Source: Chthoniobacteraceae bacterium
GTDB lineage: Bacteria > Verrucomicrobiota > Verrucomicrobiia > Chthoniobacterales > Chthoniobacteraceae
Assembly (NCBI GenBank): GCA_947471505.1
Contig: CANIWM010000052.1
Span: 1 to 46,337, forward strand
Direction of reading: 5' to 3'
DNA length: 46,337 nt
The translations under genes were made by a program, and so were the position numbers. Positions 1 through 46,337 of this stretch are shown here, piece by piece; positions within the stretch are counted from its first letter, which is position 1, and each line of letters begins with the position of its first letter. The notes beneath the pieces are model-generated. The model saw only the letters and a program-made list of their open reading frames with translations, ran no database searches and was not told where the DNA came from.

Positions 1-145
1 CCTAAAAACGGCAGTTGACCCCGTTTTTGAGGCCGAAAAATAGGGTATTTTACTCTGGAAATTGCCAACTGCGGAGCAGTTGAAAATCACTCACCCGTCC
101 AAGGCTCATTTTTCTCTGAAAATCCGTTCAACTGCCGTTTTTAGG
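1..145. mobile_element. MITE-like element with 18-bp terminal inverted repeats
   Basis: The segment begins with CCTAAAAACGGCAGTTGA (1-18) and ends with its exact reverse complement (128-145). A second perfect palindrome, CAACTGC-gga-GCAGTTG, lies at 66-82 and reuses the core of the terminal repeat. There is no room for a transposase, so this is a non-autonomous element. It sits in the 3' part of the porin gene and its right end supplies that gene's last five codons and stop. A target-site duplication cannot be checked because the window starts exactly at the left end. I cannot assign an insertion-sequence family from the ends alone. Confidence 0.8.
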
Positions 146-1405
146 ATTACTCGCGCCGATGGTGCGCACGTCACGGCCTGCGGGAGTCTTCGTGCGCAGC
201 GTGGAGATGCCGTTAGCGCGGAACCAGTAGTCGCTCGTGTCGGCGAGCCAGAAGGCGTGGTAGTCGAGCGTCACGTCCACGTTTTTCGCGGGCTTGGCGC
301 TGAACGAAAGGCGGGCGTCGTGGAGGTTGCGCCAAGAGAACTCGTCAATGAATCCGTATTTCTCGTGGTTCGACGCGAAGAGGTTTTGGAACGACTCGGA
401 GCTTCCGTCGCCGGGATTTTTGTCTCCGGTGGCGTAGTTGTATTCGAGCGCGAGACGCGGCTTCCACTCCGCGCTGGTGAAGGTGTAGCCGACGTTGGTG
501 TGCGTGGCGAAGGCGCTGTGGTCGAGCTTTGTGGAGGTGCGATTGCCCGTCCACACGTCGCCAAATTGAGACGCAAACTCGGCGGTGTAGTCCCAATTTC
601 CAAACGCGCCGGGCGTGGATTTCCAGCGCGTCCCGAGCGTCGTCGTGCGCTGCGCGGGGCCGTTGCCAGCGCCGTGGGCACCGAGCTTGTTCACCGGGTC
701 GAGGTCGGGCTGGTCGTCCGATTTATCGCGATGGAGCGCGTAGAAGTCGGTCGTCTGGAAGCCTAGCGCATCGGTGGTGAGGTAGAGCCCGAAGAGATTG
801 TCGGCGGTGTCGCTGTCGTTAAACGTGTCCTCTTTAATCTGCACCGGGCGGCCCGCAAAAGCATCCAGCGTCCAGCCCTTCGCGGGTTGCCAGCGGACTT
901 TCGCGGCGTCGAAGGTGCGGCCAAAATTTGCCCACTGCGAATCCGCCAGCACGCGGCGGTCGCCGTAGCTGAGTGTCTGTCTGCCGAGCGTGAGTGTGAG
1001 CTTCGTCGGGTCGCCCAGCTCGATGTATCCTTGGCGGAGATCGAAATGATCGTCGCCTTCGTTGCCGCGCAGTCCGGGAGTGTTTACGCGGTCGGAGTCA
1101 AACTCGCGCGTGTCCTGGACTTGCGCGTAGAGCTTCAACCAAGGCGCAGGCTTCACGGCGAGGCCGATGCGCAGACGGGTGACGGCCCAAGAGTCGTCGT
1201 TGTCGTCGTTGGAGCGGTCGTCGAAGTCGCGGTTGTTGGATCTCGCCTCAAAGCGCGCTCGCGCCTCGAAGTCCAATGTGAAAAGCCCGTCGGCAAAGCT
1301 GAGTGGGTTCGGCTTTTTCACCTCGGGTTTTGTCGTTGGCGTGCCAGCAAAAGCGGACGCCGTGATGAGCAGCGCGATGCTGCCGTTGATGATGTGTGTG
1401 TTCAT
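128..1405 (-). CDS. Alginate-export-type outer-membrane porin, C-terminally truncated
   Basis: A 425-residue product with a signal peptide (about residues 1-20, ending in ASAFA) followed by a beta-barrel sequence of the alginate-export porin family, with alternating aromatic strands and patches such as LKLYAQVQD and LTLGRQTLSYGDRR. The start is the ATG two bases after the permease stop; the longer frame upstream only runs through the permease gene. Family members normally continue for several more strands and end in an aromatic residue. Here the frame runs into the inverted-repeat element after RTIGASN and ends in the element-encoded PKNGS, so the last strands are lost. The product is probably not a functional porin. 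It is the last gene of the ABC-importer operon, which suggests it once passed the importer's substrate through the outer membrane. Confidence 0.8.
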   Translation of the reverse strand: MNTHIINGSIALLITASAFAGTPTTKPEVKKPNPLSFADGLFTLDFEARARFEARSNNRDFDDRSNDDNDDSWAVTRLRIGLAVKPAPWLKLYAQVQDTREFDSDRVNTPGLRGNEGDDHFDLRQGYIELGDPTKLTLTLGRQTLSYGDRRVLADSQWANFGRTFDAAKVRWQPAKGWTLDAFAGRPVQIKEDTFNDSDTADNLFGLYLTTDALGFQTTDFYALHRDKSDDQPDLDPVNKLGAHGAGNGPAQRTTTLGTRWKSTPGAFGNWDYTAEFASQFGDVWTGNRTSTKLDHSAFATHTNVGYTFTSAEWKPRLALEYNYATGDKNPGDGSSESFQNLFASNHEKYGFIDEFSWRNLHDARLSFSAKPAKNVDVTLDYHAFWLADTSDYWFRANGISTLRTKTPAGRDVRTIGASNPKNGS

Positions 1406-1407
1406 TT

Positions 1408-2175
1408 TTAGGATTTGGAAAGGCCCCAGCGTTTGCGCAGGAAGGTTTCCCACGGGGCGAAGATGACTTTGTCGGCGGCGAAGCCGATGAAGATGATGAG
1501 CAGCATGAGGCCGACGACTTGGTCCATCGCGTGCAGCTCGCGCCCGTAGTGCAGCAGGTGGCCGAGGCCGAAGCCGCTGAGGATGGTGACGTAAATCTCC
1601 GCCGCCATGAGCGAGCGCCAGGCGAAGGCCCAGCCTTGCTTCGTGCCGCTGACGATGTGCGGCAGCGACGCCGGAGCCAGCACGCGGAACCACAGGTGAA
1701 AACCGCTGGAGCCCATCGTCTGCGCGGCCTCGCGGTAAAGCGGCGGGATTTGCCGGATGCCGTGATCGGTCGCGAGGATGACGGCCCAAAGCGTGCCCAT
1801 CACGACGATGAAAAGCATGGCCGTCTCCGTCTGCCCAAACCACAGCAGCGCCAACGGCACCCAGCAAACGGAAGGCAGCGTTTGGAGGCCAAGCGCGATG
1901 ACGCCGAGCGTATTGTGCGCGAGACGGAAGCGTGCGGTGATCATGCCCAGCGGGATCCCAAACGCGATGCCGAAGATGTAGCCAAGCGCAAGCCGCCGCA
2001 TGGTAACAAGCGTGGCGTCGAACAACTCACCAGACTTTGCTGCTTTCAATAAATACGCGCCGACAGCGGTAGGTGCGGGGATCAAAATGGAAGCGTCACC
2101 CGCGTTGCGGGCAGTGTATTCCCAGCCAGCGGCAAGCGCGGCGAAGATGGCGAGAGCGGCGATGAGATTTTTCAT
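1408..2175 (-). CDS. ABC importer permease, SsuC/TauC type
   Basis: A 255-residue inner-membrane permease of the BPD_transp_1 family. It has an N-terminal membrane segment, further hydrophobic helices and the EAA-type cytoplasmic loop near YREAAQTMGSSGFHLWFRV, with GS and the downstream LPHIVSG placed as in SsuC/TauC proteins. The ATG overlaps the stop of the upstream ATPase gene by four bases (ATGA), so the two are translationally coupled, and the porin starts two bases after its stop. The binding-protein type suggests sulfonates, taurine or a related small anion or amine, but the substrate cannot be read from the sequence. Confidence 0.92.
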   Translation of the reverse strand: MKNLIAALAIFAALAAGWEYTARNAGDASILIPAPTAVGAYLLKAAKSGELFDATLVTMRRLALGYIFGIAFGIPLGMITARFRLAHNTLGVIALGLQTLPSVCWVPLALLWFGQTETAMLFIVVMGTLWAVILATDHGIRQIPPLYREAAQTMGSSGFHLWFRVLAPASLPHIVSGTKQGWAFAWRSLMAAEIYVTILSGFGLGHLLHYGRELHAMDQVVGLMLLIIFIGFAADKVIFAPWETFLRKRWGLSKS

Positions 2176-2951
2176 ACTGCGAGAATGGTTTTCAGTTCGT
2201 TCGTGATGTCGCGAGAGAGTGCCGCCAGCGCGGTGTCGTTGAACTCGCGCGGGCGCGGCAGATCGACTTTGAACTCGTGGCGGATACGGCCTGGTCTTGG
2301 CGAAAACAGGAGAACTCGGTCTCCGAGGCAGACGGCCTCGCGGACGTTGTGCGTGACGAAGAGGATCGTCTTTTTTCGCGCAGCATGGATGCGCTGGAGA
2401 TCGCCGTAGAGCTGTTCTCGGGTCATCGCATCGAGCGCGGCGAATGGCTCATCCATGAGCAGGACGCGCGGATTTGGAGCGAGGGCTCGGGCGAGGGCGA
2501 CGCGCTGTTTCATGCCGCCGCTCAGTTCGTGGATGGCGGCACGCTCGAAGGTTTCGAGGCCCACGAGTTTGAGGTAGTAGTGCGCGACTTCGATGCGCTC
2601 TTTGTCCGTGAGTCCGGGCTTGAGCTTGAGCGGAAACATGACGTTGCCGAGCACGTCGAGCCACGGGAAAAGCGCGTGCTCTTGGAACATCACCGTGCGG
2701 TCGCGTCCGGGGCCGTTGACGGGACTTCCATCCACTTCGGCGTCGCCTGTGAATCCACGCTCCAGCCCTGCAACGATGCGGAGAAGCGTGCTTTTCCCGC
2801 AGCCGCTCGGGCCGACGAAGCAGACAAATTCGCTCTCGCCGATTTCAAGGTTGATGTCTTGCAGCGCGACGAGCTTCCCCCGGTCGCCGGTGAAGATTTT
2901 GTTCACCGCGTTGAGGCGGATTTTGGCCGGTATTTCGGTGTCTGCGGTCAT
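2172..2951 (-). CDS. ABC importer ATPase, SsuB/TauB type
   Basis: A 259-residue ATP-binding subunit that energises the neighbouring permease at the cytoplasmic face. Walker A is GPSGCGKST (47-55), the Q-loop glutamine is about residue 90, the signature is LSGGM (143-147), Walker B is VLLMDEP (163-169) and the switch histidine is about residue 201. This order and the length match nitrate/sulfonate/taurine ATPases. I chose the ATG at 2951 because it overlaps the binding-protein stop by four bases; a longer open frame upstream only reads through the binding-protein gene out of frame. All catalytic elements look intact. Confidence 0.95.
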   Translation of the reverse strand: MTADTEIPAKIRLNAVNKIFTGDRGKLVALQDINLEIGESEFVCFVGPSGCGKSTLLRIVAGLERGFTGDAEVDGSPVNGPGRDRTVMFQEHALFPWLDVLGNVMFPLKLKPGLTDKERIEVAHYYLKLVGLETFERAAIHELSGGMKQRVALARALAPNPRVLLMDEPFAALDAMTREQLYGDLQRIHAARKKTILFVTHNVREAVCLGDRVLLFSPRPGRIRHEFKVDLPRPREFNDTALAALSRDITNELKTILAV

Positions 2952-3928
2952 GGTTTTACGAAGAGATTGGTCAGGTCTGCTTTCTCCGGCAGCAGACCGA
3001 CAGCGGCAGCGTCGTTCATCGCGGCCTCGAAGTCTTTGCGGTCGAGCGCGGTGGTGAATTTCAGGCGCGGCCACGCGTGGTCTAGCAGCTCGGCTGGGAT
3101 CGCGCGGGTGGTGGCTTTTTCCAGCGCAGCAGATACGGTCGCCTTTGCAAATGCAGGCTCGGCGGTGATTTTCGCGGTGAGCGATTCGTGCGCTGCGACG
3201 AGCTTTTTCAAAAGGTCGGCCTTATCCGTGAGCGCACGTTTGCTGGTGGCGAGGAGCGTGATGAATGTGTCGTCTTGCGCGATGAGTCGCTCGGCTTTTC
3301 CCTCCAGCTCCAAGCGCGAAACCCATGGCTCGACCGTCCAGACGGCGTCCAGTTCCTTGCGCTTGAAGAGGTCGAGTTGGTCGGGGTTTTGCGTGGGGAT
3401 GACGAAGGCATCGCCGCCGCTCGCCGTGATGTTCAGCCCGCCCGCTTTCAGCCAAGCGCGGGCGGCTACGTCTTGCGTGTTGCCGAGCTGTGGAGTTGCG
3501 ATTTTTTTGCCCCGAAAGTCGGCGGGCGTTTTCAGTCCGCTGCCGGGCTGGATGACGAGCGCGACGCCGCCCCGCGCAGCTCCGGCGAGCACGCGGATGT
3601 TCGTGCCTTTCGTGCGGATGTAGCCGTTGAGCACTGGATTCGGGCCGACGTAGGTGGCGTCAATGGAGCCCGCGAGCAGTGCCTCGATGGCGCTCGGGCC
3701 GGCGTTGAACGGCACCCATTCGATGCGTGCGCCCGTGGCTTTTTCAAAGACGCCCTCCGCGCCTTTGGTGAGCGTGTCGTGGTAGGCGACGAGGGCTTGA
3801 GCGTGCGTGATATTGGGGAAGAACCCAATCCTCAGCACGGGCTGGCCGGGCGTGGATGGGTCTTTTTTCCCGCAGCCTGCGAGTGCAAGTGCGAGTGCTG
3901 TGGATACGATAAAGTTGCGACGATTCAT
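2948..3928 (-). CDS. Substrate-binding lipoprotein, SsuA/NMT1-like
   Basis: A 326-residue periplasmic binding protein. The N-terminus MNRRNFIVSTALALALAGC has a lipobox (LAGC, cysteine 19), so it is probably a membrane-anchored lipoprotein. The mature part shows the family's early strand LRIGFFPNITHAQAL, the ligand-region SIDATYVGPNP and the later DAVWTVEPW, typical of SsuA/ThiY/NMT1-like proteins. It is the first gene of the operon and overlaps the ATPase gene by four bases. It should capture the ligand and deliver it to the permease. Sulfonate or taurine is the usual ligand class, but nitrate- and pyrimidine-binding relatives share the fold. Confidence 0.9.
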   Translation of the reverse strand: MNRRNFIVSTALALALAGCGKKDPSTPGQPVLRIGFFPNITHAQALVAYHDTLTKGAEGVFEKATGARIEWVPFNAGPSAIEALLAGSIDATYVGPNPVLNGYIRTKGTNIRVLAGAARGGVALVIQPGSGLKTPADFRGKKIATPQLGNTQDVAARAWLKAGGLNITASGGDAFVIPTQNPDQLDLFKRKELDAVWTVEPWVSRLELEGKAERLIAQDDTFITLLATSKRALTDKADLLKKLVAAHESLTAKITAEPAFAKATVSAALEKATTRAIPAELLDHAWPRLKFTTALDRKDFEAAMNDAAAVGLLPEKADLTNLFVKP

Positions 3929-3985
3929 TGTTTGTTTTTTATGCGCTCCGGCTGCCGTGTGGCGTCCCCCTCTGCGCGGTCTTTT

Positions 3986-4537
3986 TTAGATGTGAAACTC
4001 CGGCTCCGCTGGTGGCGGTGGCGTCTGCGCGGCCACTTTGGCGCGCGTGGAGAGATTGAGATGGCGGATCAGCTCCACCACGGGCGGCAGCAGTCCGTCT
4101 CGGCGGAGGTGCTGGAGCGTGACCTCCGCGAGGTGCGCGAGGCTGTAGCGGTCGAGCACGTTCGAGATGGCGTTGCGAACGTCCATCATCACGAGCCGCA
4201 GGCCACAGTGCTCTTCATCGGGGCACGAGCATCGTTCGTAGGCCGTCACGCTGGCGCAGCCGATGGGCGCGAGTGGGCCATCGAGAAAGCGAACGATGTC
4301 GCCGATCATGATGTCCGCCGCCGGTTTCGCGAGCGAGTAGCCGCCGTATTTTCCCCGCGTGCTGGCAAGGAAGCCGCCCTGCCGCAGATCAATGAGGATT
4401 TGCTCCAAAAATGTGGCCGGGATGCGCTGCGCCTCCGCGAGCGCCGTGAGGGGCACGAGCGGACGGTCCAGCGCATGGGCCATTGTCAGGTCCAGCAGTG
4501 CTCGAAGTGCGTATTCGCCTCGTTTTGAAAGTCTCAT
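3986..4537 (-). CDS. Rrf2-family transcriptional regulator with cysteine cluster
   Basis: A 183-residue regulator. The N-terminus MRLSKRGEYALRALLDLT and the wing RGKYGGYSLAKP (about 61-72) are typical of the Rrf2 winged helix-turn-helix. The middle carries cysteines at 94, 103, 105 and 111, in the region where IscR and relatives bind an iron-sulfur cluster; the spacing is not identical to IscR. The tail is long and proline-rich (PPPPAEPEF). It lies 57 bp upstream of the binding-protein gene on the same strand, and Rrf2 proteins often regulate sulfur or Fe-S genes, so control of the downstream importer and of itself is a reasonable inference. Confidence 0.9.
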   Translation of the reverse strand: MRLSKRGEYALRALLDLTMAHALDRPLVPLTALAEAQRIPATFLEQILIDLRQGGFLASTRGKYGGYSLAKPAADIMIGDIVRFLDGPLAPIGCASVTAYERCSCPDEEHCGLRLVMMDVRNAISNVLDRYSLAHLAEVTLQHLRRDGLLPPVVELIRHLNLSTRAKVAAQTPPPPAEPEFHI

Positions 4538-4541
4538 GTCT

Positions 4542-4566
4542 ATTCCCTATTAAATTACATGGGATT
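4542..4566. promoter_or_regulatory. Possible Rrf2 operator: AT-rich inverted repeat
   Basis: ATTCCC (4542-4547) faces GGGATT (4561-4566) across a 13-bp A/T-rich spacer, an interrupted near-palindrome in otherwise GC-rich DNA. It begins five bases upstream of the Rrf2 start codon and lies between that gene and the divergent pyrG. Rrf2 regulators bind interrupted AT-rich palindromes of about this size and often repress themselves. The assignment is positional inference only. Confidence 0.4.
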
Positions 4567-4758
4567 AAAGTAAACGGCTTTGCGAACAGAACGATATTTA
4601 TCTGTTGTGGCGATTTCGTGACACGCCACGCTGGACTAAGCTGCGCGCTTTGCGGTATCGAGTGCATCGCCAATACGGACCGGGCTTTTAAGGGCTTGGC
4701 GGGAGATATTCACAGCCCGTCCGACAGCCGGTTCCTTTACTTTTTCCGACCTACTTTC

Positions 4759-6360
4759 ATGAAATATATTTTTGTCACCGGCGGTGTTGTCAGTTCCTTG
4801 GGTAAGGGGCTTGCGGCGGCGTCTCTCGGTACGTTGCTGGAGCATCGCGGGCTCAAAGTCACCATGCAGAAGCTCGACCCTTATCTCAACGTGGACCCCG
4901 GCACGATGAACCCGTTCGAGCACGGCGAGGTGTATGTCCTCGACGACGGCGCGGAGTGCGACCTCGACCTCGGGCACTACGAGCGGTTCACGCGCGGCGT
5001 GCTCACGCAGGGCAACAGCTCCTCCAGCGGGCAGGTGTATGAGTCCGTCATCAAAAACGAGCGCAAGGGCAAGTATCTCGGCAAGACCGTGCAAGTCATC
5101 CCGCACATCACGAACGAGATCAAACGCCGCATCCTCGCGCTCGGCGTGGAGCAGCCGTGCGACGTGCTCATCACCGAAATCGGCGGCACTGTCGGCGACA
5201 TCGAGGGGCTGCCATTTCTCGAAGCGATCCGGCAATTTATCCAGGACGTAGGCTTGGAAAATGTGCTCATCATGCACGTCACCCTCGTCCCTTTCATCAA
5301 AGCCGCGGGCGAGCTGAAAACAAAGCCCAGCCAGCAAAGCATCGCCAAGCTGCGCGAGATCGGCCTGCACCCAGACATCCTCCTTTGCCGCACCGAGCAC
5401 AAGCTGCCAGACGATGTAAAAGAGAAGCTCTCCACGTATTGCAACGTGCCCATTGAGGCCGTGATCGAGGGACGCGACATCGAGGACACCATCTACCGCG
5501 CGCCGCTCTTGCTCCAGCAGGAGCAGCTCGACGAGGTCGTCTGCAAGCGGCTCGGCATCGTCGCCCCGGTCGCAGACATGGGGGATTGGGAGCGCTTCGT
5601 CACCCGCATCGTGAACCCGAAAAAGCGCGTGCGCATCGCCATCGTCGGCAAATATCTGGAGCACAAAGACGCCTACAAGAGCATCTTCGAATCGCTTCGC
5701 CACGCAGGCGCGGCGCTCGACTCCGAGATCGAGATCGAGGAAGTGGACGCGGAAGTTTTGGAGAAAGAAAACCCCGCCCTGCATCTCCACGATGTCGCCG
5801 GAATCCTCGTCCCTGGCGGCTTCGGCGAGCGCGGCACGGAGGGCAAAATCAAAGCCGCACAATACGCCCGCGAGAACAATGTGCCGTATCTCGGCCTGTG
5901 TCTCGGGATGCAAATCGCGACCATCGAGTTCGCCCGCAACGTCCTCGGCCTCGCCGGAGCGAACAGCACGGAGTTTGACAAAAAATCGCCGCATCCCGTC
6001 ATCCATCTCCTCCCCGGCCAGCGCGAGCTGAAGGGCAAAGGCGCGAATATGCGGCTCGGCACATGGCCCACCGTCATCAAAGAAGGCACCCGCGCGATGC
6101 TCGCCTACCAAGTGCCCGCCATCCGCGAGCGGCACCGGCACCGCTACGAGTTTAACCAAGACTACCGCGCGCAGATGGAAGCGGCGGGCTTCACCATCGC
6201 TGGCACATCGCCCGAGGGCGACCTCGTCGAGCTGATCGAACTGCGCGACCACCCGTGGTATCTCGCCTGCCAGTATCACCCGGAGTTTCAGAGCAAACCG
6301 AACCAGCCGCACGCGCTGTTCAAAGGCTTCATCGGCGCGGCGCTCGGGCACCAACGGTGA
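4759..6360 (+). CDS. pyrG: CTP synthase
   Basis: A 533-residue enzyme that converts UTP to CTP using ATP and glutamine, the last step of pyrimidine nucleotide synthesis. The N-terminal amidoligase domain begins [18 protein letters not shown] with the nucleotide-binding loop. The C-terminal class I glutamine amidotransferase domain has the nucleophile in GLCLGMQ (Cys381) and the catalytic His507 and Glu509 in YHPEF. Length and residue positions match the E. coli enzyme closely. The ATG at 4759 is chosen because the family begins at this motif; the open frame upstream lacks similarity. The stop overlaps the GTG of fdhD, so the two are coupled. Confidence 0.98.
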
Positions 6361-7142
6361 ACGTAGAAATCCTCCGCTTCGAAGACGGTCAGCCCTCCGG
6401 CTCCCGGCCCGATGAAGTCACCGAGGAAGCACCGCTCGAACTCCGCGTAGAAGGCCAGCCGCTCGCCGTCGCCATGCGCACGCCGGGCCAAGACCGCGAG
6501 CTGGCTGCGGGCTGGCTGCTCAGCGAAGGAATCATCCGCAGCGCCGACGACCTCACCGACCTCGTCGAGCACGACGCGATGGTGGATGCCATGCTCCGCA
6601 GCCCCGCAGCGTTCAGCGCCGCCCAGCACAAGCGCGCCGTCCTTTCCAACTCCAGTTGCGGCCTCTGCGGAGTTGCCACCGTCGGGCAAGTCCTGCGCGA
6701 TTTCCCGCCCATCACTTCCTCCATTAAAGTCACCGCCAGCGTCCTCCACACACTGCCCGCGAAGCTCGGGGAAAACCAGCCCGTCTTCCGCCGCACCGGC
6801 GGCCTCCACGCCTGCGCGCTCTTTTCCACCAACGGCAACTTGCTCGCCATCCGCGAAGACGTAGGCCGCCACAACGCCCTCGATAAACTCCTCGGCTGGG
6901 CGCTCCTCGCCCGCATCCCCGTCACGGATTGCGTCCTCATGCTCAGCGGGCGCGTCTCGTTCGAGATGGCGCAAAAAGCCCTCGCTGCCGGCATCGCCAT
7001 CATCGCCGCCATCGGCGCACCCAGCTCCCTCGCCGTCGAGCTTTCCACCGCCAGCCGCCAGACCCTCATCGCCTTCCTCAAAGCGCGTTCGTTCAACTGC
7101 TACTGCGGCGCGGAGCGGATTCCAGCGGACGAGATTCCATGA
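6357..7142 (+). CDS. fdhD: Formate dehydrogenase accessory sulfurtransferase FdhD
   Basis: A 261-residue FdhD homologue. The family passes sulfur to the molybdenum or tungsten bis-MGD cofactor before insertion into formate dehydrogenase. The key SSCGLCG motif is present with cysteines 101 and 104, corresponding to the mobile cysteine loop of E. coli FdhD, followed by the conserved TGGLHAC and REDVGRHNALDK stretches. The start is a GTG at 6357 that overlaps the pyrG stop (GTGA); an ATG further upstream lies inside pyrG and is not needed. No formate dehydrogenase gene is in the window, so the client enzyme must be elsewhere. Confidence 0.95.
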   Translation: MNVEILRFEDGQPSGSRPDEVTEEAPLELRVEGQPLAVAMRTPGQDRELAAGWLLSEGIIRSADDLTDLVEHDAMVDAMLRSPAAFSAAQHKRAVLSNSSCGLCGVATVGQVLRDFPPITSSIKVTASVLHTLPAKLGENQPVFRRTGGLHACALFSTNGNLLAIREDVGRHNALDKLLGWALLARIPVTDCVLMLSGRVSFEMAQKALAAGIAIIAAIGAPSSLAVELSTASRQTLIAFLKARSFNCYCGAERIPADEIP

Positions 7143-7189
7143 TGTCGCCATTGTAGGATGGCACTGGAAACGCTTACGTCCGCGCTCTT

Positions 7190-9043
7190 ATGTGCGGAAT
7201 TGTTGGATACATCGGAAAGAACGACGCGGTGCCTGTGCTACTCGACGGGCTGAGGCGGCTGGAATATCGCGGGTATGACTCCGCCGGAATCGCCACGCTG
7301 GCGGATGGGCGCATCCAAGTGCGCAAGAAAGTCGGGCGCATCGCGAACCTCGCCGCCCTGCTCGCGGAGTCGCCGATGAGCGGGCACGTCGGCATCTCGC
7401 ACACGCGCTGGGCCACGCATGGCGGCGTGACGGACGACAACGCGCACCCGCATTCCGACCAAAGCGGGCGGCTCTTCATCTGCCACAACGGCGTCATCGA
7501 AAACTACGGCACTCTCCGCGATCAGCTCATCAGCGAAGGACACGAGTTCAAAGGGCAGACCGATACCGAAGTCCTCGCGCATCTCATCGGCAAACACTAC
7601 GACGCCCTCCCCGGCGAGCCCGGCAGTGCGCGGCTCGTCACCGCGCTGCGGGAGGCTCTCACGCATGTCGTCGGCACTTACGGCATCATCCTCATGCACG
7701 CCGACGCACCCGACGTCATCATCGGCGCGCGGCGCGGTTCGCCGCTCGTGCTCGGCGTGGGGAAAGGGGAAAACTTCTTCGCCAGCGACGTGAGCGCAAT
7801 CGTCGCCCACACGCAGCAAGCCGTCTATTTGAAGGACTTCGACATCGCCGTGCTCGGCGCGGACGACTTTGAAATCACGTCGCTGCTCGGCGGTGCGAGT
7901 GGCTACGAAGTGTCAAAGGTGGAGTTCTCCGCCGAAGACGTGAGCCTCGGCGAATACCCCCACTACATGCTCAAAGAAATCTACGAGCAACCCGAGACGA
8001 TCCGCGACGCCATGCGCGGTCGCCTTTCCCGCGAGGATGCCACCGCCAAGCTCGGCGGGCTCGGCATGACGGCGGCAGAGCTGCGCAACATCGACCGCAT
8101 CATCCTCACCGGCTGCGGCACCGCGGCGCACGCGGCGATGTGCGGCGAGTATATTATCGAGGCGCTCGCGCACATCCCCGTGGAGGTCGAGTTCGCCAGC
8201 GAGTTCCGCTACCGCCAGCTTCCGCTGCCCAAGAACACGCTCGTCTTTTGCATCAGCCAAAGCGGCGAGACTGCCGATACGCTCGCAGCCCTCCGCGAAG
8301 CACAGCGCAAAGGTCTGCGCACGCTCGGCATCTGCAACAACGTCGCCAGCACCATCGCCCGCGAGAGCGACGGCGGCGCTTACATGCACGCAGGGCCGGA
8401 GATTGGCGTCGCCGCCACGAAGTCGTTCACCTCGCAAGTCACCATCCTCACGCTCATCGCGCTGCTGCTCGGTCGCATTCGGCATCTCAGCACGACGGAG
8501 GGAATGCGCATCATTGATGAACTGGAGGCGCTGCCGGGAAAAATCGCGCGCATTTTAGAGCAGAGCGAACACATCCGCCGCATCGCGGAAAAATACGCGG
8601 GCTCGCAAGCGATGATGTTCCTCGGGCGGCAGTTCAATTACCCCATCGCCCTCGAAGGCGCGCTGAAGATGAAAGAGATCAGCTACATCCACGCAAGCGG
8701 CCACCCGAGCGCGGAGCTAAAGCACGGCATCATCGCCCTCATCACGCCCGAACTGCCCACCGTCGTCATCGCGCCGCACGACTCCGTCTTCGAGAAAAAC
8801 GTCAGCAACATCGAAGAGGTCCGTGCCCGCAAAGGCCCCATCATCGCCATCGGAACCGAGGGCCACGAAGAAGCGCTGCGCCGCGTCGCCGACGACATCA
8901 TCACCATCCCCGCGTGCCCTGATTATCTCTCGCCCATCCTCACCGCCATCCCGCTCCAACTGCTCGCCTACCACACCGCCGTGAAGCTCGGCTGCGACGT
9001 GGATAAACCGCGCAATCTCGCGAAGAGCGTGACGGTGGAGTAG
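7190..9043 (+). CDS. glmS: Glutamine-fructose-6-phosphate aminotransferase
   Basis: A 617-residue enzyme making glucosamine-6-phosphate from fructose-6-phosphate and glutamine, the entry to peptidoglycan and LPS amino sugars. After Met removal the N-terminal Cys (MCGIVGYIG) is the glutaminase nucleophile. HTRWATHG and the HNGVIENY stretch follow. The isomerase half contains two SIS domains, with CGTAAHA, SQSGETADT and the sugar-site SGHPSAELKHG, and the family's C-terminal ending KPRNLAKSVTVE is intact. It starts 47 bp after fdhD on the same strand. I see no glmS ribozyme in that gap, which is far too short for one. Confidence 0.98.
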   Translation: MCGIVGYIGKNDAVPVLLDGLRRLEYRGYDSAGIATLADGRIQVRKKVGRIANLAALLAESPMSGHVGISHTRWATHGGVTDDNAHPHSDQSGRLFICHNGVIENYGTLRDQLISEGHEFKGQTDTEVLAHLIGKHYDALPGEPGSARLVTALREALTHVVGTYGIILMHADAPDVIIGARRGSPLVLGVGKGENFFASDVSAIVAHTQQAVYLKDFDIAVLGADDFEITSLLGGASGYEVSKVEFSAEDVSLGEYPHYMLKEIYEQPETIRDAMRGRLSREDATAKLGGLGMTAAELRNIDRIILTGCGTAAHAAMCGEYIIEALAHIPVEVEFASEFRYRQLPLPKNTLVFCISQSGETADTLAALREAQRKGLRTLGICNNVASTIARESDGGAYMHAGPEIGVAATKSFTSQVTILTLIALLLGRIRHLSTTEGMRIIDELEALPGKIARILEQSEHIRRIAEKYAGSQAMMFLGRQFNYPIALEGALKMKEISYIHASGHPSAELKHGIIALITPELPTVVIAPHDSVFEKNVSNIEEVRARKGPIIAIGTEGHEEALRRVADDIITIPACPDYLSPILTAIPLQLLAYHTAVKLGCDVDKPRNLAKSVTVE

Positions 9044-9052
9044 CGAACCGGC

Positions 9053-11347
9053 CTACTTCTTCTTCTGCGCGAGCGAGAACCAGTCTTCGCCGCCGAAGGG
9101 ATTTCCCATTCCGCCGCCGCTCGGTTTGCCGCTTGTGTGGCACTCGGCATCGCGTTTGGTGGCTTCTTTTGGTGCGCCGGGTTTGCGCTGCGATTCTACG
9201 ACGGCGTTCGATTTCATGGAGAGGGCGACGCGTTTGCGCACGAGGTCGATTTCAAGCACGGTGACGTTCACTTTCTGTCCGGGCTTCACGACCTCGGCGG
9301 GGTCTTTCACGAAGTTGTCCGAGAGGGAGCTGATGTGGACGAGACCGTCTTGGTGAACGCCGATGTCCACGAAGCAGCCGAATGCGGTGACGTTGGTGAC
9401 GATGCCGGGGAGCTTCTGGCCGGGCTTCAAATCGTTCATCGAGTGAACGTCGGCGAACGAAAACGTCTCGAACTGCGCTCGCGGGTCCCGGCCCGGCTTG
9501 GCGAGCTCTTTGATGATGTCGTTGAGCGTGGGCAGGCCGACTTCTTCAGTGACGTATTTCTTCGCATCGATCTTCGCGCGCTTTGTCCCATCGGCGATGA
9601 GATCGGGCACGGTGCAGCCGACATCCGCCGCCATGCGGGCGACGAGTTCGTAGCGCTCGGGATGGACGGCGCTGCCGTCGAGCGGATGGTCCCCTCCCCT
9701 GATGCGGAGGAATCCCGCCGCTTGCTCGTAGGCTTTCGGGCCGAGCGCGGCGACTTTCTTCAGCTCGGTGCGCGTCTTAAAAGGGCCGTGCTCATCGCGG
9801 TGGGCGATGATGTTTACAGCAACGCGCGAGTTGAGACCGGAGATGTAGGCGAGCAGGGATTTGCTCGCGGTGTTCAGCTCCACGCCGACGTTGTTCACGC
9901 ACGAAGTGACGACGTCATCGAGCTGCTTTTTCAGCGCGGTTTGATCCACGTCGTGCTGGTATTGGCCGACGCCGATGCTCTTGGGATCAAGCTTCACCAG
10001 CTCGGCCAGCGGGTCCATGAGCCGCCGCCCGATGGACACCGCGCCGCGCACGGTGAGGTCTTTATCCGGGAACTCCTCGCGCGCGATTTCGCTCGCTGAG
10101 TAGATGGACGCGCCGCTCTCGTTCACCATCACCACGGGGATGTGCGCGGGCAATTTCAGCGAGCGGATGAACGTCTCCGTCTCGCGTCCCGCCGTGCCGT
10201 TGCCGATGGCGATGGCCTCCACCGCGAACTTCTCGATGCACAGCTTGATCATCCGCGCCGCCAGCTCCTGATCGCGATCGGGGTAAATGATGTCGTTGCC
10301 GAGCAGCTTGCCCTGCTTGTCGAGCAACACGATTTTGCACCCGCTGCGAAAGCCGGGGTCAATGCCGAGCACCGCCTTCTGCCCGAGCGGCGCAGCGAGC
10401 AGCACTTCGCGGATGTTCGCGGCGAAAACGCGGATGGCTTCCTCGTCCGCCTTCTTCTTAAAAGTGATGCGCGCCTCGCCTTCCATCGCGAACCCGAGAA
10501 GCCGCTTGTAGCAATCATGCGCCGCCTCGCGCACCTGCATCGCAGCGGGCGATTTGCCCTTCACGAACAACGACTCGAGCAGCGACACCGCTTCCGTTTC
10601 ATCCGGCGTGAGTCGGCAAATGAGGAAGCCCTCCGCTTCCCCACGACGCATCGCGAGGATGCGGTGCGACGGCGCGTGTGCCGCCACTTCGCTCCAGTCG
10701 AAGTAGTCCTTAAACTTCGCGCCTTCCTCCTCTTTTCCCGTCAGCACTTTCGAGCGCATCGTCCCGCTCTCCATATATAAAGTGCGCATCCGTGCGCGGG
10801 CATTCGTGTCGTCGGAGATGCGCTCGGCCAAGATGTCGCGGGCTCCGGCGAGAGCTTCCTCCGCGTTGGCAAAAGTGCCCGTCTTGTCTTCGATCTGCCA
10901 CGACTTTCCGACGTATTCCTTCGCCACAGCCTGCACATCCAACGCCGGGTCCTGCGCCCACAGAAAGTCGGAGAGTGGCTCCAGTCCTTTCTCCTTCGCC
11001 ATCGTCGCCCGTGTGCGCTTCTTCGGGCGGAAGGGCGCGTAGATGTCCTCCAGCGCCGTCATCGTCTCGGCGGCGTCAATTTTATGCGCGAGGATTTCCG
11101 TCAGCAGCTTGCGCTCGTTGAGCGACTCGATGATGGAAGCGCGGCGCTTGTCCAGCTCGTCGAGCTGCTCCAGCCGGTCGCGGATGTTCATGATTTGCAC
11201 CTCGTCCAGCTCGCCCGTCCGCTCTTTGCGGTAGCGGGCGATGAAGGGCACCGTTCCGCCTTCCTCCAGCAGCACCGCAGTCGCAGCGACTTGGCGTGGT
11301 TGAATGGCGAGTTCCTTGGCGATCTTGAGGACGTGTTGTTCGAGCAT
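9053..11347 (-). CDS. tex: Tex-family RNA-binding transcription accessory protein
   Basis: A 764-residue Tex homologue. The N-terminal helical part (MLEQHVLKIAKELAIQP, then VPFIARYRKERTG) is followed by an RNase H-like YqgF domain (VLGIDPGFRSGCK and GNGTAGRETE), helix-hairpin-helix segments around LLAYISGLN and AGFLRIRGG, and a C-terminal S1 RNA-binding domain starting near LPGIVTNVTAFGCFVD. Tex proteins bind nucleic acid and affect transcription and virulence genes in other bacteria. I chose the start at 11347 because the family begins there; an ATG at 11368 is a possible alternative. It converges on glmS with only nine bases between the stops. Confidence 0.95.
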   Translation of the reverse strand: MLEQHVLKIAKELAIQPRQVAATAVLLEEGGTVPFIARYRKERTGELDEVQIMNIRDRLEQLDELDKRRASIIESLNERKLLTEILAHKIDAAETMTALEDIYAPFRPKKRTRATMAKEKGLEPLSDFLWAQDPALDVQAVAKEYVGKSWQIEDKTGTFANAEEALAGARDILAERISDDTNARARMRTLYMESGTMRSKVLTGKEEEGAKFKDYFDWSEVAAHAPSHRILAMRRGEAEGFLICRLTPDETEAVSLLESLFVKGKSPAAMQVREAAHDCYKRLLGFAMEGEARITFKKKADEEAIRVFAANIREVLLAAPLGQKAVLGIDPGFRSGCKIVLLDKQGKLLGNDIIYPDRDQELAARMIKLCIEKFAVEAIAIGNGTAGRETETFIRSLKLPAHIPVVMVNESGASIYSASEIAREEFPDKDLTVRGAVSIGRRLMDPLAELVKLDPKSIGVGQYQHDVDQTALKKQLDDVVTSCVNNVGVELNTASKSLLAYISGLNSRVAVNIIAHRDEHGPFKTRTELKKVAALGPKAYEQAAGFLRIRGGDHPLDGSAVHPERYELVARMAADVGCTVPDLIADGTKRAKIDAKKYVTEEVGLPTLNDIIKELAKPGRDPRAQFETFSFADVHSMNDLKPGQKLPGIVTNVTAFGCFVDIGVHQDGLVHISSLSDNFVKDPAEVVKPGQKVNVTVLEIDLVRKRVALSMKSNAVVESQRKPGAPKEATKRDAECHTSGKPSGGGMGNPFGGEDWFSLAQKKK

Positions 11348-11475
11348 GTAGTTTGGAAAGGCGGGCATCCTGCAAACGGCGCGGGGAACGGCAACGGAAA
11401 ACGGGAACAACTTTCCACCATGGGCTGACTTAAAGGCGTGGACTCCCCCGTACCCGCGCGCTTTATCTCGCTGCC

Positions 11476-12072
11476 ATGCAACGCATCATCATCGCCACAA
11501 AGAACGCCCACAAAACCGGAGAGTTTCGCGCCATGCTGGGGGCGCCTTGGGAGGTGGTGGACCTCACCGCTTTTCCCGAACTGCCCGCGGCGGAGGAGAC
11601 GGGCGCGACGTTTGAGGAAAACTCGGCCATCAAGGCGCTGCATGCGGCGGAGCGGTTTGCGGGCTGGGTGCTGGCGGATGATTCGGGGCTGGAGGTGGAT
11701 GCGCTGGGCGGTGCGCCGGGGGTGATTTCGGCGCGGTATTCCGGCGAGGGCGCGACGGATGCAACGAACCGCGCGCGCTTGATCGAAGAGCTGCGCATGC
11801 TCGGCGGCGGGCGGTTTCCGGCGCGGTTTCGCTGTGTGCTCTCCGTGGCGGAAGGGACGCGCGTGCTGGGGACCTGGAGCGGCGCGGTGGAAGGCGTGGT
11901 GGTGCCCGTGGAGCACGGGAACGGCGGCTTCGGATACGATGCGCTGTTTATCCCAGATGGCGAGACGGAGACTTTCGCGGAGCTGCCCGCCGAGGTGAAA
12001 AACCGCCTGAGCCACAGGGCGCGCGCGTTTGCGGCGTTCAGGGAATGGTTGTCGGCGACGACGGGAGTGTGA
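11476..12072 (+). CDS. rdgB: XTP/dITP diphosphatase (RdgB/Ham1)
   Basis: A 198-residue house-cleaning pyrophosphatase that hydrolyses dITP and XTP so that deaminated purines are not put into DNA. The family opening [14 protein letters not shown], the metal-site [16 protein letters not shown], the FGYDALF loop and the C-terminal SHRARAF nucleobase-binding motif are all present, and the length is typical. It is divergent from tex with a 128-bp gap, and the fumarase gene starts 18 bp after its stop, so the two may be co-transcribed. Confidence 0.96.
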
Positions 12073-12089
12073 TTACTTGTCGCACGAAC

Positions 12090-13727
12090 ATGGCTACACC
12101 CGAATTTCACTACGAAGAACTTTTCCAACTCGGCGCTGACACGACCGAATACCGGCTGCTCACGAAGGAGCATGTGAGCGTGGAGACGTGCGGCGGTCGC
12201 GAGTTGCTCGCGGTCGCGCCCGAGGCTCTGACGCTGCTGAGCAATCAGGCGTTTCACGACATCAACTTTTTCCTGCGGCCCGCGCATTTGCAGCAGGTCG
12301 CGGCGATTCTCGACGACCCGGAGGCTTCGGAGAATGACCGCATGGTGGCACTCACCATGTTGAAAAATGCAGACGTCGCGAGCGCGGGGCTGCTGCCGTT
12401 TTGTCAGGACACTGGCACGTCGATCGTGAACGGGAAGAAGGGGCATCTCGTGATTTCCGACGGCGATGAATCGGCGCTGTCGAAAGGCGTTTACCAAGCC
12501 TATACGGAGAACAATCTGCGCTATTCGCAGAACGCACCGCTGACGATGTTCGAGGAAAAAAACACGGGCACGAATCTCCCGGCAGAGCTGGATATCCGGG
12601 CGGTGGATGGCGACGCCTACAAGTTTCTCTTCGTGGCAAAAGGCGGCGGCTCGGCGAACAAGTCGTTCCTTTTCCAGGAGACGCGCGCGGTGCTTTCGCC
12701 GAAGACGCTGGTGCCGTTTCTCACCGCGAAAATGATGACGCTCGGGACGGCAGCGTGCCCGCCGTATCACCTCGTTTTTGTCATCGGCGGCACGAGCGCT
12801 GAGGCGTGCATGAAGACGGTCAAAATGGCATCGACCAAGTATCTCGACGGACTTCCGACGACCGGAAACGCCCACGGACGCGCCTTCCGCGACATCGCGC
12901 TGGAGGCCAAGTTGCTGGAGGCCGCGCGGCATTGCGGCATCGGCGCGCAGTTTGGCGGAAAGTATTTTGCGCTCGATGTCCGCGTCGTCCGCCTGCCCCG
13001 CCACGGCGCGAGTCTGCCGGTGGGAATCGGAGTTTCGTGCAGCGCGGACCGTCAGGCAAAAGGGAAGATCACCCGCGATGGCGTGTTCATCGAAAAGCTG
13101 GAGACGAACCCGCTCAAATACATCCCCGAAGCGCTGCGGCACCGCAAAGACGAGACCGCCGTGCGCGTGGACCTCAACCGCCCGATGGCGGAAATCCGAG
13201 CCGACCTTTCACGCTATCCCGTCACCACGCGCTTGCTGCTCAGCGGCCCAATCATCGTCGCCCGTGACATCGCACACGCAAAGCTGAAGGAGCGTCTCGA
13301 CGCCGGCGGCACGCTGCCGGATTACTTCAAGGCGCATCCCGTTTACTACGCCGGCCCGGCGAAAACTCCTGCGGGGATGCCGAGCGGATCGTTCGGCCCG
13401 ACCACAGCCGGACGCATGGATGGCTACGTGGATCTTTTCCAAAGCAACGGCGGCAGCATGGTGATGATCGCGAAAGGAAACCGCGGACCGCAAGTGACCG
13501 CCGCCTGCAAAAAACACGGTGGCTTTTACCTCGGCAGCATCGGCGGACCCGCGGCGATCTTGGCGAAAGAGAACATCCGCAACGTGGAAGTCATCGAGTT
13601 CCCCGAGCTTGGCATGGAGGCCATCTGCAAAATCGAAGTGGTGGATTTCCCGGCGTTCATCCTAGTGGATGACAAAGGCAACGACTTCTTCGAGCACGTC
13701 GCGCCCGGCTGCAATATCACGCACTAG
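12090..13727 (+). CDS. Class I fumarate hydratase (4Fe-4S)
   Basis: A 545-residue oxygen-labile fumarase, FumA/FumB type, catalysing fumarate to malate in the TCA cycle. Three cysteines fit the cluster ligands: Cys105 in LPFCQDTG, Cys223 in AACPPYH and Cys317 in GVSCSAD, nearly the same numbering as E. coli FumA. The C-terminal beta domain includes [11 protein letters not shown] and ends [14 protein letters not shown], as expected for a fused alpha-beta enzyme. The ATG at 12090 is chosen over a frame that starts inside rdgB. A tartrate dehydratase is a less likely alternative given the length and fused architecture. Confidence 0.93.
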
Positions 13728-13756
13728 CCCTGCCTTTTCCTCTCGGTTTCGGCGCG

Positions 13757-16276
13757 CTACTCGTCCGCTGCCTGCTTGGTCTTCACCGCCGCTGCGATTT
13801 TGGCCTTGGTGGGCTTTTCGGCGCGGGGGGCGAACTCGAAGTTCACTTTGCCGCCTTCGCCGAGGACAAGGAAGGCTTTGAAGGCGCGGCCTGTGCGGGA
13901 GCTGACGAAGCCGTTGATGAGGCCGGTCTTTCCAGTCTCTAGGAACTTCACGGCGTCGCTGCGCATGAGGGTCTTCTTAAGGATGGTTTTACCCATGCGG
14001 AAGGTGCATTTCTTGGTGGGGAGTTGATCGCAGACGAAGGCGCTTTCGGTCTCGAAGACTTGACCGTCGGTGCAGACGCGGCATTTGCCGAGGGGCTCTT
14101 CGGAGACGTACACGGCGGGGGCTCCGTCGGCTCCGGTGCCGTCGTCTTTTGGGAAGTCGAAGGTGGTCTTCCACTCGGTTTGGTCGAGCTTGATGACGGC
14201 GGTGAAGGTGCGGCCCATTTTGTTGCGGAAGCCTTCGAGCGGGCCGACTTTGCCTTCGGTGAGGAGTTTGATGACTTCGCCGCGCTCTAGTTCGCGGCTG
14301 GCGACGGTTTTCCAAATGGAGAGGTCGCAGCCGATGCCGGTGCATTTGTAGTTGCGGAAGGACTCGGTGAAGGACGCGGCTCCACACTTCGGGCAGGTGA
14401 CTTCGAGGGGCTTGAAGTTGCCTTGGATTTCGCCGCCCTCGTGGCCTTTGACTTTGGCGACGATGTCGCCGGTGAGGCCGCGGATTTCTTGCATGAATGC
14501 GGCGCGGGAGAGTTTGCCGCGCTCCATCTGGCGCAGCTTGAACTCCCACTCGCCGGTCATGGCGGGCTGGGTGAGCGAGTCGGCGTGAAGGTTGCGCAGA
14601 AGGGTGATGAGCGAGATGCCTTTTTGCGTGACGACGAGGTCGCGTCCGTCGCGGATGATGTAGCCTTCGGTGAGCAGTCCTTCGATGACTTGGGCGCGGG
14701 TGGCCGGTGTGCCGAGGCCGCGCTCGCTCATGGCTTCGCGCAGTTCTTCGTCGTCCACGAGTTTGCCCGCGCCTTCCATGGCGGAGAGGAGCGTGCCTTC
14801 GTTGAAGCGGGCGGGTGGTTTAGTGAGGCTTTCTTTCACCTCCAGCGCGACGGTCTGCGCTTGCTCGCCAGCGTCGGCTGGGACGATGGCTTTTTCGCTG
14901 TCCACGCCCTCGGCTTCCTTGCCATAGACGGCCATCCAGCCGGGGTCCACGATGATGCGTCCGGTCGTTTTGAACGCCTCGCTTTCCACCCGCGTGATGC
15001 GTGTGGTATCCTGAAATTGCGCAGCGGGATAAAAGACGGCGATGAACCGCTTGGCGACAAGGTCGTAGATGCGCTGCTCTTTGTCATCGAGCCCGCTCGG
15101 CGGTGTGCCGGTCGGGACGATGGCAAAGTGATCGCTCACTTTCGCGTTGTTGAAAACACGCTTGGTGGGATGCACCCAACCAGCCTGCAATGCTTTGCTG
15201 GCGTGCCTCGCCAGCTCTCCGGAGAACGAGCCCATCACGGTCTTCGCCGTGCCGACGTGGTCTTCCGGGAGGTAGCGAGAATCGGTTCGCGGATACGTGA
15301 GGACTTTGTGCTTCTCGTAAAGTGCCTGCGCGATTTGCAGCGTCATCTTTGCTGGAAATCCGAAGCGCCCGTTGGCGTCGCGCTGGAGCGAAGTCAGATC
15401 ATAAAGGAGCTGCGAAAGCTGGCTGGCGGCTTTCTTGGTTTCCTCGATGATGCCCGGCTTGCCCGCGCACTTTGCAGCGATGGCGTCGGCCTTTGCTTTC
15501 TCCCATATACGCTCGGCTTTTGCCTGCTCGTCGTCCGTCTTTTTGGCGTCGAATTTTTCATCGAACCAGCGCCCGCGATAGACGCCCGCCTTCACCTCGA
15601 AATCGCCAAGCACCTCGAAGTAATTGCGCGGCTCGAAAGCGCGAATCTTTTCCTCCCGCTCCGTCAAAATTGCCAGCGTCGGCGTCTGCACGCGGCCCGC
15701 TGTCGTCTTCAAAAAGCCGCCACCCCGCGAGTTAAAAGCCGTGAGCGCCCGCGTGGAATTGATTCCCACGAGCCAATCCGCCTCGCTGCGTGAAGTCGCG
15801 GCATCCGCCAGCGGCATCATCTCCACATCGCTCCGCAGAGAGCCAAACGCCTTTTTAATGGCGTCCGTCGTCATGCTTTGCAGCCAGAGGCGCTGGATGG
15901 GCTGCTTGGCATTCGCCGCGCGCATGATGTTTCGGAAAATCAACTCCCCTTCCCGCCCGGCGTCGCACGCATTGATGATGTCCGTCACGTCCTTGCGCTT
16001 GATGAGCCGCTTGAGCACCGCCAGACGCGGCGCGCTCTTCTCGATGGGGGCCAGCGCAAACTCCGGCGGCATGTGCGGCAGGTTCGCCAACGACCATTTC
16101 CCTCGCTTGATGTCGTGTTCCTCCGGCACGCAAAGCTCCAGCAAATGCCCGACGGCGCTCGACACCACATAGCGGTCGTTCTCGTAGAAATCATCGCCAC
16201 GAGTGGGCTTCATGCCCAGAGCACGGGCAAGGTCTTGAGCGACACTGGGCTTTTCCGCGATGACGAGCGTTTTCAT
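13757..16276 (-). CDS. topB: DNA topoisomerase III-type type IA topoisomerase
   Basis: An 839-residue type IA topoisomerase that passes single strands to resolve entangled DNA. It begins with the TOPRIM domain (MKTLVIAEKPSVAQDLARAL) with the acidic DAGREGELIF at 105-114. The catalytic tyrosine is Tyr328 in LTYPRTDSRYL. The C-terminal third carries a four-cysteine zinc-binding segment (CPKCGAASF followed by YKCTGIGC) and two topoisomerase C-terminal repeat-like modules (GFRNKMGRTFTA and GFVSSRTGRAFKA). The TopB-like rather than TopA-like start supports topoisomerase III. It converges on the fumarase gene, 29 bp away. Confidence 0.94.
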   Translation of the reverse strand: MKTLVIAEKPSVAQDLARALGMKPTRGDDFYENDRYVVSSAVGHLLELCVPEEHDIKRGKWSLANLPHMPPEFALAPIEKSAPRLAVLKRLIKRKDVTDIINACDAGREGELIFRNIMRAANAKQPIQRLWLQSMTTDAIKKAFGSLRSDVEMMPLADAATSRSEADWLVGINSTRALTAFNSRGGGFLKTTAGRVQTPTLAILTEREEKIRAFEPRNYFEVLGDFEVKAGVYRGRWFDEKFDAKKTDDEQAKAERIWEKAKADAIAAKCAGKPGIIEETKKAASQLSQLLYDLTSLQRDANGRFGFPAKMTLQIAQALYEKHKVLTYPRTDSRYLPEDHVGTAKTVMGSFSGELARHASKALQAGWVHPTKRVFNNAKVSDHFAIVPTGTPPSGLDDKEQRIYDLVAKRFIAVFYPAAQFQDTTRITRVESEAFKTTGRIIVDPGWMAVYGKEAEGVDSEKAIVPADAGEQAQTVALEVKESLTKPPARFNEGTLLSAMEGAGKLVDDEELREAMSERGLGTPATRAQVIEGLLTEGYIIRDGRDLVVTQKGISLITLLRNLHADSLTQPAMTGEWEFKLRQMERGKLSRAAFMQEIRGLTGDIVAKVKGHEGGEIQGNFKPLEVTCPKCGAASFTESFRNYKCTGIGCDLSIWKTVASRELERGEVIKLLTEGKVGPLEGFRNKMGRTFTAVIKLDQTEWKTTFDFPKDDGTGADGAPAVYVSEEPLGKCRVCTDGQVFETESAFVCDQLPTKKCTFRMGKTILKKTLMRSDAVKFLETGKTGLINGFVSSRTGRAFKAFLVLGEGGKVNFEFAPRAEKPTKAKIAAAVKTKQAADE

Positions 16277-16358
16277 AAATTGTTTTTTAGCAAAGGGGGA
16301 CGGGAGTTAGGCGGGGAGCGCCTTTCGCGCAACTGGAAAGTTCCTCGCCTCTGGAGTT

Positions 16359-17132
16359 TCAGCGCTTATTGCGCCGGAAAGGCCAGAGGAGTTGCCCGAG
16401 GTAGCTGCGCGGCATCGGCTCTTCCACGCCGAGGGCGAGCGGTTCGTGGTCGGGGCAGCGGTAGGTGCCGAAAAGGATGTCCATCAGCGGGGAAATGTTC
16501 GCGTAATTCCCTGCGTCACGCGCCTTTTCGTGGTGCCAGTGATGCAACTCCGGTGCCCCGATGAACCACCGCAGCGGCCCGATGGGAAGCCGGACATTGG
16601 AGTGGATATAGATTGCCCAAATCCCGCGGAACGCGAGGAAGCCCGCGAGCGTCTCGAGCGGGAATCCGAGGATGAAGGCAGGCAGATTGATAATCCCCAT
16701 CGTATAGACCGTATCGAGCGGATGCTCCCGGTGCGCCGCGAGCAAGTCGAGATGCTCCGCGCTGTGGTGGATGGAATGAAACCGCCACAACCAGCCGACG
16801 CGATGCTGGAGGCGATGCGCCCAGTAGATGCAGAAATCGCTGAGCACCACGACTTCGAGCCCCTGCACCCACCAAGCCTGCGCCGCCACGCTGGCGCGAA
16901 AAGTCGCAGGCACGACCCCATCCACCCACGAGCCAAAATACGTCAGCAGCCAGAGCACAAGTCCGCCCCAGACGAGATACTGCCCGAGGAAAAAGAAGAG
17001 GTCCGTCCACCACTCCGGGCGTAGAAATTTCTGCCCAGCCTTGGCGGGGAAAGTCTTCTCCAGCGGGACAAACAGCACCACGAGAAAGAGCAGGCTGAAT
17101 CCTACGCCACCGAGCATGTAGATGATTTTCAT
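16359..17132 (-). CDS. Sterol desaturase / fatty acid hydroxylase family membrane enzyme
   Basis: A 257-residue integral-membrane di-iron oxygenase candidate. Several hydrophobic helices (about 5-23, 47-68, 90-104, 145-178) surround the three histidine boxes HRLQH (106-110), HSIHH (119-123) and HHWHH (197-201), which bind the iron centre in this family. Substrates in relatives include sterols, fatty acids, carotenoids and alkylglycerols; the substrate here is unknown. The start overlaps the stop of the upstream small gene by four bases, so it is the last gene of a coupled three-gene set. Confidence 0.92.
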   Translation of the reverse strand: MKIIYMLGGVGFSLLFLVVLFVPLEKTFPAKAGQKFLRPEWWTDLFFFLGQYLVWGGLVLWLLTYFGSWVDGVVPATFRASVAAQAWWVQGLEVVVLSDFCIYWAHRLQHRVGWLWRFHSIHHSAEHLDLLAAHREHPLDTVYTMGIINLPAFILGFPLETLAGFLAFRGIWAIYIHSNVRLPIGPLRWFIGAPELHHWHHEKARDAGNYANISPLMDILFGTYRCPDHEPLALGVEEPMPRSYLGQLLWPFRRNKR

Positions 17133-17386
17133 GGCTGGCCCTTCGACTGGATGGGCAATTTCCCCTTCTGGGTGAAGACATCAATCGGGGAGGACTTCGA
17201 GCCCGGAGCAAATGGGCGTTCGCCTTTTGGAAAGAGCAGCCCATCCATGGACTTGGAGCCCGGCGCTACCGAGCGCGTATTGGCGGGTGCTTGTTGTCGC
17301 TGACTGCGAGCGACGTAGCACGCGAGAAGCGTAAGGCCGCTGCTGACGGCAAGGATACGGGCGAGGATTTGGAGATTGCGGTTCAT
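17129..17386 (-). CDS. Small predicted lipoprotein with repeated APGSKS motif
   Basis: An 85-residue protein of unknown function. A hydrophobic N-terminus (about 8-22) ends in LLAC, a plausible lipobox with Cys22. The mature part carries two copies of a short unit beginning APGSKS, the first continuing MDGLLFPKGERPF and the second SPIDVFTQKGKLPI. Start and stop both overlap neighbouring genes by four bases (ATGA), which strongly supports that it is translated despite its size. The upstream gene product contains related SSKS/PSSK motifs. Confidence 0.7.
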   Translation of the reverse strand: MNRNLQILARILAVSSGLTLLACYVARSQRQQAPANTRSVAPGSKSMDGLLFPKGERPFAPGSKSSPIDVFTQKGKLPIQSKGQP

Positions 17387-17886
17387 TTGGATGGTGACGG
17401 TTGGCGGTTGATGATGCGTGAGAGTTCATCGCCCCAAAACGATTCGACGCCTCCGGGAGTGATCACAGCCCCGCTCTTGGACGAAGACATGATTACTGGG
17501 CGCTTGTTGAGGTTCAGCTCGATAGCCTTCACAGCCTCGGTGCCGGGAAGGATGATCAACTTAGAAGAAGGCGCGAGGACTGGGCGAGGCTTATCCATCT
17601 CCTCCAAAACGCCCCGTGTATCCGACGAGGGTTTCAGCGTCACCGAGTCAAGGGACTCGGCCAATGCCGGGCTCAAAGGTTCCCGCTTTTGGCTCTCGAT
17701 GACGTATCGATCAATAGCGGCATCCAGCATCCGCAAATCCGTGAGAACCTGAGTGGATTTCGTGCTCTTCATCGTTCGCGTGGTGTTCGGGACGACCAGT
17801 GCGATGAACCCAAACAACAGCGTGAGCGACAGCACGATGACGAATCCGCGTCGGACGAGTAGTGATGGTTTCTGGTTTGAGGACAT
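17383..17886 (-). CDS. Membrane-anchored unknown protein with SSKS motifs
   Basis: A 167-residue protein. A basic N-terminus is followed by one membrane helix (about 13-33) and then a helical stretch LTDLRMLDAAIDRYVIESQ that resembles the start of pseudopilins such as GspG, although no prepilin cleavage motif (GFTLIE) is present. The C-terminal half has VLAPSSKLIILPG and VIMSSSKSGAVITPG, related to the APGSKS units of the next gene. I chose the ATG at 17886; 24 more codons are open upstream but run toward the divergent cytochrome gene. It heads the operon with the small lipoprotein and the membrane hydroxylase. Confidence 0.7.
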   Translation of the reverse strand: MSSNQKPSLLVRRGFVIVLSLTLLFGFIALVVPNTTRTMKSTKSTQVLTDLRMLDAAIDRYVIESQKREPLSPALAESLDSVTLKPSSDTRGVLEEMDKPRPVLAPSSKLIILPGTEAVKAIELNLNKRPVIMSSSKSGAVITPGGVESFWGDELSRIINRQPSPSK

Positions 17887-17972
17887 TGCGCGATATTTGA
17901 CCGGACGATGTTCGTTTCGTTCAACCAAGTCGAGCCGCTTGCGTTTTCCAAATCTCACGCCACATAACGGGC

Positions 17973-18287
17973 ATGATGTTTCAATTTTCGAGCCGTGTTT
18001 TGTTCGCGGGCTGTGTCGCGATGTTGGCGGGGTGTGGGTCGATTGAGCCTACGGCTCCGGTGGTGACGCCTGCGATGGCGGCTTTGGCGAAGACGGACGT
18101 CGGCGAACTGGAGCTCGGGCGGCTTATTTATACGACGCGCTGTACGGCGTGCCATAATGCGGAGCGCGTGAACCGCTACTCGCGCACGGAGTGGATGGGC
18201 ATCTTGCCGCGCATGGCGGAGGTGTCGCGGCTCAATGAGGCGCAGGACCGAGCGGTGCGGGCTTACGTGATGGCGTTGGTTCGCTAG
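17973..18287 (+). CDS. Small haem c lipoprotein
   Basis: A 104-residue protein with a signal sequence and lipobox (AMLAGC, Cys21) and one haem c site, CTACH (57-61), preceded by LGRLIYTTR as in class I cytochromes. A methionine in PRMAEVSRL is a candidate sixth ligand. It is probably anchored in the periplasm and acts in electron transfer, though partners are not evident. It is divergent from the membrane-hydroxylase operon with 86 bp between starts. Whether it donates electrons to that di-iron hydroxylase is speculative. Confidence 0.85.
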   Translation: MMFQFSSRVLFAGCVAMLAGCGSIEPTAPVVTPAMAALAKTDVGELELGRLIYTTRCTACHNAERVNRYSRTEWMGILPRMAEVSRLNEAQDRAVRAYVMALVR

Positions 18288-18293
18288 GCAGCG

Positions 18294-18776
18294 TCACCTC
18301 GAAATATCCGCCTGATCAAGGAGCGAGAATCCCCCTGCTTTGAGCACGGACGTGCCGCAGTCGTAGTCTTCGACGTGGAGAGCGAGTGTGGGATTGTCAT
18401 TCGGGCGGGTGAGGAGGGCGTAGGAGCCGTAGATATTCACCTCGGCGGCGAGGAGGGCGCTGAGGACTCCGCCGAGGTGCGCGGCTTCTTTCAGTTCGAC
18501 GACGATGAGCGGAGAGACGGCGTGCGGGATAGCGTGGAGGTGGAAGATGCCCTCCACGCTCTCTGGGTCGCTGACGACGATGCGGACGATGGCGGTGTCG
18601 GAGCTGGACTCGATGCTCGTGGCGAGGACGTGGACGTGGTGCTCGCCGAGCATCCTTACTACGTCGAGGAATGCGCCGACACGGTTGCGCAGGAAGATGG
18701 AGAATTGGAGCACTTGGCCGCTGGGCGGCTTTTGTGTGGTCTCGGAACGTTTGGTTGGTGGTGCTTCGGATGGCAT
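18294..18776 (-). CDS. Tandem ACT-domain protein
   Basis: A 160-residue cytoplasmic protein with two ACT-like beta-alpha-beta units: the first around LQFSIFLRNRVGAFLDVVRMLGEHHVHV, the second around LIVVELKEAAHLGGVLSALLAAEVNIYGSY. ACT domains bind small ligands, usually amino acids, and regulate enzymes or act alone as sensors. No catalytic domain is attached. The ATG directly follows the stop of the upstream secreted-protein gene, so it is the last gene of a three-gene operon. Ligand and target are unknown. Confidence 0.85.
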   Translation of the reverse strand: MPSEAPPTKRSETTQKPPSGQVLQFSIFLRNRVGAFLDVVRMLGEHHVHVLATSIESSSDTAIVRIVVSDPESVEGIFHLHAIPHAVSPLIVVELKEAAHLGGVLSALLAAEVNIYGSYALLTRPNDNPTLALHVEDYDCGTSVLKAGGFSLLDQADISR

Positions 18777-19199
18777 CTATTTATAGGAGTATATGAGGCA
18801 GAACGCTGAGCGCGGGCCTTCTTTGGAGACGAGTTGGACGTAGTAGGGGCCGCTCACTTTGGGCGAAAATCGGGCGGCTGCGCGGACTCCATCGGCATAG
18901 GGCTCGGTGGCGACGGGCTTACCGTTTTCGTCGAAGACGGCGATGGAGATTTCCTTGGCGCGGGCCTGTGCAGCGACGGAGAACCAGTAGTGGTTGCCGG
19001 CAAAAAGGTTCACCTGCACGAGCTTGGGCTCACCGGGCTGGAGGTCGCCGCTCCAGTGTCCGTCGCGGATTTTGAAACCGTCGTTGCTCCACGCTCCTGC
19101 GAGGTCGAGCACGTCGGCGCGGGCGGCTACGAGTTCGTTCTCGGTGGCGGCGTGGCAGGCGAGGGCTGCGGCAAAGATGGCGAGCAGAAAGGGCTTCAT
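18777..19199 (-). CDS. Secreted protein of unknown function
   Basis: A 140-residue protein with a signal peptide (MKPFLLAIFAAALACHA). The mature part looks all-beta: a segment LVQVNLFAGNHYWFSVAA, then ISIAVFDENGKPV, and SGPYYVQLVSKEGPRSAFCLIYSYK. This pattern resembles bacterial pre-peptidase C-terminal (PPC-like) beta-sandwiches, but I would not claim the family. The start overlaps the stop of the upstream gene by four bases. Location is probably periplasmic. Confidence 0.75.
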   Translation of the reverse strand: MKPFLLAIFAAALACHAATENELVAARADVLDLAGAWSNDGFKIRDGHWSGDLQPGEPKLVQVNLFAGNHYWFSVAAQARAKEISIAVFDENGKPVATEPYADGVRAAARFSPKVSGPYYVQLVSKEGPRSAFCLIYSYK

Positions 19200-19990
19200 T
19201 GTTCCTTGGTGGTGATGTCTTTGACCATTGTGGCAGCGAGGGTTTGGAGCTTTTGCACGTCCTCGACGGTGGGCGTCTGCTCGATGGGGAAAGCGACCGC
19301 TTTATGAATCTCGAACAGCGTCAGTCGCACGCGCTTTATCAGCGGGTTGTCGGTGGCTTTCTCCGGCATTGCGCCGAGTCGATTTACGAAAGTGCGGGCG
19401 ATTCCCGGCTGGCGGAGAATGCGAGCGGCTTCGGCGGTGTAATTCTTCGCGATGTATGCCGTGACGACTTCTGTGCCGCGCGCCCAGCCGCCGAGGGCGA
19501 CGAAGGTGACGAGGTCTTGGTCGTTGTGCGCGACCATTGCGGCGACGACTTCATTTTGCGCCGCTTCGAGTTCCTCTTTCAGCGCGTCCCACTGCCCGGC
19601 GGTAGCAAATTCCGTGATGCTGCTGCCGCGATTGATGATGTCCTGCGCGACGCCGAGCGCGCTGGCGAGGGTGCGCACATCGCGGGCGACGTTTTTTACC
19701 TGCTGCCCGTCGAGCGCCTCGACTGCGAGGTAGCCGTCGGCGATGAGCCCGCCGAGGTTCATGGCGATCTGCTGGCGGCTGGTGAAGTTCGTGGGGATGG
19801 GCTTGCGGAAAAAGGACGACCAATCCGGCTTGGCATATTTCCCCTGCGCGGCGAAGAGCTCGCCCGGCATCGGCATGGAGATGGCCTGCTCCTTCACCGC
19901 AGAAGCGATCTGCTCTTTCGATAAAGCAGGAGGCTCCTGCGCGAGCGCCGCAGCGGCAGCGAGGACGAGGATGAGTGACCAGCGAATCAT
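19196..19990 (-). CDS. Secreted helical protein of unknown function
   Basis: A 264-residue protein with an N-terminal signal peptide (MIRWSLILVLAAAAALAQ). The rest is mostly predicted helix with alanine-rich amphipathic stretches, for example GLIADGYLAVEALDGQQVKN and ALKEELEAAQNEVVAAMV. I recognise no catalytic motif. It is the first gene of an operon with the 140-residue secreted protein and the tandem ACT protein. The first gene of the opposite strand, the FG-GAP protein, starts 120 bp away. Confidence 0.75.
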   Translation of the reverse strand: MIRWSLILVLAAAAALAQEPPALSKEQIASAVKEQAISMPMPGELFAAQGKYAKPDWSSFFRKPIPTNFTSRQQIAMNLGGLIADGYLAVEALDGQQVKNVARDVRTLASALGVAQDIINRGSSITEFATAGQWDALKEELEAAQNEVVAAMVAHNDQDLVTFVALGGWARGTEVVTAYIAKNYTAEAARILRQPGIARTFVNRLGAMPEKATDNPLIKRVRLTLFEIHKAVAFPIEQTPTVEDVQKLQTLAATMVKDITTKEQ

Positions 19991-20060
19991 GCCGGTAATA
20001 AAGGAGCGCGAACTGCCGAGTGTCGAGCGTTCTGTCGTGAGCCGATAAAAAATACGGAGT

Positions 20061-20073
20061 TACATTTTATGTA
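20061..20073. promoter_or_regulatory. Small AT-rich palindrome upstream of the FG-GAP gene
   Basis: TACAT-ttt-ATGTA forms a perfect short inverted repeat within the 120-bp divergent gap, 38 bp before the FG-GAP start codon. It stands out as A/T-rich in GC-rich surroundings and could be a promoter or operator element. No clear ribosome-binding site precedes the ATG at 20111. Confidence 0.25.
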
Positions 20074-20110
20074 GGGTGGACTTCTCACGGCGTTCCGGTT
20101 CCATTGCCGC

Positions 20111-23100
20111 ATGAAACTCATACTTCCCGCGCGTCGCGCGTCTGCGCCAATTGAACCTCTCGAAGCCCGTATCGCTCCTGCATTCGCGTCGGTATTCGAC
20201 CTTGCTTCGCTCGATGTTTTGAACGGCTTCCAAGTGCGCGGCGAGTCGCCCGGCGACGGCACCGGGGAGAGCGTAAAAGCGGCGGGCGATGTGAATGGCG
20301 ACGGCTTTGCCGACTTCATCATCGGCGCTGCGAACGCGAACCGCAATGGCACGAACTCGGGCGCGGCATTCGTGATTTTCGGTAAGCCAGGTGGGTTCAA
20401 CTCTCCGTTTGAGTTGGGGGACTTAGACGGGACAAATGGCTTTCAAATTAAGGGTGAAGCAGGCGGGGACTTCTTCGGCTATAGCGTGAGCGGTGCGGGC
20501 GACGTAAACAACGACGGCAAGAGCGACATCATCATCGGCGCTTACGGCGCGGGTTCACTCGCCGGGTCAAGCTACGTAGTCTTTGGCGCGGCCGCTTTCC
20601 CCGCGAGCATCGAGGCATCCGGGCTCAATGGAACGAATGGCTTCAAGCTGCTCGGCGAGAGCGCTGGCGACCGATCCGGTGAATCCGTGAGCGGCCTCGG
20701 CGATTTTAACAACGACGGCTTCGGAGACGTGTTGATCGGCGCGAGTGGAGACGATGATACAGCGACGAATTCGGGTGCTGCTTACGTGGTCTTTGGCGGC
20801 AGCGGCTTCGGCTCGACGGTGCAGCTTTCAGCAGTCGGTGGCGCGACCCCCGGCGTGAAGATCGTGGGCACCAATGCGTCCGACTTCCTCGGCACGAGTG
20901 TAAGTTCCGCGGCGGATGTGAATAATGATCTCGTGCCCGACCTCATCATCGGCGCACCGGGCGCGGACCCGAACGGCACGGACTCCGGCGCAGCTTACGT
21001 CATCTTTGGCGGCGGCACTTTTCCCAGCGTCCTCGCGGTTTCTTCACTGCTCGGATCCAATGGATTTGCCATCAATGGCGCAGTCGCGGCGAGCCGCGCA
21101 GGGACGAGTGTGAGCGCGATGACGGACTTTAATGGGGACACTTATGGAGACGTCATTATCGGCGCGCCCTTCGCGAGTGTGGGCACTGCGGGTGCGACCT
21201 ACGTGGTTTTTGGCGGCATCTCGTCACCGTCGTTCATCGAGCTGTCCACGCTGAGCGGCTCCGATGGGTTCAAAATTCAAAGCCAATCTGCCAACGAGGC
21301 TTTCGCAGTTCGCGTGAGTAACGCAGGCGATGTGAACGCGGATGGAATGTCGGATTTAATCGCCTCCGCGACCGACGCAGATACGGCGAACGGCACAGAC
21401 TCCGGCGCGGCGTATGTGATCTACGGGACGGCGACCTCCCCGTCAGCGCTGAACCTTTCTGCGCTGGATGGCAGCAACGGCTTCCAAGTCATCGGCGCGA
21501 CAGCGGGCGACTTCACTGGCGCAAGCGTGAGTGCCGCGGGCGATGTGAATAACGACGGCGTGGCCGACTTCCTCATCAGCTCCATACTCGATACACCAAA
21601 CGGCGCGAGCACGGGGAAAACGTTCGTCGTCTATGGCCAGCCGATGACGGATATTGACGTGAGCATTGATAGTAGAAGCGGCGGTCTTCTCGTGGAAGAC
21701 ACCGCTGGCGCGCACACTCACGCGATGCTGACGTTCGCGCTCAACGGCGCGGATCTGGTTATCAGTGACCCCACGCACTTTCTAAAAGCATCTGCGGGCG
21801 TAACGCAGTTCGACGCACACACCGTCACCGTGCCACTTGCCAGCATCGCGCCCGTGATCGGCGTGAATGGCGGCGACGGCGATGACACGGTCGTGCTCGA
21901 CTACTCTGGCGGCGACTTCATCCAAGGCGCGTTCGGCTTCCTCGGTGGCACTGGGTATGACGAACTCTTGCTCACCAATGGCACGGCCAGCAACGTCTCC
22001 ATTCAGCTCACAACCGGCGCGGGCAGCGAGATGACCTACGACTCAAAAGTCGTGCAGGTGGATGGAACAGAGTCCCTCTACGACAACCGCGATGTCCTCA
22101 ATCTCGCGTTCATCGGCAGCGGCACGGCAAGCCAAAGCCTCAACCTCTCGGATCAAAATAACGGCATCACGGACCTCATCATCGGCGGCGGCAACCTCAT
22201 TCGCTTTCGCAGCCCCACCATCGGGCTCGCGCTGCTGGGCTCCGACGGGAATGAGACGATCACCATTGATTCCTACAGCCCCTTCCCCGGCAGTATCTTG
22301 GTGATTGATGGCGGGCTCGGCAGCGACTCTATCGTGCTAAATTCCGCGTTAAGCGTCGAACGCCTCCAGCTCGATGCAGAGACCTTCTCTCAGCTCCCGT
22401 CGCTCACACTGGGCCTCGGCGGCGCAGAGTTCAAAGGGGCCACCGCACCGTTCGCATTCGTCACCCCATCCACCCTAGGCTTCTCGATTGCGGATAGCGG
22501 CAGCTTTTTCACCTTCACCTCGGTCGCGGTGATTGGCGAGATCGCCGTCTCCGGCGTCACTTTCGCCCTCAATTTCCAAGGAACATCCTCCGCCCCACAC
22601 AGCGATTTTTCTCTGATAAACAACGACAGCACCGACCCCATCGTCGGCACTTTTAACGGGCTCCCCGAAGGCTCCGGCATCCTCCTCGGCAACACGCCCT
22701 ACATCATCACCTACGTCGGAGGTGACGGCAACGATGTCGTCCTTCAGCCCCGCCCCAACTACGGCTCCAGCGACTTGAGCGACCTCGACGGCACCAACGG
22801 CTTCTCCATCCCCGGCCTGAATGCGAATGATCTCACCGGCTCCTCCCTCACGGGCCTCGGCGACATCAACGGTGACGGTATCGACGACTTCGCCGTAGGC
22901 TCCTTCAACGCCTTCGACGAGATCAACGATAGCAACGACGCCGGAGCCACTTACGTCATCTTCGGCACCGGCTCCATCCTCAGCCCCTCCTTCGACCTCT
23001 CATCCCTCGACGGCACCAACGGCTTCCGCATCGACGGCGAACTCTCCGACGACAACTTCGGCACCAGCATCGCCGCCGCAGGCGATGTGAACGACGACGG

Positions 23101-25537
23101 CATCGCCGACATCATCATCGGCGCACCCGACGCGAATAGTCGCACCGGCGCGGCATACGTCGTCTTCGGCAGCACATCCCCCTTCTCCGCCACCCTCAAC
23201 CTCGCAGACCTCACCGGCACCGACGGCTTCCGCATCGACGGCGAACTCTCCGACGACAACTTCGGCACCAGCGTCTCCGGCGCAGGCGATGTGAACGGCG
23301 ACGGCTTCGACGACGTCATCGTCGGCGCACCCCGTGAAACCAAAGGCACTAGCTTCGGCAAAGCCTACGTCCTCTTTGGCAAGGCCACCGCTTTCTCGTC
23401 GAGCATCTCCGCCAGCACCCTCTCAGGCACCGTAGGATTTATCTCCACCAGCGACACACAGTTCGACCGCTTTGGTAGTTCCGTCGCGGGCGTCGGCGAC
23501 ATCAACGGCGACGGCTTCGACGACGTCGCCATCGGCGCGCCCTTCCGCTCCGTCGGCGGCGTCATTGGCGGCGGCGTCCTTGGCAGCGGCGGTGGATCAA
23601 ACCTAGGCGTCGTCTATGTCATCTTTGGCAAAGCCGGCAACTTCGAGACCGCCACCCTCAACGGCAAAAACGGCTTCACCGTATTCGGCGACTCATCCTT
23701 CCAATACCTCGGCACCAGCGTCGCCACAGCGGGCGACCTCAACGGCGACAAAATCGACGACCTCATCCTCGGAGGCAGTGGCAACTCCGGCACAGCCTTC
23801 GTCATCTTCGGTAAAAAGAAAGGCTGGTCCCCCGAGTTCGACCTTTCCGCCCTCAACGGCAACAACGGCTTCAAAATCAGCGGCTCCGACTCGAATGATC
23901 ACGTCGGCATCAGCGTTGCAGGCGGCGGCGACTTTAATGGCGACGGCATCACCGACCTCCTCGTCGGAGCCAACGGCACATCCCAGAACGGCTTCGACTC
24001 CGGTGCAGCCCACCTCATCTTCGGGCGGCGCGCAGGCTTCACCTCAGAGTTCGACCTCACCAGCCTCAACGGCACCAACGGCAATACGTATCTCGGCATC
24101 TCCAGCTTCAACCACGCCGGGCAGACCGTCGCCTTCGTCGGCGACGTCAACGACGACGGCCTCGCCGACATCCTCATCGGCGCACCTCTCGTCAGCGTCT
24201 TCGACGGCGAAGTCACCACCAGCCAAGTCGGCGAATCCTACCTCATCTTCGGCAAAGCCTCCGACAATGCCCTCCCAAAATCCACTGCGGGCGGAACCAC
24301 CGTCACGTTCACCGATGTCGATGGCGACGATATCGTCGTCAAAGTCACCAACGGCACCATCAACCCCGACATGTTCACCTTCGGCCCCGCAGGCGACCTC
24401 CTCCTCGTCAACCTCAACATTGGCGGCACCATCAAACAAGGAGCCAACATCACATTTTCCGTCAACAAACGAGGCGGCGGAGACGGCATTCTCAACGTCG
24501 GAGCCATCACCGTGGACGGCATCAATCTCGGCAAAATCACGATCACCGGCGACCTCGGACAAATCGACATCACCGGCACAGATCCACTAAAGCCCGCCAT
24601 CAAACAACTCATCGTCGGCTCCTTCGGCATGAACGGCAGCGCCAACCAAATCCCCGGCGTCATCGACCCCCTCGTCAGCACCATCAGCGGAACGCTCCTC
24701 AAACTCATCGTCAAACACGACATCCACCTCGCCACCATCAACATCACCGGAGCCCTCGGCAACGCCACTATCGGCGGCAACTTCGACGGCAACGGCGCCC
24801 TCACCACCACCCAGCTCACCGCCCTCGGGCGCACCCCCGCCCACGTCTCCGGCGGCACCACCCTCGCCAGTTCCGGTCTCAACGCCGGCAGCATCGGCAA
24901 ACTCAACGTCAAATCCTCGCTCAACAACGCCGCCGTCAACTCCACCGGCAAAATCGGCAACACGACCGTCGGCGGCTCCCTCAACAACTCCGCCATCGTC
25001 TCCGGCAGCACGATCGGCGTCGTCAAAATCCTCGACTCCATCATTGGCGCAGTGGACGCCCCAAGCATCATCGCAGCCCTCGGCACCCTCAATCCCACCA
25101 CCCAAGCCAAGTCCGTTGCCATCAGCTCCCTCACCGTCAAAAAGAACGTCCTCAACGCCGAAATCCTCATCGGATACACCGACGCCTTCGTCGCTACGAA
25201 CCCCGACGTCTCCCTCGGCAAAGTCACCGTCAACGGCACCTGGAGCGCCACCAGCCTCGCGGTCGGCGTCGCAGACCCCGGCAACGACGGATTCGGACGC
25301 AACGACGCCCTCATCGCCGACGCCGTCGCAGACACCATCATCTCCAAGATCGCCAGCCTCACCATCCAAGGACTCGTCACCAGCAGCCCCAACGCCACCG
25401 ACTCCTACGCCATAACCGCCCAAACGATCGACAAAGCCAAAATCAGCGGCCAAAAAGTCGTCCTCAATAAACTCCTCCTCGACGACATTCTCGTCACCGG
25501 CACCGACGACCTCCGCATCAAAGAAATCGCCATCTAA
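20111..25537 (+). CDS. Giant FG-GAP/integrin-alpha-like surface protein
   Basis: An 1808-residue predicted extracellular protein. The N-terminus has the motif PLEARIAPA, like the LEPR-type leader motifs of large exported Planctomycetes/Verrucomicrobia proteins, instead of a classical signal peptide. Residues about 35-512 carry seven FG-GAP repeats with calcium-loop motifs such as DVNGDGFADFIIGA. About 513-880 is a linker with glycine/aspartate patches (GGDGDDTVVLDYSGGD). About 881-1385 holds another seven FG-GAP repeats, including two units 204 bp apart that share 48 identical bases (23021-23068 and 23225-23272). About 1386-1808 is a repetitive Ile/Gly/Asn-rich region (TIGGNFDGNG, TTVGGSLNN) compatible with a beta-helix. 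A beta-propeller adhesion or matrix role is likely. Codons of the second half are more uniformly C-ending than those of the first. Confidence 0.9.
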   Translation: MKLILPARRASAPIEPLEARIAPAFASVFDLASLDVLNGFQVRGESPGDGTGESVKAAGDVNGDGFADFIIGAANANRNGTNSGAAFVIFGKPGGFNSPFELGDLDGTNGFQIKGEAGGDFFGYSVSGAGDVNNDGKSDIIIGAYGAGSLAGSSYVVFGAAAFPASIEASGLNGTNGFKLLGESAGDRSGESVSGLGDFNNDGFGDVLIGASGDDDTATNSGAAYVVFGGSGFGSTVQLSAVGGATPGVKIVGTNASDFLGTSVSSAADVNNDLVPDLIIGAPGADPNGTDSGAAYVIFGGGTFPSVLAVSSLLGSNGFAINGAVAASRAGTSVSAMTDFNGDTYGDVIIGAPFASVGTAGATYVVFGGISSPSFIELSTLSGSDGFKIQSQSANEAFAVRVSNAGDVNADGMSDLIASATDADTANGTDSGAAYVIYGTATSPSALNLSALDGSNGFQVIGATAGDFTGASVSAAGDVNNDGVADFLISSILDTPNGASTGKTFVVYGQPMTDIDVSIDSRSGGLLVEDTAGAHTHAMLTFALNGADLVISDPTHFLKASAGVTQFDAHTVTVPLASIAPVIGVNGGDGDDTVVLDYSGGDFIQGAFGFLGGTGYDELLLTNGTASNVSIQLTTGAGSEMTYDSKVVQVDGTESLYDNRDVLNLAFIGSGTASQSLNLSDQNNGITDLIIGGGNLIRFRSPTIGLALLGSDGNETITIDSYSPFPGSILVIDGGLGSDSIVLNSALSVERLQLDAETFSQLPSLTLGLGGAEFKGATAPFAFVTPSTLGFSIADSGSFFTFTSVAVIGEIAVSGVTFALNFQGTSSAPHSDFSLINNDSTDPIVGTFNGLPEGSGILLGNTPYIITYVGGDGNDVVLQPRPNYGSSDLSDLDGTNGFSIPGLNANDLTGSSLTGLGDINGDGIDDFAVGSFNAFDEINDSNDAGATYVIFGTGSILSPSFDLSSLDGTNGFRIDGELSDDNFGTSIAAAGDVNDDGIADIIIGAPDANSRTGAAYVVFGSTSPFSATLNLADLTGTDGFRIDGELSDDNFGTSVSGAGDVNGDGFDDVIVGAPRETKGTSFGKAYVLFGKATAFSSSISASTLSGTVGFISTSDTQFDRFGSSVAGVGDINGDGFDDVAIGAPFRSVGGVIGGGVLGSGGGSNLGVVYVIFGKAGNFETATLNGKNGFTVFGDSSFQYLGTSVATAGDLNGDKIDDLILGGSGNSGTAFVIFGKKKGWSPEFDLSALNGNNGFKISGSDSNDHVGISVAGGGDFNGDGITDLLVGANGTSQNGFDSGAAHLIFGRRAGFTSEFDLTSLNGTNGNTYLGISSFNHAGQTVAFVGDVNDDGLADILIGAPLVSVFDGEVTTSQVGESYLIFGKASDNALPKSTAGGTTVTFTDVDGDDIVVKVTNGTINPDMFTFGPAGDLLLVNLNIGGTIKQGANITFSVNKRGGGDGILNVGAITVDGINLGKITITGDLGQIDITGTDPLKPAIKQLIVGSFGMNGSANQIPGVIDPLVSTISGTLLKLIVKHDIHLATINITGALGNATIGGNFDGNGALTTTQLTALGRTPAHVSGGTTLASSGLNAGSIGKLNVKSSLNNAAVNSTGKIGNTTVGGSLNNSAIVSGSTIGVVKILDSIIGAVDAPSIIAALGTLNPTTQAKSVAISSLTVKKNVLNAEILIGYTDAFVATNPDVSLGKVTVNGTWSATSLAVGVADPGNDGFGRNDALIADAVADTIISKIASLTIQGLVTSSPNATDSYAITAQTIDKAKISGQKVVLNKLLLDDILVTGTDDLRIKEIAI

Positions 25538-25551
25538 CCGAGGGCGCGCCC

Positions 25552-26424
25552 TTACGGATTCACCCTGTAGCCTCCGTGCGCCTCGCCGTCGAGAAATCCA
25601 AATACGCGGCGGACGCCTGCCATTTCCTCGGTAAGACGTCCGCTGGTAAGGCGGACGGTCAATGGCAACTCGACAGTCGTGCTCCCGTGAAAATCGCGAC
25701 CATGTTGGCAGGCGAAGATAGTAAAAAGGGCGGGCAGTGTTTCCCTCGGAATCACGTCGCGAAGGCGCACGACTTTCAAACCGGCAGCAGCGATCCCATC
25801 GAGAGCGCGCCGTTTTTGAGGCGTGGGAAAACAAAGGACGAACCAGCCATTTTCGCAGAGATGCCGGGCGGCGGCGCGCGCGTAATCGCTCACATCGCCG
25901 CGTAGCTCGAAGCGGGCGTGGGCTTTTTGGGAATCCTGCGGGAGCACTCCTTTGCCCGGCGGGAAATAGGGCGGGCTGCCAGTGATGAGCGGGAACGTCC
26001 GGCCAAGTGCGAGGTGGCGGAGATCGCCGTGGGAGCAGTCCACGCGAGGGCGCAGGCCGTTGGCGTCGAGGTTGGTTTGGAGCAGGCGGTAGCTGAGTTC
26101 CTGGGCTTCCACGCACGTCAGCCTCGCGGTCGGCCCCATGCCCCAGAGCGTGAGGAGGCCGACTGTGCCGATGCCGGTGCCGAGGTCGAGGTGCTCGGTG
26201 ACGGGCGGGGAGATTTGCAGCGCATACCAAGCGGTGAGGACGTCGTCTATGGAATGACGGTGTCCATTTTTCCGCTGGGCAATGAGCCAGCCTGCGAGAG
26301 CCCCGGCGTCGTCCTGCAACGGCTCACGCGCCGTGAGGCCACGCGGACCGGTCAGCGCGTCGAGCGTGATTCGTTCACCGAGTTCTTGCCCCAGCCGCCG
26401 CCGCGCTTCCTGCCAATGCTCCAT
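25552..26424 (-). CDS. TrmN6-like SAM-dependent methyltransferase
   Basis: A 290-residue Rossmann-fold methyltransferase. Motif I is EHLDLGTGIGTVGLL, followed by acidic motif II (CVEAQELSYRLLQTNL). The catalytic motif reads GSPPYFPPG, with SPPY where N6-adenine methyltransferases of the TrmN6 (tRNA1Val A37) family usually have NPPY; the following glycine-rich loop matches TrmN6. The HSIDDVLTAWYA segment resembles the family's substrate-entry region. It should modify tRNA or another adenine substrate, but the serine substitution leaves specificity uncertain. It converges on the FG-GAP gene with a 12-bp GC palindrome at the junction. Confidence 0.8.
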   Translation of the reverse strand: MEHWQEARRRLGQELGERITLDALTGPRGLTAREPLQDDAGALAGWLIAQRKNGHRHSIDDVLTAWYALQISPPVTEHLDLGTGIGTVGLLTLWGMGPTARLTCVEAQELSYRLLQTNLDANGLRPRVDCSHGDLRHLALGRTFPLITGSPPYFPPGKGVLPQDSQKAHARFELRGDVSDYARAAARHLCENGWFVLCFPTPQKRRALDGIAAAGLKVVRLRDVIPRETLPALFTIFACQHGRDFHGSTTVELPLTVRLTSGRLTEEMAGVRRVFGFLDGEAHGGYRVNP

Positions 26425-26433
26425 GAGAAAGCC

Positions 26434-29400
26434 TTACTTCGCGAAGGCTTTGTCTTTCTCGTTCCCGGCGCTGAGAAGGTAGGCGATGAGGTCTTTCAGC
26501 TCTTCAGGATTGAGCGAATTGATGAGACCGGGAGGCATCATAGAGATGGTCCACGGCTTGCGGGATTTCACGTTGGCGAGGGGGACGCCGGTGAGGTCGT
26601 TCGGCGCGAGGGCGCTGGCCATGACCATGAGTTTTCCAGCTTCTTCGCCGGTGACTCGCCCGATGACGACGCCGCCGTCTTTGAGGTCAATGTAGTCGGT
26701 GCCGTATTGGTCGGAGATGACTTTGCTCGGGTCGAGGATGTTCTCGGCGAGGTCGCGGATGGTGTAGCGATTTCCAGCGCCGGTGAGGTCTGGGCCGATG
26801 CTGCCGCCGTCGCCTGCGAACTTGTGGCAGGAGGCGCAGAGCGTGGCTGCGAACATGGCTTTTCCATTGGCGAAGTCGCGGCCTTTCAGCCCGCCTGCGA
26901 CGAGTTTCTCGACTTCATCCACGGTCCACGCGCGGCCTGGGCCTTTGGCGGCGACAATGTTTGCGGCGACGACGGGCTTGCTGGCGGCGAGGGTTTTCAT
27001 CGCGGCGCGCTCGGCGTCGGGGACGTTCAGCAGCGCGTCTTCGGCGATGTGGTCGAGGAATTTCGGGAAGCTGTTTCCTCCCTTCCAAGACTGCGCGATG
27101 GGGAACCACCCGAAGTAGGCTTTGCGCAACTCGGGCGTCCAGCCGACGGTGGCGGCGCGGAGCGAAGCGGCGTAGGCGATGGCTTGACGGTTTGGACGGC
27201 TGGCGGCCATCGCACGGGCGGCGTTGGCGTAGCCGTCGTTGCGGGCGAGAAGCTCATCCGTGCCGACTGCAGTGCCGGCGTCGGCGGTGGTGGCGAGGAG
27301 CGGGACGGTCTTGGCGACAACGGTGGGTGAATCGAGCGCGACGAGAAGGGCGAGCAGTTCGCGGTTTAAGAGCGCGTCCTTCGTCGGGAAGAGCCCGTCG
27401 TATTTGCTCAAAATGGGGAGCGCAGCAGCGCGAATCGGCTTTCCGAGGCGCGTGATGGCGAGTTGGTAGGCGCGCAGAAGACCGGGCTGAAGATCGGGAC
27501 TGAGCTTCGTGAAATCGTGGCGTGCGAGGGCAGCGAAGATGTTGATTTGAAGGGCTTGATCCTTCGGCCCGACTGGAAAGACCGCGCCGGAAGAACCGTC
27601 GAGTTTCTTCTGCTGGGCTGCTGCTGCTGCGACGGCTTCGGGGCTGCGGCCCATGCGAGCGAGGGCGACGAGGGCCTCGATGGATGCCTGCGGATTCGTC
27701 TCCGCGATGGCTTTGTCCGCCCACCCTGCGACGGGCTGGCGCTCGATGGCGACGCGCGCTGCGAAGCGAATGCGGCGGTCTGCGTGGCTTAGATACGGCC
27801 ACGCTTTTGCGACAGCTTCGGGGCCAGTTCCCGCTTCGTGGAGCTTCTCCAGCTCATGCCGGATTTTCGCCTCGGGCGTGACGGCGTAAGCGGGCGCTGG
27901 TGCGGTGCTCTCCTTACCTACGTAAGTCACGCGATAGAGCGCGGACTGCGAGCGACGCCCGCCGATGGTGAAGTACATCGCGCCGTCTTTCGGGTGGATG
28001 ATCGCATCCGTCAGCGGCAACGGTTTGCCGGAGACGAACTCCGTTTTCTCCGCCGCGAATGAGCCCCCAGCGGGCGTGAGGTTGATGGCGTACATCGTTC
28101 CGTAAGTCCAATCGCAGGCGAAAAACGCGCGCTGATACTTCGCGGGAAATTTCGCCCCGGTGCCGAAGGTCACACCCGTCGGCGAGCCCGGCCCGATGTC
28201 GAGCGTGGCGGGCAGTGAGTCGGGGTAAATCTCCGGCCATTTCCCCGCGCCGCTGCGCCAGCCGTTGTCTGAGCCGCTGGTCGCGTGGGCGATGCGCGTG
28301 GGGCGATACCACGGCGAGCCGATGTCCCATTCCATGTCGCTGTCGTAGGTGAAAAGCTCGCCGTTCGCATCGAAGGCGATGTCGTATTCGTTGCGGAAGC
28401 CATGACTCACCAGCTCGATCACTTTGCCATCCGGGTCCGTCTTATAAATGCAGCCACCCGGCGCAGTGATGCCCTTCGCGTGGCCGTTGCCATCCCACAG
28501 GCGCGGGAGCACATGGTCCTCGCTCCAGCCGCCCATCGCCGCGCGGGAAATCTCCGTGTGGTCCGGCTGTTTCGTGTGATTGCCGCAGGCAAAATAGAGC
28601 GACTTCCCATCCGGCGAGAGGACGATGCCGTGCGGCCCGTGCTCGCCGCCGCCTTCGATGTGGCGGAGATAGTCGGCTTTATCAAACTGGTCGTCGCCGT
28701 TCGTGTCCTTCAAGCGCCAGAGCCCTTTGCCGTCCTGCTCATTGATCATCACATAGAGACTGTCGAAAGCGTAGAGCAGCCCGTGCGCGCCGCCGATGGC
28801 CTTCTTGTCTGGGCCTTCCGGGTTCTTGAGTTCTTCCACAGCGGTGCCCTCGGAAGTGCCGATGGCCGGGACGGTGATGCGATACATTTTGCCGTATTGG
28901 TCGCAGGCGATGATGCGTCCTTTCGGGTCCACCGTCATCGTCACCCAAGAGCCCTGCTCGGCCTTCGGCACGGTGTAAAGCAGCTCACCCTTAAAGTCCG
29001 GCGGCAGTTGCAGCGCATCCGCCGCGAGCACCGCGCCCCCGCTTTTTCCACCGCCTTTTGCCACACCATCAAGGATGCGTCCCCACGGGCCATCGCCGTA
29101 TTTTTGAATGACGACGACGGGCGCAAAAGTCGCGCTGCCCGCCGGTGCGCCGAGCCACGTCGCATCCGTCTCCACGGTCTGCTTTTTGCCAGCGGCATAC
29201 GCGATACTGAGCTTGGCGACGAGCGCTGCGATACCATCGTTGTTTTTCCCTTCCACGCGAATCTCGTTCACGCCGGGACGGAGCGACGCCTTGACGTTGA
29301 CGTTCAGCATCGGCTCATTCCAGTCGCTGCTCTCTCCCGCCTGCACGCCATTGATGAAGACTTTCGCCGAGTTGTCACAGCTCAGAGAAATCGTGGCCGT

Positions 29401-29550
29401 CTTGATGTCGGCATCGGCGGTGAACTCCGCCTTCATCGTCACCTTCTCTCCATTTTTCGACGTCTTCGAGGGCCAAATCCACGCGGGTTCGGCATAGAGC
29501 GAAGTGATGAGAAGTGCGGGCAATAGTGTGCGTGCAAGGATTCGATTCAT
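26434..29550 (-). CDS. PVC-type haem-binding dehydrogenase-like protein
   Basis: A 1038-residue periplasmic protein of a type common in Planctomycetes and Verrucomicrobia. A signal peptide (MNRILARTLLPALLITSLYA) precedes a small beta domain with FINGVQAGES. Then comes a sorbosone/glucose-dehydrogenase-like beta-propeller (VTMTVDPKGRIIACDQYGK, GPHGIVLSPDGKSLYF, HGFRNEYDIAFDANGE). HEAT-like alanine-rich helices follow. The C-terminal cytochrome c domain has CASCH (905-909) and the ending MMPPGLINSLNPEELKDLI, typical of this group. It probably oxidises a sugar or related substrate and passes electrons to its haem. I start at 29550, where the signal peptide begins; the frame upstream lacks similarity. 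Confidence 0.92.
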   Translation of the reverse strand: MNRILARTLLPALLITSLYAEPAWIWPSKTSKNGEKVTMKAEFTADADIKTATISLSCDNSAKVFINGVQAGESSDWNEPMLNVNVKASLRPGVNEIRVEGKNNDGIAALVAKLSIAYAAGKKQTVETDATWLGAPAGSATFAPVVVIQKYGDGPWGRILDGVAKGGGKSGGAVLAADALQLPPDFKGELLYTVPKAEQGSWVTMTVDPKGRIIACDQYGKMYRITVPAIGTSEGTAVEELKNPEGPDKKAIGGAHGLLYAFDSLYVMINEQDGKGLWRLKDTNGDDQFDKADYLRHIEGGGEHGPHGIVLSPDGKSLYFACGNHTKQPDHTEISRAAMGGWSEDHVLPRLWDGNGHAKGITAPGGCIYKTDPDGKVIELVSHGFRNEYDIAFDANGELFTYDSDMEWDIGSPWYRPTRIAHATSGSDNGWRSGAGKWPEIYPDSLPATLDIGPGSPTGVTFGTGAKFPAKYQRAFFACDWTYGTMYAINLTPAGGSFAAEKTEFVSGKPLPLTDAIIHPKDGAMYFTIGGRRSQSALYRVTYVGKESTAPAPAYAVTPEAKIRHELEKLHEAGTGPEAVAKAWPYLSHADRRIRFAARVAIERQPVAGWADKAIAETNPQASIEALVALARMGRSPEAVAAAAAQQKKLDGSSGAVFPVGPKDQALQINIFAALARHDFTKLSPDLQPGLLRAYQLAITRLGKPIRAAALPILSKYDGLFPTKDALLNRELLALLVALDSPTVVAKTVPLLATTADAGTAVGTDELLARNDGYANAARAMAASRPNRQAIAYAASLRAATVGWTPELRKAYFGWFPIAQSWKGGNSFPKFLDHIAEDALLNVPDAERAAMKTLAASKPVVAANIVAAKGPGRAWTVDEVEKLVAGGLKGRDFANGKAMFAATLCASCHKFAGDGGSIGPDLTGAGNRYTIRDLAENILDPSKVISDQYGTDYIDLKDGGVVIGRVTGEEAGKLMVMASALAPNDLTGVPLANVKSRKPWTISMMPPGLINSLNPEELKDLIAYLLSAGNEKDKAFAK

Positions 29551-29650
29551 ATAAATTGTGCGGTAGAAAGCCACGACATGGACGCGGCTTAGTGGCTTTG
29601 ATTCGACTACCGCATTTTGTCCGCAGACTGTGCAAGCCAAACCGACCGAC

Positions 29651-30172
29651 TCACCGCAGCCGCGCCAACTCTGCCTGCAATTCACGCCGTCGGGATTCGT
29701 AGAGTGTGCGGGCGGATTTGAGCCGCTCGGCTTTGCCCATGCCGCTTACCAATCCGACTCCGCACATCACGATAAAGAACAGGCCCATCACAGTCATCAT
29801 CCCGCCGGACCGCGCCGACGTCCCCGCGCACAGAATCATCAAGCCCACCACAAGCCCCACCGCGCTCCCGATGACATCCCCTGCCCCCGGTTCGTGGGTG
29901 CCACGCTTTCCATGGACGAGATGCTTCTCGCGTTCCATCACCCACTCACGATCGAGCTGTGCGATGTCGTTTTGCACGCGAATCACGTCGATGCTCCCGG
30001 CAATTGCTTCCGTCCTTTCCTCGATGGCCTCCAGCTTCTCCGTAAAAATAGACGACGCCGTGCGCTGCACGGAAAGCTGAGAGCCGCAGTGGTTGCAGGT
30101 GAGGTAGCGCGCGGAATCCGAAGTCTCCAGCGGAGCCCCACATTCATTGCAGCGGACGGTGACGAGGTGCAT
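29651..30172 (-). CDS. Zinc-ribbon membrane protein of unknown function
   Basis: A 173-residue protein. Two CxxC pairs at 8/11 and 26/29 (CNECG and CNHCG) form an N-terminal zinc ribbon. A helical, possibly coiled-coil stretch follows (about 41-85), then two closely spaced hydrophobic segments (about 103-120 and 126-145), and a charged C-terminal helix (KAERLKSARTLYESRRRELQ). It probably sits in the inner membrane with its ribbon in the cytoplasm. It begins five bases after the hisD stop on the same strand, so it is likely co-transcribed with hisD, without an obvious functional link. Confidence 0.75.
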   Translation of the reverse strand: MHLVTVRCNECGAPLETSDSARYLTCNHCGSQLSVQRTASSIFTEKLEAIEERTEAIAGSIDVIRVQNDIAQLDREWVMEREKHLVHGKRGTHEPGAGDVIGSAVGLVVGLMILCAGTSARSGGMMTVMGLFFIVMCGVGLVSGMGKAERLKSARTLYESRRRELQAELARLR

Positions 30173-30177
30173 ACGTG

Positions 30178-31449
30178 TTATGCTTCAAAGCGAATCCGCG
30201 CGCTGCGTCCGTGGGCGTCGAGCCCTTCGAGTTTGCTGAACTGATCGATCGTGCCGACGGATTTCTCCAGCGATGCGCGGTTCAGCCGGACGATGCTCGT
30301 GCGGCGCTGGAACATGTCTGCCATGAGGCCGGGGAAGGATTTGCCCGCGCCGCCAGTGGGCAAAGTGTGGCTCGGCCCGGCGACGAAATCGCCCGCTGCA
30401 ACGGGCGACCAGCCACCGAGAAAGATCGCGCCGCTGGTGCGGATTTCTTTGGCAAGGGCATCCTCATTTTTTGCCACGATGGAGATGTGCTCGGGCGCGA
30501 ACTCGTTGGCGATGCTTACGCCGTCGGCGAGTTTTTTGACGAGGATGAGCGCGGCGTTTTGCTCCAGCACTTCGGTGAGGTATTCGCGGCGGCTGAGCGT
30601 GGCTGCTTGGCGGGCGATGGCCTTTTCCACGGCGGCGAGAAGTTTCGCGCTGTCGGTGATGAAGAGGATGCTGCTGCCGTGGCCGTGCTCGGCTTGCGCC
30701 AGCAGGTCGGCGGCGACCCACGCGGCGTTTGCGGTGGCGTCGGCGAGGACGAGGATTTCCGACGGGCCGGGCAGGAGGTCTATGGCGACTTGGCCAAACG
30801 CTTGCCGCTTTGCCTCCACGACCCACGGGCTGCCGGGGCCGAAGATTTTTTGCACCGGGCGGATGGTCGCTGTGCCGTAGGCCATCGCCGCAATCGCCTG
30901 CGCTCCGCCGACGCGGTAAATCTCCGTCGCTCCAGCTTTGCGCAGGGCGAAAAGGAGCGCGGGATTGATTGTGCCGTCCTTCCCGCAAGGCGTGGTGGCG
31001 ACGATCTCCGGGCAGCCTGCCGCGCGGGCGACGGTGACGGTCATGATCGCCGTGGAGACGAGCGGCGCAGTCCCGCCCGGCACATACACGCCGACGCGCT
31101 GGAAGGGGTCGAACCGCTCGCCGATTTTCGCGCCCTGTGCGTTGCGGCCCGACCACGATTTGCGCAGGCTCTTTTTCGCGAACGCAAACACGTTGCGGTC
31201 TGCGGCAGCGATGGCGCGGCGCGTGGCCATATCCACGCTGGCAGGCTCCGCGACGGCGAGTTGCGCGGCCTTCATCATGGGTCCGCCGAATTTCGCCGTG
31301 AGCGCCAGCAACGCCGCGTCGCCGTCTTTGCGGATGGCTGCGATGATGCCCGCGACGGTCGAGCGCACTTCCTCCGTGGGCTCGGCATGGCGCTTGAGCG
31401 CGTTCAGAGCTTTGGAAAAACCGGGCTGGTCGTGGCGTAATACATTCAT
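30178..31449 (-). CDS. hisD: Histidinol dehydrogenase
   Basis: A 423-residue enzyme that oxidises L-histidinol to histidine in two NAD-dependent steps, the end of histidine biosynthesis. The family signatures are clear: GVYVPGGTAPLVSTAIM, RVGGAQAIAAMAYG, DLLPGPSEILVLAD, LAQAEHGHGSSILF with the zinc-site Gln/His, and APEHISIV with the catalytic Glu-His pair, then AGPSHTLPTGG. The length is normal. Other his genes are not in the window, so the pathway is not clustered here. Confidence 0.97.
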   Translation of the reverse strand: MNVLRHDQPGFSKALNALKRHAEPTEEVRSTVAGIIAAIRKDGDAALLALTAKFGGPMMKAAQLAVAEPASVDMATRRAIAAADRNVFAFAKKSLRKSWSGRNAQGAKIGERFDPFQRVGVYVPGGTAPLVSTAIMTVTVARAAGCPEIVATTPCGKDGTINPALLFALRKAGATEIYRVGGAQAIAAMAYGTATIRPVQKIFGPGSPWVVEAKRQAFGQVAIDLLPGPSEILVLADATANAAWVAADLLAQAEHGHGSSILFITDSAKLLAAVEKAIARQAATLSRREYLTEVLEQNAALILVKKLADGVSIANEFAPEHISIVAKNEDALAKEIRTSGAIFLGGWSPVAAGDFVAGPSHTLPTGGAGKSFPGLMADMFQRRTSIVRLNRASLEKSVGTIDQFSKLEGLDAHGRSARIRFEA

Positions 31450-31556
31450 TGGATGCTGCGCTGTTTACGCACTCGCCGCCTCGTTGAAAAGGCCGAGATT
31501 TCCGTATGGCGGAATCCTTGACGCTGCTACCCTCGCGCCCCTACGTTGCGCGCCTT

Positions 31557-32885
31557 ATGCGAAAGCGTGCGCTGTATTTAGCCCTACCAATTTTAATTCT
31601 CACCCTTCCACAGCCGTCGTCGGCGGTGGATGTTTTCGGCTTCAAGGTCTTCGAGAAAAAGAAGCCCACAGGCCCAGTCACGCCGACTTCTGCCGACGAG
31701 GCTGCGGCAAAAGGTGACGTGAAGCGCGTGGACGAACTCATCGCCGCCAACGACCTCGGCGGCGCGCTCAAGCTCGCCCGCTCCATCGTCGCCCAGCGTG
31801 CGCTCACCTCGGCAGCAGCGCGCGCGCAGTTCCAAATCGGCCAGATTTTGGAGCGCAAACAGGACCACGACGACGCCTTCAAAGCCTACAGCGACTACCT
31901 CACCAACTACCCTCGTGGCGGCGACTTCGATAGCGTGGTGAAGGCGCAGTTTGAAATCGCCAAGATGTTCATGGAAGGCCGCAAGAAGAAGGTTCTCGGT
32001 GTCACCATCTCCACCAGCTACGGCAAGGCCGAAACGATGTTTGCGGATATCGTCCGCCGCGCACCGTTCCACCGGCTCGCGCCCATCGCGCAATTTAATG
32101 TCGGCCAAGTCCTCGAGCGTCAGGGCAAGCCTTCCGAAGCCCTCGCTGCCTACCAGGAACTCGTCGTCCGCTACCCCGGCGACCCCATCACCGACGACGC
32201 GCAGTACCAGATTGGCTACGTCCAACTTCAAGAAACCCAGCGCGGATCCTACGACGAAAACGGGCGCCAGCGTGCAAAAGAAGCTTTCGAGGATTTTGCT
32301 GCCCGATACCCCAACAGCGAAAAGATCGCCCAAGCCCGCCAGAACGTCAAAACCCTCTCCACCAACGATGTCGCAGGCTCGCTCGACGCCGCCCGTTTCT
32401 ACGACCGCGCAAAGCAATACCGCGCTGCCGCCATTTACTATAACGACGTAATCCGCCAATCCCCCGGCACGCCGGAAAGCGAGATCGCCACCAAGCGCAT
32501 CGCCGAACTCAAAAACATCGTCGGCGCAGACGCCCTCCGTGGGCCGAGCAAGCCCCTCACCGGCTCCGAGGCATTGGCGCGCCGCCAAGCGCAAGCCCGA
32601 GTGGATACTGCCGCGCGTCCCGATTTTGCAGGCCCAGCCGTGGACCTCCCGCCGCTGCCCGGCAATATGAACCCGAGACTTCGGATGCCCGCTGGCCCCG
32701 TCGTTGAGCCCGCGCTGCCCACTGGCGACCCGCTCCAACCCGGCACTGGCCTCATCCCCGCCGCCGAACTTCCGCCCTTGCCTGAGGCAAAGCCTGCCGA
32801 GTCGCCCGCGCCCGCTGAAGCTCCCGCCACGCCGCCCGTCGAGGAAGCCAAGCCCGCCGCCAAGCCGAAGAAGCAGAAGAAATGA
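31557..32885 (+). CDS. Secreted TPR protein, BamD/YfiO-like
   Basis: A 442-residue protein. The signal peptide MRKRALYLALPILILTLPQPSSA is cleaved near residue 23, and no lipobox cysteine is seen, unlike BamD itself. The middle contains TPR-like units typical of outer-membrane assembly proteins: RAQFQIGQILERKQDHDDAF, APIAQFNVGQVLERQGKPSE and DAQYQIGYVQLQE. The C-terminal third is proline/alanine-rich and ends in AAKPKKQKK. I start at 31557 because the signal peptide begins there. It overlaps the LptE-like gene by four bases, suggesting a shared envelope-assembly role. Confidence 0.82.
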   Translation: MRKRALYLALPILILTLPQPSSAVDVFGFKVFEKKKPTGPVTPTSADEAAAKGDVKRVDELIAANDLGGALKLARSIVAQRALTSAAARAQFQIGQILERKQDHDDAFKAYSDYLTNYPRGGDFDSVVKAQFEIAKMFMEGRKKKVLGVTISTSYGKAETMFADIVRRAPFHRLAPIAQFNVGQVLERQGKPSEALAAYQELVVRYPGDPITDDAQYQIGYVQLQETQRGSYDENGRQRAKEAFEDFAARYPNSEKIAQARQNVKTLSTNDVAGSLDAARFYDRAKQYRAAAIYYNDVIRQSPGTPESEIATKRIAELKNIVGADALRGPSKPLTGSEALARRQAQARVDTAARPDFAGPAVDLPPLPGNMNPRLRMPAGPVVEPALPTGDPLQPGTGLIPAAELPPLPEAKPAESPAPAEAPATPPVEEAKPAAKPKKQKK

Positions 32886-33400
32886 GGCTGCTCCTCGCGC
32901 TACTCACCCTCAGCCTTTGCGGATGCGCGGGCTACACCGTCGGCCCCATCAAGCCGACGCCGATGAAGCAAGTCCATCGCATCGCCGTCCGCAACTGGAA
33001 GAACGACACCCTCGAACCACGCATGGAAGTGCTCATCGCCACGATGATCATCAAGCAACTCCAGCAAGACGGCACTTACGAGATCACCGACGAAGCCCGC
33101 GCAGACGCCATCCTCGACGGCACGCTCCTCGCCATTGATCGCCGCCCCACGCGCTCCCTGCGCGGCAACATCCTGCAAACCCGCGAGTACCAGCTCACCC
33201 TCCGCGCCCGCTACACCCTCACCGAAAAAGGCACCGGCAAACCCATCGACCAGCGCAACATCAACGGCGTCACCAGCTTCTTCGTCACCGGCCAAAACAT
33301 CACCACCGCCGACAGCAACCAAGACGAACGCCAAGCCATTCCCCTCGCCGTCGAAGACCTCGCAGTCCGGCTCACGAGCAGCCTCAGCGAGGGCTGGTAG
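32882..33400 (+). CDS. LptE-like LPS-assembly lipoprotein
   Basis: A 172-residue outer-membrane lipoprotein. The signal MRLLLALLTLSLCGCAGYTVG has a lipobox with the cysteine in CGCAGY, the usual LptE/RlpB opening. The following IAVRNWKNDTLEPRMEVLIATMI and ADAILDGTLLAIDRRP match the family's alpha-beta fold. LptE plugs and supports LptD during LPS insertion. The start overlaps the TPR gene stop by four bases (ATGA). The C-terminus ends at AVRLTSSLSEGW, a normal end for the family. Confidence 0.85.
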   Translation: MRLLLALLTLSLCGCAGYTVGPIKPTPMKQVHRIAVRNWKNDTLEPRMEVLIATMIIKQLQQDGTYEITDEARADAILDGTLLAIDRRPTRSLRGNILQTREYQLTLRARYTLTEKGTGKPIDQRNINGVTSFFVTGQNITTADSNQDERQAIPLAVEDLAVRLTSSLSEGW

Positions 33401-33404
33401 CGCA

Positions 33405-34115
33405 GTGCTTACGCTCGTCCCAACCCCCATCGGCAACCTCGGAGACATCACCCTCCGCGCACTGGAGGCGCTGAAAAATGCCGACGTCATCGCGTGCGAA
33501 GACACCCGGCATTCGCTCAACTTACTCCGCCATTTCTCCATCGAGAAACCCCTCGTCAGCTACCACGAGCACAACGAAGCCCGCCGCACAGCAGAGCTGA
33601 TCGAGCAACTCGCCGCTGGCAAAAAAGTCGCCATCATCAGCGATGCTGGAATGCCCGGAATCAGCGACCCCGGCCACCGCCTCCTCCGCGCATGCCAGCA
33701 ACGCGGCGTCCCTTACACCGTCCTGCCGGGAGCCAGCGCCGTCCTCACCGGGCTCATCGGCTCTGGGTTTGAAGCGGGCGCATTTTTCTACGGCGGCTTC
33801 CTGCCCGTCAAAAGCGGCGGGCGCGAGCGCGACCTCCACATCGCCGCCGAGCGCGCAGAAACCAGCGTCTTTTTTGAGTCCCCTCACCGCCTCGTGAAGA
33901 CCCTCACCGCCGCCGTCCCCATTTTCTGCGAACGCCAAATCTGCGTCGCCCGCGAACTGACAAAGACCTTCGAGGAATTCCGCCGAGGCACCGCCGCCGA
34001 GCTTCTCGCCCACTTCACCGAGCGCCCGCCCAAAGGCGAAATCGTCCTCATTTTATCCGGCACCGACGAGCGCCCTATTTCGCCTTCTTCGGCTCCAGAA
34101 TCGCCGCGCCGATAA
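33405..34115 (+). CDS. rsmI: 16S rRNA 2'-O-methyltransferase RsmI
   Basis: A 236-residue tetrapyrrole-methylase-fold enzyme that methylates the ribose of C1402 in 16S rRNA. It opens VLTLVPTPIGNLGDITLRAL and has the family motifs CEDTRHSLNLL, ISDAGMPGISDPG, LPGASAVLTGLIGSG and FFESPHRL, then ARELTKTFEEFRRGT. The start is a GTG at 33405, four bases after the LptE stop; the frame further upstream reads through lptE out of frame. It is shorter than the roughly 286-residue E. coli protein because the C-terminal extension is missing. Its last 41 bp overlap the 3' end of lspA on the opposite strand. Confidence 0.94.
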   Translation: MLTLVPTPIGNLGDITLRALEALKNADVIACEDTRHSLNLLRHFSIEKPLVSYHEHNEARRTAELIEQLAAGKKVAIISDAGMPGISDPGHRLLRACQQRGVPYTVLPGASAVLTGLIGSGFEAGAFFYGGFLPVKSGGRERDLHIAAERAETSVFFESPHRLVKTLTAAVPIFCERQICVARELTKTFEEFRRGTAAELLAHFTERPPKGEIVLILSGTDERPISPSSAPESPRR

Positions 34116-34602
34116 AGCACCCCGCTGCGATGAAAATGCACGAATCCGCGACGTTGAACGCGGGCCACGGGTTCGCGAAGCGGACGTGCAAATCGAAGAG
34201 CAGAAAGTCCACGACGTAGCCGTGCAAAATGCGGTCGGTGACATTGCCGAGGATCCCGCCGAGCAGCAGTGCCACGCCAAAGCGCGACGGCTTATCCGTG
34301 AAGACGTTTTTGCGCCACGCCACGAGCAGCCCCGCAAACGTCGCCAGCGAGAGCACGACGAAAAACCAGTTGTTCCCCGAGCCCATGCTGAATGCCGCGC
34401 CCGTGTTCGCCCAGTGGACGAGCTGGAACCAGCCGGGAATCACATCACGCTCCATCGGCAGATGCGCCGTCTTTTTCAGCACTTCGGGAAAGCGCGCGAT
34501 ATTCTGCTCGCTCGGCACCAGCGCAAAGTGGGTGAAAATCCACCACTTCGTAAGCTGGTCGAGCACGTAGGACGGGAGGGCGATAGCAGCGAGAAATTTC
34601 AT
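34075..34602 (-). CDS. lspA: Lipoprotein signal peptidase II
   Basis: A 175-residue membrane aspartyl protease that cleaves prolipoproteins before the lipid-modified cysteine. The family motifs are present: VLDQLTKWWI near the N-terminus, NTGAAFSMGSG, and the two catalytic aspartates in GNVTDRILHGYVVDFL and FNVADS. Four hydrophobic segments are visible. It processes lipoproteins such as the binding protein, haem lipoprotein and LptE-like protein of this window. The gene converges on rsmI with a 41-bp coding overlap, and its start codon overlaps the stop of a 19-codon frame upstream. Confidence 0.95.
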   Translation of the reverse strand: MKFLAAIALPSYVLDQLTKWWIFTHFALVPSEQNIARFPEVLKKTAHLPMERDVIPGWFQLVHWANTGAAFSMGSGNNWFFVVLSLATFAGLLVAWRKNVFTDKPSRFGVALLLGGILGNVTDRILHGYVVDFLLFDLHVRFANPWPAFNVADSCIFIAAGCFIGAAILEPKKAK

Positions 34603-34658
34603 CGGTTTTGGGACCCTCGTTTCCCCTTCATTCGCTCGCGAAGTTCTTCATTTGTCAT
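34599..34658 (-). CDS. Possible 19-codon leader peptide upstream of lspA
   Basis: An ATG at 34658 opens a frame encoding MTNEELRERMKGKRGSQNR and ends in a TGA that overlaps the lspA ATG by four bases. The arrangement suggests translational coupling, and the charged sequence reads like a genuine protein terminus. It might also be the relic of an upstream gene. There is no clear ribosome-binding site, so expression is uncertain. Confidence 0.3.
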   Translation of the reverse strand: MTNEELRERMKGKRGSQNR

Positions 34659-34738
34659 GGGCTCACGCTAAAGACAAGGGGCGGAGAGCTGCGAGGAATT
34701 TCATCGTTTCTGCGTGAAGCAAAAGGTCTGAGGCGCGC

Positions 34739-34835
34739 CGTAGCTCGACTTTCCAAAGTCGAGGTTGGACGTTTCCAACAGAGAGAACGCCCTGCTTTTC
34801 CCGACGCTCACTCGACATTGGAATGTTGAGCTACG
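34739..34835 (+). repeat. Palindromic ~97-bp repeat element, copy 1
   Basis: The element runs from CGTAGCTC to GAGCTACG. Its left arm is a hairpin CTCGACTTT-cc-AAAGTCGAG (34744-34763) and its right arm is CTCGACATT-gg-AATGTTGAG (34811-34830), so the two ends are inverted copies of each other. The middle (GACGTTTCC through CCTGCTTTT) matches the reverse complement of copy 2 at 35317-35414. By eye the copies are roughly 80% alike over their full length. Confidence 0.8.
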
Positions 34836-35077
34836 TTTTTGCCCCCCCATCTTCCAAGGGTGCCCAAGTCGGGCAAATCTGCCCCTGCCCGACGCCCTTT
34901 CGTGGAGCGGCGGCCCCCTTTTGAGACTGTCTCTCAAAAAGGCGCCATTAGAGACGGCCCTTTCGTGTGTCGCTCATGCTCAAGTGTGCCAAGTTCCCAA
35001 ACGTAGAACCACGTCCGCCCACTTTACAGAGGTCGGGAGGGTCATTTTGTCCCTTTTCGCCCTGTCTCAACCGTCAG
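34836..35077. other. Gene-free DNA between repeat copy 1 and the tandem array
   Basis: I see no convincing gene here. It contains further hairpins: GTCGGGCA (34868-34875) paired with TGCCCGAC (34886-34893), and TTTTGAGA (34919-34926) paired with TCTCAAAA (34932-34939). A frame starting at 34967 runs on into the tandem array, but its first 37 codons have no recognisable features. Confidence 0.6.
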
Positions 35078-35347
35078 GGTGCCTCCGACATACGTCAGGG
35101 CATCGCCGACATACGTCAGGGTGCCGCCGACATACGTCAGGGTGCCGCCAACATATGTCAGGCACTCGCCGATATACGTCAGGACATCACCGATATACGC
35201 GAGGCACAGGGCGACCTACGCAATGCACACGCCGACATACCAAAGGGAGCCGGGCAGGCACGAAAGGACCATGCCGATGGTCGAAAGAGCCTGCCCGACA
35301 TACAAAAGGCACGCGCCGTAGCTCGACATTCCAATGTCGAGTCGTAG
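34967..35347 (+). CDS. Doubtful coding frame with heptad repeats
   Basis: This frame would encode 126 residues with about eleven seven-residue units of the pattern xxADIRQ, a coiled-coil-like periodicity. The unit repeats end at SLPDIQK and the frame runs into the left hairpin of repeat copy 2. No ribosome-binding site, signal or domain outside the array supports translation, and other frames over the array are equally open. I list it because heptad-coding minisatellites can be real genes. Confidence 0.2.
   Translation: MSLMLKCAKFPNVEPRPPTLQRSGGSFCPFSPCLNRQGASDIRQGIADIRQGAADIRQGAANICQALADIRQDITDIREAQGDLRNAHADIPKGAGQARKDHADGRKSLPDIQKARAVARHSNVES
35078..35308 (+). repeat. Tandem array, eleven 21-bp units
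   Basis: Eleven contiguous 21-bp units share the core GCCGACATACGTCAG. The first four differ by only a few bases, units five to eight diverge further, and the last three keep only traces, so the array decays from left to right. Because 21 is a multiple of three, all three forward frames stay open. In the frame from 34967 the units spell heptads such as GAADIRQ and ALADIRQ, which would make a short coiled coil; the other frames give PTYVR-type and RRHTSG-type repeats. There are no spacers, so it is not a CRISPR array. It stops eight bases before repeat copy 2. Confidence 0.85.
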
Positions 35348-35414
35348 TCGCGCAAAAGCAGGACGCTTTTTCTGAAGGGAACGTCAAAACTCAACTTTGG
35401 AAAGTCGAGCTACG
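35317..35414 (-). repeat. Palindromic ~98-bp repeat element, copy 2 (inverted)
   Basis: It begins CGTAGCTC and ends GAGCTACG, like copy 1. The left hairpin is CTCGACATT-cc-AATGTCGAG and the right is CTCAACTTT-gg-AAAGTCGAG. Read on the minus strand it aligns with copy 1 along its whole length, including the inner GACGTTCCC and CCTGCTTTT. The two copies therefore face each other around about 480 bp that contains the 21-bp array. Confidence 0.8.
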
Positions 35415-35858
35415 CCGCCTTCCCGCCTTTGTCCGCTCCACGATGGCGGGTTCTTTTTTGACGAACAGCGCGGTCACACCCTTCGATGTCCGCGCCGGAC
35501 GATCAAGGAGGGGGGCTTTCCTAAGCCCCCTGTGCCGAAAAGTGAAAAGCAGCGGCAGACAGCGGCGCACGGACGGGATCGGCCCCAAGGAGGGGGAACG
35601 TCTCGTTCCCCTGAACCACGAAGTGGTTCCCGGTTGCTCGCAGTTGAAGAGCGGCGCTTCGCGCCTCAGGGGAACGGGACGTTCCCCCTCCTTGAGGGCT
35701 TTCGCCCTTTTCGTGCCGTTCCTGTCGCATTCCTCTTTTAATCACACCCGGAAAACGGCCCTCCCGAGTATTCGGCCTTGGCTGCACCTTTCCCGACAAG
35801 TCGGGACAGACGGGGCTTAGGAAAAGCCCCGCGCCCATCCGGCTCGCACGCCGCCCTC
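35415..35858. other. Gene-free, hairpin-rich remainder of the island
   Basis: No gene is evident in these 444 bp. Apart from the 109-bp element listed separately, it holds a pair of inverted hairpins: GGGGGCTT-tcct-AAGCCCCC (35511-35530) and GGGGCTT-aggaa-AAGCCCC (35812-35830). Read on opposite strands the two are near-identical. A perfect palindrome TCCCGAC-aa-GTCGGGA lies at 35791-35806. The second pair lies just past the 3' end of the SEC-C gene and could act as its terminator. Confidence 0.6.
35586..35694. repeat. 109-bp element with 29-bp terminal inverted repeats
   Basis: The left end (35586-35614, opening CAAGGAGGGGGAACGT) and right end (35666-35694) are inverted repeats that match at 28 of 29 positions. 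Each end is itself a hairpin (GGGGAACG facing CGTTCCCC), and a further perfect hairpin GAACCAC-gaa-GTGGTTC lies at 35613-35629. There is no coding content. Size and nested palindromes resemble the other small elements in this window, but the sequence is different. Confidence 0.75.
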
Positions 35859-37913
35859 CTATGCGCGGAGGATCTTTATTTTCCGATCGAGGTCGCGGCG
35901 GTTGATGAGGGCGAAGAGTTGAACGCGGTCAGGGTGAAGGCGGAAGAGCAGACGGTGGTCGATGCCGATGCGTTGGCGGTACATGCCGCCGGGGATGGCT
36001 TTGAGGGCGACGACTCCGGAAAATGCGGCGGGCTCTCCCCCGGCGAGTCGGCCCGCCATGGCGAGGGCGGCGCGGGCGATGTGTTGGGGGAAGTCGTCGA
36101 GGGATTCACGGAATTTTGGCGGAAATTCGATGATGCGGAGGGGCTGGTTGCCGCTGGGTTGCTCGGGGAGGTAGTGTCGGGCTTCATCGTCGGCGTGGTC
36201 TTCGGGGGCTGGGGCGGCGGCTTTGCTGCGGGTGGCTTCGAGGACGTCGCGAGCTTTTTCGAGTTCGCGGCGGAGGCCGGTGCGTTCTTCGGCGCGTTCG
36301 TGGAGGGTGGCTTTGAGGGTGGTGAGTTTTTGGCGAAGGTCTTTGAGTTCGGCCTCATGGGCGGGGGTGGGGGCTTGGGTTTGTTTTTCGTGGCGGTGGA
36401 CTGCGCGGCGCTGGTGTTCGATGTCTTCTTTGAGGGTGCGGACTTCGGCGGCTTTGGCGTCGAGCCGTTTGCGGGCGGTGCGGAGTTCGGCGGCGTCTTT
36501 GCCGTCGTCGCCCGTTTCTTCGGCGATGCGTTTTTCGAGGATGTCGCTGTATGGGTCGTCGGGCGGGAGATTGAGTTTGTCGTGGGCGCGGAGGATTTCG
36601 TTGAGGAGGGAGCTGCCTTCTTTTGTGGGGATGAGTGGGATGAGGCTGCGGCTGACGAGGATGCCGAGGGCTTTGTGGCGTGAGTAGAGGAGGTCGTGGC
36701 CGTGCTCGGAGAGTCTTTCTGGGTCGGTTTCTTTCAGTATGGCTGATGCGATTCTGGCAAGGAGGCGCAATTCTTCGGCAGGATCATCCCGTGCAACGAG
36801 GAGGCGGAATCCGTCGCGAAGTTTCTCTGTGGATTGGTTTCGCTCGGCCACTGCGATCATGCGGGCAGCAAGTTCTTTTTCCTCCGCACGCATGAGGAAG
36901 AAAGCGGTGAAGTACCAGCGTTTGGGACTTTCATCCGTCCATTCAGCGCGTTCAAAGTATTCGACGACTGGCTCGTAGAGCCCGAGCGAAACGGCGCGCA
37001 TAATGTAGTTGATATGGAGGACTTCGGGGATTTTGAAGGGGTCGAGCTGCGCTAGCTCGTAGCGCTGCATTTTTTCGAGGCGGTGGATGGTGAGCCCGGT
37101 CTCGGGGGCGTCGCGAAGTTCTGCGTGGGTCTTGCCGGCGACTGCGGTGGAGAGGTGGAGTCGCTCTTGGTCTTTGTCGAAGCAGCAGCGTTTGTATTTT
37201 TTCCCGCTGCCGCAGTGGCAATCGTCGTTGCGCCCGAGTTTTTCGACTGCGCGGCGCATGGTAACCCCGGCGGCCACGTGTCTTGGCGGTGCGTCAACGA
37301 CCATTTCCATGACGGGCCGCCGTGCGATGTCGAGAATCGCATCGGTGACTTTCTGTAGGGCATCCAAGACGGGACGACCTGCCTCGCCGTAGATGGGGAG
37401 TTGGAGGATCGTATTGAGGGCCGCGTCGTTCACGATCTGGGCGATACATTGGAGCACAGCCTGAACTTCACGCCGAAGGTTTTTGTTGCGAGCGAGTGCT
37501 TTGGCCTCCGGGAGAAACTCATCCGGCAGGGCCCCGCCCTTATGGTCACGGCACCAAACGGCGGTGAGCAGCAGTGCTACGCCCGTGTGCTCGTGGGGGA
37601 TGCCGCCGCGTTTTATCACCCCGATGAGTGCGCCGGGGATGTCTCCATCCATCTTCCACACGAGATTCGTAAATCGGTGGTGGTCGCCCGTCATCGAAGC
37701 TGCTTTGACCATGTGCCGCACATCCACCCGGCGAGCGGTGTCGAGTGCTGCTGTAAGCACGAACAAAAACCCGAAGATGTCGTTGTGGGCGACGGTTTCG
37801 CCTACCAGCGCGTCGAGTTCGGCATCGCTCGCTGGAAGCAGCGCGGCGACTGCGCGGACGGTACCTTTGTGGAAGGTGGAGTGGTCAATGAGTTCTCGGA
37901 GCGTAGGGTCCAT
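35859..37913 (-). CDS. SEC-C zinc motif / coiled-coil / RelE-like fusion protein
   Basis: A 684-residue protein with an unusual architecture. Residues 1-225 are helical and unrecognised. A SEC-C zinc motif follows, GRNDDCHCGSGKKYKRCC, with Cys232, 234, 243 and 244. Residues about 280-460 form a helical, TPR-like region, and about 472-562 a charged coiled coil. Residues about 591-684 read as a RelE/ParE-superfamily domain: IIEFPPKFRESLDDFPQHI, then GGMYRQRIGIDHRLLFRL, VQLFALINRRD and a basic tail. SEC-C motifs in SecA and YecA contact ribosomes, and RelE enzymes cut mRNA on ribosomes, so a ribosome-directed role is a plausible inference. No antitoxin gene is adjacent. I start at 37913; the frame extending to 38309 would overlap the divergent gene. 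Confidence 0.85.
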   Translation of the reverse strand: MDPTLRELIDHSTFHKGTVRAVAALLPASDAELDALVGETVAHNDIFGFLFVLTAALDTARRVDVRHMVKAASMTGDHHRFTNLVWKMDGDIPGALIGVIKRGGIPHEHTGVALLLTAVWCRDHKGGALPDEFLPEAKALARNKNLRREVQAVLQCIAQIVNDAALNTILQLPIYGEAGRPVLDALQKVTDAILDIARRPVMEMVVDAPPRHVAAGVTMRRAVEKLGRNDDCHCGSGKKYKRCCFDKDQERLHLSTAVAGKTHAELRDAPETGLTIHRLEKMQRYELAQLDPFKIPEVLHINYIMRAVSLGLYEPVVEYFERAEWTDESPKRWYFTAFFLMRAEEKELAARMIAVAERNQSTEKLRDGFRLLVARDDPAEELRLLARIASAILKETDPERLSEHGHDLLYSRHKALGILVSRSLIPLIPTKEGSSLLNEILRAHDKLNLPPDDPYSDILEKRIAEETGDDGKDAAELRTARKRLDAKAAEVRTLKEDIEHQRRAVHRHEKQTQAPTPAHEAELKDLRQKLTTLKATLHERAEERTGLRRELEKARDVLEATRSKAAAPAPEDHADDEARHYLPEQPSGNQPLRIIEFPPKFRESLDDFPQHIARAALAMAGRLAGGEPAAFSGVVALKAIPGGMYRQRIGIDHRLLFRLHPDRVQLFALINRRDLDRKIKILRA

Positions 37914-38097
37914 ATCCGAGGTAAGAAGCGAACGCGGAAGTGAATTGCAATCTGGAACGATGGAGATGTTTCGCCGTGGGATAAACTGGCCATTGACGAA
38001 CTGCAAAACGCGAACTATTTCCCGCCCGTTGCGTCGGTTTTCATCGGCGCGGCGCTTCTCAAAACAAACAAAACAAAACATCGAAAGGACCCATCGT
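37914..38097. promoter_or_regulatory. Divergent promoter region, SEC-C fusion and 312-residue gene
   Basis: This 184-bp gap separates two divergent genes and is more A/T-rich than its surroundings. A weak forward promoter candidate is TTGACG at 37993-37998, with an A/T-rich CTATTT about 16 bp later. The last 40 bp are purine-rich (aaaacaaacaaaacaaaac), and GAAAGGA shortly before the 38098 ATG can serve as a ribosome-binding site. Confidence 0.35.
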
Positions 38098-39036
38098 ATG
38101 AACATCGAACCTACCACCAGCATCCAAGACGTAAAAGACCGTGCTCTCGAAACCCGAGCGGTGCAGACAGACCTCGCAGATATGTGGGTCTGGGACAGTG
38201 CCACCCTCGCCAATTGGGATGAGTGGATACGGCAGTTTGACGCGACTTCGCTCCTGCCCACGCCGAGCCTCGGAAAGCAGATCGCGCTCGCCACCGTCGC
38301 GGCAAACAACGCGCGGCAGGCTTATGATGGTGCGCTTTCCAATATCAAACTCACGGTGAGGGTGGCCGTCTCGGGCCTCCGCGCCAAGGCCACCCTCAAT
38401 GAGACGCTGAACGATCTCGTGGAGGAGCTGAGCGCACAGGGCAACACACGCCCGACGATTTTGGAGGAGGCAAATAATCTCATCGTGGCGTGGGAGGACT
38501 ACAACGCGGCGTGGTCGCCGGGCTCGCCCTACACGCTCACAGCACTGGTGGCGGCGGTGGCGGCGCTGCCCGCGCTGGATAAGGCTTACCGCCAGACACG
38601 CTCCACGTTACGCAAGAGGGAGAAGGAACTCACGCGCCACGTCGCGGTGGTGGAGGATCGTTGCATGGCGTGGTACGAAGCAGCGACGGGGCGCTTCCCC
38701 GCTGGCACGGTGGAGGGCAACCTCATCCGCGCCCGTGTGCCCACGAGCTACTCGCCGTCCGGTGCCGTGGCTCCGGCGACCCCGATGGGCCTCGTGCTGC
38801 AAGCGCTGGGTAGTGCTCGCGCCTTTGCCGATGTGGCAGATGCCACCGGTGCGACGGGCTATCGCTGGTATGTGAAGGCTCCGGGAGCGGCGGACTTTGT
38901 CTTCAAAGTAGAGACGCCGACGAGCGAGGCACTGTTGCTCGGGCTGAATCTCGGCACGAACGAGGTGCGGGCAACTGCAGTGAGCAGCGGCGGCGAGAGT
39001 CTGCCCTGCTCGCCCGCGACGCTGGTGGTGACGTAG
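38098..39036 (+). CDS. Unknown protein with fibronectin III-like C-terminus
   Basis: A 312-residue protein. The first 220 residues are helical with an alanine-rich, possibly coiled-coil character (ARQAYDGALSNIKLTVRVAVSGL and LDKAYRQTRSTLRKREKEL). From about 225 the sequence changes to a beta-sandwich that resembles fibronectin type III: TGYRWYVKAPGAADFVFKV, then GTNEVRATAVSSGGESLPCSPATLVV. There is no signal peptide. I start at the ATG at 38098, which follows a ribosome-binding site; the frame is open much further upstream but that part is antisense to the SEC-C gene. Function is unknown. Confidence 0.8.
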   Translation: MNIEPTTSIQDVKDRALETRAVQTDLADMWVWDSATLANWDEWIRQFDATSLLPTPSLGKQIALATVAANNARQAYDGALSNIKLTVRVAVSGLRAKATLNETLNDLVEELSAQGNTRPTILEEANNLIVAWEDYNAAWSPGSPYTLTALVAAVAALPALDKAYRQTRSTLRKREKELTRHVAVVEDRCMAWYEAATGRFPAGTVEGNLIRARVPTSYSPSGAVAPATPMGLVLQALGSARAFADVADATGATGYRWYVKAPGAADFVFKVETPTSEALLLGLNLGTNEVRATAVSSGGESLPCSPATLVVT

Positions 39037-39086
39037 GCGCGTCGTTGTCCCAGGGACGCCCCGCGAGTGTGCCGCTCGCGGGGCGT

Positions 39087-39323
39087 TCACTGAATGTGAA
39101 GCCACACAGTCGCGCTGGCACCGTTGTCGGCCTGCTTCCGCTTTTCTTCTTCATCCTTCGCCTTCGCGATCTCGCGGCGGTGGGCGATGGCCGCTTGCTC
39201 GGCTTTCATCTCAGCGATTTGCCAGTCTTCGAGGCGGCACTCATCCGGCAACTCGCCACCGCAAAATCCGCACGTCCGGTGCTGACGACTGTAGAGGAGG
39301 CGCTGGCAGTGCGGGCAGTTCAT
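39087..39323 (-). CDS. Small zinc-ribbon protein
   Basis: A 78-residue protein. CPHC (3-6) and CGFC (18-21) make an N-terminal zinc ribbon, and a basic, highly charged helix follows (AIAHRREIAKAKDEEEKRKQ). It starts one base after the stop of the PemK/MazF-like gene, in the same operon as the toxin and antitoxin. It might be a third component of the cassette or a passenger. Function is unknown. Confidence 0.7.
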   Translation of the reverse strand: MNCPHCQRLLYSRQHRTCGFCGGELPDECRLEDWQIAEMKAEQAAIAHRREIAKAKDEEEKRKQADNGASATVWLHIQ

Positions 39324-39324
39324 T

Positions 39325-39651
39325 TCAGGCCAACTTCCAGCCCATGCTTGCGTTGATTTTGTCCACGATCTGTCGGCGACGAATTTGAGTTACGCTACCA
39401 CGCTTCTTGTTGAGCTTGGACTTTTCGACGAGCCATAGGGCGTCGCAGCGGCAGAGGGTTTCCCAGTCGAGGCCGTCTGCGCCATTGAGTCGAACTTCAG
39501 TTTCTTTGGGCGGTCGATTTGCTCGCTGAGTCGTGCAGAAGAGGACGTTCACCCACTCGGCCTTCGCGACGCGGTCGGGGTGCGAGACGATGACGGCGGG
39601 ATGCGGGCCAGCTTCACCGAAGTCGTAGGTGTAGATGTCCCACGGCTTCAT
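39325..39651 (-). CDS. PemK/MazF-like toxin
   Basis: A 108-residue protein of the MazF/PemK family, which are ribonucleases that cut mRNA at short sequences. The opening MKPWDIYTYDF, then PHPAVIVSHPD, corresponds to the RPAVVVS strand of the fold. The middle has VLFCTTQR and ETEVRLNGADGLDWETLCRCD, and the end RRRQIVDKI is the usual C-terminal helix. The family's serine/threonine near the substrate pocket may be in the FCTTQ segment. Its ATG overlaps the stop of the antitoxin gene by four bases, the classic antitoxin-first layout. Confidence 0.88.
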   Translation of the reverse strand: MKPWDIYTYDFGEAGPHPAVIVSHPDRVAKAEWVNVLFCTTQRANRPPKETEVRLNGADGLDWETLCRCDALWLVEKSKLNKKRGSVTQIRRRQIVDKINASMGWKLA

Positions 39652-39878
39652 ACTTCGGCGGGTGTCGGCACGCGAAGGCGGCGGGCCAGCTTGGTTTCTT
39701 CGGAGTTGTCGGCCTTGGAGTAGAGGTGTTTGAGGCTTCCCGGCGGGAAGTTTTCGCCCTCAGTTTCTTGCAGTTTCCTTAGTGCAGCGCGGACCACTTC
39801 GCTCGCGCTGTTGTAGCGACCCGATTCGACGAGATTGTGAATGAAACCTTCCCAGTGATTTGTCAGCGCGACGTTCAT
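39648..39878 (-). CDS. ParD-like ribbon-helix-helix antitoxin
   Basis: A 76-residue protein. The N-terminal half MNVALTNHWEGFIHNLVESGRYNSASEVVR is a ParD-type ribbon-helix-helix DNA-binding domain: a short beta strand, then ESGRYNSASEVVRAALR for the second helix. The flexible C-terminus (LYSKADNSEETKLARRLRVP) would wrap the toxin. Such antitoxins repress their own operon. ParD is usually paired with a ParE-type toxin; here the partner is PemK/MazF-like, so this is a hybrid pair. It overlaps the toxin gene by four bases. Confidence 0.88.
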   Translation of the reverse strand: MNVALTNHWEGFIHNLVESGRYNSASEVVRAALRKLQETEGENFPPGSLKHLYSKADNSEETKLARRLRVPTPAEV

Positions 39879-39892
39879 AATAGCCGACTATT
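39879..39892. promoter_or_regulatory. Palindrome abutting the antitoxin start codon
   Basis: AATAG-ccga-CTATT lies immediately next to the antitoxin ATG (39876-39878). It is the expected size and place for a ribbon-helix-helix antitoxin to bind and autoregulate. There is no room for a ribosome-binding site between the palindrome and the start codon, so the mRNA may be leaderless or start within this site. Confidence 0.45.
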
Positions 39893-39943
39893 GCCAGCAG
39901 TTTTTCTGGCGTCAAACGGCTTTGCAGCGTGGCTCTGGACTTT

Positions 39944-40699
39944 CTACACCGCGTCTTTCGCGCTCGCAGTCGTGTATTCCCGGTTGAGTTTAGCGATTAC
40001 GGTGGCGGGGATGTTGGCCGGGCAGACGGCTTCGCATTCGTAGTAGTTGGAGCAGTTGCCGAAGCCTTCTTTGTCCATTTGCGCGACCATCGAGAGGGCG
40101 CGTTTGTTGCGCTCTGGTTGGCCTTGCGGCAACAACGAGAGGTGGGTGACTTTGGCCCCGACGAAGAGCATGGCGCTGCCGTTCGGGCAGGCTCCTACGC
40201 AGGCTCCGCAGCCGATGCAGGCGGCTGCTTCCATCGCGAGGTCGGCGTCTATTTTGGAAATAGGGAGGGCGTTCCCATCGACGGCGCTGCCAGCGCGGGC
40301 GGTGATGAAGCCACCTGCTTGCTGGATACGGTCGAAGGCGGAGCGATCCACGCAGAGGTCGCGGATGACGGGGAATGCGCGGGCGCGGAACGGCTCGATG
40401 TGGATTGTTTCGCCGTCCTTGAACTTGCGCATGTAGAGCTGGCAAGTCGTGGTCTGCGAAATGGCGGGATCGCCGTGCGGGATGCCGTTGATGGTGAGCG
40501 AGCACGTGCCGCAGATGCCTTCGCGGCAGTCGTGGTCGAAGGCGATGGGCTCTTCGCCCTTCTTGGTGAGCTGGTCGTTGACGATGTCGAGCATCTCCAA
40601 AAACGAGGCTTCGGCGGGGATGTTGTTTGCGGCGATGTCGGCGAGTGCGCCGGTGCTTTTGCTGTCTTTTTGACGCCAGACTTTGAGTTTAAGGTTCAT
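39944..40699 (-). CDS. sdhB: Succinate dehydrogenase/fumarate reductase iron-sulfur subunit
   Basis: A 251-residue subunit that moves electrons from the FAD subunit to the quinone site. The N-terminal ferredoxin domain has Cys58, 63, 66 and 86 ([12 protein letters not shown] and TTTCQLY) for the 2Fe-2S cluster. The C-terminal domain has [11 protein letters not shown] (161-171) and further cysteines 216, 222 and 226 for the 4Fe-4S and 3Fe-4S clusters. It resembles the B-type subunits found with single-subunit cytochrome b556 relatives. Other sdh genes are not in the window; the next gene on this strand upstream is aroA, one base away. Confidence 0.95.
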
Positions 40700-40700
40700 G

Positions 40701-42002
40701 TTAGTCGTTGGATTTTGATGGCTTCACGAAACGGAGAAGTTGCTCGTAAAAACCGGGATAGCTGGTGTTCACGCATTCGGTGTCGCGGACGACCGTGTGT
40801 CCGTCGCTGAACATGCCGAGGACGGCGCAGGACATGGCGATGCGGTGGTCGCCGAAGCTCTCGACTTCTGCGCCGTGGTATTTACCGCCACCTTCGATTT
40901 CCATCCCGTCTTCGGTTTCCAAAACATCGACGCCGAATGCGCGGAGGTTCTTGGCGATGGCGGCGATGCGGTCGGTTTCCTTTACGCGGAGTTCTTTGGC
41001 GTCCTTGATGATGGTCCGGCCCTTTGCAAGCGCGGCGGCGACGGCGAGGATGGGGAGTTCGTCGATGACATTAGGGATCTCTTTGCCGCCGATGGTCGTG
41101 GCCTTTAGCTCCACGCCGTAGATTTCTACGGAACCGCGCGGCTCGCCATCGGTGCTTTCGATGATCTCGTTCACTTGCGCGCCCATGCGGATGAGGACGG
41201 CGAGGATGCCGGTGCGGGTGGGGTTGAGCCCGACGTTTTTGATGAGCAAATGCGAGCCCGGCATCGCTGCGGCGGCGACGAGCCAGAATGCCGCGCTGGA
41301 AATATCACCGGGCACTTCAAAGTCGCGCGACTCCAAGTGCTGTCCGCCGAGCAGCGTGACGGTGAGGCCGATCTTGCGCGGGCGGACGACGTGCCACGCC
41401 AGCATCCGCTCGGTGTGGTCGCGGCTTTGCTCGGGCTCGGTGACGCTGGTGCTCCCTTTGCCAAAGAGCCCGGCGAGCAGGATGGCGCTCTTCACTTGCG
41501 CGCTGGCGACGGGCGAGGTGTAGGCGATGCCTTGCAGACTCCCGCCTTCGATGACGAGCGGCGGGCGTCCGTTTTCGCCCTCGGCGGTGATGCGTGCGCC
41601 CATCTGCGTGAGCGGGTCGATCACGCGCTTCATCGGGCGTTTCGAGAGTGATGCGTCGCCGATGAGTCGGCTGCGGAAGGGCTGGGATGCAAGGATGCCG
41701 CACATGAGCCGCATGGTCGTGCCGGAGTTCCCGCAGTCGATGGCCTCAGCGGGCGGGGTGAGATTTCCGCGCTTGCCGTGGACGATGAGAGTGGTGTCGT
41801 CGAGCCGCTCGATCTCCACGCCGAGCTGCTGGAACGCCTTCATCGTGGAAAGGCAATCTTCACTCGGCAGGAAGCCGGTGATTTGCGCCGAACCATTTGC
41901 CAGAGCGGCGAGCATGATGGAGCGGTGCGAAATGCTCTTGTCTCCCGGCACGGTGATCTCAGCATGGATGGCAGGTGCGCGGCGAATCTTCCAGTCGGTC
42001 AT
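40701..42002 (-). CDS. aroA: 3-phosphoshikimate 1-carboxyvinyltransferase (EPSP synthase)
   Basis: A 433-residue enzyme of the shikimate pathway that joins PEP and shikimate-3-phosphate. The opening [20 protein letters not shown] is the shikimate-binding signature, followed by [16 protein letters not shown] and the conserved late motif [15 protein letters not shown]. The final third has [16 protein letters not shown] start at the ATG at 42002, just before the family opening; further upstream codons are not supported. The stop is one base from the sdhB start, so the genes probably share a transcript, a functional pairing that is probably chance. Confidence 0.97.
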
Positions 42003-42287
42003 TATCGGAAATATAAAGTAATCACGGGCCTGCATCGCTGCGGCGAGAAAATGGTGCAATTTCCTCCTGTCCTCCGGCGCGCTCAGCCCACGCAAAGGTT
42101 TGGCGGAAATCTCCGCGCTTGGCAATCACGGCGTGGAAAACGGCGAGATTTCTTCGCCCGTAGCGCTATTGGGGATAGGGTAGCCCGTGGATTTTCGATA
42201 GAAAGTGGTGTGACTTCGGCGCTTCCCTTTCTCCACGGTCACTCGCTACAAAGGCCGCTCAACTTTAACCACCACCACTACTCAATC

Positions 42288-43175
42288 ATGCCAAATCCTT
42301 GGACCGGAAAGGGAAACCCCTACACACGCAAAGAAGTTCGCGACCGCCTCATGGCGACCGTCAAAACGGGCAACGCCATCATCGCAGGCGGTGCGGGCAC
42401 CGGCATCTCGGCCAAATTCATCGAGCGCGGCGGAGCGGATTTGATCATCATCTATAATAGCGGGCGCTTCCGCATGATGGGCCACGGCTCGACGTGCGGC
42501 ATGATGGCCTACGGCGACGCCAACGCCATCGCGATGGAGATCGGCGAATACGAAGTGCTACCCGTCGTCGAGGAATGCCCGGTGATTTGCGGCGTCCACG
42601 CTACGGACCCACGCCGTCGCATGTGGCATTGGCTCGGGCGGGTGAAAGAGATGGGCTTCAGCGGGGTGAACAATTTCCCCACGCACACCATCATCGACGG
42701 TCACTTTCGCGGAGTGCTGGAAGAGACGGGGATGAGCGTGAAAAAAGAATACGAAATGGTCGCGCTGGCACGACGGATGGACCTTTTCAGCGTCGTATAT
42801 GTCGGCTCGCCGGAGGAGGCCATCGAGATGGCGAAAGCAGGCGCAGACGCGATCATCGCGCACGTCGGCACGACGGTCGGCGGAAGCATCGGCGTCAAAA
42901 GCGCGGTGAAGAGCTGGGATTTCACCATCCAGCGCACGCAGGAAATCATCGACGCCGCCAACACGGTGCGGAAGGACATCTTCTTCCTCTGCCACGGCGG
43001 CCCAATCAACACGCCATCCGACGCCGAGCGCGTGATGAAAGCGACGGACGCCGTCGGCTTTGTCGGCGCGACTTCGCTGGAGCGCATGGGCATCGAAGAA
43101 TCGCTCACGAACCTCACCCGCGAGTTCAAGAAACTGAAAGCGCCTGCCGCAAAGAAGTTCGGGAAGAAGAAGTAA
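42288..43175 (+). CDS. PEP-hydrolase-family TIM-barrel protein
   Basis: A 295-residue protein of the phosphoenolpyruvate hydrolase-like family (TIM barrel related to PEP mutase/isocitrate lyase folds). It starts MPNPWTGKGNPYTRKEV after a 285-bp gap from aroA. IIAGGAGTGISAKFIERGGADLIIIYNSGRFRM, CPVICGVHATDPRR and AKAGADAIIAHVGTTVGGSIGVKSA are recognisable family stretches. Known family members are poorly characterised, so a precise reaction should not be assumed. The C-terminus is basic (KKLKAPAAKKFGKKK). It is divergent from aroA. Confidence 0.85.
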   Translation: MPNPWTGKGNPYTRKEVRDRLMATVKTGNAIIAGGAGTGISAKFIERGGADLIIIYNSGRFRMMGHGSTCGMMAYGDANAIAMEIGEYEVLPVVEECPVICGVHATDPRRRMWHWLGRVKEMGFSGVNNFPTHTIIDGHFRGVLEETGMSVKKEYEMVALARRMDLFSVVYVGSPEEAIEMAKAGADAIIAHVGTTVGGSIGVKSAVKSWDFTIQRTQEIIDAANTVRKDIFFLCHGGPINTPSDAERVMKATDAVGFVGATSLERMGIEESLTNLTREFKKLKAPAAKKFGKKK

Positions 43176-43204
43176 GCTGCGGACGGGAACTAGATTCCCA
43201 AACG

Positions 43205-44756
43205 CTAAGGCGGCGGGTCGAGAGTCACCGGTCCGGTCTTGTCCGGCAGTGCGAATACTCCGCGCCCGATGCGCTGGCTTTGCAGCAGTGCGCCGTTGAA
43301 TTTGACGGGCTTGCCGTTGGTACCGGGGAAGCTGCCGGAGAGAAGGCCGGTTTTCGGGGCGAGCGTGAGCTTGGTGCCGGGTGCGCCGGTGAGGGTGAAG
43401 AGGTTTGCAGAGCTGAGTGTCGTGGTCCCGGTGAGCACTGGGTTGAGCACGCCGTTGCCGATGGCGAGATTCCAGTTGGTGATGTCGAGTGCGGCGGTGT
43501 TTTTGGCGGGCGGCGTCCAGCGCGAGCCGAGCGCGGCGGTGCTGCCGGTGAAGCCGGACTTGTATAGCCCTTTGCTCGTTGCGGGTTTCTGCCAAAGCAG
43601 TGTTCCGTCGGCCGTCGTTGCATCGTGAAAGACGAGCGTGCCTGCGAGCAGTCCTTGTTTGGCATACGGCTGAACATATACCGGGCAGGTGGCGTCGGCA
43701 AAAAGCGGGGCTGAGAATGCGAACGCGGTGCCATCGCCCAACACTCCAGCGATGCTGACTGCTCCGCTGCTACTCACAGTTCCCAGCGCGTAGCCATTTC
43801 CGAAAGGCCGCGTGGCCGGATCGCTGAATCCGGGATCGCGGGGGAGGATGAAGGTGTATTTTCCTGCGAGGTTTGTCGGGCTCTTGGTCTGGAATGGCGA
43901 TTTCCCCGCGGAGAGATCGTAGCTGATTCCATCCAGCGTGATCTCCCCACTCAACTGCGCGACGAGGTCGGGATCGAATGCGAGCGTGACGAGCGCCGAC
44001 GCCTTTCCTCGCCGAGAAATCGAGCCGCTGAATGTCCCACTCGCATCGAAAACACCTGTAATCATCAGCGATTCAGAGCCAATGCGGAGTTTGAGGGTAA
44101 GGCGTTTGCTCTTCGTGATTCCGGCGACCACCTGTCCGGCGACTCCTTCGGTGCCAATAATGAGCCCGGTATAAGTCGGCACTGCGACGGCGCTCGGTGC
44201 GCTTGGTAAGTTGTAGGTGATTGCGAGCCGGGTGGTTTTCCCGGCTTCGACGGTGACGCTGCGCGCACTCGGCGTTTGAAATCCCTCGATGCTCTTGAAG
44301 GTCACGGTGTAGTCGCCTGCGGAGAGATACGGTTTGGATTGCCCGCTGGCGAAAAACGCCCCGCTGCCGATGCGCCAGCCTGCGCCCGCGTCGCGCGCGG
44401 ACTGCGGCTCGATGGTGACGGTGAGCGTGCCCGAGGGCGTCGAGCCGAGGGAGTTGTTCGTCTGCGTCGAACCGCCGTTGGTGCTGTTCTGGCCGGTGGT
44501 GCTGCTTTCTTCGGCGGAGTCAAAAAGCGTGATCACATCGCTATCAATGGCCCGCACGCGCGTCTGTGTGGTGCCACCGAGATAGATGGCAGCGGGGAAG
44601 TAGCGCCCGTCGTCGTATTGCACGCACACCGGGCCGCCGGAGTTGCCGCCGCGCGAGGTGATGTCGTCGGTCAAATAGACGCGCGCATTCGCATGGCCGA
44701 ACGTCGCATTCATCGGCGGCGTCGCGTGGATGCGCCCTTGATTCGCCGCCGCGATG
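43205..44756 (-). pseudogene. Trypsin-like serine protease remnant, 5' half lost
   Basis: The 3' part of a secreted protease gene. From IAAANQGRIHATPPMNATFG the sequence follows the end of a trypsin-like domain, with the catalytic serine in SRGGNSGGPV; the histidine and aspartate part is missing. Downstream are an Asn/Ser/Thr linker, a GTLTVTIEPQSARDAGAGW module of a type seen in secreted PVC proteins, and a beta repeat region (YTGLIIGTEGVAGQVVAGI and GTFSGSISRRGKASALVTL). The reading frame stays open to 44962, but past about 44756 it is antisense to other coding sequence. An ATG at 44713 could still start translation of the tail. Most likely a decaying gene. Confidence 0.75.
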
Positions 44757-44816
44757 TTGCGCGAAGCACACGAACTCCTCCTCGACGCGCCAAAGAAACG
44801 CCTGAGCCAAAGCTGA
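44754..44816 (+). pseudogene. C-terminal scrap of an unidentified gene
   Basis: A short plus-strand frame reads MLREAHELLLDAPKKRLSQS and ends in TGA nine bases before the flavin-domain protein start. It looks like the true carboxyl end of a protein. It begins at the point where homology to the protease remnant ends, so the two fragments meet head-to-tail at a rearrangement junction. The parent gene is not recognisable from 20 residues. Confidence 0.45.
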
Positions 44817-44825
44817 ACACACACC

Positions 44826-45251
44826 ATGACTCCACTCGAAGCACACCAAGCCGCCACAGAAACCATTCGCAGAGCCAAGTTCCCCATGCTCGCCACCGTA
44901 GATGCCGCCGGGCAGCCACACCTCCGCCCCGTCTCGCCCGTCCGCGTGGACGGCTTCCGCATCTACATCGCCAATCTCCGCCGCTACGGCAAAACCGCCG
45001 AACTCGCGGCAAATCCACGCTGCGAAGTCTGCTACCTCGACGACCAGCACGACCAAGTCCGCATCACCGGCACCGCCACCGTCGTCACCGATGCCGACAC
45101 GCTGCGGGCCATTTGGGAAAGCAATCCCCTGCTCCGCAAATACCTCGGCACTCCAGAAAACCCCGAGCTGATCATCTACCTCGTCGAGCCCGAGCGCGTG
45201 CGCTTCATGCGCGAATGGGCGCTCGACTACATCGAAGTGCCACAGCCCTAA
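44826..45251 (+). CDS. PNPOx-like flavin-binding oxidoreductase family protein
   Basis: A 141-residue protein of the pyridoxamine-phosphate-oxidase-like split-barrel fold. It opens ETIRRAKFPMLATVDAAGQPHLRPVSP, the FMN-binding strand pair, followed by KTAELAANPRCEVCYLDDQ and DQVRITGTATVV, and ends VRFMREWALDYIEV. Members bind FMN or F420; no specific reaction can be given. It is small but complete. It sits directly after the 20-residue scrap of another gene, consistent with an ancestral operon that was cut. Confidence 0.85.
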   Translation: MTPLEAHQAATETIRRAKFPMLATVDAAGQPHLRPVSPVRVDGFRIYIANLRRYGKTAELAANPRCEVCYLDDQHDQVRITGTATVVTDADTLRAIWESNPLLRKYLGTPENPELIIYLVEPERVRFMREWALDYIEVPQP

Positions 45252-45478
45252 TCCCGGGGATGATGGCAGGAAAATGCAGGAAAGTGAGGGTTTTTGTCCT
45301 GCTTTTACCAGGCCGGGATGAAAGGAAAAACGCGTCCGAAATCATGCCGATGAGTGAGCAAGAATGCGTCCCGCTTACACTTCGGAAACACGCGAGTGCC
45401 TGATGCTCTACTCAAACTCTTGTAGGTGAATCGACCGTCCGCCTTGCCACCGCGCGGCATCAGCCCTAGAGCCATCCT
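45252..45478. other. Intergenic region with weak hairpin
   Basis: No gene is seen here. GCAGGA (45276-45281) can pair with TCCTGC (45297-45302), followed by a short T run (ctttta), a possible terminator for the flavin-domain gene. GCAGGAAA also occurs twice in direct order around 45267-45283. Confidence 0.35.
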
Positions 45479-46021
45479 ATGCCTCCGAAAACGAAGCCGA
45501 ATAAAGACACCTTCACCGCCACCATCGGCTTCGAGGCCACCGCGTTGCGCGATGGCGCATTCCCTCCACGCGAAGCCATCCTGCGGAGCCTGAGCGCAGA
45601 GAAGGATAACCGATGGCTCGCCGCCGACAGCCAAGGCGAAGCCGAACCGGAGCGCAGCGGAGATAGCCCCGCACGCTTTCTTCCAAACAAACCGGGGCAA
45701 ACTGCCACGGGCAGCCCGAAGGGTGAGCGCGGAGGCGCGAATCAATATTTCCTCACCCGATTCGCCAGCGCCGAGGGCAAGAACGGCGGCCAATGGAGCG
45801 GAGCGACTTTGACAGAGACAGGCTGCCCGCAGGGTGAACGCGGAGGCGTTCATCAATTCTACACCCCGTCCTGCGTCGCGCGCTGCCTCGTCGAGATGCT
45901 CGCCCCCTACACTGCCCTGCGCGGCATCGAGGCCGACTTCGGGCCCGAGCACGCCAACACCTTCCGCCGCGACCTCCATCCCGACCTCCGCGCCGACACC
46001 GCGACGCGAGTGAGCGAGTGA
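45479..46021 (+). pseudogene. Mosaic remnant of a type I restriction methyltransferase (hsdM)
   Basis: This 180-codon frame joins pieces of HsdM in order but out of context. DTFTATIGFEA is the start of the family, YFLTRFASAEGKNGGQ and FYTPSCVARCLVEMLAPY come from the middle, and LRGIEADFGPEHANTFRRDLHPDLRAD comes from after the SAM motif. Stretches of foreign sequence lie between them. The DPxCGSGG SAM-binding motif and the NPPF catalytic motif are both missing, so it cannot methylate DNA. Two inserts end in related 36-bp sequences (45710-45745 and 45821-45856). No hsdS or hsdR is seen. Confidence 0.85.
45794..45856 (+). repeat. 63-bp in-frame insertion inside the hsdM remnant
   Basis: The ancestral order KNGGQ-FYTPSC is interrupted by 21 codons (WSGATLTETGCPQGERGGVHQ). 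The insertion is a multiple of three, so the frame stays open, and CAA flanks both sides. Its last 36 bp resemble 45710-45745, the end of another insertion in the same remnant, at about 30 of 36 positions. Both end at ATCAA directly before resumed HsdM homology. This pattern suggests a small mobile repeat that inserted twice. Confidence 0.65.
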
Positions 46022-46058
46022 GCGCGTCCCTCTCCCAGCCCAAACGAAAAGCCAAACC

Positions 46059-46337
46059 ATGAAAACCACACTCATTTCTCTCGCGGTCATAGCCATCCTC
46101 GCCACGTCCGGTCCGGTTTTCGGGGCGGAAAAGGCGGTGCCAAACCCAGACTTCACAAGAGGCGCGAAAATCCCCGCCAAAGCAAAGCACGACTGGAGCG
46201 ATCCTACGGCACCGATTTTTACGGAACGCAACGACTTCCATGTGCTCGTGCATGGCTGTTACAGCGCGGGCGAACTGCGCTTTGACGATCAGCGCTGCGA
46301 GATGCTGGTGAAGCTTCTCAATCGCAGCCACGCCGAG
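46059..46337 (+). CDS. Secreted protein, 5' part only
   Basis: A frame of 93 codons opens at 46059 and runs off the window. The first 22 residues form a signal peptide (MKTTLISLAVIAILATSGPVFG, given here as position 1-22). The mature start has NPDFTRGAKIPAKAKHDWSD, then FHVLVHGCYSAGELRFDDQ. No family is recognised with confidence. It follows the hsdM remnant by 37 bp but is probably independent. Confidence 0.6.
   Translation, partial: MKTTLISLAVIAILATSGPVFGAEKAVPNPDFTRGAKIPAKAKHDWSDPTAPIFTERNDFHVLVHGCYSAGELRFDDQRCEMLVKLLNRSHAE

Follow-up and report, generated by a model that had tools for sequence, protein, structure and literature searches.

A single gene in a 46,337-nucleotide contig of a Chthoniobacteraceae bacterium (this whole analysed stretch of DNA is called the window below) encodes a 684-residue protein that joins an internal SEC-C metal-binding motif to a C-terminal domain whose predicted RelE fold is established here by modelling, and this architecture is recurrent and fixed among its relatives, with no conserved partner gene found at the 19 loci compared. 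RelE domains are normally small toxins that cut mRNA on ribosomes, are dangerous alone and are accompanied by an antitoxin. We tentatively read the protein, at chances a little below even, as a one-gene, cis-controlled RelE-type effector that would be brought to the ribosome by its SEC-C motif and that lacks a recognised antitoxin.

The gene (35859..37913, minus strand) begins with ATG and encodes 684 amino acids followed by a stop codon; its translation agrees with the open frame and the tail segments quoted in an initial annotation of this DNA, and methionine stands at the shared start column in 12 of 16 aligned rows, the row starts being partly set by hand. The SEC-C motif, described there as intact, is confirmed by translation and by Pfam (PF02810, E 1.1e-6, above the family cut-off) at residues 228-245 (37179..37232, minus), where Cys232, Cys234, Cys243 and Cys244 satisfy the C-x-C-x8-C-C/H site. 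It lies between an N-terminal helical region (residues 1-218; 37260..37913, minus) and a middle helical region (residues 263-470; 36504..37127, minus), both delimited by whole-protein structure prediction, and a profile comparison of these two regions gave no likeness (probability 0.2). The long coiled coil that had been proposed in front of the tail is retained as probable (residues 471-566; 36216..36503, minus): helices are predicted at 471-511 and 517-565, coiled-coil matches to them are weak, and the break near 512-516 differs in length among homologues. A variable linker (residues 567-590; 36144..36215, minus), recognised from the alignment, then leads to the RelE-fold domain (residues 591-684; 35862..36143, minus). 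The model of the full 684-residue chain is poor (pLDDT 57.8, pTM 0.38) and has no match in the PDB at E ≤ 0.001; no inhibitory contact can therefore be read from it.

The initial annotation had suggested a search of other genomes for the same fusion, and the fusion does recur: 19 members are present in 15 genomes, the window protein included, and the four SEC-C cysteines and the tail are kept in 19/19. Among 57 relatives, full-length homologues occur in six genomes (eight copies), the other rows covering the SEC-C region only. Of 384 genomes drawn from the source class at least 10 matched at E ≤ 1e-20, with at least 13 places, and of 387 drawn from the source phylum at least four did, both tallies being lower bounds since mostly three candidates per genome were scored. 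All 13 places in the class draw extend to residues 680-684. Two of the genomes in the phylum draw were already known, while two (G582 and G614) lie outside the class; their frames of about 700 residues match the profile from roughly position 200 onwards to its end, the N-terminal region being too divergent for a profile match. A planctomycete copy (L037), from a collection of named genomes, was the one full-length relative among the best 80 of 437 SEC-C-pattern loci, a scan of contigs that is no census, and this protein, searched against 96 genomes from the phylum to which G582 belongs, matched G582 alone. In a phylogenetic tree it joins three copies from the source class (support 98/86 at that fork), which may reflect either transfer across phyla or incomplete sampling. 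The family genomes span at least two classes and two phyla. Four genomes (G000, G003, G253 and G279) hold two copies each; in the genome of the window (G000) the second is a paralogue (G000:C25; L021 4705-6918, minus) that is 40% identical and whose tail passes the ParE_like cut-off. No family member without the RelE tail was seen at the thresholds used.

In an alignment of 16 proteins only the SEC-C motif is better conserved than the tail, mean pairwise identity being 0.69 for SEC-C, 0.59 for the tail, 0.41 for the coiled coil, 0.35 for the middle region, 0.33 for the linker and 0.32 for the N-terminal region. In the closest pair among five compared (G007 and G001) the tail has dN 0 and dS 0.24, and the whole gene dN 0.083 and dS 0.326. 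The tail is under purifying selection, and its conservation together with these values indicates that it is a working part of the protein.

The sequence case for a RelE-like tail is carried by the homologues and not by the window protein itself, whose own tail matches are weak. Alone, this tail reaches ParE_toxin at E 0.061 and ParE_like at E 0.17, both under the Pfam cut-off, neither family is listed at E ≤ 1 when the whole protein is scanned against Pfam, and an NCBIfam scan of the tail gave no match; a routine scan would thus overlook the domain. Among the homologue tails, 16/16 match PF24732 (ParE_like) at E ≤ 1 (best 9.2e-9), three of 16 match PF05016 (ParE_toxin; best 1.6e-4), a family that includes both ParE and RelE toxins, and two of 16 have weak NCBIfam matches (best 0.076). 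A profile of 16 tails (those of 15 of the 16 proteins in the full-length alignment plus the planctomycete L037) matched ParE, ParE_like and RelE-type sets with probabilities of 88.8, 77.4 and 63.6, respectively, compared with maxima of 3.9, 5.1 and 1.8 in column-shuffle controls (60 each) and values of 0.3, 1.2 and 0.1 for the reversed profile; a 19-row tail profile gave 80.6, 73.6 and 60.1. PF24732 was found at 30 places among the relatives, of which 29 are open frames of 56-202 codons and the remaining one is the paralogue G000:C25, with its tail above the PF24732 cut-off; the window tail is absent from these places. The tail profile also reaches two small frames, G002:C150 (E 1.6e-5) and G008:C76 (E 4.3e-4), which themselves match PF05016 (3.2e-12 and 3.1e-10), and the 19-row profile weakly reached three of 32 extracted stand-alone proteins (best E 0.0017 in a search space of 10,000).

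Sequence searches of the PDB with the tail were weak (best 2khe, E 0.69), and a query with the single tail gave unrelated chains. Modelled alone with one homologue, the tail gave a best of five models with pLDDT 86.5 and pTM 0.77, the remaining four having pLDDT 68.8, 64.1, 58.2 and 52.5. Foldseek matched the best model to the RelE structures 2khe (E 1.1e-4) and 1wmi (E 3.5e-4), and VIA-align superposed it on YafQ (4q2u_L; Z 11.2, rmsd 2.1, 87 aligned), on the RelE part of Cami1 (8phj_X; Z 10.4, rmsd 3.3, 94 aligned) and on ribosome-bound RelE (4v7j_Ay; Z 9.5, rmsd 2.6, 87 aligned). With RelE and YafQ as top PDB matches, and with the Pfam matches of the homologues, the assignment of residues 591-684 to a RelE-like domain in the initial annotation is borne out. 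Of the checks it had put forward, the profile search gives matches for the homologue tails and falls under the cut-off with the window tail alone, and structure prediction yields a RelE fold for the tail modelled by itself and only a poor model of the whole protein.

Residues K52, K54, R61 and R81 of E. coli K-12 RelE align with R646, R648, R654 and R672 of the tail. All four positions carry basic residues in 16/16 tails and in five of five RelE-type proteins, the latter count being partly a matter of choice since the five were picked by eye from 21 PF05016 loci; the set occurs in 0/16 of the other (ParE-type) PF05016 proteins and in 0/11 stand-alone ParE_like proteins, which have Ser at the K52 position and His at the R81 position. 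These comparisons used 21 of 25 PF05016 loci (L172, L176, L178 and L182 being left out) and 11 of 12 PF24732 loci (without L128, which is the paralogue). R646, R648, R654, R672 and D674 are kept in 19/19 members, and R658 is replaced by Lys in G582. The alignment supports the view that the basic residues of the tail are of RelE type rather than ParE type. PF_ParE-like toxins are reported to cluster with the mRNase subcluster that contains E. coli RelE (PMC11980606). In E. coli RelE the substitutions R61A, R81A and Y87A are described as significantly reducing cleavage, whereas K52A and K54A do not (PMC2807027).

In the 16 aligned tails the column of RelE Tyr87 holds K, R, T or C, but it is loosely aligned, since the five RelE-type proteins show a gap, D or L there too; G582 and G614 have Trp at this place as read by eye. 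The final 16 residues contain no Tyr in all 16 tails, and in 14/16 they contain no Y, F, W or H at all. As the RelE tyrosine is missing, catalysis by the tail is uncertain, and its absence favours the main rival explanation, namely that a RelE fold has been domesticated: the tail would be a fixed, non-cutting module that binds RNA or the ribosome, within a non-toxic SEC-C factor that acts in translation, export or chaperoning. The strong constraint on the tail and the lack of a recognised antitoxin fit such a factor, as do the ties of other SEC-C proteins to export or chaperoning (PMC8076867). Yet the R61 and R81 positions, important for RelE cleavage, are Arg in 19/19 members, and a patchy distribution ill suits a core factor. 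We regard domestication as a real possibility without thinking it probable.

As to the SEC-C motif, a SUMO fusion of the SecA metal-binding domain alone is reported to co-sediment with ribosomes, and the longer C-terminal tail of SecA to crosslink to uL23; the affinity of the lone domain is termed relatively low, and SecA without it binds ribosomes more tightly (PMC6620043). The initial annotation had invoked ribosome contact by the SEC-C motifs of both SecA and YecA; this holds for SecA (PMC6620043); the account found for YecA describes it as a SecB-interacting chaperone (PMC8076867). SecB is the other partner of the SEC-C domain of SecA (PMC8076867), and we rejected it as a partner here because it was found in 0/38 relatives, a survey that took in five of the 15 family genomes (G000, G001, G003, G007 and G018); a positive control recovered SecB in four of 14 named genomes. 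Given that the SecA domain binds the ribosome and that SecB was not found in 38/38 relatives, we infer by analogy that the ribosome is the likeliest known ligand of the SEC-C of this family.

In the preferred effector reading, the helical body and SEC-C would bring the protein to the ribosome, by analogy with SecA. The long helices and the flexible linker would then allow the RelE domain to contact RNA at or close to the decoding site, which it would cleave or at any rate bind; restraint of this activity would come from the same protein or from whatever the protein binds. The predicted fold, the recurrence, the lack of a recognised antitoxin and the RelE-type basic residues lend partial support to the earlier idea of an effector that may be ribosome-directed and controlled in cis, of which the proposed partner gene (below) does not survive. 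Besides the missing tyrosine and the SecA affinity data above, two observations count against the effector reading: a tail so slow to evolve looks less like a typical toxin, and few of the genomes drawn carry the family (at least 10/384 and at least 4/387). In a more specific version, SEC-C would anchor a RelE nuclease close to where the nascent chain leaves the ribosome, and release of the nuclease would depend on the state of the ribosome or of the export process, with no antitoxin involved; this strikes us as rather unlikely.

Among ten adjacent ORFs, selected for small size or for proximity on the same strand, no antitoxin family was found at E ≤ 0.001, and none is listed within the 684-residue protein itself (Pfam, NCBIfam). 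The statement that no antitoxin gene adjoins the gene therefore holds for known families; six of the ten ORFs match no Pfam family. The divergent 312-residue gene that had been named as the candidate partner was rejected, as it is present at 0/18 other family loci, some of them short contigs (best tblastn E 0.093); an apparent link to three loci comes from an open frame that overlaps the family gene on the opposite strand. The genome has a distant relative of it at another place, 31% identical over part of the length.

Several other features of the window were recorded. A palindromic 24-base REP-like repeat at 34740-34763 and 35318-35341 occurs at 58 places in the genome (29 per strand; backward control 0), often in inverted pairs about 72 bases apart, and each exact copy in the window is followed after about 71 bases by a degenerate copy in inverted orientation (34811 and 35390). 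Between these copies lies an array of a 21-base tandem repeat (35072-35240), one open frame of which reads ADIRQG repeats. An inverted repeat (35583-35697; 41-base arms, 88% complementary, 33 bases apart) lies beyond the 3' end of the gene. The stretch 39325-39878 (minus) has a PemK/MazF-type toxin gene (Pfam E 1.6e-8) with a small ORF upstream of it that matches a phage-family antitoxin profile (E 1.8e-4).

That the protein serves in defence, its N-terminal and middle regions sensing infection or stress and releasing the RelE domain so that translation stops, as in Cami1, appears unlikely to us. The patchy distribution and the double copies in four genomes would suit a defence effector, and a role of RelE-fold domains in defence has been argued for (PMC11980606). 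All 16 members match the PADLOC candidate model PDC-S12 (best 1.5e-10); in the window protein the matched stretch, residues 140-245 (37179-37493, minus; E 5.2e-7), ends at SEC-C, and the match may be owed to that motif by itself. Against a defence role, no defence family is clearly recurrent in 54 neighbour proteins, where the maximum among the best 25 of 57 PADLOC families is three (PD-T4-6 and PglW, which we take to be kinase-type models), mad6 and MkoA reaching two; among the best 25 of 105 Pfam families the commonest is that of response regulators, in four. No plasmid match was obtained, and 48 pattern matches to the tail in viral contigs included no relative, on which grounds a mobile or viral origin was rejected.

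An ordinary toxin, with its antitoxin encoded elsewhere in the genome or of a novel kind, is very unlikely: the tail does resemble toxins that need antitoxins, and most of the adjacent ORFs are without a Pfam match, but no neighbour beyond the span of the gene itself is common to more than three of the 19 loci, some of which are short contigs, and in 19/19 members the tail is preceded by the same parts, with a divergent N-terminal region in G582 and G614. A ParE-type gyrase inhibitor, which the weak match to PF05016 with its ParE and RelE members might suggest, is the least credible of all, as the basic set of 16/16 tails is found in 0/16 ParE-type proteins.

Among known systems, the protein shares the RelE/ParE fold with Pfam ParE_toxin and ParE_like proteins, and the fold and the basic residues at the K52, K54, R61 and R81 positions with E. 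coli RelE, which is small and paired with RelB, whereas here the domain is the C-terminal part of a protein of 684 residues and lacks Tyr87. The SEC-C motif is shared with SecA, YchJ and YecA (PDB matches to SecA and YchJ fall at profile positions 212-244), none of which, to our knowledge, has a RelE domain. It is C-terminal in SecA (PMC8076867) and internal here. Cami1, a CARF domain fused to RelE, is reported to cleave mRNA at the A site (PMC11229360). As in Cami1, the RelE domain ends a larger protein, and the tail model superposes on that of Cami1; control in cis, known there, would operate here as well. Cami1 has a CARF sensor and is controlled by cyclic oligoadenylate, unlike the present protein with its helical regions, SEC-C and probable coiled coil and with no CARF family among its 11 Pfam matches at E ≤ 1. 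The multidomain BECR-fold toxins of Gerdes 2025 (fused TA genes, ToxM, ptuXYZ) likewise carry a RelE-fold domain in larger proteins or operons; that survey states that many multidomain members were omitted when an antitoxin was not identified or members were too few, and the words "SEC-C", "zinc" and "coiled" are absent from its main text (PMC11980606). We found no account of a SEC-C plus RelE architecture in the open-access papers searched.

The family thus presents a RelE domain that is a constant C-terminal part of a large protein, is conserved above everything but SEC-C and has no recognised antitoxin. If the domain is active, it would represent a second design, beside Cami1, for safely containing a ribosome-directed nuclease in a single protein; if it is inactive, a toxin fold would have been turned into a ribosome or RNA module.
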